In this document: positions 1 to 64,000 of the stretch, piece after piece
How positions within the stretch are numbered: position 1 is the first letter of the stretch
Layout: every line of letters begins with the position of its first letter
Origin: Arcobacter sp. FWKO B
GTDB taxonomy: Bacteria; Campylobacterota; Campylobacteria; Campylobacterales; Arcobacteraceae
NCBI RefSeq assembly: GCF_014844135.1
Contig: NZ_CP041403.1
Location: forward strand, 620,001-684,000
Direction: 5' to 3'
DNA length: 64,000 bases
The notes under the pieces: model-generated
Databases searched by the model: none
What the model saw: only the letters and a program-made list of their open reading frames with translations
Told to the model about the DNA's origin: nothing
Program-made: the position numbers and the translations under genes

Positions 1-22
1 AAGACTGGTGAAAAACCCATTT

Positions 23-1006
23 TTATATAGGAAGAATTCTTATATTCTCATCTACTTTTTGTCTTAGAACTGATTCTATTGCATAAAGTGTACCTGTACT
101 TCCACTAGCACATGAGCTACAAGCACCAAGGTATCTTATATAAATATCAAAATGTGGTAAGTTTTCTTTTATATCGATTACTTCCATATTTCCACCATCC
201 ATTACAAGCATAGGTCTTATATACTCATCAAGTGTAGCTTCAACTTTTTTGATTTTTTGAACCATAGTCATATCAACAAACGCCATATCAACACCACTAG
301 AACCTTGCTCTATTGCAACTTTTAGCTTTTCCTCTTCCATCTCTCTTCTAACATCAGCTAGTACATCAACCAAATAAATATCTTTTTTCTCATGACCACC
401 TGGTTTGATACATGACTTACAAAATGCACCAGCTTTTGTATAATCTGTAATTTGTTCTACAGTAGTAAGGTCATTTATTCTTATAACTTCTCTCAAAGTC
501 TCCAAACTCACCCTTGCACACTCACAAACTATATATTCAGTTTCAAAACTTTCGCTATCAACCCCTTTATACATACCTGCAGCTTTTTTGATAACATCAT
601 ATGCCATTACCGAACAGTGCATTTTTTGAGGAGGAACTGCTGGAGTATTCTCATCATCTCTAAGAGCTTTTTCCACATCTATATTTGTTATTTTCACCGC
701 TTCATCTACTGTTTTATTAAGAGTTAGCTCCGTCATAACATCACTTGAAGCAATAGCAGTACCACAACCAAAAGATTTAAACTTAGCAGCAACTATTTTA
801 TTTGTAGTCTCATCTACAACCCAATAAAGTCTTACCGCATCACCGCAACTCTCAGCACCAAAATCAGCAACTATCAGCTTTCCACCAATTCTAGCTGCAT
901 CAGCTTCTGTAAGCTCACCCATATGTGATGGATTATTCATTCTTCTTTGTACTTCTTTAGAATACTCATCCCAAATTGAACCTGTTATTAAATCACCTTT
1001 TGCCAT
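23..1006 (-). CDS. nifU: NifU-type Fe-S cluster assembly scaffold
   Basis: Scaffold on which [Fe-S] clusters are built from sulfur supplied by the cysteine desulfurase encoded just upstream. All three classical NifU parts are present in 327 residues. An IscU-like domain has cluster cysteines C54, C81 and C131. A BFD-like [2Fe-2S] domain has C161, C163, C196 and C199. The C-terminal Nfu domain has C296-x2-C299. A full three-domain NifU with NifS as the general Fe-S system, rather than IscU/IscS, is characteristic of Campylobacterota, and no nitrogen fixation genes lie nearby. It is downstream of nifS on the same strand, separated by a repeat-filled gap. An ATG at position 20 on the same strand could start a further gene beyond the left edge, but too little is visible to call it. 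Confidence 0.96.
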   Translation of the reverse strand: MAKGDLITGSIWDEYSKEVQRRMNNPSHMGELTEADAARIGGKLIVADFGAESCGDAVRLYWVVDETTNKIVAAKFKSFGCGTAIASSDVMTELTLNKTVDEAVKITNIDVEKALRDDENTPAVPPQKMHCSVMAYDVIKKAAGMYKGVDSESFETEYIVCECARVSLETLREVIRINDLTTVEQITDYTKAGAFCKSCIKPGGHEKKDIYLVDVLADVRREMEEEKLKVAIEQGSSGVDMAFVDMTMVQKIKKVEATLDEYIRPMLVMDGGNMEVIDIKENLPHFDIYIRYLGACSSCASGSTGTLYAIESVLRQKVDENIRILPI

Positions 1007-1014
1007 TTTTTATC

Positions 1015-1105
1015 CTTTGTTTGGAGGATGGAGGGTGAAGGGTGAGGGATAAAGGGATAATTCTAAATTCTCCTTCGTGTCCTTCAACCTTCATCCTTCA
1101 ACCTA
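1015..1105. repeat. Imperfect inverted heptamer repeat (TTGAAGG type)
   Basis: The nifS-nifU gap consists of degenerate 7-base units. On the plus strand from 1021 they read TTGGAGG, ATGGAGG, GTGAAGG, GTGAGGG, ATAAAGG. The facing arm, read on the minus strand from about 1103, runs TTGAAGG, ATGAAGG, TTGAAGG. About 19 of 24 positions are complementary, and most of the rest are transitions that would form G-U pairs in RNA. No T-run follows, so it is not a standard terminator. It belongs with the other low-complexity repeats of this window. Confidence 0.7.
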
Positions 1106-1107
1106 TA

Positions 1108-2364
<1,257 letters not shown>

Positions 2365-2462
2365 TCAATTTTAATATTTATATTTTTAAAGTGCATATTC
2401 TATACCTTTAAGCCTTTAAATTAATTTAACTGTGTTTAAATAAATTTTAATATTAATTGTAG

Positions 2463-2468
2463 TAAAAT
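2463..2468 (+). promoter_or_regulatory. Candidate -10 box for atpE
   Basis: TAAAAT about 68 bases upstream of the atpE start, in a very AT-rich divergent region between nifS and atpE. No convincing -35 is seen, which is common for sigma-70 promoters in Campylobacterota. Assigned by position and match only. Confidence 0.3.
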
Positions 2469-2535
2469 TCACCATCAAGTTTTTAGTAGGGATACGCAAG
2501 CCGAACAAAACTTAGAAATTTTATAGGAGTTTGGA

Positions 2536-2838
2536 ATGAAAAAAATCGTTCTTTTAATGTTGGCTCTTGCAGGTGTTGCATTTGCTAATGATGGTGATTC
2601 AATGATTAAAGCTTACTCTGTAGTTGCTGCAGGTGTTGGTCTAGGTTTAGCTGCACTTGGTGGTGCTATAGGTATGGGTAATGCTGCTGCTGCAACAATT
2701 GCTGGTACTGCTAGAAACCCAGGTCTTGGTGGTAAATTAATGGTTACAATGTTTATCGCTCTTGCTATGATCGAAGCACAAGTTATCTATACACTTGTTA
2801 TCGCTCTTATAGCTCTTTATGCTAACCCATTTCTTTAA
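2536..2838 (+). CDS. atpE: ATP synthase F0 subunit c
   Basis: Proteolipid that forms the rotating c-ring of F0. The 100-residue protein has two long hydrophobic helices joined by a polar loop (GTARNPGLGG, about 57-66). The ion-carrying carboxylate is E80 in ALAMIEAQ. The glutamine and serine/threonine partners of sodium-type rings are not evident, so proton coupling is inferred. The first 17-18 residues (MKKIVLLMLALAGVAFA) look like a cleavable signal peptide. As in related bacteria the gene stands alone, about 43 kb from atpCDGAHFF'. An AGGAG box precedes the start and a strong terminator follows. Confidence 0.96.
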   Translation: MKKIVLLMLALAGVAFANDGDSMIKAYSVVAAGVGLGLAALGGAIGMGNAAAATIAGTARNPGLGGKLMVTMFIALAMIEAQVIYTLVIALIALYANPFL

Positions 2839-2860
2839 TAGATAGTTTAGTATAACTTTT

Positions 2861-2900
2861 AAATCCAAGAAGTTTTTACTTCTTGGATTTTTTTTCTTCT
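2861..2900 (+). terminator. Rho-independent terminator after atpE
   Basis: A perfect 12-bp stem (2861-2872 with 2879-2890, six-base loop) is followed directly by a T-rich tract. It ends only a few bases before the tRNA-Leu gene. Confidence 0.9.
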
Positions 2901-2905
2901 TTTTT

Positions 2906-2991
2906 GCGGCCGTGGTGGAATTGGTAGACACGCCATCTTGAGGGGGTGGTGCCTTACGGGTGTATGAGTTCGAGTCTCATCGGCCGCACCA
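2906..2991 (+). tRNA. tRNA-Leu (anticodon GAG)
   Basis: A complete 86-nt class II tRNA with a long variable arm. The acceptor stem GCGGCCG (2906-2912) pairs with CGGCCGC (2981-2987), followed by A and an encoded CCA. The anticodon stem CCATC/GGTGG encloses loop TTGAGGG, giving anticodon GAG at 2940-2942. The T-arm reads ATGAG TTCGAGT CTCAT. It starts just after the atpE terminator. Confidence 0.97.
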
Positions 2992-2992
2992 T

Positions 2993-3145
2993 TTATTTAT
3001 CATTAGACAAAGCATCAATTATAAGTATTTTTTCAAAGTCAGAATATTCTCTTTTCTCTTTTGGCATCTTTTGGAAGACAAAATTATCAAGAATAATAAT
3101 AAACAATACTATCAATATATAAATAAGCAGTTTATAAAAATTCAT
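2993..3145 (-). CDS. Small putative membrane protein (50 residues)
   Basis: A short ORF on the minus strand that starts MNFYKLLIYILIVLFIIIL. It therefore has one N-terminal membrane helix (about 4-20) followed by a charged tail (PKEKREYSDFEKILII). A Shine-Dalgarno-like AAGGGA lies four bases upstream of the ATG. It ends one base from the 3' end of the convergent tRNA-Leu. No family was recognised. Support is the ribosome site, the sensible helix-plus-tail layout and the otherwise empty region; a chance ORF is possible. The remaining DNA up to 3278 shows nothing else. Confidence 0.45.
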   Translation of the reverse strand: MNFYKLLIYILIVLFIIILDNFVFQKMPKEKREYSDFEKILIIDALSNDK

Positions 3146-3278
3146 ACATTCCCTTACTAGTTATTGTACCATTATAATAAGTATTTTATTAATTATACTT
3201 TTAACAAAAAAACTAAAACATACCATATTCTAATAATACTTATGATAATCTTCCAAAAAAATATAAGAATCCAAATAA

Positions 3279-4169
3279 ATGAATGAAAATAAACTCTCCC
3301 TTACTTTACTAATGATACTTGCTATGAGCCTATGGGGTGGTGGTTGGATAGCTAATAAGCTTATAGTATATGAAGCAAATATTTTGGTGCTTACTTTTTG
3401 GAGATTTTTTATTACATTACTTACTATTACACCATTATTTTTCTTTTATAAAGACAAAATACTACTAAATATACAAGTTATTAAACTAACAACTACTGGT
3501 GCTTTACTAAATATTGCATTTATGCTTGTAGCTTTTTTAGGTGTTATGAATGGTTTTGCTGGTAGTGCTGGAGTTATTATTACTACTATTAGTCCTATGG
3601 TTACATATATATTAGCTTCTTTTTTATTTGGGTATATAATCACACAAAAACATAAACTTGGACTGTTCTTAGGATTTTTGGGTGGATTATTTATGTTTGA
3701 GATATGGAAGTTTGATATCCTTAGATTAATAAATGATGGAAGTTTATATTTTATATTCGCTGCTATTATTTGGTCACTTGTTACTATCAACTCCCAACAA
3801 GCATCAAAACATATCAACATTATACACTATACTATTATACTCACTTTCATAGCAACGATTATTTTGTTTTTCGTGGCATTACCTTTTGGGCTCTTGGTCA
3901 TATTTGAAAAAGATTTTACTTTTTGGTTAGCTCTTATTTATATATCATCTTTTGGGCAAGGGATAGCAACTACCATATATTATTTTGCTTCATCAAAACT
4001 AGGAAGCGCGAATACAAGCTCATATATGTTCATTATTCCTGTATCAGCGCTGTTTTTTAGCTATTTAATCCTAGATGAAGTACCAAATTTATTTTTGATT
4101 ATAGGTGGAATTGTAAATATGTTAGCTTTATATATAATTACAAAAAAACCTCAAAAAAGTATTGGTTAA
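3279..4169 (+). CDS. EamA/DMT-family transporter
   Basis: Inner-membrane permease of the drug/metabolite transporter superfamily. The 296-residue protein has about ten hydrophobic helices arranged as two EamA repeats (roughly 8-135 and 155-288). The N-terminal LWGGGWIANKL and the second-repeat ending ALFFSYLILDEVPN are typical. Such proteins export amino acids, metabolites or drugs; the substrate cannot be told from sequence. It overlaps the convergent CHAD gene by four bases. The ribosome site is weak, so the exact start is less certain than the gene. Confidence 0.88.
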   Translation: MNENKLSLTLLMILAMSLWGGGWIANKLIVYEANILVLTFWRFFITLLTITPLFFFYKDKILLNIQVIKLTTTGALLNIAFMLVAFLGVMNGFAGSAGVIITTISPMVTYILASFLFGYIITQKHKLGLFLGFLGGLFMFEIWKFDILRLINDGSLYFIFAAIIWSLVTINSQQASKHINIIHYTIILTFIATIILFFVALPFGLLVIFEKDFTFWLALIYISSFGQGIATTIYYFASSKLGSANTSSYMFIIPVSALFFSYLILDEVPNLFLIIGGIVNMLALYIITKKPQKSIG

Positions 4170-4984
4170 AACAATTCCTTTGCTTTTTGATCAAATAATT
4201 CATCACCTATTGTAATAGCTTGTTGTTTTAATCTATCTTGCTCTTTATTTAAAAACATTAAAAACTTATCAATATTGCTTATTTTAGTGGTTAATAAAAA
4301 CTCTTTAAATATTGTAATATCATGAATATCACCCAATATATTTGCAAGTTGTTTTAGCATATGCTTTCTATTTGTATCACTATTTTGCAATATATGTAAT
4401 TGATACCAGTGATAATTTACCCACTTTCTCCACAAATGAAAATCAGCATCATCACCATTATTAGTAGCAATATTTTTTAACTTTTTTGTTTGTTTATATG
4501 TTTTTCTAACACATTTAAGAAAATACCTTCCCGTATTTTTATCAAACTTATAATCTTTGATATTTTTAAGATTATCACTTATACCAAGATAAACCCTTTT
4601 AAAGATATCGCTAATTTCTATTTCTGTAATTGGCTCTTGAATAGATTCTAATATTTGTATATACTTTGTATCTTCTAGCTCATATTTCCTAATTATGCTA
4701 AAGTATACATCTATTAAGACCTTTTGGTCTCTTAATGAAGAAAAATTCTTTGCATATGATTTATATAATCTATTTTGTTTATCAAAAAAAGTCTCTGTTA
4801 AATCATATCTTAATAAATGTAATATTGATCTAAGCTTTTTAAATCTTCTTCTTATTTGATGTATAGCTCTGTCTTTTGATATATACTTATCAGTAGACAT
4901 TCTAATAATTTTTTGCATATGTATTTTAACAACTTTTTGAATTTGTTTATTTAAATCTTTATTAAGTGATATTGCACAAGTCAT
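4166..4984 (-). CDS. CHAD domain protein
   Basis: An all-helical protein of 272 residues, rich in lysine and arginine. The CHAD signature appears as AIHQIRRRFKKLRSILHLL near the N-terminus, with a second conserved block FHLWRKWVNYHWYQLHIL around 185-200. Both contain the conserved histidines and basic residues. CHAD domains bind polyphosphate in the proteins studied; a role here in polyphosphate binding is inferred. The start at 4984 is preferred to an ATG four codons upstream because only it has a GGGG ribosome site. It is just downstream of the PF10136 membrane protein on the same strand. Confidence 0.82.
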   Translation of the reverse strand: MTCAISLNKDLNKQIQKVVKIHMQKIIRMSTDKYISKDRAIHQIRRRFKKLRSILHLLRYDLTETFFDKQNRLYKSYAKNFSSLRDQKVLIDVYFSIIRKYELEDTKYIQILESIQEPITEIEISDIFKRVYLGISDNLKNIKDYKFDKNTGRYFLKCVRKTYKQTKKLKNIATNNGDDADFHLWRKWVNYHWYQLHILQNSDTNRKHMLKQLANILGDIHDITIFKEFLLTTKISNIDKFLMFLNKEQDRLKQQAITIGDELFDQKAKELF

Positions 4985-5023
4985 ATAACACCCCATTTAT
5001 TTTTATAAATTATGATAAAGTTA

Positions 5024-7015
5024 CTATTTAACTTCATTGTCTTGAACTTCTTCTTTTGGTGGTAAGAATAGATCTTTTGGTCTTTTTGCAACTTCACAAA
5101 AAAACAATCTCATAAAAGTTATAACACTACCAAAATATGCATTTCTAGCATTTAAAGCTACCCTTAAAGCAAGTATAAAACTTACAGTCAAATTCACAAA
5201 ACCTATCATTAATATAAATAATAAAATCACAAAAAAATCAATATATGGCAAATAAATACTTGACATCCCATATCCAAGATATGCAGTTGATAAAGTGACA
5301 TGCCTTACATCCAAAGGCAAATCAAATATATATCCAACAAATGGAGTAAATCCTAAAAGTATACCTAAAAAGAAATTTCCAGCTATTGCACCATGATGCT
5401 GATGTAAATAATTTGCTAATTTAACTCTTTTATCTAATGAAAATAGTTTTTTTAATAATTTATGATGTAAATACCTTTGTTCAAGATTTAGATAATTAGC
5501 TCTATTATCAAAATAACCAGCAATTAAACCTGAATAAAAAAGCCATATACCTGCAATCGCAGCATATATTAAAGCTGGTATCGGCTCAAAGCTACCTAAA
5601 TGATATTTTGCATCTTCATCTGATAATATAGGCATCCCAATATATGAAAAATAATATCCAACCAAAAATGCAACCATTAAAGCAAATGTAACATTACCAA
5701 CAACGGCAGCAAATTGTGACCTGCTAACCTTTATCATTAATTCGACTAATTTTAACTGATTAGCTTTATGATTTGTTCCTTTTTCTACTACACTAGCAAA
5801 GGTTGAAGCTGTCATTGCAGGTTGTTTTGTTGCTACTGTAAATCCTAAAATATGTATAATCACAAAGCCTATTCCATAGTCTAGACTAATTAACAGAGTT
5901 TCTATAAAATATGGCAATTTTAAATCAACAATATATATCTTAAATAGTGCCATAAAGGCTATAGCTATACCAGCACCACTTGCAGAAAGCAACATCTTAA
6001 TATATTGAGATTTATTATTTGTGATATATTGCTCACCATGTTCACTTGCATTATTTGTTATACTTCTTGCTAGTATTTTAATATTTTGTTGCCATATTTC
6101 TAATATACTATTTCTTGTACTATTTTTTCTAACAGCAACTTTAAATAATTTTACTAACGAAATATAAAATTCATCCGTATCAAATATTTTTATTAACTCA
6201 AATATTTCTTCAAGCCTTTTTATTATTTGTTCTAATCTTTCAAACTCATATGTTAAAGATACTGAAGTTCCAAGATTTAATGATTTCTTTTTTAATGCAC
6301 TTACATATAATTTTGACTGTTCAACCAAAACTAAAATATGTTGAAAGTCCTCTTTTTTTGTTTGAATATCTATAATAGAACTTTGCACTTTATTTACAAA
6401 GCTACTTATCTCTCTTTGTAGAGCTATAAAGGATGAATCTTTACTTAAAATCGAATTATCTAACCTAATAAAGTTTTCATCAAATTCTTCAGAAGCAATC
6501 CAGATTGCAAGTATTTCTAATGCATATAAAAGTTCATCAAAGAGATAATTTTTTGTTTTTTGTATATTTTCAGATTTAGATAATAAAGATTTAAAAAATT
6601 TAATCCATATTTCATCATCTAGATTTTCTACCCATAAATGATCATTCTTATGGTTAAATATAAGTGAAAATAAATATTTAAAGTCACCATCTTTTGGTGC
6701 AGGAGGTAAAAACTTATTATAAAATCTATTGGTTATTTCATTTTTGAATCCATCTTTAGACAAAACACCAAAAGTGGATAAATTATTTGAAATTTTTGAT
6801 TTTGTTAGCCAGTGATTTAAGTCATCTGATAATTTCATCGACTTTTCTTGATGTGTGTGCAAATAATCTACTAAAAAATCTATTTTATTTGCAACTTCAT
6901 TGTTATTTGCACTCTGTTTGGGGCGTATAAAGTCTATGATACTTTGTAGTTGAGTTATCACATCAGATTCAGATGAATTTAAAACATCTAAAAGTTTTTC
7001 AAATTTATTTTCCAT
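5024..7015 (-). CDS. PF10136-family membrane protein ('site-specific recombinase' by name)
   Basis: A 663-residue protein. The N-terminal half (about 1-330) is helical and soluble. The C-terminal half has at least seven hydrophobic segments. The block GNFFLGILLGFTPFVG followed by FDLPLDVRHVTLSTAYLGYG is the hallmark of the family PF10136 ('SpecificRecomb', Neisseria Gcr). Despite that name there are no tyrosine- or serine-recombinase catalytic motifs, and the architecture is that of an integral membrane protein. Its function is unknown. It is upstream of the CHAD gene on the same strand, 39 bases apart, suggesting joint transcription. Confidence 0.8.
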   Translation of the reverse strand: MENKFEKLLDVLNSSESDVITQLQSIIDFIRPKQSANNNEVANKIDFLVDYLHTHQEKSMKLSDDLNHWLTKSKISNNLSTFGVLSKDGFKNEITNRFYNKFLPPAPKDGDFKYLFSLIFNHKNDHLWVENLDDEIWIKFFKSLLSKSENIQKTKNYLFDELLYALEILAIWIASEEFDENFIRLDNSILSKDSSFIALQREISSFVNKVQSSIIDIQTKKEDFQHILVLVEQSKLYVSALKKKSLNLGTSVSLTYEFERLEQIIKRLEEIFELIKIFDTDEFYISLVKLFKVAVRKNSTRNSILEIWQQNIKILARSITNNASEHGEQYITNNKSQYIKMLLSASGAGIAIAFMALFKIYIVDLKLPYFIETLLISLDYGIGFVIIHILGFTVATKQPAMTASTFASVVEKGTNHKANQLKLVELMIKVSRSQFAAVVGNVTFALMVAFLVGYYFSYIGMPILSDEDAKYHLGSFEPIPALIYAAIAGIWLFYSGLIAGYFDNRANYLNLEQRYLHHKLLKKLFSLDKRVKLANYLHQHHGAIAGNFFLGILLGFTPFVGYIFDLPLDVRHVTLSTAYLGYGMSSIYLPYIDFFVILLFILMIGFVNLTVSFILALRVALNARNAYFGSVITFMRLFFCEVAKRPKDLFLPPKEEVQDNEVK

Positions 7016-7079
7016 TATGTATTACCTTTAAATACCTCAAGTAATGTACTTAATTGTATTTTGCTTTGTAAACTATATC

Positions 7080-7979
7080 CTAAAAAAATAAAAAATTCAA
7101 GATATAAACACTAATAAAAGAAAATAAAATTCCATATCCTACAATAGCAGAACTAAGCCTTGGTGCAAGTCCAGCAGCAGTTGCTACAACACCAGCAGTT
7201 ATCATTGGACCCATTGCACTTTCCATTATTGAAACATTTGCAATAAAACCATCATATCCCAATATATAACATACCGCATAGGCAATAATTGGTGCAAATA
7301 TAAGCTTTGTAACCAAAGCTACACTAAAGGGCTTTATTACATCACTTTGTAATTTAAACTGTAGTTGTAGACCAACTGAAAACAAAGCTAATGGTACAAT
7401 TGTATAAGACAACATCTCAAATGATTTTGATAAAGCATTTGGATAAGAAAAATCTTTTATTATAAATGCAATTACTAAAGCAACAAAAGGTGGAAAGGTA
7501 ATTAGTTTTTTTAGGATATCTTTTATTTTGAAACTACTTTTATTAGAATAAAGACTTACTATTAAGGTGCCATAAGTTGCCAAAGCCAAAAAAGTTCCTA
7601 ATTGATCATATATAATTATATATGCTAATGCATCTTGTCCAAAATATGAAGTAACTAGAGGTATACCTAAAAATGATGTATTTCCAAGTACTCCTACAAG
7701 TAGTAAACTTCCAGTAACTTCTTTTGTGAAATTTAAAAGTTTTGATAAAAGTAGTATTATAATTGCACTACCAATCATACTACTCCAAGAAACAACAACT
7801 GGAACTAAAATATCATAAGAAAAAGAGATAGTAGGTATTTTAAGTAAAATTAATGCTGGAAGTGCAATATAGATAATAAATTGATTAAGTATCAGTGGAG
7901 CTTTTTCATCAAATATCTTCCCCTTACTAGCAATATAGCCCAAAACAAGGGGAAGAATAATTACAAAAAAGCTTTCCAT
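7080..7979 (-). CDS. AEC-family permease (auxin efflux carrier-like)
   Basis: Polytopic inner-membrane protein of 299 residues with about ten hydrophobic segments, a loop break near the middle and the Mem_trans (PF03547) pattern. Diagnostic stretches are LGNTSFLGIPLVTSYFG and ESAMGPMITAGVVATAAGL, the two conserved half-repeat motifs with membrane-breaking prolines. Bacterial members carry malonate, malate or similar carboxylates; the substrate here is unknown. It lies between accA and the PF10136 gene, with gaps of 26 and 64 bases. Confidence 0.87.
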   Translation of the reverse strand: MESFFVIILPLVLGYIASKGKIFDEKAPLILNQFIIYIALPALILLKIPTISFSYDILVPVVVSWSSMIGSAIIILLLSKLLNFTKEVTGSLLLVGVLGNTSFLGIPLVTSYFGQDALAYIIIYDQLGTFLALATYGTLIVSLYSNKSSFKIKDILKKLITFPPFVALVIAFIIKDFSYPNALSKSFEMLSYTIVPLALFSVGLQLQFKLQSDVIKPFSVALVTKLIFAPIIAYAVCYILGYDGFIANVSIMESAMGPMITAGVVATAAGLAPRLSSAIVGYGILFSFISVYILNFLFF

Positions 7980-8005
7980 AAGTTATAATTAAAAGTAGTT
8001 ATATA

Positions 8006-8938
8006 CTAAGCAAAGCTACCAAGAGCCATAAGTTTTGCATACCTTTTTTCATATCTTGTTTGTGAGTCAAGTGCTCTTAATTCTTTTACACTTCTTAAGA
8101 AATAATCACCAAGAGCCTTTATAGCTTCTTCTTTTTCTCTGTGAGCACCTATTAAAGGCTCATCTATAATATCATCTATTAATTTTAACTCATATAAGTC
8201 ATTAGAGCTAATTTTTAGTGCAGCTGTTGCTGTTTCTACTTTAGTAGGATCATCCCAAAGAATAGCAGAACATCCTTCTGGTGATATTACAGAAAATATA
8301 CTGTATCTCATCATCGCAAGTTTATCAGCTATACCAATTGCAAGTGCTCCACCACTTCCACCTTCACCAATTACTACTGAAATAGTAATTGTATTTAAGT
8401 CACTAAATTCATAAAGATTTCTTGCTATTGCTTCACTTTGGCTTCTTTCTTCTGCACCAACTCCAGGGTATGCACCTGGAGTATCAACTAACATTAATAT
8501 TGGAATACCAAATTTCTCAGCCATTTTTGCTGCACGAAGAGCCTTTCTATAACCTTCAGGATTTGGCATACCAAAATTTCTCATAATCTTGTTTTTTGTA
8601 CCACGCCCTTTTTGTTCGCCAATTACCATCACTTTTTCATCACCAATGTAACCAAGGTAACAAACAATAGCTGTATCGTCTGCAAAGTGTCTATCACCAT
8701 GTATTTCATAAGCATCACGCATTAATACTCTTATATAATCAAGAGCATAAGGACGATCAGGATGTCTTGCTAGCTTTAGTTTTTGGTACTCAGTTAGGTT
8801 TTTGTAAGTTTTGACAACTTCCTTATCAAGCTTAGCTTTTAAAATATCAACTGCATGTTCATCAGCTTTTGCTTTTGCTAAGATTATCTCTTCTTCAATT
8901 TTTTGTAAATTTTGCTCAAAATCTAAATAAGTTGCCAA
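8006..8938 (-). CDS. accA: Acetyl-CoA carboxylase carboxyltransferase subunit alpha
   Basis: Alpha half of the carboxyltransferase that moves CO2 from carboxybiotin to acetyl-CoA, making malonyl-CoA for fatty acid synthesis. The 310 residues are close to the usual 315-320. Recognisable blocks are [48 protein letters not shown] and the oxyanion-hole region [12 protein letters not shown]. The gene ends the fabG-acpP-fabF-accA run, 16 bases after fabF. The accB, accC and accD partners are not in this window. Confidence 0.97.
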
Positions 8939-8954
8939 GGTTTGCCTTTATTTA

Positions 8955-10211
8955 CTAGTTTGAATATTTTTTAAATATAACAACGCCGTTTGTTCCACCA
9001 AACCCAAATGAATTACTCATAACAATATCAAGTTTTGCATTTCTTGATTTATTTGGTACATAATCAAGATCACAATCTTCATCATAGTTTTCATGGTTGA
9101 TAGTTGGAGGAATAACACCTTCTTCCATAGATTTAATACAAATTACAGCTTCAATAGCACCTGCAGCACCTAAACAATGCCCTATCTGACCTTTTGTAGA
9201 ACTAACTGGAGGACAGTTTTCTTTTCCACCAAATAGCATCTTAAGTGCAGCAGTCTCATTTTTGTCATTTGCAGGAGTAGAAGTTCCATGAGCATTAACA
9301 TAATCTATTTTAAAATCAGCACCAACTTTTGACTTTGCCATTTCATAAGCAGCTTTCATAGCACGATAAGGTCCATCAACTACAGGAGATGTAATATGAT
9401 TTGCATCACCACTTTCTCCAAAACCTATAATTTCTGCATATATTCTAGCACCTCTTGCTTTTGCACTTTCAAGCTCTTCTAAAACAAGTGCACCAGCACC
9501 TTCACCCATTACGAAACCTTCTCTTTCTTTATCAAATGGACGACTTGATCTTTTTGGTTCATCATTTCTTGTTGCAAGTGCCTTCATAGCAGCAAATCCA
9601 CCAACTCCTGCTCCGCATATAGCTGATTCAGCACCAACAGCTAATGCTCTATCAGCTCCACCAGCTACTATAGTTTTAAATGCATCACTTATAGCGTGTG
9701 TTCCAGCTGCACAAGCTGTTACTACTGAAAGATTTGGTCCTTTTACGCCATGCTCAATTGATATAAATCCGCCTAGCATATTTACAAGTGCTGATGGGAT
9801 AAAAAATGGTGATATTTTTCTAGGTCCTTGTGTTTGACAAACAACAGAGTTTTTTTCTATATTGCCTAATCCACCAATTCCTGAAGCAGATACTATAGCA
9901 AATCTATCAGCAATATCTTCTGATACTTTATTGTTTTCATCAACAATACTTGCATCTTTCATAGCTTCATTAGCAGCTTTAAGACCCAACTGTATAAATC
10001 TATCAGCTTTTTTTACTTCTTTTTTTTCCATAACAGTACTAGGATCAAAATCTTTTACCTCTCCTGCTATTTGTACTGAGTACTCAGATGCATCAAATAG
10101 TGTAATAGTATCTATTCCACATTCTCCAGCAACTATTTTATCAAACGCTTCAGCACTATTATGCCCCAAAGAATTTATCATCCCAATACCAGTTATTACT
10201 ACTCTTCTCAT
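8955..10211 (-). CDS. fabF: Beta-ketoacyl-ACP synthase II
   Basis: Condensing enzyme that extends acyl-ACP with malonyl-ACP. With the start at the ATG at 10211 the protein has 418 residues. The catalytic triad is C167 (VVTACAAGTHA), H308 (VNAHGTSTPAND) and H345 (GQIGHCLGAAGA). This start is preferred to a GTG two codons upstream because GGAG lies five bases before it. Upstream, a perfect hairpin separates it from acpP, which could lower fabF expression relative to the carrier protein. Confidence 0.97.
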   Translation of the reverse strand: MRRVVITGIGMINSLGHNSAEAFDKIVAGECGIDTITLFDASEYSVQIAGEVKDFDPSTVMEKKEVKKADRFIQLGLKAANEAMKDASIVDENNKVSEDIADRFAIVSASGIGGLGNIEKNSVVCQTQGPRKISPFFIPSALVNMLGGFISIEHGVKGPNLSVVTACAAGTHAISDAFKTIVAGGADRALAVGAESAICGAGVGGFAAMKALATRNDEPKRSSRPFDKEREGFVMGEGAGALVLEELESAKARGARIYAEIIGFGESGDANHITSPVVDGPYRAMKAAYEMAKSKVGADFKIDYVNAHGTSTPANDKNETAALKMLFGGKENCPPVSSTKGQIGHCLGAAGAIEAVICIKSMEEGVIPPTINHENYDEDCDLDYVPNKSRNAKLDIVMSNSFGFGGTNGVVIFKKYSN

Positions 10212-10270
10212 TATCACTCCAACTAAATATTATATACTCAACTTTTTACTTAAAAATTCAATATATAATA

Positions 10271-10303
10271 TTTAAGGTTAGTACCTAAGATACTAACCTT
10301 AAA
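10271..10303. terminator. acpP-fabF intercistronic hairpin
   Basis: A perfect 13-bp stem (10271-10283 with 10291-10303) with a seven-base loop lies between acpP and fabF. Neither strand has a long T-run after it. It fits partial termination or protection of the acpP message 3' end better than full termination. Confidence 0.6.
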
Positions 10304-10313
10304 ATTTAAAATA

Positions 10314-10544
10314 CTATTTGTTATCTTCTATATATTTGATAGCATCACCAACAGTCATGATTTTTTCAGCATCTTCATCTGGAATTTCAATTCCGAATTT
10401 CTCTTCTAATGCCATAACCAACTCAACAACATCTAGAGAATCTGCACCTAAATCTTCAATAAATTTAGACTCAGCTTTAACCTCATCTGGATTGCAGTCA
10501 AGTTGTTCTACAACTACTTCTTTAACATCATCAAATAATGCCAT
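10314..10544 (-). CDS. acpP: Acyl carrier protein
   Basis: Small acidic carrier of 76 residues that holds growing fatty acids on 4'-phosphopantetheine. The attachment serine is S37 in [17 protein letters not shown]. Length and charge are normal. It lies between fabG and fabF. It has an upstream extended -10 promoter of its own and a downstream hairpin, consistent with the high level needed for this protein. Confidence 0.98.
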
Positions 10545-10573
10545 TTTGTTTCCTTTTTGTAAAATTTCACCTA

Positions 10574-10582
10574 ATTATAGCA
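10574..10582 (-). promoter_or_regulatory. Extended -10 promoter of acpP
   Basis: On the minus strand the sequence reads TGC-TATAAT, a perfect -10 hexamer with the TGn extension. It lies about 30 bases upstream of the acpP ATG in the fabG-acpP gap. The -35 region is poor, as expected for an extended -10 promoter. Confidence 0.65.
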
Positions 10583-10677
10583 AATTTTCTTTAAATCTAA
10601 ACTTAGCAACTTTCTTTGCAAAGTAATATTACTGATTTGTGAGTATCTTTGTAATAAAAGGACACCCAACTTAAACC

Positions 10678-11421
10678 TTAAACATAAAGCCCACCATTAA
10701 CTTTCAATATCTCACCTGTTATATAGCTAGAATGATCACTTAATAAAAAAGCAACTGCATCAGCTACTTCTTTTGCTTCTCCAAATCTTTTTAATGGAAT
10801 ATTTTTTTCATATTCAGCTTTTATTTCAGGTTTTAACTCATCTGTCATATCCGTTGCTATAAATCCTGGCGTTATGCAGTTATATCTTATACCTCTTGCA
10901 CTTCCCTCTTTTGCAAAAGATTTTGTCATGGTATTTAATCCACCTTTACTAGCACTATAGTTTACTTGACCAGCATTCCCCATCTCTCCAACTATTGAAG
11001 AGATATTTACAACACTTCCAAATCTAGCTTTACTCATTGTTTTTAGTGCTTCACGACATCCTATAAATGCACTTGTAAGGTTTGCATCTATTACACTTGT
11101 AAAATCTTCCAAACTCATTCTAAGTGCTAGTTTATCTTTTGTAATACCAGCATTATTTACAAGATAGCTTAGTTCACCATCACAATCAATGATTGTTTTT
11201 ATCATATCAACAAACTCTGCCTCATTTGTAACATCTGCTTTTACTACTGCTGCACAGCCACCATTTGTAATAATTTCATCTTTTACTTTATCAGCAGCTT
11301 CTGCTCCACTTCTATAGTTTATCCATACTTTGAGTCCATATGATGCTAATTCTTTTGCAATTGCCGCGCCTATACCTCTACTTGCACCTGTAACTAATAC
11401 ATTTTTACCACTAAACTTCAT
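10678..11421 (-). CDS. fabG: 3-oxoacyl-ACP reductase
   Basis: Short-chain dehydrogenase of 247 residues that reduces 3-oxoacyl-ACP with NADPH in each elongation round. The cofactor motif is TGASRGIG (11-18), NNAG is at 89-92, and the catalytic residues are S141/S142, Y155 and K159 (YSASK). It is the first of the fatty acid genes here and precedes acpP by 133 bases. Confidence 0.96.
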   Translation of the reverse strand: MKFSGKNVLVTGASRGIGAAIAKELASYGLKVWINYRSGAEAADKVKDEIITNGGCAAVVKADVTNEAEFVDMIKTIIDCDGELSYLVNNAGITKDKLALRMSLEDFTSVIDANLTSAFIGCREALKTMSKARFGSVVNISSIVGEMGNAGQVNYSASKGGLNTMTKSFAKEGSARGIRYNCITPGFIATDMTDELKPEIKAEYEKNIPLKRFGEAKEVADAVAFLLSDHSSYITGEILKVNGGLYV

Positions 11422-11469
11422 ATATTTTTCCTTTCATTGTTTAAATTTTATCTTTTACTTTTTAGCTAT

Positions 11470-12522
11470 TTAAATGTCTTTTGCCATAGTAAACATATCT
11501 TCAAAATCATTTTTGTATGTTCCACATCTATCACATAAATCACTCGTTCCCTTATAAGCAAACGCCGTTTTACATTCTACACAAGGTCTATACTCATATT
11601 GTACCAATAAATCAGCTTGGTCAAACATGAATCTATTAAGCTCTACCGTAGATGGTGATGTTATTGCATTTGGCTCACAAACCATTTTACACACTCCACA
11701 TCCTATACATTTACCACTTTGAAAATATATTCCATCATTATCTGATGTTCTAAAAAGTGCTTGTGTTGGACAAAAATGTGCACACTCCCCACAATTTGTA
11801 CAGGTTTGAAAATCTATTTTTTTATTTGCAATAAGCCCTTTTACTGTATTAATAGTATCTACCTCCAGCTCATCTGCTATTAGTTTCAAGCTATTTTTAA
11901 ATAGTGTAACTTTAGGAGGTACAAACTTTTGTGCTTTTTTAAGATGTGTAGACGCATTTATATCTTGCTTTATATCTTTTGTAATACTAAAAATATTTTT
12001 TAACAAACCTCTTTTTTTAATATCACTAGATGTACTTTGAACTACCAATTGAGCTTTATATCCACTTTTTATTTGTTCTAAAAATAAATTAGCAGTATCA
12101 ATTTTATCACTTATATACTTTATGATTTTTTCTTTTGTTTGAGATGTTGCAATAAATTCCAAATTAGATTTTTTTCTAATTATCATAGATACTATATGAT
12201 GAACATCTAACATAGCCAAAGTTGGTATATCAAGTCCATCTGTAACAGTATTAGTATCTTTTTGTACAAACTCCAAAACAAAATTTGTAATATCAAAACT
12301 TTCTAAGCTTAAAGACTCAGTTGGACAACTCCCTATACATTCACCACAATTTGTACATAATTCACTTTTAAGTGTAATTTTCTTTTTAAATACAACAATT
12401 GCATCAAAATCACATATATTTATACATTTACTACATTGATTTTGTGAATTGTCATGTCTTAAACATCTTAATGCATCAAGTACAAAAAAATCTTTTCTTT
12501 GCAAAAAAACATCTTCTCTCAT
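11470..12522 (-). CDS. Polyferredoxin-like 4Fe-4S protein in the queuosine operon
   Basis: A 350-residue protein with five cysteine clusters. These are C20/C30/C33/C37 and C56/C59/C62/C66 at the N-terminus, C241/C244/C247/C251 and C272/C275/C278/C282 in the second half, and a C-terminal zinc-ribbon-like C314/C317/C330/C333. The second, third and fourth read CTNCGECIGSCP, CTNCGECAHFCP and CIGCGVCKMVC, i.e. [4Fe-4S] ferredoxin repeats. There is no signal peptide or membrane helix, so a cytoplasmic electron carrier is likely. It starts directly after the queE stop with no gap, which suggests translation with queE. Function unknown; supplying electrons to radical-SAM QueE is only an inference. 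Confidence 0.8.
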   Translation of the reverse strand: MREDVFLQRKDFFVLDALRCLRHDNSQNQCSKCINICDFDAIVVFKKKITLKSELCTNCGECIGSCPTESLSLESFDITNFVLEFVQKDTNTVTDGLDIPTLAMLDVHHIVSMIIRKKSNLEFIATSQTKEKIIKYISDKIDTANLFLEQIKSGYKAQLVVQSTSSDIKKRGLLKNIFSITKDIKQDINASTHLKKAQKFVPPKVTLFKNSLKLIADELEVDTINTVKGLIANKKIDFQTCTNCGECAHFCPTQALFRTSDNDGIYFQSGKCIGCGVCKMVCEPNAITSPSTVELNRFMFDQADLLVQYEYRPCVECKTAFAYKGTSDLCDRCGTYKNDFEDMFTMAKDI

Positions 12523-13275
12523 TTAAACCCCTCTTTTATTATCCCAAATCCTAATATGCAATCTATCACTATACTTATAGCCATATTGTACACAAAGTTC
12601 TATTACATATATAGAATTTTTGACTACTTCATCATTACTATCACCTTTTGGCATCAAAAAAACCTCAACTTTTGGTAGCTTTGATAAAATATCATTTATC
12701 TCATCAATACAATTTTGATGGTTTTCATCTATAACAAATTTTAGATATGAATATTTGCTTTTTGCAATCATCTCATTTAATGCCCTGAAGTTCACCCTTT
12801 TTTTGTAACTTTCATTGACATTACTAAGCTTTACACTAATTGAATATAATATTTCTTGTTGGTATGGCTTATCTAACTCTATATCCAAAGAACCATTTGT
12901 TTCTATTGTTACATTAAAATTATTGTTCACATAATATTCTAGAAGTTTTTGAAACTCTGGATTTTTCCAATAAATAATAGGCTCTCCACCAGTTATAACA
13001 ATATCAGGCTTATAGTTTTTTGGTATATAGTTTTCTACAACATTGATTAAATCTTGACTTGTTTCATAACTTTTCCAAAATTTTTTAAATTCACTATCTA
13101 CAGCATAATAACTATCACATCCAAATTTTTTAACTCCACTAGGTGTAATATATTCTACACCAAAACCATCACAATCAAAATTGCATCTTCCTAATCGAAT
13201 AAAAATAGATGGTGTTCCTATTTTTTTCCCTTCACCTTGTATAGTAGGACCAAAAATCTCACTTACATCAAGCAT
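12523..13275 (-). CDS. queE: 7-carboxy-7-deazaguanine synthase (radical SAM)
   Basis: Radical-SAM enzyme that contracts 6-carboxytetrahydropterin to 7-carboxy-7-deazaguanine in queuosine synthesis. The N-terminus EIFGPTIQGEGKKIGTPSIF and the GGEPI motif are diagnostic. The cluster cysteines appear to be C31, C35 and C53, so spacing is C-x3-C-x17-C instead of the usual radical-SAM C-x3-C-x2-C. At 250 residues it is somewhat longer than the compact QueE proteins. It overlaps queD by eight bases and abuts the polyferredoxin gene. Confidence 0.92.
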   Translation of the reverse strand: MLDVSEIFGPTIQGEGKKIGTPSIFIRLGRCNFDCDGFGVEYITPSGVKKFGCDSYYAVDSEFKKFWKSYETSQDLINVVENYIPKNYKPDIVITGGEPIIYWKNPEFQKLLEYYVNNNFNVTIETNGSLDIELDKPYQQEILYSISVKLSNVNESYKKRVNFRALNEMIAKSKYSYLKFVIDENHQNCIDEINDILSKLPKVEVFLMPKGDSNDEVVKNSIYVIELCVQYGYKYSDRLHIRIWDNKRGV

Positions 13276-13804
13276 ATACTATGCTCTTGCTTTTTGGTGT
13301 TTCATAAAATTCAATATGTGATACTTTTATATCTAAATGAGCCATTTTGTTTTGTGCAATACCTAAAAGCCAAGCAGATAGATTTTCACTTGTAGGAACA
13401 AAATCAACTATAACAAACCCCTCATACATCTCATAAATATAATGTGGTTCTTCTTTTATTAAAGTCAAATCAGGTATTTTAAATCCCTGTTCAAATTCTA
13501 TTAAATTAATTTTATTTGCATAATGTGGCAACATCGTTGCAAAAAGAGGATCATTGATATCTATAATAAATTTATGATCAAGTACATCATCTAAAAAAGC
13601 TTTAAACCAATTTAGATGATTAAAATCTGTTACCATACCATTTTTTAATTGATTTGCCTCAAGATATATAACAATCTTACCTTGATGCCCATGTAAATGT
13701 CTACATTTAAGACATCCATCTACACTAAAGTCCTTATTTAACTCCTGTGACCATACCCTATGCCCATAACAAAAATCAAACTCTTTTGATATTTTCCAAG
13801 TCAT
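13268..13804 (-). CDS. queD: 6-carboxytetrahydropterin synthase
   Basis: Zinc enzyme that makes 6-carboxytetrahydropterin from dihydroneopterin triphosphate, the first committed queuosine step. Likely zinc ligands are H15, H38 and H40, and the catalytic cysteine is C34 in [10 protein letters not shown]. With 178 residues it is longer than the roughly 120 of E. coli QueD; the extra part is an insertion in the middle (about 80-125). It overlaps queC by four bases and queE by eight, so translation is coupled. Confidence 0.94.
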
Positions 13805-14472
13805 TTGTTGTCCTCATATGGTATTTTATCAGTTTGATTTGATTGTGCAAAACCTTTTAGTCTAAGCCTACAACTATCGCATACTCCACAAGCTTTATCT
13901 GAATTTTTATAACAACTCCATGTAAGTTCTAAAGGTACATTTAATTCAATAGCTCTTGATACAATCTGAGCCTTTGATAAATGTACTAAAGGTGTAATAA
14001 TCTTAAGTTTAGTTTCATCCCTTGTCCCAATATTTATAGTTTTCATCATACTATCTATAAACTTATCACTACAATCAGGATATCCACTACTGTCTTCTTC
14101 TACTACCCCTATATATATAGCTTCAGCACCTTCTTTTTCTGCTACAGCCGTTGCAATAGATAAGAAAATACCATTTCTAAAAGGGACATAAGTTATAGGA
14201 ACGCCAGGCTTTATCCCATCAACTGGCACATCAATACTTTCATCTGTTAATGCTGATACTCCTATCGTTTTAAAAAAAGGGATATCTATTTCATATACTG
14301 AAGCAACATTTAAAGCTTTACATATATCTCTAAATGACTTTAGTTCTCTTTCTTGTGTTCTTTGCCCATAGTTAAAATGTAACGCTATTACTTCATACCC
14401 ACTATTTTTTGCTATAAATGATGCTAATGTTGAATCCATACCACCGCTTAATATACATACTGCTTTTTTCAT
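13801..14472 (-). CDS. queC: 7-cyano-7-deazaguanine synthase
   Basis: ATP-dependent enzyme that converts 7-carboxy-7-deazaguanine to preQ0. The PP-loop SGGMDST is at 9-15. A C-terminal zinc site is formed by C187, C195, C198 and C201 (CGVCDSC). Length 223 is normal. Four-base overlaps with moeA upstream and queD downstream show a tightly coupled operon. Confidence 0.96.
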
Positions 14473-15689
14473 TTAGTTAAAAAATCCTTATTATTCTCTG
14501 ATATAAAATTCCAATTTATTGGTAAAACTTTTACTAAAGAATCCTTATTTAATATTTCCACATCAGTATCAAGTGCAATGAAAGAGTTACAAGATGCTAG
14601 AACACTTACCATCCCTGGAGATGTTTTACTAGATGGGATAAAATACTCACCATCAAAAAATCCTGGTATCAAAGTTACTCTTCCAGCTTTATTTTTCAAT
14701 TCTGTAGAGATTTTAGCCAAAATATAATTATGATTAATATTTTTACTACCTCTTAATTTCTGAACTACTATTTTACCAAATAACTCAAATATCAATGATG
14801 CAGCAAGAGGGTTACCTGGAAGATTCAAAATAAATGTATCTCCTATTTTTCCAAATACTGTAGGTTTACCTGGTTTTATAATAATTCCATCAAACAAACA
14901 CTCAAAACCAAGTTGATTAAATGCCTCTTTTGTAAAATCAGCTTCCCCTACACTAACACCACCTGTTGTAATAATAAAATCAGACTTTAATGAATCTTTG
15001 ATAATATTTTTTAATGTCTCTAAACTATCATTTGATGTTTTACTAAATGTTACATCACATCCTAGTTCTTTGACTCTAGCTACTAGTGTAGGAGTATTAG
15101 AGTTATAAATTTGATGTGGCTCAATACTCTCATAATATTGTTTTAGCTCATCACCACTTGCAAATACTATAACCTTTGGATTTTTAAATACTTCAATATG
15201 GTGCATACCCATAGAACTCAGAATAGAAATTTTAGAAAAATCTAATTCTTCACCTTTACTTATTAATAGCTCATCTTGTCTAATATCTTCACCAATAAAT
15301 CTTATATTTTGAAATTTCTTAATATTCTTTGGAAGTTTGATATTACCATTTTTAAGTATTTCTATATCTTCTTGAGGTACTACTGCACTACACTCACTAG
15401 GAATTCTAGCACCTGTCATAATTTTAACACAAAGACCTATTTCAAGAGATATAGTTTTATCATCCCCTGCAAAAATTTTATCTATCACTTTCAATTCATC
15501 AGAGTTGTCACCATATATTATAGCATACCCATCCATAGCCGAGTTTGCAAAGCGTGGTAAAGAAAAATTAGCATAAATATCATTAGCTAGTACTCTACCT
15601 AAAGAGTTTTCTAAAGAAACTATTTGTGTTGTTTTAACTTTAGTATTTTTTACTATAATCTCTAATGCATCAAATGGTATTAGTGCCAT
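14469..15689 (-). CDS. moeA: Molybdopterin molybdenumtransferase
   Basis: Inserts molybdenum into adenylylated molybdopterin. The 406-residue protein has the family N-terminus ([29 protein letters not shown]) and the MoCF-binding block [17 protein letters not shown]. It also has PGKPTVFG followed by [15 protein letters not shown]. It is the first gene of the moeA-queC-queD-queE-polyferredoxin run, overlapping queC by four bases. The link between molybdopterin and queuosine genes is positional; no direct pathway connection is implied. Confidence 0.94.
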
Positions 15690-15758
15690 TAATTCAACCT
15701 TTTCTAATCTTAATTTGTTATAATACCAAAAAATATCAAAAAATAAGGTTACACAACA

Positions 15759-16163
15759 ATGGATATAATGGCTTCATCATTGACTACACATCTTTTTACT
15801 ATATATTTACTCCTTGGAGTCATGGTCTTTAATTTACTTACAATAATAAATCAAAATGACTTTATAACAATGGCAAAAAGAATCAAATTTTTAACACCAA
15901 TTTTCCATACTCTAAATGCAATGGTTATATATACTGGTGCTATTTATGCTGCTTTTTATCATATGTTTAATTTTTCAGTTATCCTAATGATATGTGCTTC
16001 TATTGCAATAATGGTACTTGAAATAAAAAGATACAAGAAACTAAGAGTTATAAAAAGTACAGATCTAAAACTTCAAGAAGAATTCAAATATTTTGCAAAA
16101 AAAATATATGCCTTTGAGATTGCCATAATGATATCTGTATATGTAATTGTCAAGGTAATTTAA
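15759..16163 (+). CDS. Small four-helix membrane protein, unknown function
   Basis: A 134-residue protein with four likely membrane helices (about 12-30, 42-65, 70-88 and 115-133) separated by basic loops (KRIKF, EIKRYKKLRVIK). I recognise no named family. Its stop overlaps the rsmE start (TAATG), so the two are translationally coupled. An AAGG box lies about ten bases before the first ATG; an ATG at codon 4 is an alternative. A role in membrane biology only can be stated. Confidence 0.75.
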   Translation: MDIMASSLTTHLFTIYLLLGVMVFNLLTIINQNDFITMAKRIKFLTPIFHTLNAMVIYTGAIYAAFYHMFNFSVILMICASIAIMVLEIKRYKKLRVIKSTDLKLQEEFKYFAKKIYAFEIAIMISVYVIVKVI

Positions 16164-16834
16164 TGCAATTTTCTTATCATAAAAATGCTGGAGACTCAAT
16201 ACTTGAAATAGATGGTGAATTGTATAACTATTTATTTAAGATAAGAAGACACAAAAGTGATGAAACTTTTGATTTTAGGAACCTTACAGATAGTTTTATC
16301 TATACATATAAAACACAAAATATTTCAAAAAAAAGTGCTATTATTGAACTTATACAATCTTTAGATAAACCTCAAATTTCATCTAATACAATCCATATAG
16401 GCTGGTGTGTTGTTGATCCAAAAACAATTGAAAAAACTTTGCCATTTTTAAATGAATTGGGTGTATCAAAAATTTCGTTTATTTATAGTGATTTTTCTCA
16501 AAAGAATTTTAAAATCAATTATGAAAGAATCGAAAAAATCATTATTAACTCTTGTATGCAATGTGGAAGAAGTGACCTAATAAAATTTGAAGAATACAAG
16601 AATATAAAAGAATTCTTAAATATTTATCCATCAAGTTTTATACTCGATTTTAGTAACAATACAATCTCTAAAGAGATGGATATTGATACTATTATTATTG
16701 GAAGTGAAGGGGGCTTTAGCCAAAATGAGAGAAAGTTATTTTCGCAAAATCAAATTGTTGGATTAAAACATAATCTAATACTAAGAAGTGAAACTGCTGT
16801 TATTTCAATTGCAAGTAATAGATTAATTTTATAA
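16163..16834 (+). CDS. rsmE: 16S rRNA m3U1498 methyltransferase
   Basis: SPOUT-class methyltransferase that methylates U1498 of 16S rRNA. The 223-residue protein has a divergent N-terminal PUA-like part. The knotted C-terminal domain contains IIGSEGGFSQNERKLF and LRSETAVISIASNRL, which together form the SAM-binding trefoil knot. Length is slightly short (usual 230-245) but the knot is intact. It is coupled to the preceding membrane protein gene by a one-base overlap. Confidence 0.92.
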   Translation: MQFSYHKNAGDSILEIDGELYNYLFKIRRHKSDETFDFRNLTDSFIYTYKTQNISKKSAIIELIQSLDKPQISSNTIHIGWCVVDPKTIEKTLPFLNELGVSKISFIYSDFSQKNFKINYERIEKIIINSCMQCGRSDLIKFEEYKNIKEFLNIYPSSFILDFSNNTISKEMDIDTIIIGSEGGFSQNERKLFSQNQIVGLKHNLILRSETAVISIASNRLIL

Positions 16835-16841
16835 ATTTTTC

Positions 16842-16870
16842 TTGACTTTGTAAAATAATTGTGCTAAAAT
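16842..16870 (+). promoter_or_regulatory. Sigma-70-type promoter for the 95-residue orphan
   Basis: TTGACT (16842-16847) and TAAAAT (16865-16870) with exactly 17 bases between them, 31 bases before the ATG. One of the clearer two-box promoters in the window. Confidence 0.7.
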
Positions 16871-16901
16871 CATAAAAAGTTCACGGATACAAAGAGGTTA
16901 C

Positions 16902-17189
16902 ATGTCTCAAAATGATGTAGAATTACAATCTTTACTGTTTGCAACTTTAGTCCAAAAGCAATCTGCATTTGAAGCACAAGCACAGAAGAATGTTGTTTTA
17001 GGTACAGCACCTATCCAAAGTGAATATAATAAACTTTTGTCAGAAATGTCAAAAGAAAATAGTATCGAAGTACAAGAAGAACAAATAAACAATACCTCTG
17101 CAAAAGATTTGAATATTAACTCTTCATTATACTTACAATCAAACCTTATGAAGCAAGTATTTGAACTTAAATCTTTAATGCAATTTTAG
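16902..17189 (+). CDS. Hypothetical protein, 95 residues
   Basis: A soluble, glutamine- and glutamate-rich protein with predicted helices, no cysteine and no membrane segment. It begins MSQNDVELQSLLFATLVQKQ and ends FELKSLMQF. I recognise no family. It has its own consensus-like promoter, an AGAGG ribosome site and a four-base overlap with the convergent ychF, all of which argue that it is a real gene. Function unknown. Confidence 0.7.
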   Translation: MSQNDVELQSLLFATLVQKQSAFEAQAQKNVVLGTAPIQSEYNKLLSEMSKENSIEVQEEQINNTSAKDLNINSSLYLQSNLMKQVFELKSLMQF

Positions 17190-18289
17190 ACATTAAATCT
17201 AAAATGCATTATATCACCGTCACAAACTATATATTCTTTTCCTTCTAGTCTCATTTTACCAGCATTTTTAGCTCCAAGTTCACCGCCATTTGCAATAAAA
17301 TCTTCATATGCTATTACTTCAGCACGGATAAAACCTTTTTCAAAATCATTATGAATTACAGCAGCAGCTTGTGGTGCTTTTGTATTTTTTCTTATAGTCC
17401 AAGCTCTTACTTCCTTAACACCAGCAGTAAAATAGCTTTGAAGTCCTAATTTGTCAAATGCTTTTTGAATAATTTGTTCTAGTCCACTTTCACTAACTCC
17501 AAGACTATCTAAAAACTCTTTTGCTTCTGCATCATCAAGACCAACTAACTCTTCTTCAATTTTAGCACAAAGCATTATAACCTCAGCACCCACTTGTGAA
17601 GCGTGATTTTTTACCATATCAACATAATCATTACCACCATTTGCCAAAGCTTCTTCATCTACATTTGCACCATAAATCACATCTTTATTTGATAAAAATC
17701 TCATCTCTTTATCTAAAGCTTTAAAATTCTCATCATCAATATTAGCAAAAGTTTTAACTGGTTGTAAATCTTCTAAATGTTTAAATAACTCTTCAGCCAC
17801 CACTAATTGAGCAGCGGATGTTTTACATGATTTTGCTTGTTTTTTAAGTCTGTCTATTTTTTTCTCACATTGAGCAATATCTGCATAAATAAGCTCTGTT
17901 TCAATAATTTCAATATCTCTTAATGGATTGATACCACCTTCAACATGAACAATATTGCTATCATCAAAACATCTAACCATATGAAGTATCACTTCAACTT
18001 CTCTAATATTGCTCAGAAATTGGTTTCCAAGCCCCTCACCTTTGCTAGCACCTTTTACAAGACCAGCAATATCAACAAAATCTATAGTTGAATGTTGTAT
18101 TCTTTCTGGCTTTACAATCTTTGCAAGCTCATCTAGCCTCTTATCAGGAACTGGTACAACAGCCTTATTTGGCTCTATAGTACAAAACGGATAATTTTGT
18201 GCCTCCGCATTTTGTGCCTTTGTTAACGCATTAAATGTCGTACTTTTGCCTACATTTGGTAACCCTACTAATCCTACACCTAAACCCAT
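17186..18289 (-). CDS. ychF: Ribosome-associated ATPase/GTPase YchF (OLA1 family)
   Basis: P-loop protein of the Obg/OLA1 group, 367 residues. G1 is GLPNVGKST (9-17) and the G3 region is DIAGLVKGASKGEGLG. The usual G4 NKxD is altered, as expected for this ATP-preferring family. A C-terminal TGS domain ends DGDIMHFRFNV. It lies downstream of pepA, an order often found in Campylobacterota, but here a repeat-flanked four-helix-bundle gene separates the two. Confidence 0.96.
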   Translation of the reverse strand: MGLGVGLVGLPNVGKSTTFNALTKAQNAEAQNYPFCTIEPNKAVVPVPDKRLDELAKIVKPERIQHSTIDFVDIAGLVKGASKGEGLGNQFLSNIREVEVILHMVRCFDDSNIVHVEGGINPLRDIEIIETELIYADIAQCEKKIDRLKKQAKSCKTSAAQLVVAEELFKHLEDLQPVKTFANIDDENFKALDKEMRFLSNKDVIYGANVDEEALANGGNDYVDMVKNHASQVGAEVIMLCAKIEEELVGLDDAEAKEFLDSLGVSESGLEQIIQKAFDKLGLQSYFTAGVKEVRAWTIRKNTKAPQAAAVIHNDFEKGFIRAEVIAYEDFIANGGELGAKNAGKMRLEGKEYIVCDGDIMHFRFNV

Positions 18290-18310
18290 GAAAATCCTTT
18301 TTTAAATATC

Positions 18311-18336
18311 TAAAATCTAATATCTAAAATCTAAAA
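18311..18336 (-). repeat. Left 26-bp inverted repeat (TCTAAAA heptamer type)
   Basis: Units TCTAATA, TCTAAAA, TCTAAAA read on the plus strand. The 26 bases are identical, in reverse orientation, to 18707-18732. It sits 22 bases before the ychF start codon. Confidence 0.88.
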
Positions 18337-18340
18337 AGTT

Positions 18341-18649
18341 TTATTTACTTTTTAAAGTCTTGATACTACTAACTAATAACTTAATTAACTCACTAATTTC
18401 AGGTTCAATACTATTAAACTCTTTATTTGTAATCTCATTACTATCTTTTAATAAACTTAACCAATATAAAGTTTCATTTGCTTCTTTTAATGCTATACTA
18501 AATTTACTTATATAATCTGCATTAGATTGTGCAAATTCTGCCTCTTTGATTAAAGCACCAATAGCCGTACCACTTCTTAATAATTGTTTACTAATAACAA
18601 ATTCTTTTTTCTTATTTAGCAAATATTTATTCAACTTTATAATTCTCAA
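18341..18649 (-). CDS. Four helix bundle protein (S23/IVP-like), N-terminus degraded
   Basis: A 102-residue helical protein of the four-helix-bundle family first known from 23S rRNA intervening sequences; Avd of diversity-generating retroelements has the same fold. The hallmark is KEFVISKQLLRSGTAIGALIKEAEFA (seen here at 15-40). The only usable start is the TTG at 18649, which lacks the family's first 10-15 residues. Those residues (KTPLQVKSYSFA) are encoded in frame upstream to about 18691, but the codons there are ATA rather than ATG. The gene may start on ATA or TTG, or have lost its start. It is enclosed by a perfect 26-bp inverted repeat. Confidence 0.75.
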   Translation of the reverse strand: MRIIKLNKYLLNKKKEFVISKQLLRSGTAIGALIKEAEFAQSNADYISKFSIALKEANETLYWLSLLKDSNEITNKEFNSIEPEISELIKLLVSSIKTLKSK

Positions 18650-18706
18650 CGCAAAAGAATAACTCTTAACCTGAAGTGGCGTTTTATTTATTATATCTTA
18701 AATACC

Positions 18707-18732
18707 TTTTAGATTTTAGATATTAGATTTTA
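18707..18732 (+). repeat. Right 26-bp inverted repeat (TCTAAAA heptamer type)
   Basis: Perfect inverted copy of 18311-18336. It ends seven bases from the pepA stop codon. The two arms enclose 370 bases containing only the four-helix-bundle gene. Confidence 0.88.
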
Positions 18733-18738
18733 CTTAGA

Positions 18739-20169
18739 TTAGCATAAGCTTTTTAAAAAGCTTACTGCTAATCTAACTCCCGCTCCACTAGCACCATGTG
18801 GATTATATCCCCAAGGTTTTTCTACATAGGCAGGTCCTGCTATATCAAGGTGAACCCATTTATCTTTATTTTCTTCATAAATAAACTTATCCAAAAAAAG
18901 TCCCGCTGTAATAGCTCCACCATATCTACTAGAACTTATATTACAAATATCTGCAATTTCACTTTTTAATAGCTTTGGTAAATACCTATTAAATGGTAAA
19001 GAACCTACAAGTTCACCACTTTGGTTTGCAGCATCAAATATTTGATGTTTTAATTTACTATTATGTCCCATAATTCCAGTAGTGTACTCTCCAAGTGCCA
19101 CAACACAAGCTCCTGTTAAAGTAGCAAAATCAAGAATATAATCTATATCTTTGATATTATCTTGTGCATAACAAAGACAATCAGCAAGTACAAGTCTTCC
19201 TTCAGCATCAGTATTTCGTACCTCAATAGTAGTCCCATTTTTAGCTTTTAATACATCATCTGGCTTATAAGCATTTCCGCCTATCATATTTTCTACTGCA
19301 CCAATTATTCCATGTACTTCAATAGGGAGTTTTAACTTTGCTACTGCTTGCATAATACCTAAAACTGCACTACCCCCACTCTTATCACTTTTCATGGTTG
19401 CCATATAATCACTTGGTTTTAAGCTTAATCCACCACTATCATATGTAAGTCCTTTACCAACTAACACAACTGTTTTTTTACATTTCTTTGGTGAATAAGT
19501 AAGATGAATAAGTTTAGGTTTATGTCTACTTGCCCTTGCAACAGCAAGCATAGCACCCATCCCTTTTTCTTCTAAATATTTATCATCATATATTTTACAC
19601 TCTATTTTACACTCTTTTGCCAAATCAACAGCAAATGATGCCATAATATCAGGATAAAAATCATCTGGAGGAGTATTGACAATATCTCTTACCATATTAA
19701 CGGATTTTGAAATTTCGATTGATTCATCAAGAGCATTTTTTAACTCTTTAGTGATCTCTTTTGTATGAATAATTACTTCTTGTGATAATTTGTCTTTTTT
19801 TGTAGATTTATACTTATCAAAAGTATATGAACCAAGCATCAATCCATCCACTATTGCATTTAAGTATTCAATGCTATCTTCTACTAAAGATAATTTTGCA
19901 CTCTTGAACTTTGTATTTTTTAGCTTTTTTATTATTGTTGAAGCTGCTATTCTAATGGTATCTGCTTCTAATTTTTCACATCCAACATAAAGTTTCTTTG
20001 CTTCAGGTAAAAGTAATACTTCCTCATCTTCACCTTTGAAGTTTAAAACTTCTAGAACATCTTTATGTTCTTTTACATTTTCACTATCAAAGTTTTTTGA
20101 TATAACAAAACAAACTTCAATATCAGCTTCTATTTTTTTGAATTTCTCATCACTTAGAATTAGTTTCAT
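18739..20169 (-). CDS. pepA: Leucyl aminopeptidase (M17)
   Basis: Cytosolic two-metal aminopeptidase that trims N-terminal residues from peptides. The start at 20169 gives 476 residues beginning MKLILSDEKF, preceded by an AAAGGGG site. A longer reading to 20262 only adds a hydrophobic stretch inside dedA. Metal-site motifs are LVGKGLTYDSGGLSLKPS and NTDAEGRLVLAD, the M17 signature. The start overlaps the dedA end by 20 bases, suggesting coupled translation. Confidence 0.95.
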   Translation of the reverse strand: MKLILSDEKFKKIEADIEVCFVISKNFDSENVKEHKDVLEVLNFKGEDEEVLLLPEAKKLYVGCEKLEADTIRIAASTIIKKLKNTKFKSAKLSLVEDSIEYLNAIVDGLMLGSYTFDKYKSTKKDKLSQEVIIHTKEITKELKNALDESIEISKSVNMVRDIVNTPPDDFYPDIMASFAVDLAKECKIECKIYDDKYLEEKGMGAMLAVARASRHKPKLIHLTYSPKKCKKTVVLVGKGLTYDSGGLSLKPSDYMATMKSDKSGGSAVLGIMQAVAKLKLPIEVHGIIGAVENMIGGNAYKPDDVLKAKNGTTIEVRNTDAEGRLVLADCLCYAQDNIKDIDYILDFATLTGACVVALGEYTTGIMGHNSKLKHQIFDAANQSGELVGSLPFNRYLPKLLKSEIADICNISSSRYGGAITAGLFLDKFIYEENKDKWVHLDIAGPAYVEKPWGYNPHGASGAGVRLAVSFLKSLC

Positions 20170-20872
20170 TTTGAACCCCTTTCTTTTGCTTATTTTTCTC
20201 ATAAGTTTTTTTTGTAGCAGTATTAATAAAATAAAAAAATCCAGCAACAAAACTAGCAGCAAGTGGAATTGCTAAATACCAATGTTCTCTCGCCCATGTC
20301 ACTACTACCATAATCTGCTCACCAAAGTACCATACAGGAATTAGCGTCAAAGACGCCCAAATCCAACCACTTATTAAATTAATAATTGCAAATTTCTTAG
20401 CTTCATATTTTGTCAAAGCTATTGACATGGGGATAATTGTTCGCAAACCATAAAGATATCGTTGAATAAAAATTATAGGCCACCCATATTTTTTAAGAAG
20501 AATATGAGCTAATGCAAACTTTCTCCTTTGTCCTTTAAGCTTTTTATGTACTAATGGTTTATTGTATCTTCCAACAAAAAATGCAACCATATCTCCACTA
20601 AATGCACCAATTCCTGCTACAAAGATAGCTAATAAAAGATTTAAATCACCTGAATGGCATAAAAGTCCGCCAACAATTAACCCTATTTCACCTTCTAAAA
20701 CACTCCACGCAAAAAGGATTATATAACCTTTTTCTTTTAGTAAATATACTAGTTTTTCTTCAAATCCACTTACTGGTGCGTGATAGAGATTGTATATCAA
20801 AAATATAGAAAAAATAGCTACAAGTGCTGATACAAATTTGCCAGAGTGGTTTACAATAAACTTTTTAAACAT
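20150..20872 (-). CDS. DedA-family membrane protein
   Basis: A 240-residue inner-membrane protein of the DedA (SNARE-associated/VTT) family, involved in lipid flipping and membrane homeostasis in studied members. Features are FAWSVLEGEIGLIVGG, the reentrant-loop acidic motif, then FSGDMVAFFVGRYNK and FIQRYLYGLRTIIPM with the conserved arginines. The tail (TKKTYEKNKQKKGVQ) is strongly basic. It starts directly after the trpB stop and overlaps pepA, so it sits in a trpB-dedA-pepA run. Confidence 0.88.
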   Translation of the reverse strand: MFKKFIVNHSGKFVSALVAIFSIFLIYNLYHAPVSGFEEKLVYLLKEKGYIILFAWSVLEGEIGLIVGGLLCHSGDLNLLLAIFVAGIGAFSGDMVAFFVGRYNKPLVHKKLKGQRRKFALAHILLKKYGWPIIFIQRYLYGLRTIIPMSIALTKYEAKKFAIINLISGWIWASLTLIPVWYFGEQIMVVVTWAREHWYLAIPLAASFVAGFFYFINTATKKTYEKNKQKKGVQNETNSK

Positions 20873-22081
20873 TTATCCAAACCTTAAAATTTCTTTGGCT
20901 TGTATCATATCCTTATCACCCCTACCACTCAAGTTTACTATTACTATTTTGCCTTGTATCTCTTTTTGTGCTTTTTTAAGATATGCTATAGCGTGAGCCG
21001 ATTCAAAAGCAGGGATAATACCCTCTTTTCTACTAAGCCATACAAAAGCATCCATTGCCTCATCATCAGTAATATGGTCATATTTAACGCTACCCAAATC
21101 TTTGTGATAACTATGCTCTGGTCCAATACCAGGATAATCAAGCCCAGCACTTATACTATGAGCTTCAAGTACTTGTCCATCTTCATCTTGCAATAAATAG
21201 CTACATTGCCCATGCAAAATCCCAGGGCTTCCTTTTTCCAAACTACATCCATGCTTATCAGTATCAATCCCAAGTCCACCAGCTTCTATACCCACACATT
21301 GAACAGTCTCATCTTCTAAAAAGTGACTAAACATTCCTATGGCGTTACTTCCGCCACCTATACAAGCCACTACAAAATCTGGCAATTTACCTTCTATCTC
21401 AAGAATCTGTCTTCTTGCTTCCCAGCCAATAATAGCTTGAAAATCTCTTACCATCATAGGATATGGATGAGGACCAGCAACTGTACCTATTATATAAAAA
21501 GTATCTCTAGCATTAGTCACCCAGTATCTTATAGCATCATTCATAGCATCTTTTAGTGTTTTACTTCCACTTTCTACTGCTACAACTTTTGCTCCCAAAA
21601 GTTTCATTCTAAATACATTAAGTTCTTGCCTAGCCACATCTTTTGCACCCATAAAAATAGTACATTCTAGCCCCAAAAGTGCAGCAACTGTAGCAGTTGC
21701 CACACCATGTTGACCAGCTCCAGTTTCAGCTATTACTTTTGTTTTACCCATTCTTTTAGCCAAAAGTGCTTGTGCTATAGTATTGTTTACTTTATGAGCA
21801 CCTGTATGATTAAGATCTTCCCTTTTAAGATATACTTTAGCCCCAACTTCTTCACTTAAACGCTTTGCATGATAAAGAGGATTTGGTCTTCCAACATATT
21901 CTTTTAAAAGCTCATTAACCTCTTCCCAAAACTCTTTATCAAATCTATATTTTTTATATTCGATATCAAGCTCCAAAAGTGCAGGCATCAAAGTTTCAGG
22001 GACATACCGTCCACCAAAAATTCCAAAATGCCCAGAACTATCAGGATCAAATTTCGATGGTTTTGGGATATAACTATTCAT
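20873..22081 (-). CDS. trpB: Tryptophan synthase beta subunit
   Basis: PLP enzyme that joins indole and serine to make tryptophan. PLP lysine is K97 in [11 protein letters not shown]; the phosphate-binding loop is [16 protein letters not shown] is also present. The 402-residue length is that of classical TrpB1. No trpA or other trp gene adjoins it; it lies between apt and dedA. The alpha subunit must be encoded elsewhere if the pathway is complete. Confidence 0.96.
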
Positions 22082-22093
22082 TTATCTATCCTT

Positions 22094-22642
22094 TTAAATA
22101 TCAAGTACACTATAAACTGGTGCTAATTTTTTTAATTTTTCTTGTCCGTCTAAAAATGAAAGATGTATTATAAAACAACTTTCTACTAATTTAGCTTTAG
22201 TATCATGGATTAATTTTGCACTCGCATTTGCTGTCCCGCCAGTTGCAATCAAATCATCTATTAGTAAAACTCTTGCCCCAACCTTTCCTTCAAATGCATC
22301 AAGATGTATTTCAACCTCATCAAAACCATACTCAAGCTCATATTTTTCGCATATCGTAGTACTTGGAAGTTTCCCTTTTTTTCTAATAGGAACAAACCCA
22401 ATACCAAGTCTTGTTGCCAACGCCGCACCAAAAATAAACCCACGACTATCAATACCTGCAATGTAATCAAGCTCCATCTCTTTATACCTAGCTTCAAGAT
22501 GGTTCATTAGCATTCCATAGGCTATTTTGTTATTAAGGAGTGTCGTAATATCTTTGAAAACAATTCCTGGTTTTGGGAAATTTTCTACATCTCTTATGGA
22601 ATCAAGTAAAAAAGTTTTTTGTTCTGTTGTTAATTCTTTCAT
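22094..22642 (-). CDS. apt: Adenine phosphoribosyltransferase
   Basis: Purine salvage enzyme making AMP from adenine and PRPP. The PRPP loop is [14 protein letters not shown] (126-139) and [12 protein letters not shown] (61-72) is the family core. Length 182 is normal. It is the first gene of the apt-trpB-dedA-pepA run; upstream lies the repeat-filled gap towards gmhA. Confidence 0.96.
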
Positions 22643-22660
22643 TTTTTTCCTTTTTTTTAA

Positions 22661-22750
22661 GTTACTGAGGTGCTTAGGTACTGAGGTACTAAGCTAAAGA
22701 CTCCGTAGATTAGTACTCATCACCTTTTATAAAGTGACTTAGTAACTGAG
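22661..22750. repeat. Low-complexity octamer repeat with facing arms
   Basis: The left part reads in 8-base steps (TACTGAGG, TGCTTAGG, TACTGAGG, TACTAAGC). The right end (about 22735-22750) is a partial inverted copy, about 12 of 17 positions, with mostly transition differences. It resembles the heptamer repeats of the window but with a period of eight. Confidence 0.5.
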
Positions 22751-22761
22751 ACAACCCACAC

Positions 22762-22885
22762 AGATGACAATATATCTTGATAGTTCAAGGCGAAGATGGA
22801 TTTTTTTGATAGGAGTTTACAAATAGTAAATGACTGTCAAAAAAATCCGTCTTTAACGCAGAAATCTCAAGATAGATTGTCATCT
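22762..22885. repeat. 124-bp nested palindrome overlapping the gmhA end
   Basis: The outer arms 22762-22780 and 22867-22885 match at 18 of 19 positions. The inner arms 22793-22820 and 22826-22853 match at 23 of 28, including an A7/T7 block flanked by GGAT/ATCC. The central loop is five bases. The last codons and stop of gmhA (from 22867) lie in the right outer arm. It looks like a MITE- or REP-type element; no T-run suggests a simple terminator. Confidence 0.75.
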
Positions 22886-23433
22886 ATGCAGTGGCATATT
22901 GTGTGACCTATTAGTATGTGCATCTCTTGAATTCTTGGTGTATCTTGACTCGGCACTACGATATTTATATCACACACATCATTCATAGCCCCACCTTCTC
23001 TTCCGCTTAGTCCAATAGTCACACATCCTATCTCACGAGCAACTTTTAATGCATTTACTACATTTTTACTATTTCCACTTGTGCTTATTCCTATAAGTAC
23101 ATCGCCACTTCTTGCAAGTGCTTCTACTTGTCTATCAAATACCCTATCGTACCCATAGTCATTACCAATAGCAGTCAAAGCACTTGTATCGGTTGTCAGT
23201 GCAATACCAGGTAACCCTTTTCGCTCAGTTTTGTATCTTCCTGTAAGTTCAGCTGCGATATGCTGTGCATCAGCCGCACTTCCGCCATTTCCACAAAGAA
23301 GAACTTTATTTCCCTTTTTCAAAGCTTCCACTATCAAATAAGCTGATTTTGAAACATCGGCTTCAAGTTTTGGCAAACACTCCTGTACACTTCTTATATG
23401 CAATTCAAATTCACTTTGTACTCTACTTAACAT
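22867..23433 (-). CDS. gmhA: D-sedoheptulose 7-phosphate isomerase
   Basis: First enzyme of ADP-heptose synthesis for the LPS inner core, 188 residues, SIS fold. Motifs are [19 protein letters not shown] (45-63), [14 protein letters not shown] and [11 protein letters not shown]. It overlaps hldE by seven bases, and gmhB, hldD and hldE precede it, so the heptose pathway is in one run. Its final residues (IDDNLS) are encoded by an arm of a palindromic element, so the extreme C-terminus may be acquired. Confidence 0.95.
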
Positions 23434-24851
23434 AAATTTCCTTTTATTCTTTCAATAGTTTTTGTTGTACTTTTACCATTTATAAATTCTATTAATTTTA
23501 CTTCATCAACTAAATCACTTCCAACAACCTCTTTACCTTCATAATCAGCACCTTTTACCAAAATATTTGGTTTGAGAGCTGATATTAGTTCATAAGGGGT
23601 ATCTTCATCAAAAATCACCACGAAATCAACAGCTTCTAAAGCAGCTAATACAAAAGCTCTATCATCTTCATTATTGATAGGTCTATCATCACCTTTGAGC
23701 CTTTTTACACTTGCATCAGAATTTAGTCCAAGTACCAAAACATCCCCAAGTGACTTAGCCTTATCAAGATAGCTCACATGTCCACGGTGTAATATATCAA
23801 AACATCCATTTGTAAAAACTATTTTTTTACCCTTACTTTTTAGATTTGATAATATTTTTATCATTTCATCTGTAGTTTTTATATGAGCCTCTGGTCCACT
23901 TTTGTGTAATGATGATTTATAATCTTCTATTTCATCCAGTGTTGCAGTTGCACTTCCAACTTTTCCTACTACCACTCCAGCAGCTAGATTTGCAAATTCT
24001 ACACTTTTATATATATCATATCCAAGAGCCGTCATATACCCAAGTGCAGACAAAACCGTATCCCCAGCACCTGTTACATCATAAACTTCCCTTGCAACGG
24101 TAGGTTTAATTGTAAGCTTATCATCAAAAATAGCAATACCATCTTCACTCAAAGTTATTATAGAGACTTCAAGATTTACTTCATCTTTTAGTTTTTTAAT
24201 AGCTTGCAATAAAGACTCTTTTGTATCAATTTTTATTTTTGTAGCAAGACTTGCCTCTTTTTTATTTGGTGTCAAAAGATAAGCACCACTATATTTACTA
24301 TAATCTTCACCTTTTGGATCAACCAAAACTTTTTTGTTTTTTGAGTTTGCAAGATTTATAATAAAGCGAGTTAGCTCATCACCCAAAACACCCTTACCAT
24401 AATCAGATAACAAAACAACATCAATATCATCTATGGTCTCAGCTAAATTTTTTAATATATTTTCTTGCGAAGAGATGCTAATATCTGTTTTTGATTCTTT
24501 ATCATATCTTACAACTTGTTGATTTGATACTATAATCCTACTTTTTTTACTTGTTTTTCGTCCCTCTTCTACTGATAATAAAAGCTTTACACCCAAGTTT
24601 CCAAGCATAGATTTTAACTCATCACCTGCTTCATCATCCCCTATAGCACTTATTACAGTTACATCAGCTTCAAGTGCTTTTAGATTGTTGATTACATTTC
24701 CAGCACCACCCAAAACTGCTGTTTCTTTTTTTACATCTACTACTTGCACAGGAGCTTCAGGAGAAATTCTTTCACAACTACCCCATAAGTAGTGATCTAT
24801 CATCAAATCACCGATAACACATATCTTTGGAGTGACTACACTACTTGGCAT
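23427..24851 (-). CDS. hldE: Bifunctional heptose kinase/adenylyltransferase
   Basis: Fused enzyme of 474 residues. The N-terminal ribokinase-like domain (about 1-315, with [13 protein letters not shown] and [13 protein letters not shown]) phosphorylates heptose 7-phosphate. The C-terminal nucleotidyltransferase domain (about 335-474, starting [19 protein letters not shown]) adds AMP. Both domains are intact and of normal length. It overlaps gmhA (seven bases) and hldD (eleven bases). Confidence 0.96.
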
Positions 24852-25869
24852 TTTTTACCTCTGTCTCAAATATTCTTTTTATTTCATCAATATAAGCTTT
24901 GATACCATCTTCAAGTTCAAATCTAGGCTCAAACCCAAGATAATGTCTTGTATCGTCAATATTTGCCTCAGTAAAAAACTGATATTGCCCCACATAAGGG
25001 TTTGGAATATATTCAGTTTTATGTTTAGTTCCAAGTTCACTTTGCAAAATATCTGCAATATCTTGAAAACTTCTAGCTTTTCCTGTTCCTACATTAAATA
25101 CACCACTAACCCCTGAAACAGAAGCTTTTATATTTGCTTGAATTACATCTTCAATATATACAAAATCTCTCAAAATCTTATCACTACCCTCAAACAACTT
25201 TGGAGCATTTCCCTTTAAAAGCTGATGACCAAATTGTACTACAGTAGAAGCAGTTTTATTTTTATAAAATTCTCTTGCCCCATAAACATTAAAATATCTA
25301 AGCCCTACTATATCAATAGGTAAATCTTTATCCATATAGCTATATGCTAGTTTGTCCATCATAAGCTTACTAAATCCATATACATTATTTGGATTTTCAC
25401 ATCCCACTTCAAATATATCACTTGTCCCGTAAGTTGCTGCACTACTTGCATATATCATATTTGCTTTGTGTTTGATAGCAAGTTTTAGTAAATCCTCAAA
25501 AGCATTTACATTTGTTTGTATCATCAAATCTTGTTCAGTTGCAGTTGTATCACTAATAGCTGCTTCATGGAAAATATAGTCAAACTTATAGTTGTGTTCT
25601 AGTTCTTTTAAAAGAGTCTTATCATTTATATCACCACTTATTACGATACCATTAAAGCCTATTAGGTTTTTAAAATGCCCAAAACTTTTCAAATTGCCAT
25701 TAGATAATGTTTTATCACTTCTAAATAAATCTAACACAACTATTTTTGCTTTTGGATAGTTTTCTTGAAAATAAAATGCAAGATTGCTTCCAATAAATCC
25801 AGCACCACCAGTTATAAGTATCGTTTTGTTATTAAAATTCTTTTTTATATATTTCATATTATAATCCAT
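24841..25869 (-). CDS. hldD: ADP-glyceromanno-heptose 6-epimerase
   Basis: Last step of ADP-heptose formation. Extended SDR protein of 342 residues with NAD(P) motif TGGAGFIGSN near the N-terminus and the catalytic Y-x3-K in VYGFSKLMMDKL. ASSAATYG and LRYFNVYGARE are family blocks. An ATG at codon 5 (25857), with GGA seven bases upstream, may be the true start. It lies between gmhB and hldE. Confidence 0.95.
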   Translation of the reverse strand: MDYNMKYIKKNFNNKTILITGGAGFIGSNLAFYFQENYPKAKIVVLDLFRSDKTLSNGNLKSFGHFKNLIGFNGIVISGDINDKTLLKELEHNYKFDYIFHEAAISDTTATEQDLMIQTNVNAFEDLLKLAIKHKANMIYASSAATYGTSDIFEVGCENPNNVYGFSKLMMDKLAYSYMDKDLPIDIVGLRYFNVYGAREFYKNKTASTVVQFGHQLLKGNAPKLFEGSDKILRDFVYIEDVIQANIKASVSGVSGVFNVGTGKARSFQDIADILQSELGTKHKTEYIPNPYVGQYQFFTEANIDDTRHYLGFEPRFELEDGIKAYIDEIKRIFETEVKNAK

Positions 25870-25901
25870 CGTAATTTTTGTAGATTATATCAAAAGTTGG
25901 A

Positions 25902-26426
25902 TTATTGTTTGATTATATTTTTTATCTCTTTTATTGAATCTATTATAAAATCAGCATTAGAGTCTTTTTCATCAAAACTATGTCCAGATTTAACATGTAT
26001 AGAAGTTTTGATTTTAGCATTTTTTGCACACTCAATATCACTTATTTTATCCCCTATTAAGTAACTCTTTGTTACATCTATATCAAGCTCTTCTACCGCT
26101 TCATCTATCATCCCTGTTTTTGGTTTTCTACAACGACACTCCTCTTTTGGAGCATGTGGACAATGATAAACTTTTGTTATAGTTATCCCATTTTTTTCAA
26201 ACTCATTTAGCATCCAATAAGTAAGTGTTTCAAAATCATTTTGTGTATAATATCCTCTTCCAATACCACTTTGATTAGTTATAACTATAAGGACATATCC
26301 TAACTTTTGTAAATAGCTACAAGCTTCAAACACCCCATCAATAAACTCAAAATCTTTAATTTTATATACATAATCTTTTTCTATATTTATTACACCATCT
26401 CTATCTATAAATACCGCTTTATTCAT
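25902..26426 (-). CDS. gmhB: D-glycero-D-manno-heptose 1,7-bisphosphate 7-phosphatase
   Basis: HAD phosphatase of 174 residues that removes the 7-phosphate in the heptose pathway. HAD motif I is FIDRDGVIN, motif II is VITNQSGIGRGYY. The zinc loop CPHAPKEECRCRKPKTGM and the closing YLIGDKISDIECAKNA complete the family pattern. It overlaps the RND pump gene by eight bases, linking efflux and heptose genes in one transcript. Confidence 0.95.
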   Translation of the reverse strand: MNKAVFIDRDGVINIEKDYVYKIKDFEFIDGVFEACSYLQKLGYVLIVITNQSGIGRGYYTQNDFETLTYWMLNEFEKNGITITKVYHCPHAPKEECRCRKPKTGMIDEAVEELDIDVTKSYLIGDKISDIECAKNAKIKTSIHVKSGHSFDEKDSNADFIIDSIKEIKNIIKQ

Positions 26427-29400
26427 TCTTACTACCTACTTTCTCCATCTTAATAAAAAACATCAATAATGCTGGAACTATAAAAATAGTAAACACTGTT
26501 GATAAAGCTAATCCGCCTGTTATTACTGAGCCAATTCCACGATAAAATTCTGCTCCAGGTCCAGGAACCAATACTAAAGGCAACATACCAAAAACAGATG
26601 TAAGGGAACTCATAAAGATAGGTCTAAGTCGACTTCTTGTAGCAGTTTTGACTGCTTCAAAATGTTCCATTGCTTGAAACCTTATATTGTTCAATGATTG
26701 GTGTACAATCAAAATTGCATTATTAACTACGATACCTACAAGTATAATAAACCCTAATAGTGTTAATACATCAAGAGGTTGAGGAGCAATAAAAATATTT
26801 GTTAGTTTAAGCCCTATAAATCCACCAGCAGTTGCCAGTGGAACTGTAAATAATATGATAAATGGATATATAAAATTACTAAATAACGCACTCATTAAAA
26901 GATAACTGATAACTATTGCAAAAATAAAACTCCATTTCATTTCAGCAACTGTAGAGACCAGTTTATCTGCTGTTCCACTTATACCAATTTCTATTTCATT
27001 AGGAATCATATTTTGTTTTTTTAAACTAGGTATCAATTGATATTCAATAGTTTCCATAGCTTCTGATACTGTTATATTTGTAGGAGGTGTTACTTCAAGT
27101 GTAATTGTTTTTTTGCCATTTAGATGCCTTATTTCACTTATTCCAACAGTTTGTTCGAGTTTTGAAATTGTATCTAAAGAAACTAAACTACCTTTTGGAG
27201 TTGAAATCATTGCATTATACAAATGTTGTGGAGTTGGTATTAGTTCTTCGTCTGCTTTTAGAATCAAATCTATCTTTTTTTCATTTAATGCTTTAAAATC
27301 ACCTATTTTTCTCCCACTTAATAATGTGTCTACAATAATACCAAACTCTAAACTACTAAAACCATTTTCTTTTAAAGATGTATAATCTGGTATTATTTTG
27401 ACCTCTGGGAAAAGTAGCTCAATAGATGGTACAGGTCTTATTTGTGCTCCATTAAGTACTTCTTGTATACTCATAAACATCATCCCCCCTGTACTAGCAA
27501 TTGTATTAATATCATTTCCACTGATATCAACATCAATACTTCTTCCTTTCCCAAGCCCAGTTTCAAATACACCAGCTTGTGTACTAATACCAAAAATGGC
27601 TGGAAATGAATTTATCCCTTGACGAAATAATGGTATCAATTCAGCTGCTCTTTGTTCTTCAGTACTCATAGCCCCAAGAATTATTAACTCTCCAGCACTT
27701 ACAAAAAATAGTTTTTCAATAGGAGGAAAGCCATCTTTAGATTTATTTATATAAGGCATATATATTTCAAAAAGTTTTTGCCCAATCTCTTTTTTTTCAC
27801 TTGAACTTAAACCTGGTGGTGGCACCATAATATTCATAATAAGATTTCTATTACCTTGTGGTAAGTACTCCATTTTTGGAAACATAGTAGATACAGTTAT
27901 TATAGAAAAGAGTGTTAATGCTCCTATTGTAATAGCTCTATTAATATTTGTTTTAATACAAATATCTACTAAAAACATTATTCTATCTTTTATGACAAAT
28001 CCAAAATCTCCAAGTTTACTTTTATTATGGCTAATTATATCTTTTTTTGTTTTGTTAGATATCAATGCCCAAAGTGTTGGGATTACACTAATAGATACAA
28101 AAAGAGAAAAACTCACAGCTGCAGTTACTGCTATTGCTATATCTTTAAAAAGTTGCCCCGCTTCATCTTGTAAGAAAATAATAGGTAAAAAAACAGCTAT
28201 TGTGGTAAGTGCTGAAGCTATCAATGCACCCCAAACCTCATTTGTTCCATCATATGCTGATTGAAAAAGAGTTTTACCCATTTTTTTATGTCTATCAATA
28301 TTTTCCAAAACTACTATAGCACTATCTAAAAGCATACCAACAGCAAAACTAATACCAGCTAATGAGATAGTATTTAAACTCCTATCCATCATATAAAGTA
28401 TGATAAATGTTGAAATTATAGATATCGGTATTGCAATACCAACAATTGAAGTAGAAAGTGGACTTCTTAAAAAAAGCATTAACACTGCAATTGCTAAAAT
28501 CCCACCAATTAGAATGTTAGTTTTTACTAAATCAATTGAACCCAATATATAAGGTCTTTGATCATATAGCCAATTTATATATAAACCTTTGTCCTTTAGA
28601 ATATTTTCATTAATATTATTTATAACACTTTCAACCCTATTTGTTACATCAACAACATTGGCATTTGCAACTGCTCTAAAACCTATGACAATCCCTTTTT
28701 TGCCAACTTGATACACGATTTCTTTTTCATCATCATACCCAATCATAACTGTTGCTATATCTTTTAGCTTAATAGTATTGCCATTGTGATTTAAAATCAC
28801 TCTTTCTTCAAGTTCTTCAACATTTGTGAAAGAAGCTGTGGTTCTTACACGATAAGTTCTTCTACCTATATCTGTTGTACCAGCGGCTATATCAATATTT
28901 TCATTTTGTAATATTTGTATCAAAGATGGAATAGTTATATTATATGAAGCAAGTTTTACAGGGTCAAGTATTATATGCATTTGACTTTTGGTACCACCTG
29001 CAACAAATAGCTCTGCAACTCCATCTATTCTTTCTAAATACTCTATAACATTGTTCTCAAAATATGTTCTATACTCTGAAATATCTTTTTTATCATCAAT
29101 TGTTTGCAACATAGTCCAAATTATTGGTGAAGAATCAGCTCCACTTGTTTTTATTACAGGTTTTTCAACATTTTGTGGGTATGAACTAACTTCATTTAAT
29201 TTATTGGTAACATCAATAACAGCTTCTTTTAAATCTGTTCCTAAAGTAAACTCCAAAGTAAGTGTGCCTATGTTATCTTTTGAACTACTCTCATACTTTA
29301 CAAGATTTGGTGTTGATTTTAAAACTTTTTCCTGTTCTTCTATTATGTCTCTTTCTATCTCATAAGGAGTTGCACCTGGCCAAAGTGTAGTAACAGAAAT

Positions 29401-29532
29401 TTGGGGTTTTACAACATTTGGAGTTAGTTGATAAGATAACTTTTGTAAAGCTGTAACACCAAAAAGAATTATTAAAATAACTCCAACTATAACAGTTACT
29501 GGCTTTAGAATTGAAGCTTTTATAATATCCAT
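26419..29532 (-). CDS. RND efflux pump, inner-membrane component (AcrB/HAE1 type)
   Basis: A 1037-residue proton-driven transporter with the usual twelve-helix, two-repeat layout. The first helix is at about 9-29 (PVTVIVGVILIILFGVTAL), followed by a large periplasmic loop. The first central helix block contains GMLLDSAIVVLENIDRHKK, the motif with membrane acidic residues (near 400). The second half has GIVVNNAILIVHQSLNN and ATRSRLRPIFMSSLTS. The membrane fusion partner is ten bases upstream. No outer-membrane channel gene adjoins, so TolC must come from elsewhere. Substrate unknown. Confidence 0.93.
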   Translation of the reverse strand: MDIIKASILKPVTVIVGVILIILFGVTALQKLSYQLTPNVVKPQISVTTLWPGATPYEIERDIIEEQEKVLKSTPNLVKYESSSKDNIGTLTLEFTLGTDLKEAVIDVTNKLNEVSSYPQNVEKPVIKTSGADSSPIIWTMLQTIDDKKDISEYRTYFENNVIEYLERIDGVAELFVAGGTKSQMHIILDPVKLASYNITIPSLIQILQNENIDIAAGTTDIGRRTYRVRTTASFTNVEELEERVILNHNGNTIKLKDIATVMIGYDDEKEIVYQVGKKGIVIGFRAVANANVVDVTNRVESVINNINENILKDKGLYINWLYDQRPYILGSIDLVKTNILIGGILAIAVLMLFLRSPLSTSIVGIAIPISIISTFIILYMMDRSLNTISLAGISFAVGMLLDSAIVVLENIDRHKKMGKTLFQSAYDGTNEVWGALIASALTTIAVFLPIIFLQDEAGQLFKDIAIAVTAAVSFSLFVSISVIPTLWALISNKTKKDIISHNKSKLGDFGFVIKDRIMFLVDICIKTNINRAITIGALTLFSIITVSTMFPKMEYLPQGNRNLIMNIMVPPPGLSSSEKKEIGQKLFEIYMPYINKSKDGFPPIEKLFFVSAGELIILGAMSTEEQRAAELIPLFRQGINSFPAIFGISTQAGVFETGLGKGRSIDVDISGNDINTIASTGGMMFMSIQEVLNGAQIRPVPSIELLFPEVKIIPDYTSLKENGFSSLEFGIIVDTLLSGRKIGDFKALNEKKIDLILKADEELIPTPQHLYNAMISTPKGSLVSLDTISKLEQTVGISEIRHLNGKKTITLEVTPPTNITVSEAMETIEYQLIPSLKKQNMIPNEIEIGISGTADKLVSTVAEMKWSFIFAIVISYLLMSALFSNFIYPFIILFTVPLATAGGFIGLKLTNIFIAPQPLDVLTLLGFIILVGIVVNNAILIVHQSLNNIRFQAMEHFEAVKTATRSRLRPIFMSSLTSVFGMLPLVLVPGPGAEFYRGIGSVITGGLALSTVFTIFIVPALLMFFIKMEKVGSKNE

Positions 29533-29541
29533 AAAAAAATC

Positions 29542-30579
29542 CTATTTTATTACAATTGGCTGATTTGGAAATACTCTTTCATTACCTTTAATAATTACTT
29601 GCATATTTTCAGTCAAACCAACCCCTTCAACAGCAACTAAATCATTTTGATAGCCAATTACATTGACTGGTATCATTTGTGCAAAACCATTATTATTAAC
29701 AAAAACCACTTCTTGATTAAACCTAATTATGACACTATCTCTTGATAATAAAAAAGCATCTTTAGTTGATGTATTGGGTATTTTAATTACTGCTTTCATC
29801 CCTTCATATGCCTTTAAATTGGAACTATCTAATTTCACTTTAGCCATAAAAGTTCTACTTGACATATCTCCTTTTGGAATTATTGCAAAAATTTTTGCTT
29901 TATATTTTGTATTATCCAATACCAAATCATACTCTTTTGTCAAATCAATACTTCCATATAATCTACTTGGAAGGTTAAAAATAATTTCAATCATATCAGT
30001 ATTTACTATAGTTGCTATTTTTGTCCCAATACCAACCCATTCCCCAATACTTCCTACTTTTTTATCAACAATTATCCCACTAAAAGGAGCCGTAATATTT
30101 TTGTATTTTTTATCAATCTCTAACTTTTCAAGTTCAGCCTCTATTGATATAATTTGATTTTCTTTAATAGTATATGCAAATTTTGTATCGTCATACAGTT
30201 TTTGATTAATTGTTTGTGTAAGCACTAAAGTCTCATATCTTTTTAAATCTTTTGCTATATTTTCCAATTCAATTTTTGCTATATTCAAACTAGCTTTCAA
30301 TATTTTAATTGAAGTATCAAGAATATCACTATCAAGTTCAACTAATGATACCCCTTTTTTTATAAATTTGCCAGTTTCAATATTTTCTTTTCTTATAGCA
30401 CCACTACTTTGTGATGCAATATCTGAACTTTGTAAAAAGTATACACTTCCACTAAATTCTTCTAACGGATTTATAATTCCCTTTTTTACTACACCAACTT
30501 CTACTAATGCCCCTTGAACTTGATTTGCCTGTAAAAGAGCTAAAAAACAAAAAAATATTAAGAACAACACACGATACAT
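29542..30579 (-). CDS. RND efflux membrane fusion protein
   Basis: Periplasmic adaptor of 345 residues with an N-terminal signal sequence (MYRVLFLIFFCFLALLQANQ). A lipoyl-like half lies at about 45-75 and a coiled-coil hairpin at about 75-150 (IAKDLKRYETLVLTQ). The second lipoyl half is YKNITAPFSGIIVDKKVGSIGEWVGIGTKIATI, followed by barrel segments. No lipobox cysteine is seen. It is the first gene of the efflux-heptose run and is divergent from a NUDIX gene across a palindromic region. Confidence 0.9.
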   Translation of the reverse strand: MYRVLFLIFFCFLALLQANQVQGALVEVGVVKKGIINPLEEFSGSVYFLQSSDIASQSSGAIRKENIETGKFIKKGVSLVELDSDILDTSIKILKASLNIAKIELENIAKDLKRYETLVLTQTINQKLYDDTKFAYTIKENQIISIEAELEKLEIDKKYKNITAPFSGIIVDKKVGSIGEWVGIGTKIATIVNTDMIEIIFNLPSRLYGSIDLTKEYDLVLDNTKYKAKIFAIIPKGDMSSRTFMAKVKLDSSNLKAYEGMKAVIKIPNTSTKDAFLLSRDSVIIRFNQEVVFVNNNGFAQMIPVNVIGYQNDLVAVEGVGLTENMQVIIKGNERVFPNQPIVIK

Positions 30580-30662
30580 CTAAAATTATCCTTTATGGGT
30601 TTTTATTTAAAATATCTCTTTAAGATTATATATAAATAAAGCTTAAAGTAATATTTTCAGCA

Positions 30663-30689
30663 AAACTAAGTTTTTATCAAACTTAGTTT
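30663..30689. promoter_or_regulatory. Paired palindromes, candidate operator of the efflux operon
   Basis: AAACTAAGTTT (30663-30673) and AAACTTAGTTT (30679-30689) are each palindromic around a central base and lie 16 bases apart centre to centre in the divergent MFP-NUDIX gap. The two could also pair with each other as a hairpin. The position suits a dimeric repressor site; no regulator gene is adjacent. Confidence 0.45.
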
Positions 30690-30730
30690 AGATAGAATTT
30701 TGTAAATATGCTAATTATATGGAGTAGTGT

Positions 30731-31303
30731 TTGCAAGTAGAAATAACAGATTTTAGAACATACGAATTGAGTGATACTAAATATATTCATCCTTATAGAA
30801 TATCTTATGTTCAAAATGGAAAACGCAGAGAATGGGAAGCTGTAAAAAGTCATGATAGTGTTGCAATACTTTTATATCATGAACCAAGAGATTCATTTTT
30901 ACTTGTAAAACAATTTCGTCCTCCTGTATATATGAATGATAAAACAAAACTGTTCACTTATGAATTATGTGCTGGAATAATGGATAAAAACAAAGATATT
31001 GCTATTATTGCAAAAGAAGAGATCGATGAAGAATGTGGATTTGATGTTCCAGTTGATAATTTAAGACAAATAACCTCTTTTTATAATAATGTAGGGGTAA
31101 GTGGTTCAAGACAACATCTTTTCTATGCAAGTATAGATGATAGTATGAAAATCCATGAAGGTGGTGGTGTTCATTCAGAAGAAATAGAACTTTTTTATTT
31201 GCCAGTTAAAGATGCAAAGCATTTTATGTATGATCAAACAAAAGCAAAGACTCCAGGGCTTATGTTTGCATTTTATTGGTTTTTTGATAGATTTGAAAGA
31301 TAA
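30731..31303 (+). CDS. NUDIX hydrolase, nucleotide-sugar pyrophosphatase type
   Basis: A 190-residue NUDIX protein starting on TTG, with GGAG six bases upstream. The NUDIX box AGIMDKNKDIAIIAKEEIDEECGF keeps the core EExxEE-x-G acids. It has K in place of the usual first E, and E in place of R. That variant, with QFRPPVYM before it and FYNNVGVSGSRQHLFYA after it, resembles the NUDT14/UDP-glucose pyrophosphatase and ADP-sugar group. The precise substrate is not determined. Confidence 0.87.
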   Translation: MQVEITDFRTYELSDTKYIHPYRISYVQNGKRREWEAVKSHDSVAILLYHEPRDSFLLVKQFRPPVYMNDKTKLFTYELCAGIMDKNKDIAIIAKEEIDEECGFDVPVDNLRQITSFYNNVGVSGSRQHLFYASIDDSMKIHEGGGVHSEEIELFYLPVKDAKHFMYDQTKAKTPGLMFAFYWFFDRFER

Positions 31304-31368
31304 TAATTCAAAAACACAATAAAATCATATTAATTAGATAAAATGCTCTCTAATATTTAGGAGATGCT

Positions 31369-32598
31369 TTGGAAATATTTTTATTACTACTATTTTTGAT
31401 TTTATTATCTGGACTTTTTTCAGGAAGTGAAATAGCACTAGTTAGCCTAAGTGATGCAAAAGTTAAAGCACTTGTCGATCAAAAAGCAAAAAATTCATTA
31501 ACAATTCAAAAATTAAAGAAAAATCCAAATAGAATGTTAATTACTATCTTAATTGGTAATAATTTAGTAAATATATCTGCTTCAGTAGTGGCAACTATTT
31601 GGACAACCCAAACCTTTGGAAATCAATATTTAGGTTATGCTACTGGAATATTGACACTTTTTGTTTTGATATTTGGTGAGATTTTTCCAAAAGTTATTGC
31701 ACAAAAATTTGCTGTAATTTTCTCTCAATTTGTTGCAAATATATTAATATTCTTACAATATCTATTTTATCCAGTTGTATTAGTATTAGAATATATACTA
31801 CACCAAACTACAAAAAGACTACAAGTTTCAGATGATGGACTAACAAAAATTACTGAAGCAAAGGCAATGATAGAAATAGTAAAAGAAAGTGGAGATATTG
31901 AAGAGAATATAGAAAAAATCATTAATAACACATTTGATTTTGATACAAAATGTGTCTCAACGATAATGACACCAAAAAATCAAATCGTGTCGATAAATTC
32001 TAATGCAACAGTTAATCAACTAAAAAATATGTTCATTCAAACATCAAGATCAAGAATATTAGTGTATGAAGGAAATCAAGATAATATTATTGGTGTAATT
32101 AGTACAAAAATGTTTATTAGTTCACTTGATTTAAATTTAGAATATGTTAAAGACTTTAAAATGGAATCACCAATTATTATCCCACAAGATTATCATGTAG
32201 ATGATTTACTTATAACATTCCAAGAATTAAGACAACATATAGCTGTAATAAAAGACAGCGATAATATATTGGGTGTAGTAACTATGGAGAATATTTTAGA
32301 AGAAATAGTTGGTGAAATATTTGATGAAACACAAAAAGATAGAAAGTTTGTTTATAATTTAAGTAATAGTTGTTTTATGGTTAGATATGACACTACAATT
32401 GATGAAATAAGAAAATATTTACATAATTTTGAAGAAGATGAACAAAGATTTAAGTCAATAGAAAATCTATTTTTAGAAAAAACAAATAATTCGTTTGAGA
32501 TAAATAAAAAATACTTTTTTGATAATTACATAATTACTCCAGTTAAAATAGAATATGGTAGAGTTATTAAGTTTAAAATATGTAATATTGATAAATAA
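31369..32598 (+). CDS. CNNM/CorC-family membrane protein (hemolysin-like)
   Basis: A 409-residue protein with an N-terminal DUF21/CNNM membrane domain (about 1-140; GLFSGSEIALVSLSDAKVKAL and LIGNNLVNISASVVATIW). Then come a CBS pair (about 200-320; VSTIMTPKNQIVSI, VDDLLITFQELRQHIAVI) and a C-terminal CorC_HlyC domain (about 330-409). Relatives transport or sense Mg2+ or other divalent cations; 'hemolysin' is historical. The start is TTG with AGGAG five bases upstream. Confidence 0.9.
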   Translation: MEIFLLLLFLILLSGLFSGSEIALVSLSDAKVKALVDQKAKNSLTIQKLKKNPNRMLITILIGNNLVNISASVVATIWTTQTFGNQYLGYATGILTLFVLIFGEIFPKVIAQKFAVIFSQFVANILIFLQYLFYPVVLVLEYILHQTTKRLQVSDDGLTKITEAKAMIEIVKESGDIEENIEKIINNTFDFDTKCVSTIMTPKNQIVSINSNATVNQLKNMFIQTSRSRILVYEGNQDNIIGVISTKMFISSLDLNLEYVKDFKMESPIIIPQDYHVDDLLITFQELRQHIAVIKDSDNILGVVTMENILEEIVGEIFDETQKDRKFVYNLSNSCFMVRYDTTIDEIRKYLHNFEEDEQRFKSIENLFLEKTNNSFEINKKYFFDNYIITPVKIEYGRVIKFKICNIDK

Positions 32599-32617
32599 AT
32601 AAAAATGGAGAACTACA

Positions 32618-33052
32618 ATGAAAAATAGTAAAACTTTTTTAATCTTACTACTTTGTATTTCACTATATTCAAAGGATGATAGTATGCAATATAAACAATT
32701 AACATCACAAGAGGCACAAGTCATACTACATAAGGGTACAGAATACCCTTTCACTGGTATATACAATGACCACAAAGCTGATGGTATATACAAATGTAAA
32801 CAATGTGGTACACCACTTTTTAAATCTGAGACAAAATTTAACAGTAGAAGTGGATGGCCTAGTTTTGATGAAGCACTTCCAAATGCAGTCAAAGAAATTC
32901 CAGATATTGATGGAAAAAGAACAGAAATAGTATGTGCTGTTTGTGGTGGACATTTAGGACATGTATTTAGAGGTGAAGGTTTTACTGAAAAAAATACAAG
33001 ACACTGCGTAAATTCAATTTCGCTTGATTTTGAACCTAAAAGCAAGGAGTAA
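32618..33052 (+). CDS. msrB: Periplasmic methionine-R-sulfoxide reductase
   Basis: Repairs methionine-R-sulfoxide. The 144-residue protein starts with a short signal-like segment (MKNSKTFLILLLCISLYS), pointing to export. Zinc is held by CKQC and CAVC. The active site is NTRHCVNSISL, with the catalytic cysteine. Other family blocks are FNSRSGWPSFDEAL and GGHLGHVFRGEGF. It lies 20 bases after the CNNM gene and just before an 80-residue gene. Confidence 0.93.
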   Translation: MKNSKTFLILLLCISLYSKDDSMQYKQLTSQEAQVILHKGTEYPFTGIYNDHKADGIYKCKQCGTPLFKSETKFNSRSGWPSFDEALPNAVKEIPDIDGKRTEIVCAVCGGHLGHVFRGEGFTEKNTRHCVNSISLDFEPKSKE

Positions 33053-33055
33053 ACC

Positions 33056-33298
33056 ATGAGAATAGATAATATAAATACAAATGCAATGTTACAAAATATA
33101 CAACAACTTAATGCATCTACTGAGGCTATTACAAAACTCTCTTTAGCTGACAACATTACAGATACTACAGTTGTGACAGACAATTTAATAGAAAGCATTG
33201 TGGGTCAAATTCCCAATGAAATAGCATACAAAGCAAATGCCAAAAGCATAGAAGTACTAAATGCGGTTGCTGATAGCTTGATTAATATAAAGGCATAA
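33056..33298 (+). CDS. Hypothetical protein, 80 residues
   Basis: A small helical, cysteine-free protein, MRIDNINTNAMLQNIQQLNA..., alanine- and asparagine-rich, with no membrane segment. It starts four bases after the msrB stop with an AAGGAG site inside the msrB end. I recognise no family. The tight spacing to msrB and the ribosome site support it as real; function unknown. Confidence 0.65.
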   Translation: MRIDNINTNAMLQNIQQLNASTEAITKLSLADNITDTTVVTDNLIESIVGQIPNEIAYKANAKSIEVLNAVADSLINIKA

Positions 33299-33319
33299 TT
33301 ACGAAACGCTTATGATTAG

Positions 33320-33396
33320 TTGATAGCTGATGGTTAATGGTTAATGGTTAATGGTTAATGGTTAATAGTTAATAGTTAATGGTTGATGGTTAATGG
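33320..33396. repeat. Tandem heptamer array (TTAATGG), 11 units
   Basis: Eleven consecutive 7-base units fill 33320-33396: TTGATAG, CTGATGG, four TTAATGG, two TTAATAG, TTAATGG, TTGATGG, TTAATGG. It lies between the 80-residue gene and the 3' end of the rRNA operon. Confidence 0.9.
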
Positions 33397-33472
33397 TAAT
33401 TTTAGTGTATTAGTAAGGAAGTATGTAAGAATTGATGTATAAATTTGATAATTAGGTAAAAAAAAGGCAATA

Positions 33473-33486
33473 AAAAAACTCAACAC
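33473..33486 (-). terminator. Probable end of the rRNA operon
   Basis: On the minus strand the 5S region runs into GTTGAGTTTTTTT. GTTGAGT can pair with ACTCAAC just 5' of the 5S gene (around 33601-33609), and the T-run follows. A terminator or processing stem using the 5S terminal helix is inferred. Confidence 0.5.
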
Positions 33487-33601
33487 TAGCAGCGACTTAC
33501 CTTTCCACAATTGAAAACTGCAGTATTATCAGCGATGGGAGGCTTGACTTCCAGGTTCGAAATGGAGCTGGGTATTTCCCTCCCTCTATAGCCACTAGTA
33601 A
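33484..33601 (-). rRNA. rrf: 5S ribosomal RNA
   Basis: About 117 nt on the minus strand. Conserved features are CCCATCTC-like loop sequence (GCTCCATTTCGAACCTGGAAG) and AAGCCTCCCATCGCTGATAATACTG. The ends pair as CTAGTG with GCTAGTG. It is the last gene of the rRNA operon. End coordinates are estimates. Confidence 0.9.
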
Positions 33602-33644
33602 AGTTGAGTGAAAAAAACTAAAAGTAATTCTTTTCACTCAACTT
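33601..33644. repeat. Inverted repeat in the 23S-5S spacer
   Basis: Positions 33601-33614 and 33631-33644 are perfect 14-base inverted copies (GTTGAGTG core), with a further GTTGAGTTGAGT just beyond. Probably a pre-5S processing structure. Confidence 0.6.
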
Positions 33645-33683
33645 ATAATGTTGAGTTGAGTTATATTTATGTTAAAGTCATTA

Positions 33684-33712
33684 TCTAAAACTTTTTAGAT
33701 TTTAGATTTTAG
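33684..33712 (+). repeat. Solo copy of the TCTAAAA/TTTTAGA repeat
   Basis: TTTTAGA units (33693-33712) close to a short facing TCTAAAA (33684-33690) in the 23S-5S spacer. Same unit as the repeats around the four-helix-bundle gene, but without a long second arm. Confidence 0.65.
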
Positions 33713-33759
33713 TTATTACTTGTTTTGTTGTACTTAATAAGATAGTAGCAAAGAATACT
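33713..33759. other. 23S processing stem, 3' arm
   Basis: Positions 33736-33759 pair with 36686-36710 (one bulge), and 33713-33724 with 36725-36736, joining the two flanks of 23S. A stem like this is the usual RNase III processing site of pre-23S rRNA. Confidence 0.75.
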
Positions 33760-33762
33760 ATA

Positions 33763-36650
<2,888 letters not shown>

Positions 36651-36685
36651 ATAGTTACCAACAAGTTGGCAACTTCGTATAAATG

Positions 36686-36736
36686 AGTATTCTTTGACTA
36701 CTATCTTATTAAATACAAGTATTTAACAAGTAATAA
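36686..36736. other. 23S processing stem, 5' arm
   Basis: Partner of the arm at 33713-33759; together they bring the two ends of pre-23S rRNA into a long duplex. Confidence 0.75.
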
Positions 36737-36877
36737 TTGTTGTTTTTGCGTTTATTAACAATTAATTTTCATTAATCGTTGGAAAAAACTTTTGACTTTA
36801 ACATTAAATTGTAAAAATAACACTGGTAAAACCAGATATAAATCTTTCGCAAAAGATTTATATCTAATTTTATATTC

Positions 36878-36953
36878 TGGTGGAGAATAGCGGGATCGAA
36901 CCGCTGACCTCCTGCGTGCAAGGCAGGCGCTCTCCCAGCTGAGCTAATTCCCC
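36878..36953 (-). tRNA. tRNA-Ala (anticodon TGC)
   Basis: A 76-nt tRNA in the 16S-23S spacer, reading GGGGAATTAGCTCAGCTGGG from its 5' end, with CCA encoded. The anticodon TGC corresponds to plus-strand GCA at 36918-36920. All four arms are intact. Confidence 0.97.
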
Positions 36954-36964
36954 AGACTTTTTAG

Positions 36965-37052
36965 GTAATATCTAATATCTAAAATCTAAAAGGTAGGATA
37001 AAGAATCGCTTTGCGATACATTACTTTTTAGATTTTAGATTTTACTTTTTAC
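36965..37052. repeat. MITE-like hairpin of the TCTAAAA repeat between two tRNAs
   Basis: Arms 36965-36995 and 37022-37052 match at 26 of 31 positions in inverted orientation. The left arm is nearly the same as the right repeat of the four-helix-bundle gene. Between the arms is a small palindrome, ATCGC-TTT-GCGAT. The whole unit lies between tRNA-Ala and tRNA-Ile inside the rRNA operon and encodes nothing. Confidence 0.8.
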
Positions 37053-37061
37053 TTAAATAAA

Positions 37062-37138
37062 TGGTGGGCCTAACAGGACTTGAACCTGTGACCTCACGAT
37101 TATCAGTCGAGCGCTCTAGCCAGCTGAGCTATAGGCCC
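37062..37138 (-). tRNA. tRNA-Ile (anticodon GAT)
   Basis: A 77-nt tRNA in the 16S-23S spacer starting GGGCCTATAGCTCAGCTGGC, with encoded CCA. Anticodon GAT corresponds to plus-strand ATC at 37102-37104. Confidence 0.97.
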
Positions 37139-37229
37139 ACATGCCTACTTCAGATAATCTTTACAAACCGAACAAATTAACTTTTCCTTGTTTTTCAAGT
37201 CATACTCAATAAAGGTATGACTTTCTCTG

Positions 37230-38745
<1,516 letters not shown>

Positions 38746-38934
38746 ATGTCATACGAATATGACTAATTGAATGTCAATCTGACTTCAAGTTTTTGAAACA
38801 AACATAGAATTTTATGTTTGCTACTCGTTTACTTTTAAATAAATATTTTTTCTAAATCTGCTAATTAAAACAGAAATAGACAAGGTTGTTAATTTATTCG
38901 GTTTATAAAGATTACCTTCATAAAACCGTTATGA

Positions 38935-38945
38935 TTTTAAAGAAC
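38935..38945 (-). promoter_or_regulatory. boxA-like antitermination element
   Basis: The minus strand reads GTTCTTTAAAA, similar to the boxA core (TGCTCTTTAA) in rRNA leaders. It lies about 45 bases downstream of the promoter, the expected place. Confidence 0.55.
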
Positions 38946-38991
38946 TAATTTGTAGTTTCAAACTTTCGTGTGTCACTCAAATTGGACGGGA

Positions 38992-39020
38992 ATTATAATA
39001 GAATTTTTACCCTTTGTCAA
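38992..39020 (-). promoter_or_regulatory. Consensus rRNA promoter
   Basis: On the minus strand TTGACA (39015-39020) and TATAAT (38992-38997) are both perfect, with 17 bases between them. A GC-rich discriminator (CCCGTCC) follows, typical of stringently controlled promoters, and AT-rich sequence lies upstream. Confidence 0.92.
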
Positions 39021-39114
39021 GGGGTTTACGCTTAAATTTTACTTAAATTTGCAATTTTTTTGAAATTTTATTGAAAATAGTGGTCAAATAACTATATTTA
39101 ACCTTAAATAATGC

Positions 39115-39145
39115 AAAAAGGGTATAGTTTCACCCATACCCTTTT
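39115..39145 (-). terminator. Terminator after mtnN
   Basis: A 10-bp perfect stem (39116-39125 with 39136-39145) ending in TTTTT on the minus strand, 35 bases beyond the mtnN stop. The A-run on the other side could also serve the plus strand. Confidence 0.75.
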
Positions 39146-39179
39146 AACTTACTTGTAATATATACTATATAATATAGTG

Positions 39180-39872
39180 CTATTTGATTCTTTTTAATAT
39201 TTCAATAATAAAACTTGCTGATCTATTAGCAGAACTTTTTAAGAATTCATCAAAACTAAATCCTGCATCCATATCTGCACTATCACTTATAGATCTTAAA
39301 ATTAAAAAAGGTACATTTAATGCATTACACACAACGGCAACACTTGCACCTTCCATTTCAAGTGCATCAGCATTAAATGTTGATCCAATCCAATTTTTTC
39401 TCTCTTCGTTTGCTACAAACTGATCACCAGTTGCAATAATACCATCTAATAAATCTATATTTTGCTCTAATGCTACATCTTTTGCAAGTTGAATTAAAGT
39501 ATTGTCTGCTTCTATAAAAACATTTCCACCTGGTACATATCCAAATGGATGACCAAAAGCTGTAATATCTAAATCATGTTGACATAATTTTGTAGCAACA
39601 ATCAAATCCCCAATTTTTAATGATGGATTTATTGCACCAGCTACTCCACTAAATAGTAATTTATTACATCCGAATTTTTCAATCAATGTAGCTGCAGTTA
39701 AAGATGCAAAAACTTTTCCTATTTTACTATATGCTATTACAATCTCAATATCATTAAATTTTACTTCATAATATTTGTTGTTTGCAAACTCTGTTACTTT
39801 TATATCACTAAAATTAGCCAATAGTGGCTCAATTTCTTCTTCCATTGCTCCCATTATAGCTAATTTAAGCAT
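39180..39872 (-). CDS. mtnN: 5'-methylthioadenosine/S-adenosylhomocysteine nucleosidase
   Basis: Cleaves MTA and SAH (and in Campylobacterota also aminodeoxyfutalosine of the menaquinone route). The 230-residue protein starts MLKLAIMGAMEEEIEPLL. It has FSGVAGAINPSLKIGDLIVA and the active-site ALEMEGASVAVVC and DSADM. It overlaps fabD by eight bases and is the last gene before a terminator. The menaquinone role is family knowledge, not seen here. Confidence 0.95.
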   Translation of the reverse strand: MLKLAIMGAMEEEIEPLLANFSDIKVTEFANNKYYEVKFNDIEIVIAYSKIGKVFASLTAATLIEKFGCNKLLFSGVAGAINPSLKIGDLIVATKLCQHDLDITAFGHPFGYVPGGNVFIEADNTLIQLAKDVALEQNIDLLDGIIATGDQFVANEERKNWIGSTFNADALEMEGASVAVVCNALNVPFLILRSISDSADMDAGFSFDEFLKSSANRSASFIIEILKRIK

Positions 39873-40794
39873 TTAGAGCCTCCAAAACTGTTTCTAATGT
39901 TTGTATATTATTTACATTATATGTTGGTGTATTTAGTTTTTTATTCAAGCCTTTTAATACTGCACCATTACCAAATTCTATAAAACAATCAACTTTATCA
40001 TCATACTTTAATATAGATTGTTTATATAAAACTGGTTTAGTTAATTGTTCAGATAAAAGTTGTATAGCTTCATCTTTTGAATTATACTCATTAGTTGTTA
40101 CATTTGAGACTACTGGAGCCATAAAAGTATCTTTTAGATATTTTTTTAATTCAGTTTCTAAAGGAGCAACTGCATCTATAAGTAAAGGGCAATGACTTGC
40201 TACAGACATATTAAGTACTATTGCTCTTTTTGCACCAGCTGATTTAAACACATCAACTAAACTTTCCAAATCAGATTTTAAACCTGCAAGTACTAGTTGT
40301 CCATCAATATTATAATTTGCAGCCCAAACTTTTTTGCCTTCATTTCTTTGATTTTGACAAATTTCTTCTACTATATTATCATCTAAACCAAGAAGTGCCA
40401 TCATACCAGCACCAGCACCTGCACATGCTTGGTTCATAAATAAGCCTCGTTTATGGACAAGTTCAATTGCATCTAAATAATCAAGTGCACCAACACTTAC
40501 TAATGCGCTAAACTCACCTAAAGAGTGACCTAAAGCAAAAGTTGGAATAACATCATATTTTGATTTAAAAATTGCAGTTGCTATTGAACTAACAAGCAAT
40601 ATTGCAGGTTGAGTAAACTCTGTTTTTTCTAAGTTTTGATTTTCATTAAAAAGTAAATTTTCGAAATCAATATTAAGTCTTTGTGAAGCATTTTGTACCA
40701 TTTCTTTTGCTAGAGGAGAGTTTTCAAAAAACTCTTTCCCCATACCAATACTTTGACTCCCTTGACCAGGGAAAATAAATCCTACTTTTTTCAT
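39865..40794 (-). CDS. fabD: Malonyl-CoA:ACP transacylase
   Basis: Loads malonyl groups onto ACP. The 309-residue protein begins GFIFPGQGSQSIGMG. The catalytic serine lies in LGHSLGEFSA (near 93), and the catalytic histidine in SVASHCPLL. It is separated from the other fab genes of the window by 29 kb and instead lies between slyD and mtnN. Confidence 0.95.
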   Translation of the reverse strand: MKKVGFIFPGQGSQSIGMGKEFFENSPLAKEMVQNASQRLNIDFENLLFNENQNLEKTEFTQPAILLVSSIATAIFKSKYDVIPTFALGHSLGEFSALVSVGALDYLDAIELVHKRGLFMNQACAGAGAGMMALLGLDDNIVEEICQNQRNEGKKVWAANYNIDGQLVLAGLKSDLESLVDVFKSAGAKRAIVLNMSVASHCPLLIDAVAPLETELKKYLKDTFMAPVVSNVTTNEYNSKDEAIQLLSEQLTKPVLYKQSILKYDDKVDCFIEFGNGAVLKGLNKKLNTPTYNVNNIQTLETVLEALNA

Positions 40795-40807
40795 AGTTTA
40801 TTCCAAA

Positions 40808-41419
40808 TTAGTGGCAACCACATCCACCGTGCCCTTGACCACCGTGTTTATGATTTTCACCACCACAACACTCACCTTCACCATGACTATGTCCATGAGA
40901 ATGTCCACCGCTACTTCCACAGCTTCCACCGCCACAACATCCACCGCTTGCAACTCCACCAACTACACCAGTAGCCATTTCTTGGTCTGTTGCTTCTCTT
41001 GCATCTAAAATTGATACTGTAAACATTAGTGTTTTTCCAGCCATTGGATGATTATAATCTATTGTAACTTCATTATCATCAAAATTTGTAACTGTTACTT
41101 GAACTGTATCACCTTCTTCACTTGTACCATATAAAGTCATTCCTTGAACTAAGTCTATACCAGCAAATTGCTCTTTTGGTAAAACTTGTACTGCTTGATC
41201 ATTATACTCACCATAACCATCTGCTGGTGCAACCATAACATCTGCCTTATCACCAACAGTCATTTTTAAGATTTCAGCTTCTAGACCTTTGATTATTTGT
41301 CCCATTCCAGTTATAAATTCTAACGGTTTTCCACCTACATTTGTATCTAATTGTTCATTTGTATTTGCGTCTTTTAAACTATATTCAATAGCTACTACAT
41401 TATATTCATTTATTTTCAT
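40808..41419 (-). CDS. slyD: FKBP-type prolyl isomerase SlyD
   Basis: Prolyl isomerase/chaperone and nickel carrier of 203 residues. Residues about 1-145 form the FKBP and insert-in-flap domains (YSLKDANTNEQLDTN, PADGYGEYND, GKTLMFTVSIL). The last about 50 residues are a glycine, histidine and cysteine tail with HSHGHSHGEGECCGGENHKH and final GGCGCH. Such tails bind Ni2+ or Zn2+ and in relatives serve urease or hydrogenase maturation. It lies between cpoB and fabD. Confidence 0.94.
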   Translation of the reverse strand: MKINEYNVVAIEYSLKDANTNEQLDTNVGGKPLEFITGMGQIIKGLEAEILKMTVGDKADVMVAPADGYGEYNDQAVQVLPKEQFAGIDLVQGMTLYGTSEEGDTVQVTVTNFDDNEVTIDYNHPMAGKTLMFTVSILDAREATDQEMATGVVGGVASGGCCGGGSCGSSGGHSHGHSHGEGECCGGENHKHGGQGHGGCGCH

Positions 41420-41445
41420 ATTTTTACCTTTATTTTAAATTGAAC

Positions 41446-42381
41446 TTATTTTGAAATAAGCTTTTTTGCTTCCGCAGCTTCTTTTGAATCTGGATAAGCT
41501 TGTATTAATGTATTGAAAAATTTAGAAGCATTATCTATATCTTTCATATTTTGAAAAGAGATTGCACTATTTAATAATAACTGAGGCATCCAATAACCTT
41601 TGTCATACAATAATGCGGATGTTTTAAAATAGCTTAATGCTTTTTCATAATCTTTTCTAACAAACCACATTTGTCCTAGCAAATAGTTTGACTCTGCAGG
41701 TTTAAATCTTTTCTCAACTAAATGCTCAAATATTGGAATTGCTTGAGTAAATAATCTTTTATCAAACAAAGCCTTACCTTCATTAAAAAGATCCTCATTT
41801 GACTTTCCGTCAAATTGTAAAGATTGAGTTTGTGTCTGAGTTTGTTGTGTAGGTTGTGATTGTTTAGAAGTAGAGCTAAATTCTTGCTTTGTAACAAATT
41901 GTTGCATATTTTTTTCAAACTCATTTCTAGATAAATAGTTTTTATTAATATGATCACTTTGTTTAGCTATTTCACCAATTGCTTTTTTGAGTTCGGCAAT
42001 ATTTTTAAGATTTTCTTCTTGCATAGCTAGAAGTTGATTTACAACACCTTTTAATGATTCAATATCAGTTTGATTTTTTGAACTTTGTGCGTCTATTTTA
42101 TTTAAAGACAATGAAACATTATGAAGTTTATTCCCTTCACCTTCAAAGATTGATTCTAAACCTTGTAATCTTTCATTTATAAGTTGTATATCACTTTTTA
42201 CAACCCTTACGGTTGTATCTACTGTTTCAACTTTATTTTTTGTTTCTAAAATCTTTTTTTCTGATTGAGTTAAACCATAGGGATTAGGAGAATCTAAATT
42301 GCCAGCACCAAAAACAGATACTTCAGCACTAAAAAGTGCTGAAGTACTAAATAAGAGGAGTATTAAACCTTGCTTGATCAT
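41446..42381 (-). CDS. cpoB: Tol-Pal system TPR protein CpoB (YbgF)
   Basis: Periplasmic protein of 311 residues with signal peptide MIKQGLILLLFSTSALFSAE. A coiled-coil region follows (about 45-150), then a glutamine/threonine-rich linker (QSQPTQQTQTQTQSL). The C-terminal TPRs (about 185-311) include EDLFNEGKALFDKRLFTQAI and AYPDSKEAAEAKKLI. In E. coli CpoB coordinates outer-membrane constriction with peptidoglycan synthesis. It is the last of the tol-pal genes, five bases after pal. Confidence 0.9.
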   Translation of the reverse strand: MIKQGLILLLFSTSALFSAEVSVFGAGNLDSPNPYGLTQSEKKILETKNKVETVDTTVRVVKSDIQLINERLQGLESIFEGEGNKLHNVSLSLNKIDAQSSKNQTDIESLKGVVNQLLAMQEENLKNIAELKKAIGEIAKQSDHINKNYLSRNEFEKNMQQFVTKQEFSSTSKQSQPTQQTQTQTQSLQFDGKSNEDLFNEGKALFDKRLFTQAIPIFEHLVEKRFKPAESNYLLGQMWFVRKDYEKALSYFKTSALLYDKGYWMPQLLLNSAISFQNMKDIDNASKFFNTLIQAYPDSKEAAEAKKLISK

Positions 42382-42386
42382 AACGA

Positions 42387-42947
42387 TTATGGAAGAACTT
42401 TATAATCAACTCTTCTATTCATTTTCCAACATTCTCTAGTTTTTTCAGTACAAACTGGATTACCTTCACCGAAGCTTACCATTGAGATTGTTGACTCATT
42501 TACACCATCAGCAACCAATGCAACTTTTGCAGTATTTGCTCTTTTTAGTCCAAGTGCATAGTTATACTCATCAGTTCCCCACTCATCAGTATTACCTTCT
42601 AAAGTAATTTTAACATCTCTTCCGATAGCTAAAATTGAACTTGAGTTATCTTTTGCTCTTGTTACCATATCTGGAGTTAAGTGAAATTTATCAAATGGAA
42701 AATATAAAGATGTAAGTCTTACAAGCTTACCATCAATCATAGTTTCGAACACTCTATCATTTCTCCAATCTCCACCATCTTTGAAACCAGATACAAAATT
42801 CATATCTAGTGAATCAATAGCATCTAACTTAGATGTTTCTTGATAACCTTGACTTGAAGCATCAGAATCAACTTGAACTGACTTTTGTGTACAACCACCT
42901 ACTAATAAAGCAGCTAAAACAACAGAATATAAACCTAATTTTCTCAT
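42387..42947 (-). CDS. pal: Peptidoglycan-associated lipoprotein
   Basis: Outer-membrane lipoprotein that anchors the membrane to peptidoglycan. The lipobox LLVGGC puts the lipidated cysteine at C19. The C-terminal OmpA-like domain has ITLEGNTDEWGTDEYNYALGLKRA and VSFGEGNPVC. Two extra cysteines near the C-terminus (CTEKTRECW) could form a disulfide. At 186 residues it is slightly longer than the E. coli form. It lies between tolB and cpoB. Confidence 0.95.
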   Translation of the reverse strand: MRKLGLYSVVLAALLVGGCTQKSVQVDSDASSQGYQETSKLDAIDSLDMNFVSGFKDGGDWRNDRVFETMIDGKLVRLTSLYFPFDKFHLTPDMVTRAKDNSSSILAIGRDVKITLEGNTDEWGTDEYNYALGLKRANTAKVALVADGVNESTISMVSFGEGNPVCTEKTRECWKMNRRVDYKVLP

Positions 42948-43017
42948 ACATCCACCTTTTTTTCTAAAATTTCGAAATAATACTCAATCATACCTTAAAC
43001 TATGTTTAGAGTATATA

Positions 43018-44286
43018 TTACCAATCAATTGCTTGAATATTTCCTCTATTTAAAGGAAATAAAAACGACTTATCTTGCCCTAATCTAATAATACCTAAAT
43101 AACTCTTATCATTTTCTGTTTTTATAAAAATAATAGATTCACCATCTTGTGAAAACTTTGGAAATTGATTCATCCCACTTGTAGTCATTTTTTTAATAAA
43201 GTTGCTCTGAGTTGAAACTAAATATATATTAAAGTTTTCTTTTCCAAACTCATTGTCACCTTCTCTACTAGTATAAATAACAAAATTCCCGTATGCATTT
43301 GCTGAATTATTGTTTTTACCATGATAAACAAGTCTATTTGCACCCCTTTGTCCAATTTGTTTTGAAAATATATTTGGATTTCCTAATCTATCAGAAACAA
43401 AAACTATACTTTTTTCATCTTCTAAATAATGTCCATTTACATCGATTCCATTATAAGTTGTTAATCTTGTAAAATTTTTACTTCTTATATCATATTCATA
43501 TATATCAGGTTGTGAATTTGGAGCCATTGTTAATAATAGTTTTGTACCATCTTTATTAACATCAGAACAAACTAACATTCCATCACTTTGAGCTATTTTC
43601 TCACTTTTTCCACTAAATATATCAACTTTCATAAGTGTAGGCAAACCAAAGTTATAAGTTGTATAGTAAAAACTATCTTGATTTTTATTAGCCCACTTAG
43701 GAAAAACATTCAATCCACCTTGAATTATTGCTTTTTGGAATGTCAAAGTATAATCTGCTATTACAATCTGGGATTGTTTAGTAGCATCATATCTTGAGAA
43801 TATTACAAATCTCTCCATCCAATCAATAGAAGGTGCATTAATATAATCATTTACAGTAATAGCAACTTTATGGGCTAAAAATGGATATCTTTCATCTTTT
43901 GAACTATTAAAAGACTTTTCAAATGCCATAGAGGATGAATTTAAATCATACAACTTAGTTTTTAATATAAATCCTTCAAAAACACTTTGCTCAATTGAAA
44001 TATTTAAAAACAGATCAATATTTTGCTGTTTTAACTCATAATAATTTGGAGTAAAATTGAACTGTTTTATTAAATTTACATCTTTAACATTAAAATGTCC
44101 GCTTACTTCCAAATCTTTTGCTATTAACCTCTTTATATCATTTGAATATGTACTTGGTTGAGAATCACTAGCAATTGATATACCAATTGTTGGTTTATAA
44201 CCTACACTTTTTACTATTTCCATAGAAACATCAGCTGCAAATACAGCTTTGCACACCAACAATAAACCTAATAATACCTTAAACAT
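43018..44286 (-). CDS. tolB: Tol-Pal periplasmic protein TolB
   Basis: Periplasmic beta-propeller of 422 residues with signal peptide MFKVLLGLLLVCKAVFAAD. The N-terminal domain (about 20-140) is followed by WD-like blades (ISFVSDRLGNPNIF-type repeats, here SIVFVSDRLGNPNIFSKQ; FPKFSQDGESIIFI). It binds Pal. It overlaps the tolA-like gene by one base. Confidence 0.93.
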   Translation of the reverse strand: MFKVLLGLLLVCKAVFAADVSMEIVKSVGYKPTIGISIASDSQPSTYSNDIKRLIAKDLEVSGHFNVKDVNLIKQFNFTPNYYELKQQNIDLFLNISIEQSVFEGFILKTKLYDLNSSSMAFEKSFNSSKDERYPFLAHKVAITVNDYINAPSIDWMERFVIFSRYDATKQSQIVIADYTLTFQKAIIQGGLNVFPKWANKNQDSFYYTTYNFGLPTLMKVDIFSGKSEKIAQSDGMLVCSDVNKDGTKLLLTMAPNSQPDIYEYDIRSKNFTRLTTYNGIDVNGHYLEDEKSIVFVSDRLGNPNIFSKQIGQRGANRLVYHGKNNNSANAYGNFVIYTSREGDNEFGKENFNIYLVSTQSNFIKKMTTSGMNQFPKFSQDGESIIFIKTENDKSYLGIIRLGQDKSFLFPLNRGNIQAIDW

Positions 44287-45032
44287 TATTCCCCTTTTGT
44301 TTTAAAAGTAACTTTTAAAGATGTTTTTTCACCCTTGTTATGTTCTGGAAACTTTACATTTAGCTGATTATTTAGAAATCTCTCTAAAGAAACATCAAAA
44401 TTTGAATCTCCCGATTTTGAAATGATATTATAAGCAAACTTTCCATTTTTGTAAATAGTTATAATAACATCAGAACTCAAGTTCTCCTTTATAATACTTG
44501 GCTGCCATTTAGAAGCTAAAATTTCATAAATTAAAGAATAGTATTCATCAATTACCGCGTCACTAGGAGGTGATAAAGACGAAGTTGGATTTATATTTAC
44601 ATTATCTAATCTTTTTGACACATTTGTAGATATTTCAGAACGACTCTCTTTTTCAAAAGATGATTTAAATACACTCGCTACTTTTACACTCTCTTTTTGT
44701 ACAACATCTTGTTTTATAACATTTTGTGTTTGTGTTGTTACATTTGCAAAAAGTGATTTCATATCAGTTGTTGTTACAGTCGCTTTTGATGCTGATTTTT
44801 CTTCAATTGGTATTTCTTCTTTTTTCTCAATAGGTTTTTCAAATTTAGCTTTAGGCTGAGCTTTTTCTTCTATTAAAGATATATCTAATTCTATTGCTGT
44901 ATTTTTATTAAATGCTGTAACTCGTTTTATATCTGGGTCAACCATATAAAACAAAATAGCAAAAATTAATATAAAATAAATTGAAAAAGAGATAATGCCA
45001 GAAATTAAAAATTGATTATTTGTTGTAGGCAT
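44286..45032 (-). CDS. tolA: TolA/TonB-like energy-transducing protein
   Basis: A 248-residue inner-membrane anchored protein. One membrane helix is at about 9-31 (ISFSIYFILIFAILFYMV). A proline/lysine/glutamate-rich periplasmic linker includes KFEKPIEKKEEIPIEEK. The C-terminal domain (about 165-248) is TonB/TolA-like (YYSLIYEILASKWQPSI ... VTFKTKGE). Position between tolR and tolB identifies it as the TolA equivalent; sequence similarity to TolA is low, as usual. Confidence 0.85.
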   Translation of the reverse strand: MPTTNNQFLISGIISFSIYFILIFAILFYMVDPDIKRVTAFNKNTAIELDISLIEEKAQPKAKFEKPIEKKEEIPIEEKSASKATVTTTDMKSLFANVTTQTQNVIKQDVVQKESVKVASVFKSSFEKESRSEISTNVSKRLDNVNINPTSSLSPPSDAVIDEYYSLIYEILASKWQPSIIKENLSSDVIITIYKNGKFAYNIISKSGDSNFDVSLERFLNNQLNVKFPEHNKGEKTSLKVTFKTKGE

Positions 45033-45036
45033 ATAT

Positions 45037-45426
45037 TCATCCGTCAGTGATTAATGAAACTTTTGAAAAGCCTGCCTCTTTAACAGTTTTTAAAACATAA
45101 ATTATATCTTCATATTGTAGAGTTTTATCAGCTTTTATATAAATATATATATCTTTATTTCTATCTTGAGTAAGCATTACAAATGAGTCAGCAAATTCTT
45201 TTATGTTATAACTATTTTTTTCAACTTTAACAACTCTATTTTTATCAATTAAAATATCAAGTTTTTGAGTTTGCATTGCAGTTTGGCTTCTGCTACCAGT
45301 AGGAAGATTTATATTTTCTTCATACTCCAATACTGGTGCAGTAACCATTAATATAGCTAGTAATACAAGCATAACATCAACTAGTGGTGTTATATTTAAT
45401 TCTGGTTTTTCGTTATAATCAAACAC
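45037..45426 (-). CDS. tolR: TolR (ExbD-family) proton-channel subunit
   Basis: A 129-residue protein with one N-terminal helix containing the conserved aspartate in NITPLVDVMLVLLAILMV. The periplasmic domain includes IYIKADKTLQYEDIIYVL. It works with the ExbB-like partner to use proton flow for outer-membrane work. It lies 11 bases after tolQ. Confidence 0.94.
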   Translation of the reverse strand: MFDYNEKPELNITPLVDVMLVLLAILMVTAPVLEYEENINLPTGSRSQTAMQTQKLDILIDKNRVVKVEKNSYNIKEFADSFVMLTQDRNKDIYIYIKADKTLQYEDIIYVLKTVKEAGFSKVSLITDG

Positions 45427-45437
45427 TTTGTACCTTT

Positions 45438-46004
45438 TTATGCTCTAGAAATCAATATTTCAGATTGAGCCTTTAAATAAGTATTTAATTCATAAACTTT
45501 TCTTGATAATATTTGGTGAAATGTGTAAGCAAAAATTGCGACAAATATACCAACAGCTGTAACAATCAAAGCTTCAGATATCGCTGGTGCAATAGTCCCA
45601 AAACTTACTTTCTCAACACCTGCAAAAACTGCAAAGGCTTCTAAAATACCTACAACTGTTCCAAAAAGACCAATAAATGGTGAAGTAGATGCTACTATTG
45701 AAAGCCAAGATATTCCTACACTAGCTTCTCGGATAATAGATATTTCACAAGCATGTAAAATCTCTTTAGATGTTGAATTGTTTTTAGTGCAACGACTAAG
45801 TTTTGAAAGTGGATTGATTGTCATATGTGAGTTCATTACTAATGACTCTAAAGATCTTTTTTCATTAGTAACTAAAGCATTTAGATTCATATATCTATAT
45901 ATAAACACCCAAATAATTGAGATAAGATAAATAGATAGTACCAATAACACTATTATTGTTATGGCACTACTATTTGATAAATAATTAGTAAATATATCTA
46001 TCAT
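45438..46004 (-). CDS. tolQ: TolQ (ExbB/MotA-family) proton-channel subunit
   Basis: Three-helix inner-membrane protein of 188 residues. Helices are about 15-35, 100-125 and 140-165. The GISWLSIVASTSPFIGLFGTVVGI and PAISEALIVTAVGIFVAIFAY blocks are the channel-lining segments of the family. Immediately downstream of atpC (two-base gap), so ATP synthase and Tol genes may be cotranscribed. Confidence 0.94.
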   Translation of the reverse strand: MIDIFTNYLSNSSAITIIVLLVLSIYLISIIWVFIYRYMNLNALVTNEKRSLESLVMNSHMTINPLSKLSRCTKNNSTSKEILHACEISIIREASVGISWLSIVASTSPFIGLFGTVVGILEAFAVFAGVEKVSFGTIAPAISEALIVTAVGIFVAIFAYTFHQILSRKVYELNTYLKAQSEILISRA

Positions 46005-46006
46005 TT

Positions 46007-46384
46007 TTATGCAAATGAATTAATTCTTGCTTCTACAGCAGCAAGTGATACATTTGAATCTTTAACTGAACTTACAAGTTCTTTAGCTGCTTCAATATTT
46101 GCAGCAATTTCACTACCTTCACCAGAAGTAAGTGCTATTGCACCATCAACTAGAACATCTACTGAAGTTTCATTAACTTTTACATGTCCCCAATTAATAG
46201 CTATTGCATCTGTTGAGTTTTCTTTTTCCATTACAATTACACCAACTGTTAGTGTAGATACTAATGAAGCATGACCAGGTAAAACTCCGAACTCTCCCTC
46301 TTTTCCAGGAAGAGTTACAGATTTTACATCACCTTCAAATATCATACCGTTTGGTGTAACTATAGATAATTTAATTGTATTCAT
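46007..46384 (-). CDS. atpC: ATP synthase F1 subunit epsilon
   Basis: Inhibitory/coupling subunit of F1, 125 residues. The N-terminal beta sandwich begins IKLSIVTPNGMIFEGDVKSVTLPGKEGEFGVLPGH. The C-terminal helical hairpin is shorter than in E. coli. Last gene of the atpF'FHAGDC run, followed at two bases by tolQ. Confidence 0.96.
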   Translation of the reverse strand: MNTIKLSIVTPNGMIFEGDVKSVTLPGKEGEFGVLPGHASLVSTLTVGVIVMEKENSTDAIAINWGHVKVNETSVDVLVDGAIALTSGEGSEIAANIEAAKELVSSVKDSNVSLAAVEARINSFA

Positions 46385-46393
46385 AAGCTATCC

Positions 46394-47794
<1,401 letters not shown>

Positions 47795-47823
47795 TCAACT
47801 GCTCCTTTTAAATTTCTATTATT

Positions 47824-48708
47824 TTATTTTAAAGCTTCCATACCACTTATAATCTCTATAAGCTCTGTAGTAATTGCTGCTTGTCTTGCTTTATTAAATT
47901 CTACTGTTAATGACTTAACTCTACTTTTTGCATTTGATGTAGCTGCTTCCATAGCTTGCATTCTAGCACTATGTTCTGCTGCTAATGAATCAATTAGTGC
48001 ATAATACATATTGAAATTCAAATATTTTTCAGTTAGTTCATTTAAAACTTCTGTATCATCATCTGGCTCAATATCTAGCATTGATTCACTCTCAGTTGCA
48101 ACTAAAGAATCTAAACCTATTGGTAACAACTCTTTAATTCTTCTTTCTTGAGTTAACATATTAACAAATCCATTGTAAACTAATACAACTTTGTCTGTAA
48201 CTTCATTGTTAAAATCTTTTATTGCATCACTTATAAACTCACTTGCTTTATCATAATCAGGAGCTGAACTAAGCCCTACTACTTTATCAGTCAGCTCAAA
48301 TCCTTGAAATGAGTAAAAGTCAATTGCTTTTCTACCTGCTATTCTAAGTCTTACATTTACATTTTTAGACTTATACTCTTTGATCATGTTATTAACTGCC
48401 TTAATTGTAGACATATTAAAACCACCACAAAGTCCTTTATCAGCAGATACTATTACAATATCAACTGTTTTTGGAGCATCATTAGGTACAAAAGCTCTAG
48501 CAATATTTTCATTACCTTGAACTTTAGCTACTCTAATTGCAATTTCAGAAAGAACTTCATTTATTTTTTGAGCATAACTTCTAGCTCTTTTTGATAATTG
48601 TTCAGTTCTTCTTAATTTTGCAGAAGACACAAGCTTCATAGCTTTCGTAGTCTTCTGAGTATTCTTTACGCTTTTTATTTTTCTTGAAATCTCTTTTAAG
48701 TTAGCCAT
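47824..48708 (-). CDS. atpG: ATP synthase F1 subunit gamma
   Basis: Central rotating stalk, 294 residues. The N-terminus MANLKEISRKIKSVKNTQKTTKAMKLVSSAKLRR and the C-terminal SLTVEFNKARQAAITTELIEIISGMEAL are the coiled-coil termini of the shaft. Between atpA and atpD. Confidence 0.97.
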   Translation of the reverse strand: MANLKEISRKIKSVKNTQKTTKAMKLVSSAKLRRTEQLSKRARSYAQKINEVLSEIAIRVAKVQGNENIARAFVPNDAPKTVDIVIVSADKGLCGGFNMSTIKAVNNMIKEYKSKNVNVRLRIAGRKAIDFYSFQGFELTDKVVGLSSAPDYDKASEFISDAIKDFNNEVTDKVVLVYNGFVNMLTQERRIKELLPIGLDSLVATESESMLDIEPDDDTEVLNELTEKYLNFNMYYALIDSLAAEHSARMQAMEAATSNAKSRVKSLTVEFNKARQAAITTELIEIISGMEALK

Positions 48709-48718
48709 GAGCTAGTCC

Positions 48719-50236
48719 TTATTTTGCACAAAAAATTGTCTTAAACTCTTCTAATGCAGTTTTTAATGTATTTTCTAAATCGCCATCAATTGCTTTTTTA
48801 GTTTTTAAATCAGCAAATATATTTGGATATTTTTGTTCTAAGAATGGATATAATTCAGCTTCGAACTTAGTTACATCACTTACAGCTAAAGAATCTAAAT
48901 AACCTTTTGCTCCAGCAAAAATCATAACAACTTGTTTTTGGATTGTTAATGGTTTGTTAGCACCTTGTTTTAGTACTTCAACCATTCTTTGTCCTCTTTC
49001 TAATTGCTTTCTTGTAGCTTCATCAAGGTCAGATGCAAATTGGCTAAATGCTTCAAGCTCTCTAAATTGTGCTAGGTCAAGTCTTAGTGTTCCAGAAACT
49101 TGTTTTGTAGCTTTAATTTGTGCTGCTCCACCAACTCTTGATACTGATAAACCAACATTAATAGCAGGTCTTATACCTGAGTTAAATAGGTCAGTTTCAA
49201 GGAATATTTGTCCATCTGTTATAGAAATAACATTCGTAGGAATATAAGCAGCAACATCTCCTGCTTGAGTTTCAATGATTGGTAATGCAGTTAAACTTCC
49301 AGCACCTAACTCATCATTTAATTTTGCAGCTCTTTCTAATAGTCTTGAGTGTAGATAGAAAACATCTCCTGGGAAAGCCTCTCTACCTGGAGGTCTTCTA
49401 AGAAGTAGTGACATCTCTCTATATGCAACAGCATGTTTACTCAAATCATCATAAATAATAAGTGCATGTTTACCGTTATCTCTAAAATACTCACCAATTG
49501 TTACACCAGTATATGGAGCTAAGAATTGTAAAGCTGAAGATTCACTAGCACCTGCATTAACAATAATTGTATAATCCATAGCACCATTTTCTTCTAATAC
49601 TCTTAATACATTTGCAACTGAAGATGCTTTTTGTCCAATAGCAACATAAATACAAATTACATCTTCACCTTTTTGGTTAAGAATTGCATCTATTGCAACA
49701 GTAGTTTTACCTGTTTGTCTATCACCAATGATAAGCTCTCTTTGTCCTCTTCCAATTGGAACAAGTGCATCAATAGCTTTGATACCTGTTTGAAGTGGCT
49801 CATGAACAGACTTTCTAGCCATAATTCCAGGAGCTTTTTCTTCAACAAATCTTTGCTCAGTAGCAACTATTGAACCTTTTCCATCAATTGGCTCACCAAG
49901 TGAATTTACAACTCTACCAATTACTCCATCCCCAACTGGAACTTCAAGTAATTTTCCAAGTCTTTTACAGCTTGTACCCTCTCTAAGTCCTGCACTATTT
50001 CCTAGTACAACAACACCTACAGTTGATTCTTCTAAGTTTGATGCTAGTCCTTTTTCACCATTTTCAAACTCTACAAGTTCACCAGCCATAACATTTTTTA
50101 AACCATAAACTTTAGCAATACCATCTGCTAATGATATAATTTTACCAGTTTCGTTTACATCTACATTTAGCTCAAAGTTCTCAATTCTTTCTTTTATTAT
50201 TGAACTGATTTCATCAGCTTGAATCTTTACACTCAT
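48719..50236 (-). CDS. atpA: ATP synthase F1 subunit alpha
   Basis: Non-catalytic nucleotide-binding subunit, 505 residues. P-loop [15 protein letters not shown]; also [28 protein letters not shown] and the arginine-finger block [11 protein letters not shown]. Between atpH and atpG. Confidence 0.98.
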
Positions 50237-50257
50237 ACATTTACTCCTTTATAAATT

Positions 50258-50788
50258 CTAAACAGCTTTTAAAATATGATTAATCATCTGAGATTTTAAT
50301 CTATCTTTTGAGAATCCAATCTCTACACCTAAACCTTCAATGTCTACTTTTATGCCGTCATAATCGCAAACTTTTTGGTTTAATTTTAATTTAATATCAA
50401 ATTTTTTTCCAAACTCTTGCTCTAGGCTAGTTACATAAGTGCTATCAAGTTGCTCTTTTGCATATATTGTACCTTCATAGCTATTTTTCATTACGAAAAG
50501 TTCTTTTCTCACTTCCTCTAACAATGCTGGAATAATATTTAATCTTCTATTCTCACCTAAAAGTTTAATAAGATTAATAGTATCTTTGCTACCATTTTCT
50601 AAAAATGATAAAATAAGTTCAACTTTTTTATCATTTGAAACTTCAACAGAGTTTACGATAGATAAAAATTTATCACTACCAAAAGCACCAGATATTGAAC
50701 TTAATTCTTTTATCTTTGCTTCTAATTCTGCTTCATTTTTACCATCAACTAATGCTTTTGCATATCTTTTTACAATTAAATCAACCAT
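50258..50788 (-). CDS. atpH: ATP synthase F1 subunit delta
   Basis: Peripheral-stalk connector, 176 residues, beginning VDLIVKRYAKALVDG, the usual start of OSCP/delta. The C-terminal block VCDYDGIKVDIEGLGVEIGFSKDRLKSQM matches the family. It overlaps atpF by one base. Confidence 0.94.
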   Translation of the reverse strand: MVDLIVKRYAKALVDGKNEAELEAKIKELSSISGAFGSDKFLSIVNSVEVSNDKKVELILSFLENGSKDTINLIKLLGENRRLNIIPALLEEVRKELFVMKNSYEGTIYAKEQLDSTYVTSLEQEFGKKFDIKLKLNQKVCDYDGIKVDIEGLGVEIGFSKDRLKSQMINHILKAV

Positions 50789-51303
50789 TATGCAACCTTT
50801 TTAAGAACTATACGAGCTAATTCTTCATTTGAAACATCAATGTTTTGACTACTTAACAACTCTTCTAATACTTCAGCTACAACTTCTTTTTTAGCTTTTT
50901 TAAGCTCAAGTTCTAACTTTTCATTAAAAGCTTTTTGCATGTAAGCAATCTCTTGTGTTACATTTCTAGAAACACTATCTTTGATTTTATCAACATCCAA
51001 ATTTGCACCTGCAACAATCTCTGATGCAAGTTTTTTTGCATTTTCTAACTGTGCTTTAGCCTCTTCAACTTTTGCTTCAGATGCTTTTAAAGTATCTTGC
51101 ACTTTGTCAAGTTCTGCTTGAATTGAAGCTGTTCTACCTGCAAAGTATGCTTTTAATCTATGTGCTAACAAATAATATATAATTGCAGCAAATATGATAA
51201 AGTTTACAATTCTTTGGATAGTATCTGTTTCTTCACCGCTACCTGCAGCAAAAACAACAGCTGGTAACAATAAAGCCATTATTGTGAAAATATATTTCAA
51301 CAC
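50788..51303 (-). CDS. atpF: ATP synthase F0 subunit b
   Basis: Peripheral-stalk subunit of 171 residues. It starts with a signal-like segment (MLKYIFTIMALLLPAVVFAAG), then a membrane helix (about 30-47) and a long charged helix (about 60-150). The apparent signal peptide before the anchoring helix resembles other epsilonproteobacterial b subunits. It is paired with the shorter b' gene directly upstream. Confidence 0.93.
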   Translation of the reverse strand: MLKYIFTIMALLLPAVVFAAGSGEETDTIQRIVNFIIFAAIIYYLLAHRLKAYFAGRTASIQAELDKVQDTLKASEAKVEEAKAQLENAKKLASEIVAGANLDVDKIKDSVSRNVTQEIAYMQKAFNEKLELELKKAKKEVVAEVLEELLSSQNIDVSNEELARIVLKKVA

Positions 51304-51314
51304 TCACTCCTCCT

Positions 51315-51737
51315 TTATATTGAACTAACTTTAGCTTTAACAGCCTCTTTATATAAAGGTATTTGCGCTAATAATGTAGTTTTTAAATTAGCTTTTTCTT
51401 CTTCTAAAGAGCTAGTAAACTTTGTATAACTATCTTCAAGTTGAGATTTTGCAGTTGCTAGTTTTGAATTAGCAATTTCTGAAGCATCATTATATGCTTT
51501 ATCTCTTATTGAATTTGCTTCTGTTTTAGCTTTAGCAATTATTGAGTTTGCCTCAGCAATCATACCATCTACATCAGCACCGTTGTTTTTAGCATTTGCT
51601 AAATCATCTTTGATAGCCTTTTCTCTATCGTCCATATGCTTAAGTAATGGTTTAAATAAACAACTATTAAGTCTTACCATTGTTAGTAAAAAAACAATAG
51701 CTGATAAAATAAGCAATAAAGGGCTTATACCTAGCAT
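51315..51737 (-). CDS. atpF': ATP synthase F0 subunit b'
   Basis: Second b-type stalk subunit, 140 residues. One N-terminal helix (about 4-22, LLLILSAIVFLLTMVRL) and a long alanine/lysine-rich helix. Species with both b and b' use a heterodimeric stalk. First gene of the ATP synthase run, with GGAGGAA eight bases before the ATG. Confidence 0.92.
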   Translation of the reverse strand: MLGISPLLLILSAIVFLLTMVRLNSCLFKPLLKHMDDREKAIKDDLANAKNNGADVDGMIAEANSIIAKAKTEANSIRDKAYNDASEIANSKLATAKSQLEDSYTKFTSSLEEEKANLKTTLLAQIPLYKEAVKAKVSSI

Positions 51738-51818
51738 TTATTCCTCCGTTTTTGTAGGGCTTAGTTTGTAAAACTGCAACATTTTACCAAAATTTACTAT
51801 AATATTTATTTAAACAGA

Positions 51819-52673
51819 TTATGATTTTTGAAAATATTTTGAAATTTGTTCTATTTGTTCCTGATTTGCAAACTCTATTTTGATAAAATTTTTATCTATC
51901 TTAACTTTTATTTTATCTTTTTTCAATGAAATTGCCAAATCATTTAATGGTTGTAGATTGAAATTAAATTCTTTTTTTTCTTTGTTTTCTTTTTTTGGTG
52001 GGTTTTTCAGTTCACTAACAAGCTTTTCTGTCTCTCTTACTGTAAGCTTCTGTCCTATTATAGAATCAGCTACAAGATTTTGAGTATCTTTATCTAGACC
52101 AATTAAAACTTTAGCATGACCAGCAGTTAGCTTATCATTACTTAAAAGTTGTTGTACATGTACACTTAAAGTAAGAAGCCTTAATGTATTTGTAATTGAC
52201 ACTCTACTTTTAGATACTTTTGCCGATAACTCTTCATGAGTTAGCTTGTGTTCATTAATTAGCTGTGCATAAGCATATGCAAGTTCTATAACATTTAAGT
52301 CATCTCTTTGAATATTTTCAATTAATGCAAGTTCTCTGAGCTTATTTTCATCTATATTTACAATTATTGCTTTAATTTTATCAAAACCAGCAAGTTTAGA
52401 AGCTCTTAGTCTTCTCTCTCCAGCTATTAATGTGTAACTATCTTCATCATTTTGCATTACGACTACAGGCTGTAATATCCCATGTGTTTTTATAGATTCA
52501 CTAAGTTCTGATAATTTTTCTTCATCAAAAATTTTTCTAGGTTGATTTGGATTTGCTTTTATTAAATCAATATCTAGTTCAAGTACATTATCTTTTCTTT
52601 TGGTTGAATTTTTTTCATATGCAGTTTCTACTTCACCAAGTAATTCACTAAGTCCTCGACCAAGTGCCATCAT
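51819..52673 (-). CDS. parB: Chromosome partitioning protein ParB
   Basis: CTPase and parS-binding protein, 284 residues. The ParB/Srx nuclease-like domain contains ANPNQPRKIFDEEKL and LIAGERRLRASKLAG (the CTP-binding GERRxRA). The HTH region follows (SKSRVSITNTLRLLTLS, GHAKVLIGL). The second ATG (52670) has better spacing to the GGGG site. It is downstream of parA and upstream of the ATP synthase genes, an order common in Campylobacterota. No parS site was recognised in the window. Confidence 0.95.
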   Translation of the reverse strand: MMALGRGLSELLGEVETAYEKNSTKRKDNVLELDIDLIKANPNQPRKIFDEEKLSELSESIKTHGILQPVVVMQNDEDSYTLIAGERRLRASKLAGFDKIKAIIVNIDENKLRELALIENIQRDDLNVIELAYAYAQLINEHKLTHEELSAKVSKSRVSITNTLRLLTLSVHVQQLLSNDKLTAGHAKVLIGLDKDTQNLVADSIIGQKLTVRETEKLVSELKNPPKKENKEKKEFNFNLQPLNDLAISLKKDKIKVKIDKNFIKIEFANQEQIEQISKYFQKS

Positions 52674-52682
52674 TAACCCCTT

Positions 52683-53459
52683 CTATCCAGCTATAGCATT
52701 AGCTAAATTTGTATATGCTTTTGTACCACTTGCACTTGCATCATACAGCATTATTGGTTTTCCAAAACTTGGACTTTCAGCAAGCTTTACATTTCTAGGT
52801 ATTACAACATATGAAGTATCATTTATTTTAAAAAGTTTACTTTCAAAGTGCTGAGCAAGATCTGCAAATACTTGTTTTGACAAATTATTTTGATCACTAT
52901 ACATTGTTGGTAAGAAACCTTTTATTTGAAGAGGTCTATTTATAGTTTGTTTAACTAGTTTAATAGTATTTAATAATTGTGCCAAACCTTCTAAAGCAAA
53001 AAATTCACACTGTATTGGTATTAATACCGATGTAGCTGCACTTAGCGTATTAATTGTTATTGGTCCAAGTGCTGGTGGTGAATCAATGATTATATAGTCA
53101 TACTCTGATTTAATTAAGTCAATTTTTCTTTTTAAAATAAGTTCTCTATCTTTTAACTCTTTATAAAACTCTTTTTCTATACCAACAAGTCCAATATTTG
53201 AAGGTGCTACTTTTAAATTTGGGATTTCAGTATCAAGTAATATTTCAGAAAGTTCTTTAGTCCCTAGCATTACATGATATATATTGTATTCATAAGTATC
53301 TCTATGAAATCCTAAACTTGTAGTTGCATTAGCTTGTGGATCTGCATCAATAAGAAGTACTCTTTTGTTTTTAAGGGCAAGTGCTGCACTTAAATTTACG
53401 GCAGTTGTAGTTTTTCCTACACCACCTTTTTGGTTTGCTATTGCTATTATCTCTGTCAT
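52683..53459 (-). CDS. parA: Chromosome partitioning ATPase ParA (Soj)
   Basis: Deviant Walker A ATPase, 258 residues, with KGGVGKTTTAVNL (11-23), DADPQANATTSLG and IIDSPPALGPITINTL. It forms ATP-dependent gradients that move ParB-bound origins. It overlaps birA by four bases and lies nine bases before parB. Confidence 0.96.
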   Translation of the reverse strand: MTEIIAIANQKGGVGKTTTAVNLSAALALKNKRVLLIDADPQANATTSLGFHRDTYEYNIYHVMLGTKELSEILLDTEIPNLKVAPSNIGLVGIEKEFYKELKDRELILKRKIDLIKSEYDYIIIDSPPALGPITINTLSAATSVLIPIQCEFFALEGLAQLLNTIKLVKQTINRPLQIKGFLPTMYSDQNNLSKQVFADLAQHFESKLFKINDTSYVVIPRNVKLAESPSFGKPIMLYDASASGTKAYTNLANAIAG

Positions 53460-54091
53460 CTTAAACTATACACCTTTTCATTTTCTAATACAATAGATCC
53501 ATCTTCACAAAGAATTGAATCTCTTAAACTTATTTTTCGATTTTTTAAAGTTACCTGAAAATTTTTACTCAACTCGTATTCTATCTTATATAGACTGAAA
53601 ATTTCCTTCCATGGGATTTTATTTTCCAAAATAGAAAAGTACTCATTTAAAGTTTCTAATATATCAATTTTTATATCTAAAACCCCATATTCATCACTAA
53701 TTTCTTCAATATTAATACCTATTCCACATACTAAAACATCATCTACTAAATTTGTAATAGTTCCACCAATTTTTTTAGTGCCAATATAAAAGTCATTTGG
53801 CCATTTTAGCCAAATTTGTGAACCTTTATTAGAAAAAAGTTCTTTTAATAGAAAACTAAAATATATTGATGCACTTTGTAATTTAAGATCGCTTGGTAAA
53901 TTACTTGTTGATTTAGTAAATGAAAAACTTAAATTTCCTTTCGTACTAGACCAAAAGTTATTTCTACTTCCAATACCTTTAGTTTGATTGAGTGAGACGA
54001 CAGCAATATCTTGATATAAAGAGTTTTTTGAAATTAATTCTTTTAAATATAGTTGTGTAGAATCAACTTCTTCAAGATAGATAATCTCCAA
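53456..54091 (-). CDS. birA: Biotin-acetyl-CoA-carboxylase ligase, monofunctional
   Basis: Biotin protein ligase of 211 residues containing only the catalytic core: EVDSTQLYLKEL, the biotinyl-AMP loop GIGSRNNFWSSTKGNLSFSF and WLKWPNDFYIGTKKIGGT. The N-terminal DNA-binding domain of E. coli BirA is missing, so it should not act as a repressor. It overlaps fmt by 20 bases and parA by four. Confidence 0.94.
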   Translation of the reverse strand: MEIIYLEEVDSTQLYLKELISKNSLYQDIAVVSLNQTKGIGSRNNFWSSTKGNLSFSFTKSTSNLPSDLKLQSASIYFSFLLKELFSNKGSQIWLKWPNDFYIGTKKIGGTITNLVDDVLVCGIGINIEEISDEYGVLDIKIDILETLNEYFSILENKIPWKEIFSLYKIEYELSKNFQVTLKNRKISLRDSILCEDGSIVLENEKVYSLR

Positions 54092-54986
54092 TATTTAACC
54101 TTTTTCCTCTAATATAGTCAACCACATTCATACTTTGTTTTGATTGAGGCTGAACAAATTTGATTTTTAGTTTACCTTTAATACATCCGACGATTATATA
54201 ATCTTTAGCTACTTCTAAGATCTCACCTTTATTATTTGATGAATCAGTATCAACAAGTTGAATATCTTTCAATTTTAATCCACTTGGCAAATAAATTTCA
54301 GGCCAACTTTTATATGCTTTATATTTTGATAACAAACTTCTAGCATTTTCAAATTCTACTTCACCATCTGTTTTTTTTATCTTTTTGCAGTAACTTACAT
54401 CAACTAAATTTTGTTTTTTATTTTGTAATCTTGAAAAGTTATCCAAAACACTTATTGTAAGATTTGCCGCACTTTGTGATAAGTCTTCAAATAATTTCAT
54501 CACATCATATGAGTCATCTATTTTAATATATTGATATCCCAAAATATCACCGCTATCAAGTCCAATATCCATAAGCATAGCTGTAACACCTGTATAAGCA
54601 TCACTATTTAATAAAGCCTCTTGTATAGGAGATGCCCCCCTATATAAAGGTAATAATGAGGCATGAAGATTTATACAAGGTGCAATATCTAATATCTCTT
54701 TTGGTAGTATTTGCCCATAAGCTGCTACAACTATGAAATCAGGTTTTAAAGCTTTAATAATCTCTATATTTTCAATATCTCTTAGTTTAGTTGGCTGGTA
54801 AATAGGAAATTGCAGATTATTTTCTATCGCATAGTTTTTGATATGTGGTGGAGTTAGTATTTGTTTCCGACCAACAGGTTTGTCTGGCTGAGTAAAAAGT
54901 GCTACCACATCAAAATTATTTTTGATGATTGTATCTAAAATAATAGTAGCATAATCTGGTGTCCCCATAAAAACAATTCTCTTCAC
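54072..54986 (-). CDS. fmt: Methionyl-tRNA formyltransferase
   Basis: Formylates initiator Met-tRNA, 304 residues. Family blocks are FMGTPDYATIIL, the SLLPLYRGASPIQEALLN active-site region with preceding INLHA, and MDIGLDSGDIL. The C-terminal binding domain follows from about 200. Upstream by 24 bases is proB, the gap being a TTTTAGA repeat. Confidence 0.96.
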   Translation of the reverse strand: MKRIVFMGTPDYATIILDTIIKNNFDVVALFTQPDKPVGRKQILTPPHIKNYAIENNLQFPIYQPTKLRDIENIEIIKALKPDFIVVAAYGQILPKEILDIAPCINLHASLLPLYRGASPIQEALLNSDAYTGVTAMLMDIGLDSGDILGYQYIKIDDSYDVMKLFEDLSQSAANLTISVLDNFSRLQNKKQNLVDVSYCKKIKKTDGEVEFENARSLLSKYKAYKSWPEIYLPSGLKLKDIQLVDTDSSNNKGEILEVAKDYIIVGCIKGKLKIKFVQPQSKQSMNVVDYIRGKRLNIGDYLS

Positions 54987-54988
54987 TT

Positions 54989-55014
54989 TTTACCTTTTAG
55001 ATTTTAGATTTTAC
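54989..55014 (+). repeat. TTTTAGA heptamer repeat between proB and fmt
   Basis: A single copy of the same repeat as at 18707, reading TACC-TTTTAGA-TTTTAGA-TTTTACC. It fills the proB-fmt gap and runs into the proB stop codon. Confidence 0.75.
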
Positions 55015-55769
55015 CTAACAAAGAGTGTTCCCCTGTTGTGGACACCATCTATTAAATACTCTTTTGCATAAGTTAAATCAAATCCACTTGTTAAAAACAT
55101 TTGTTTATCTTTTTGTAATAAAAAATTTGCAGCTTTTAATTTTGTTACTATTCCGCCAGTTGCAAACTCATTATTAGGTGAATGTATCATACTTAATTCA
55201 TCTTCTGCAATTGAAGTAACAATTTTTTGTAGTTTTGCATTAGAATTCGTATGTGGATTATCATCATAATAACCATCGATATCTGTTAAAATTACAAGCA
55301 TATCCGCTTCAAAATAATAAGTAACATGTGCAGCCAATTGGTCATTATCACCAAAAACTAGTTCATCTGTTGCTGTTACATCATTTTCATTAATAATAGG
55401 CAATACCTTATGAGTAAGTAAAGTTTCAATTGCATTTTTTGCATGAATAGTTCTTTTTCTAGAATCAAAGTCATCGGCAGTTAAAAGCAACTGCGAACAT
55501 ATTACATCACACTCATTAAACCTTTTTTGGTACTCTTTCATAAGCATTGGTTGTCCAATAGATGCTAGGGCTTGTTTATTTGATACAACTTTTTTATCAA
55601 GTTTAAGTGCAGTATAACCTGCAGCTACTGCACCTGAAGTAACAAGTACCACTTCATAATAACTTTTAAGCTTTGCAATAAAATCAACTAAATTTTGTAA
55701 TCTATCAAGTGCAAGCTTTCCATCTTGTGTTAAAACCGCACTACCTACTTTTAGTACAATTCTTTTCAT
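55011..55769 (-). CDS. proB: Glutamate 5-kinase, short form
   Basis: First enzyme of proline synthesis, 252 residues. The amino-acid kinase fold shows VLKVGSAVLTQ, LVTSGAVAAGYTALKL, NENDVTATDELVFGDNDQLAA and GTGGIVTKLKAA-type block (here FATGGIVTKLKAA). The C-terminal PUA domain of longer ProB proteins is absent, as in many Campylobacterota. Its end overlaps a dispersed repeat. Confidence 0.95.
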   Translation of the reverse strand: MKRIVLKVGSAVLTQDGKLALDRLQNLVDFIAKLKSYYEVVLVTSGAVAAGYTALKLDKKVVSNKQALASIGQPMLMKEYQKRFNECDVICSQLLLTADDFDSRKRTIHAKNAIETLLTHKVLPIINENDVTATDELVFGDNDQLAAHVTYYFEADMLVILTDIDGYYDDNPHTNSNAKLQKIVTSIAEDELSMIHSPNNEFATGGIVTKLKAANFLLQKDKQMFLTSGFDLTYAKEYLIDGVHNRGTLFVR

Positions 55770-55778
55770 TATTACCTC

Positions 55779-56864
55779 TTAGAGTTTAATTAAATCATAT
55801 AAAGTATTTTTTAATGGAAGTATATTATATGTTGTTGCTGAAGACATACCCATCACAAAAAATGGTTTTGAATTATCATACTTAAATGTTGGTGATTTAT
55901 AATCTTGTAGATAAAAATTACCTTTTATTTTTTCATTTTCTTCAAATACATCTAAATTAAGTGCTTTTATAAAATCACTAATCACTTTATTTGCTTCCTC
56001 AGGAGTCATAGTATCAACTTTACTAAATGCTACTGCAAATCTTCTTGTGCTTAGCTCAGGAGAGAATTTTTCAACTTCAATTTTTAAAGTATTGTATTGT
56101 TCCATTATGTCACGATAATTTGCAATATCTATCACAAATAATAGTGTTTTTGTTCTTTCAATATGTTTTAAAAACTCTAATCCCAATCCTTTACCATCAC
56201 TAGCACCTTCAATTATACCTGGTATATCTGCCATAACAAATGAGTCATACTCACCAATGTCCACAACCCCTAAACTTGGAGTTAATGTTGTAAATTCATA
56301 ATTAGCAACTTGTGGTCTTGCATTAGATACTGTTGATACTAATGTAGATTTCCCTACATTTGGATATCCAACCAATCCAACATCAGCAATAAGTTTTAGT
56401 TCTAACCTTATATCTTTGCTAACTCCAGGGAGTCCAGGCTGGGCATAAGTTGGTCTTTGATTTGTTGAGTTTTTAAAGTGAACATTTCCAAGTCCACCTT
56501 TACCACCTTCAAGAAAAAGTATTGGCTCAGTTGTAGGCTCAATTAAATCAAGTAAAACTTCATTTGTTTCATCATCAACAACTTGAGTACCAAGAGGAAC
56601 TTTTAGATATAGATTTTCACCATATTTACCATATTTTTGTCTTCCCATTCCAGCTTGACCATTTTCTGCTTTTAAATGAGATTTTCCCTTATACCATGAT
56701 AATGTATCTGTGTTATTATCTACCATGAAGTAGACATTACCACCTCTTCCACCATCACCACCGTCAGGTCCACCTTTTATAATAAACTTTTCTCTCCTAA
56801 ATGAAGCACATCCTGCCCCACCTTTACCAGAACTTAGTTTAATTTTAATACTATCTACAAACAT
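55779..56864 (-). CDS. obg: GTPase Obg (CgtA)
   Basis: Ribosome assembly GTPase, 361 residues. The glycine-rich Obg fold (about 1-155) contains [21 protein letters not shown]. The G domain has [19 protein letters not shown] and [17 protein letters not shown] short C-terminal region follows. It lies downstream of rplU-rpmA but after a strong terminator, so it likely has its own promoter. Confidence 0.97.
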
Positions 56865-56891
56865 ATTTTTTCCTTGATAAGCCTATTATCT

Positions 56892-56897
56892 ATTATA
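56892..56897 (-). promoter_or_regulatory. Candidate -10 box of obg
   Basis: A perfect TATAAT on the minus strand 28 bases before the obg start and after the rpmA terminator. No good -35 at standard spacing. Confidence 0.45.
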
Positions 56898-56952
56898 ATT
56901 AAATATAGCAATTTAAAAATCAAATCAACCTTTAACTTTTAAATTACTATAA

Positions 56953-56998
56953 ATAAAAAAAAGGTACTAATAGCAAGATTGCTAAATAGTACCTTTTT
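56953..56998 (-). terminator. Terminator of rplU-rpmA
   Basis: A perfect 12-bp outer stem (56958-56969 with 56987-56998), with an inner TAGCAA/TTGCTA pairing, is followed on the minus strand by eight Ts. It ends the ribosomal protein pair before obg. Confidence 0.9.
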
Positions 56999-57027
56999 GT
57001 TGATGAAAATGTGTTAAAGAGCTTAAT

Positions 57028-57285
57028 TTACGAAGCTGCATAAACAGAAACTTTTTTTCTGTTTTTATCTTTAATTTCAAATTTTACTTCACCATCAATC
57101 AATGCAAAAATAGTATGATCTTTACCAATACCTACATTAGCACCAGGATGAACTTTTGTTCCTCTTTGTCTAATAATGATATTTCCAGCTCTTACTACTT
57201 CTCCACCGAATTTCTTAACTCCAAGCCTTCTACCAGCTGAGTCTCTATTGTTCTGTGTACTACCTTGACCTTTCTTATGAGCCAT
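57028..57285 (-). CDS. rpmA: 50S ribosomal protein L27
   Basis: 85-residue basic protein beginning [29 protein letters not shown], with [25 protein letters not shown]. It has the direct MAHKKG start, without the cleaved leader seen in Firmicutes. Fifteen bases after rplU. Confidence 0.98.
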
Positions 57286-57300
57286 CGTATTCTCCTTAAA

Positions 57301-57606
57301 TTATGCTGCTATGTTTGTTATTTGAATTCTAGTGAAGTCTCTTCTGAAACCTCTTTTAAGTTTACTATCTTTTCTTCTTCTTTTTTTGTAGATAATAACT
57401 TTTTTATCTCTTCCTTCATTTATAACAACCGCACTTACTACTGCATTTTTTGCAGCATCACCAGTTTTTAGTTCGCCATCATTTACAGCTAAAACATCAC
57501 TGATTTCGATATTGTCTTTTGGTTCTTTGCTAAGTTTGTCAACATTGATTATATCACCAACACAAACCTTATATTGCTTTCCACCACATTTAATAATTGC
57601 ATACAT
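57301..57606 (-). CDS. rplU: 50S ribosomal protein L21
   Basis: 101-residue protein starting [14 protein letters not shown] and ending [12 protein letters not shown], with [14 protein letters not shown] in the basic loop. First gene of rplU-rpmA. Confidence 0.98.
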
Positions 57607-57639
57607 TCTACTACCCTCAATTTTTTCGTGAGCCGTATA

Positions 57640-57811
57640 ATATCTAAAATAAGTTTAAACTAAGATTAAACCTAAGTTTTATTTTAGAACTATTTCGACC
57701 ATCCATATTTTCTTTACGACCCTACCGTCTTGCCGTACTCACTTCGTTCGCACATGGCAATCGTCTTGCGAGGCTACAAACGACAAGCAGTTGTCGTTTG
57801 CTTTACGCCTC
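57640..57811. repeat. Palindrome-rich, GC-elevated ridA-rplU gap
   Basis: The gap contains a perfect 10-bp stem with a four-base loop (57778-57787 with 57792-57801, CAAACGACAA). A TTGCC/GGCAA pair (57731-57735, 57757-57761) encloses a CACTTCGTTCGCAC core. Near 57646-57690 is a loose CTAAAATA palindrome. Base composition of 57715-57811 is richer in GC than its neighbours. No T-run and no ORF; it looks like repeat-derived DNA. Confidence 0.5.
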
Positions 57812-58201
57812 TCACCAACTGGTTGTTGCTAGGCTTGTTGCTATAACATCTATCTCTACTAATGCATTTTTTGGTAGAGTTTTAACTGCTACAGTACTTC
57901 TTGCTGGTTTGTGATCACCAAAGAATTCTGCATATATAACATTTACAATACCAAAATCTTCCATATTTGCAAGGTATATATTTGCTTTTACAACATTTTG
58001 TAAACTACTTCCACTATCTTCTAGCAAATTTCTCAAATTTGTCAAAACCTGTCTTGTTTGCTTTTTAATATCAAGCTCAGTCATTTCACCTGATGGAGTA
58101 AGAGCTATTTGTCCTGATGTATAAATCATTCCATTTACTTTTACAGCTTGTGAATATGGTCCTATTGCTTGTGGTACATTGTGTGATTTTAGAAATTCCA
58201 T
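57812..58201 (-). CDS. ridA: Enamine/imine deaminase RidA
   Basis: Hydrolyses reactive enamines such as 2-aminoacrylate. The 129-residue YjgF/RidA protein has SHNVPQAIGPYSQAV, MIYTSGQIAL and the catalytic-arginine region KPARSTVAVKTLPKNALVEIDVIA. The last eight residues (TSLATTSW) have no clear family counterpart and border repeat-like DNA. It starts three bases after the dnaG stop. Confidence 0.94.
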   Translation of the reverse strand: MEFLKSHNVPQAIGPYSQAVKVNGMIYTSGQIALTPSGEMTELDIKKQTRQVLTNLRNLLEDSGSSLQNVVKANIYLANMEDFGIVNVIYAEFFGDHKPARSTVAVKTLPKNALVEIDVIATSLATTSW

Positions 58202-58204
58202 TTT

Positions 58205-59845
58205 TTACCTCTTAAAAAAACTACCAGACTTCAAACTCGAGATAAGCTCTCTAGTTTTTCTTATCTGTGTAGACTTTTCTTTATAATCTAAATTTGAATC
58301 ATTCATTAAAAGAGTCAAATTTTTTTCGTGAAATTTTATCAAAAAAAACTGTAATTGTTGCTTTAATTCTTCTTTTGAATATGATTTTATACTTTCATTA
58401 AGTAATAACGCCCTAATTTGCGGTTCGTCTTGATTATTAAGTACCATCTCAAATTCTTGTTTATGTGTACTAAACATATTACTATCACAAACATCAAGTA
58501 TCATTGTAACAAATTCTGGATATTCTGCTATTGCTTTTATTACTGATAATTCTGCAATATCACAAGTAGACAAATCAACATTATATTTTCTTTGTGGTTG
58601 TTTAGAAAGTGTAGTTTTAACCAATGAAGGATTAATATTAAGTTTTGAAGCAATATATGACTTATATTCTTCTTGTAGAAGTGGATTAATTGAGTTTAAA
58701 AACTGATTTAATTCAACAAGAGCTTTTTGTTTCATTTCAGGTACACTTAGATCATACTCTCTTACAATAAAATTTATTATAAATTTTGCAAATGGTATAG
58801 GTGAATTAAAAATATCATTTAATTGTGGAATTTTTGAATCTTTTACCATATCAGCTGGATCACAACCTTCATCAAAAAGGACAACTCCACCTTCAAAGTT
58901 GTTTATCAGTAACATTTGTGCAGCTTTTGATGCAGCAACTAATCCAGCTTTATCACTATCATAGGCTAATATAACTTTTGGCTCACCCCTTTTCAATAAT
59001 GGCAAATGTTCATTTGTAAGTGCTGTTCCTAGAGTTGCTACAGCATTATCAAATCCTGCACTATGAAGCATTATTACATCAAGATAACCTTCTGTTACAA
59101 TAATTTCTTTCTTTTGCATAATAGATTTTTTAGCTAAATGGTATCCATACAAAAGTCTAGACTTATTAAAGAGTTTAGTTTGTGGTGAATTTACATATTT
59201 TGCACCATGTCCAGTTATTGTTCTTCCACCAAAACCTACAAGTTTTTCATTATGAGTATAAATAGGAAAAGTAATTCTTTCTATAAACCTTGCATATAAA
59301 CCATTCTCACCTGAGCTTAATACTCCAAGCTCTTTTGCATCAGCAATATTTAAAAAATTTTGATTGATATAATTTATTGTATCTTTTGAACTTGGCGCAT
59401 ATCCAATTTCAAATTTTTCTATTAAATATTCTGAAATTCCCCTTGATTGAAGATACTCTTTTACATTTTGCTCATCTATAAGAGATTTTTTATAATAACT
59501 ATTGATTGATTCTAATATAGTTGTATCTATAGATGGCTTTTGATTTGTATCAGCAGTATAATGTAAGCTAAAATTTGTCATTGAAGCTATTTTTTCTATA
59601 GCCTCTGGATAAGAAAGCTTTTCATAATCCATCACAAACTTTATCGCATCACCACCAACACCACAGCCAAAACAGTGATATATCTGCTTTGCAGGGCTTA
59701 CAACAAAAGAAGGAGTATTTTCTCCATGAAACGGGCAACAAGCCTTGAAGTTGGCTCCAGATTTTTTTAATTGTACAAATTGTGATAAAATATCAACAAT
59801 ATCAAGATTGTTTTTAAGGTTTTCTATGGACTCTTTTGCTATCAT
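58205..59845 (-). CDS. dnaG: DNA primase
   Basis: Makes RNA primers at the replication fork, 546 residues. The zinc finger uses C37, H40, C58 and C61 (CCPFHGENTPSF ... HCFGCG). The catalytic core has FGGRTITGHGAKYVNSPQT, TOPRIM EGYLDVIMLH and ILAYDSDKAG. A shorter C-terminal helicase-interacting part lies after about 430. It is upstream of ridA. Confidence 0.97.
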   Translation of the reverse strand: MIAKESIENLKNNLDIVDILSQFVQLKKSGANFKACCPFHGENTPSFVVSPAKQIYHCFGCGVGGDAIKFVMDYEKLSYPEAIEKIASMTNFSLHYTADTNQKPSIDTTILESINSYYKKSLIDEQNVKEYLQSRGISEYLIEKFEIGYAPSSKDTINYINQNFLNIADAKELGVLSSGENGLYARFIERITFPIYTHNEKLVGFGGRTITGHGAKYVNSPQTKLFNKSRLLYGYHLAKKSIMQKKEIIVTEGYLDVIMLHSAGFDNAVATLGTALTNEHLPLLKRGEPKVILAYDSDKAGLVAASKAAQMLLINNFEGGVVLFDEGCDPADMVKDSKIPQLNDIFNSPIPFAKFIINFIVREYDLSVPEMKQKALVELNQFLNSINPLLQEEYKSYIASKLNINPSLVKTTLSKQPQRKYNVDLSTCDIAELSVIKAIAEYPEFVTMILDVCDSNMFSTHKQEFEMVLNNQDEPQIRALLLNESIKSYSKEELKQQLQFFLIKFHEKNLTLLMNDSNLDYKEKSTQIRKTRELISSLKSGSFFKR

Positions 59846-59874
59846 AACAGTATTATATCTAATAAAGGTTAAAT

Positions 59875-60933
59875 TTGGATGGAATATTCTTAGATTATGA
59901 TGATCCTCTTTTTGGTGTCATAGTTTTTTTTATTATTGTATTTGTGGCATCATTTTTGACATATTCGTATAATATATACAAAGAAAAAGTTGCTAGAAGT
60001 GAATATAAAGAGCTACTTAATAGATTTGGAATTGGAAATCTTGATGAAGCTGATTATGTTCATTTGTATAAAACATATAATTTACCTTTTGATTCTATAT
60101 TGCTTCTTGCAACATCTTTTGTTTACAAGGGTGATTATAATAAATCTATTTCTATTTATCTCACCTTACTTGAACATGTACAAGATAAAGTAAAAAAAGA
60201 AGAACTTCTTGAATTACTTGGAACAACTTATTTTAAAGGTGGCTTTTTAAAAAGATCTGTTGATATATTTTTAAAACTTTTAGAATTTTCACCAAGAAAT
60301 CAAACTGCACTTAAATATTTGCTTATTTGTTATGAAAAGTTAAAAGAGTATGATAAAGCTTTTGATGTTTTAGAATCATTAAAAGAGTTAAACATAGATA
60401 CAAAAGAAGAAAAAATATATATATTGTTACTAAAAATCATAAATGATCCTCTCTTAACTTTTGAAAAGAAAACTTATCAAGTACTTCAAATTTATTCATC
60501 AGAGCCAAAAACAGCAAGAGTTGTTGCTCAATATTTACTCACATACAATAAGGAACTTTTTTGGAAAAATGTTACAACATTTAACTTAATAAATATCCTC
60601 GATTTATTGTGGTATATTAATTTCAATGATATAGATTTTGATGTTGTAAAATCAAATGAATTTTTGGAGCAAATTTATGCTGCAAAAGGGTATCTTATTT
60701 GCGATAAAGCTAGTCATATAGTAGATTTGGATATACTTGCGTTACTTTATACCCACAATAAAGAGTTAAGACAAAAAGTTGACTTAGGATTTGAATTTGT
60801 ATGTAACAACTGTAAAAAGATTCATCCTATGTATGAATCAAGATGCCCACATTGTCACACAATTTTATCTTTGGGGACAAAAGCCAAACTAATAAAGAGG
60901 ATAAAAATTGAAGAAAATATTTCTTTACAGTGA
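59875..60933 (+). CDS. LapB-like TPR protein with C-terminal zinc ribbon
   Basis: A 352-residue protein: one N-terminal membrane helix (about 12-32), helical repeats of TPR type (about 45-250; LLELLGTTYFKGGFLKRSVDIFLKLLEFSP), and a C-terminal metal site C310-x2-C313 with C324-x2-C327. This order is that of LapB/YciM, the E. coli heat-shock membrane protein that controls LpxC and LPS amounts. The repeats here are diverged, so equivalence is inference. The start is TTG with AAAGG six bases upstream. It overlaps rnhA by 26 bases. Confidence 0.7.
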   Translation: MDGIFLDYDDPLFGVIVFFIIVFVASFLTYSYNIYKEKVARSEYKELLNRFGIGNLDEADYVHLYKTYNLPFDSILLLATSFVYKGDYNKSISIYLTLLEHVQDKVKKEELLELLGTTYFKGGFLKRSVDIFLKLLEFSPRNQTALKYLLICYEKLKEYDKAFDVLESLKELNIDTKEEKIYILLLKIINDPLLTFEKKTYQVLQIYSSEPKTARVVAQYLLTYNKELFWKNVTTFNLINILDLLWYINFNDIDFDVVKSNEFLEQIYAAKGYLICDKASHIVDLDILALLYTHNKELRQKVDLGFEFVCNNCKKIHPMYESRCPHCHTILSLGTKAKLIKRIKIEENISLQ

Positions 60934-61348
60934 TGGTTCTAGCTTGGGAAATCCAGGTCCAGGAGGATATGGCACAATCTTAAAATATAAAGATAGCCAC
61001 AAAATATTATCTGGAGGCAAAAAAGAAACTACAAACAATCAAATGGAACTTCTAGGGGTAATAGAAGGATTAAGGGCTTTAAAAGAGCCATGTGAAGTTG
61101 AGATTATTAGTGATTCAAAGTATGTAACTCAAGGTATTAATGAATGGCTTGCAAATTGGCAAAAGAATGGATTTAGAACTGCTGATAAAAAACCTATTAA
61201 AAATCTTGAATTATGGAAAGAGTATATTGATGTATCAAAACAACACAAAATAAATGCTTCTTGGGTAAAAGGTCATAATGGTCACACTGAAAATGAAGAA
61301 TGTGATAAAATAGCAAGAGATATTGCACTAAAATTTCAAATGGAGTAA
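60908..61348 (+). CDS. rnhA: Ribonuclease HI
   Basis: Cuts RNA in RNA-DNA hybrids, 146 residues. Catalytic acids are D9 (YSDGSSLGNPGPGGYG), E47 (NNQMELLGVI), D69 (ISDSKYV) and D133 (CDKIARD). The start is a TTG inside the end of the preceding gene, with AGAGG eight bases upstream. Confidence 0.96.
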   Translation: MKKIFLYSDGSSLGNPGPGGYGTILKYKDSHKILSGGKKETTNNQMELLGVIEGLRALKEPCEVEIISDSKYVTQGINEWLANWQKNGFRTADKKPIKNLELWKEYIDVSKQHKINASWVKGHNGHTENEECDKIARDIALKFQME

Positions 61349-61350
61349 AA

Positions 61351-62037
61351 ATGGAAAATTTTTCAAAATTACAAAAGTGTTTGGGTTATGAATTTAATAA
61401 CACTAATCTTATAACCCAAGCACTCACACACAAAAGTTATAAAAAACCTTACAGTAATGAAAGGTTAGAGTTTTTAGGAGATGCTGTATTAAACCTAATT
61501 GTTGGTGAATATTTATATCATAAATTTCCTAGTTCATCGGAGGGTGAGTTATCAAAGCTAAGAGCTACACTAGTAAATGAAAAAGCATTTACTAAACTCG
61601 CTAACAAAATAGAACTTGGAAAATATATATTTATATCAGCTGCTGAAGAGAGAAATAAAGGGCGTGAGAAACCATCTATACTCTCAGATGCTTTTGAAGC
61701 TATTATGGGAGCTGTTTATTTAGAATCAGGTATTTTGAAAGTCAAAGATATTATGTTAAGACTTCTTGATGAATGTTATGAAGAGATAACAATAGATACT
61801 CTTTTTTATGATTATAAAACCGCTTTACAAGAACTAACTCAAGCGGTATTTGCAAATACACCTGAATACAAACTTGAAGCATCTTTTGGACCAGATCATA
61901 AGAAAGAATTCGTTGTTTCAATTTGGATTGACAATAAAAACCTGGGTTCAGGCAAAGGTAAAAGTAAAAAAATTGCACAACAAGAAGCAGCAAAAATTGC
62001 ACTAGAAAAACTACAAAAAGATAAAGGTCATAAATGA
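61351..62037 (+). CDS. rnc: Ribonuclease III
   Basis: Double-strand RNA nuclease that processes rRNA precursors, 228 residues. Signature [21 protein letters not shown] (37-57) carries the first catalytic acids; [15 protein letters not shown] the second set. The C-terminal dsRNA-binding domain ends [12 protein letters not shown]. It starts two bases after rnhA and overlaps aroC by four. It would act on the 23S processing stem noted in this window. Confidence 0.97.
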
Positions 62038-63107
62038 ATAGTTTTGGACTAAGATTTAGATTCACAACTTTTGGAGAATCACACGGTGAAGCTATAGGGT
62101 GTATTGTTGATGGTGTCCCAGCTGGCTTAAAAATAGATATGGATTATATACAAGCTCAAATGGATAGACGAAAACCAGGGAAAAGTAAACTTGAAACACA
62201 AAGAAAAGAAGATGATATTGTAGAGATTTTAAGTGGAGTTTTTGAAGGAGTTACTACTGGTACATCAATAGCTATGGTCATAAAAAATACAAATCAAAAA
62301 AGTGGTGATTATAGTAATGTAAAAGATTTATTTCGTCCAGGGCATGCTGATTTTACATATTTTCACAAATATGGAATTAGAGATTATAGAGGCGGAGGAC
62401 GAAGTAGTGCAAGAGAAACGGCTGCTAGAGTTGCTGCTGGGGCTATTGCAAAACTTCTTCTTAAAGAAGTGGGTATTGAAATAAAAAGTGGGATTTATGC
62501 TATTGATGGTATCGAAGCAGGTCAAATTGACTTTGATTATGCAAATAGTAGTTCTATTTTTGCACTCGATAAAGATATGGAAGAAAAACAAAAAAATGCT
62601 GTTACTGATGCATTAAATACCCATGACTCTGTAGGTGGAGTAGTGTTAGTAAGAGCTTTTGGCGTGCCAAAAGGTTTGGGTGAACCAATGTATCATAAAC
62701 TTGATAGTCAAATAGCAAATGCAATGATGAATATCAATGCTGTAAAAGGGGTAGAAATAGGAGATGGCTGTGAGTCATCTAAACTAAAAGGTTCACAAAA
62801 TAATGATCAAATCACAAGTAGTGGTTTTTGTTCAAACCATAGTGGTGGGATATTAGGTGGAATAAGCAATGGTGATACAATAGAAACGAAAGTATATTTT
62901 AAACCAACCCCATCTATTTTTATAGAACAAAAAACTGTTGATATACATAACAATGATACAACTTATTTTTTAAAAGGTAGACACGATCCTTGCGTGGCTA
63001 TAAGAGGGAGTGTTGTGTGTGAGAGTATGATGGCTTTAGTATTGGCTGATATGTTGCTACTTAATATGAGCTCAAAAATGGAAAATATTAAAAAGATTTA
63101 TCAATAA
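62034..63107 (+). CDS. aroC: Chorismate synthase
   Basis: Last shikimate step, FMN-dependent, 357 residues. Signatures are [56 protein letters not shown] and GGISNGDTI. It closes the rnhA-rnc-aroC run; a hairpin follows. Confidence 0.97.
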
Positions 63108-63128
63108 GACTTATACCTTATTGATAAA
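63097..63128. terminator. Hairpin between convergent aroC and the LD-enzyme gene
   Basis: A perfect 12-bp stem (63097-63108 with 63117-63128) with an eight-base loop that includes the aroC stop codon. No T-run on either strand, so terminator function is only probable. Confidence 0.5.
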
Positions 63129-63145
63129 CCAAACAAACTACTAGA

Positions 63146-64000
63146 CTAACTCTCTGTTAATATAGACATTTTTCCATTTTTAAGTTCTACATATAAAATC
63201 TTTTTTCCACTTGATTGAAAACTTGGTGCCCAATAATCTTGGTACATCTCAATTTTAAATAGTTTTTTATTACTAACATTTGGATAAGGAATGATATTTA
63301 TATTTGAAAAAATGATTTGTTTTCTCTCATTTCTATCAAAGATAATCTTTTTATATCGTTTAAAGAAATTGTAATCTTCTCTTATTCCACCTTTTTTTAT
63401 CCTAATAAAATCTTTGTCATAAAAGCTCATATAAGTTTCTAAATCATTAACTTTCCAACTATGTTGCCATCCATATATTGAAGCAAATAAAGCTGAAATA
63501 TCATCAATATTTGACTCTACAAATTTGTCTTCACTAATTAATAACACAGATTTTCTATGATCTATCAAGCTATCAAGTCTTAGAAGTCTACCATTTTCCA
63601 TAGCGATACACCCTTGAGTAAACTCATCTCTGTTTTCAGATTCAGGAACTCCATGTATCCAAATACCATGTCCATTTTTTCCTAATGATATATCATATAA
63701 GTTAGGATAAGATGTAATAAGTGCTAGTGGTCCATAAAAAGGGTCTACTTGTGTATTTCTTCTTAATAAATCATATACACCAACTGGGGTTTTCAGATCT
63801 CCTTCTTTTTGTTTATCACCATTGCCCTGCCCTATCATAACTGGTTCATCAAATATTTTTGAATAATTTTTACCATCTTTTTTAAATACTTGAAGATTAT
63901 TTAATGATTTTTGATTAAGAAAAACATACTCTAAATCACTTATATATCCAAATCTTAAATCATCGCCTTTTAATGAGCTTTTCCAATAGTTTACATCCTG
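63146..64000 (-). CDS. L,D-transpeptidase-fold protein, Csd6/Pgp2-like (5' end outside window)
   Basis: The reading frame is open through the right edge of the window, so the N-terminus is missing; 284 residues are visible. The YkuD domain contains GIWIHGVPESENRDEFTQGCIAMENG, with the catalytic cysteine in TQGCIAM and the upstream HG. The last about 110 residues (from NDLETYMSFYDKDF) look like an NTF2-like domain. YkuD followed by NTF2-like is the layout of Helicobacter Csd6 and Campylobacter Pgp2, LD-carboxypeptidases that trim peptidoglycan peptides and set helical shape. An internal ATG at 63838 is not the start. Confidence 0.85.
   Translation of the reverse strand, partial: QDVNYWKSSLKGDDLRFGYISDLEYVFLNQKSLNNLQVFKKDGKNYSKIFDEPVMIGQGNGDKQKEGDLKTPVGVYDLLRRNTQVDPFYGPLALITSYPNLYDISLGKNGHGIWIHGVPESENRDEFTQGCIAMENGRLLRLDSLIDHRKSVLLISEDKFVESNIDDISALFASIYGWQHSWKVNDLETYMSFYDKDFIRIKKGGIREDYNFFKRYKKIIFDRNERKQIIFSNINIIPYPNVSNKKLFKIEMYQDYWAPSFQSSGKKILYVELKNGKMSILTES

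Follow-up and report, generated by a model that had tools for sequence, protein, structure and literature searches.

The unit between pepA and ychF in this genome of Arcobacter sp. FWKO B is best explained as a compact mobile element composed of a protein gene and its repeats, in which a pentamer of the S23/IVP four-helix-bundle protein would bind one heptamer per subunit; we consider this explanation likely. That S23 and the heptamer arrays form one system, and that the unit is mobile, is in our judgement highly probable. To our knowledge, the S23/IVP proteins, whose structures were solved some twenty years ago, still lack a function, and we know of no mechanism for the intergenic heptamer arrays that have repeatedly been reported from bacteria.

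Within the window, that is, the whole 64-kb stretch of DNA analysed, the unit comprises about 430 bp in the order array, S23 gene, inverted array. As claimed in the earlier note, the stretch 18311-18336 recurs without mismatch, in inverted orientation, at 18707-18732 (26/26; identity is 94% when 32 nt are compared), and the sole ORF enclosed by this 26-bp inverted repeat is an S23/TIGR02436 four-helix-bundle gene, which matches both TIGR02436 and PF05635. The gaps of 7 bases to the pepA stop and 22 bases to the ychF start given in that note have to be corrected to 6 and 21, respectively. Each arm is an array of five sites at 7-nt spacing rather than a unique 26-mer. With the S23 gene on the minus strand, the 3′ arm occupies 18309-18342 (plus strand; five sites 7 nt apart, TCTAAAA TCTAATA TCTAAAA TCTAAAA AGTT), and the 5′ arm occupies 18701-18735 (minus strand; five sites, AGTAAAA TCTAATA TCTAAAA TCTAAAA GGTA), directly upstream of the S23 reading frame. 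Folded as RNA, the unit forms a terminal stem of about 27 bp (z -5.0). S23 is its only encoded product, and neither a transposase nor a reverse transcriptase is present in it.

The S23 coding sequence lies at 18344-18688 on the minus strand, with family homology reaching to about 18688, and the TTG ORF covers 18341-18649 including the stop. This ORF matches TIGR02436 with an E value of 6e-26 (90.7 bits, cut-off 24) and PF05635 with an E value of 5e-22 (78.6 bits, cut-off 33.8). The homologous frame continues about 13 codons upstream of the TTG, and at the family N-terminus this copy has no ATG, GTG or TTG: ATA stands in place of ATG, and the first TTG follows 13 codons in. AlphaFold models the longer frame with high confidence as a four-helix bundle (pLDDT 96.6). 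The model has its best PDB match in the S23 structure 2rld (TM 0.91), and it also matches 2gsc (Xanthomonas XCC0516), Avd (4dwl) and Avd within the ribonucleoprotein entries of diversity-generating retroelements (DGRs; 8ube, 8ub7). No catalytic homology was found for S23. The core of the arms, N[G/C]TA, is unlike the ARTK core of the copy's own S23 subfamily; since the gene also lacks a normal start codon, the copy between pepA and ychF may be decayed, possibly at its start, or diverged. The start-codon defect bears on this single copy and leaves the assignment to the S23 family unaffected. The 2.24-Mb single-contig genome holds one S23 gene, and a search of a phage collection with one S23 query returned no relative.

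The repeats of the unit are dispersed through the genome. When up to three mismatches are allowed, the 26-mer has six copies in the window (18311, 18707, 33693, 36966, 37026 and 54988), with an expectation of 0 from 100 shuffles. The further copies that the earlier note placed at four sites in the window are thus present, but they make up three loci: two arrays stand alone, and the copies at 36966 and 37026 form an inverted pair. The pair is a gene-less, REPIN-like copy between the tRNA-Ala and tRNA-Ile genes of an rRNA operon. Its first arm (36965-36998, plus strand; GGTAATA TCTAATA TCTAAAA TCTAAAA GGTA) is followed by the central hairpin ATCGCTTTGCGAT (37005-37017, no strand) and by the second, inverted arm (37021-37054, minus strand; AGTAAAA AGTAAAA TCTAAAA TCTAAAA AGTA), so that the gene-less form reads array, small hairpin, inverted array. 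All three rRNA operons of this genome contain such a pair, and the tRNA-Ala/tRNA-Ile spacer of relatives measures 36 bp (G004), 38 bp (G007) and 2 bp (G012). One single array, of the same heptamer family as the unit, lies between the 23S and 5S rRNA genes (33690-33722, minus strand). The other (54985-55016, minus strand) lies at the junction of two ORFs, a 252-aa ORF ending at 55011 and a 304-aa ORF starting at 54986, which by eye we take to be proB-like and fmt-like, respectively; the array fills this junction, overlapping the upstream stop codon and abutting the GTG start of the downstream ORF.

Genome-wide, the 14-mer TTTTAGATTTTAGA has 47 matches, compared with 0-5 in each of 119 relatives; a control with this pattern read backwards was dropped, as it is a rotation of the same heptamer. 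We count 33 array loci, 11 of which are inverted pairs with a short spacer (S23 unit not included), and five sites are found in 31 of 44 arrays. A second heptamer family accounts for two of the 33 loci, both with three sites. In the window, a second heptamer family also occurs as ATGGTTA x 9.7 (33330-33397; register AATGGTT, ARTK type) adjoining the 5S rRNA gene, and similar arrays are located near two other rRNA operons (L025, L248).

The same architecture is conserved at S23 genes of many phyla. In one scan of 80 S23 loci from about ten phyla, drawn with SKQ-type motifs, an inverted repeat with a score of at least 12 joins both flanks at 72 loci, whereas among 878 control ORFs taken from these loci it does so for 38 (p 2e-70), and among lags of 3 to 24 only 7, 14 and 21 are enriched (p 3e-28). 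The arrays abut the S23 ORF (median 7 bp before the start and 2 bp after the stop), and 63 of 74 units are in sense with both neighbours, as against 313 of 631 controls. In other Campylobacterota, S23 genes mostly lie between inverted heptamer arrays of different sequences, and most of the six cyanobacterial plasmid genes that were read have clear inverted arrays, for example of AGTAGGG, AACAGGG or GTGTAGG. Two of these cyanobacterial plasmid genes (L314 and L315; Picosynechococcus and Anabaena) are located within CRISPR operons, one with cas10/cmr2 and cmr3 as neighbours and the other with cas6 and cas4; they are flanked by heptamer-like repeats, and such insertions could give S23 a cas-associated look. 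Within 20-kb loci, k-mers of a gene's own arrays are enriched 12-fold on average over other loci, with any copy present in only 28 of 79, and whole-genome counts were therefore used instead. At four orthologous units in relatives (L048, L049, L050, L052), nearly every heptamer of either arm differs at one and the same base (AATGAAA versus AATGAAT or AATGAAC), a pattern from which both arms appear to undergo concerted evolution.

Five is the prevailing number of sites. In SKQ arms (105 loci, a few of them fetched twice), we counted how many cores A[A/G]T[G/T] follow one another every 7 nt, and the longest chain comprises five cores in 89 of 210 arms (36 upstream, 53 downstream), four in 44 (22 and 22) and six in 16 (7 and 9), whereas shuffled flanks never give chains longer than three. 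Repeat runs measured independently of the core peak at 29-35 nt in both S23 subfamilies, and among arrays away from S23 genes 43 of 92 have five sites. The solved S23 structures 2rld and 2gsc contain five chains each, the chains of the Avd entry 4dwl run up to E, and a Xanthomonas S23 protein is described as a homopentamer in work that PMC4990558 cites. The most frequent site count and the five-chain structures make one site per subunit the natural reading, and a pentamer on five sites, with one heptamer site for each subunit of the ring, is a prospect that we rate somewhat above even.

The core follows the type of the protein, ARTK going with SKQ-type and NAG with IAEG-type S23. SKQ loci have ARTK in 89 cases and AG in 2, IAEG loci ARTK in 0 and AG in 27 (p 1e-24), with 25 of the 52 IAEG loci showing no clear core. 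In genomes that hold both types, SKQ genes have 26 ARTK and 0 AG cores and IAEG genes 0 and 16. This split within single genomes indicates that the core is set by protein type and not by genome composition. In the SKQ type, proteins have to be more than about 60% identical before their similarity is reflected in the three variable heptamer bases, and among less closely related proteins this specificity is weak.

At this one junction, the unit is found in some genomes and lacking in others. The congener G002 (YchF identity 96%) has an intact pepA-ychF junction that is a clean empty site, and a further congener (G003) also has the junction without the unit. The unit is hence not fixed in relatives, which bears out the proposal in the earlier note of an inserted element with terminal repeats and no transposase. 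The empty site of G002, TCTAATTTAGATATT, resembles one heptamer pair, and for a target-site duplication it provides the only clean comparison of a filled with an empty site of a unit. G002 also has several arrays of the heptamer family found here, yet no S23 gene was detected in this draft, which is 86% complete. Duplication of whole units was observed in a relative, the Ignavibacteria genome G133, rather than in the genome studied here: four pairs of S23 units are duplicated there, gene plus arms, and the three pairs that were aligned are 90% (L183/L186), 84% (L189/L190) and 82% (L181/L182) identical over the whole unit. The similarity extends approximately as far as the arms, with unrelated sequence on either side; in one pair it continues for some 25-40 bp further upstream. 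At four intergenic positions (L237, L246, L009, L240), this genome and G002 carry different heptamer families; at L237, the clearest case, the element begins at the identical nucleotide as in G002, straight after the T-run of a terminator. Such differing families at orthologous sites show that arrays either are replaced in situ or insert more than once at a single spot.

The number of arrays depends on the number of S23 genes. In a sample of 197 Bacteroidia genomes (153 with S23, 44 without), the median number of array matches is 1.5 with no S23 copy, 11 with one or two, 35.5 with three to five, 54.5 with six to nine and 102 with ten or more, a dose relation that is partly built in, as about four matches per S23 gene come from its own arms. 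Of the S23-positive genomes, 67 of 153 exceed four matches per gene plus 20, while more than 20 matches occur in 4 of the 44 S23-negative ones. Array number correlates with S23 at rho 0.66, and at a partial rho of 0.49 after size and RAYT number are taken into account; the genomes are related, so p-values overstate their independence. The reversed control for the ARTK pattern probably catches NAG-type arrays and is therefore conservative. The repeat is accordingly far from equally common in genomes without S23. The comparison with RAYTs and their REP sequences, with which the earlier note had illustrated its proposal of one system of protein and repeats, holds for the organisation and, because S23 lacks catalytic homology, not for the chemistry; the partnership itself extends to other phyla with other heptamers.

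A transposase could be thought to move the repeats, either the RAYT (Y1 transposase) of this genome or another one, with S23 as passenger cargo. There is indeed one Y1_Tnp gene here (C1:1660708-1660983; L269), and the gene-less array pairs resemble REPINs. However, this RAYT is bordered by its own, different palindromic REPs of the classical kind (GGAACCCCAGAT.. and ..CACCAGATAAATCTGGCGTTCC) and by no heptamer arrays, and across the 197 genomes the arrays track S23 more closely than Y1_Tnp (partial rho 0.49 versus 0.19). With Y1 as the transposase family compared, the 23 S23-positive genomes without Y1 have a median of 18 array matches, and genomes with Y1 and no S23 a median of 5. A passenger gene also fails to explain why the core is specific to the S23 subfamily, and we regard such a role for S23 as very unlikely. 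One heptamer array of this genome (L005) adjoins such a classical REP at the position that the second arm occupies in G002. Somewhat more credible, but still unlikely, is that the arrays are regulatory sites in 5′ and 3′ UTRs, bound by S23 on its own mRNA and others and spread by slippage and recombination without true transposition. The close fit of the arrays to the S23 ORF, the co-directionality of the units with their operons and the translational role proposed for TAACTGA arrays (PMC4679880) agree with this explanation, whereas the duplication of whole units, gene included, between unrelated flanks in one genome, the presence or absence of the unit at one site and the occurrence of gene-less copies as inverted pairs with a hairpin do not.

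The fold also invites the idea that S23 units are retroelements akin to DGRs, in which S23, like Avd, would partner a reverse transcriptase provided in trans, and the sense orientation within operons would suit it. The hint at Avd in the earlier note stands as a relation of fold, the S23 model matching Avd (4dwl, 8ube, 8ub7) with TM scores of 0.69-0.78; as regards a retroelement, a search of the complete genome for PF00078 (RVT_1) gave no match. With no reverse transcriptase in this genome, a retro route that depends on one is not open here today, and we give this explanation only a very small chance. The least probable of the alternatives is that the arrays are simple-sequence DNA selected for its structure, as G-quadruplex or cruciform, into which S23 merely inserts. 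G-quadruplexes have been proposed for the GGGAATC arrays of Xanthomonas (PMC4692102), and the likeness of the empty site to one heptamer pair would fit an insertion into such DNA. Against it, most heptamers here are A/T-rich and free of G-runs, the arms accompany the gene in duplicates and are missing at the empty site, and even within a single genome the core goes with the S23 subfamily.

A mobile element of protein and repeats shares features with several known systems. In the 23S rRNA intervening sequences (IVS) of Coxiella and Leptospira, an S23 ORF lies within complementary ends, which form a 28-bp stem in Coxiella; these sequences have been called selfish, with their movement unexplained (PMC4990558). 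The unit is likewise an S23 ORF bounded by complementary ends (26/26). Unlike the IVS, which sits in an rRNA helix, it lies between the protein genes pepA and ychF, its ends are lineage-private five-site heptamer arrays, and gene-less copies are scattered genome-wide. With REPIN/RAYT systems it has in common that the gene is present in one copy, that the repeat on its flanks is scattered as inverted pairs and that repeat number tracks the gene. The unit differs in having no Y1/HUH transposase beside the repeats, in encoding the small helical ring protein S23 and in its heptamer arrays, which take the place of REP palindromes; the genome in addition has a true RAYT, accompanied by REPs of its own. 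S23 shares the four-helix-bundle fold with Avd of DGRs (4dwl, 8ube, 8ub7), but the unit has no reverse transcriptase, template repeat or variable repeat. Heptamer arrays have been reported from Beggiatoaceae, Cyanobacteria and Bacteroidetes (PMC4679880). They are also described in Nostoc and in Xanthomonas; X. campestris has 186 arrays, most of which contain four units, and 70 pairs are convergent (PMC4692102). An array of five sites would be expected to appear as four full units followed by a terminal core. Like the short tandem heptamer repeats (STRR) of cyanobacteria, the TAACTGA arrays and the GGGAATC arrays of Xanthomonas, the arrays described here are intergenic, and the published cyanobacterial and Xanthomonas repeats look like S23-associated arrays. 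We found no mention of S23 in PMC4679880 or PMC4692102, nor any literature linking S23 to heptamer arrays or to the architecture of the element, in a search that covered subscription journals thinly.

Based on these observations, we propose the following hypothetical mechanism for the element, in which (i) the S23 product forms a five-fold ring; (ii) one ring would bind one arm, with one site per subunit; (iii) two rings would hold together both ends of the element, or of its transcript; (iv) S23 would also act in trans on the scattered gene-less copies; and (v) host enzymes would move the element. We infer the last step from the fact that the element encodes neither a transposase nor a reverse transcriptase. 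TRAP is an eleven-subunit RNA-binding ring that reads regularly spaced triplets, one site per subunit. The principle proposed here, a ring protein with one regularly spaced site per subunit, resembles it by analogy only: the S23 fold is unrelated, the subunits number five rather than eleven, the spacing is that of heptamers, and binding by S23 is putative. From the marked preference of units for the sense orientation within operons, we suggest that S23 owes its expression to read-through. This orientation between co-directional genes, together with arms that abut the ORF, is compatible with an RNA-bound state, and we lean towards RNA over single-stranded DNA as the form that S23 would bind.

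Whether these units constitute a new class of element across bacterial phyla, one without recombinase or reverse transcriptase, whose pentameric ring would read a five-fold heptamer code at its ends and mobilise gene-less derivatives in trans, is to us an evenly balanced question. If so, the heptamer arrays known from cyanobacteria, Xanthomonas, Beggiatoaceae, Bacteroidota and other groups would be explained by this class; an element of this kind may lie behind the puzzling heptamer repeats of many bacteria. The architecture, the core specificity and the shared number five tie the puzzle of S23 function to that of the heptamer arrays, and both become testable. If the model is right, bacteria carry a type of mobile element that spreads by means of a non-enzymatic ring protein and the enzymes of its host.
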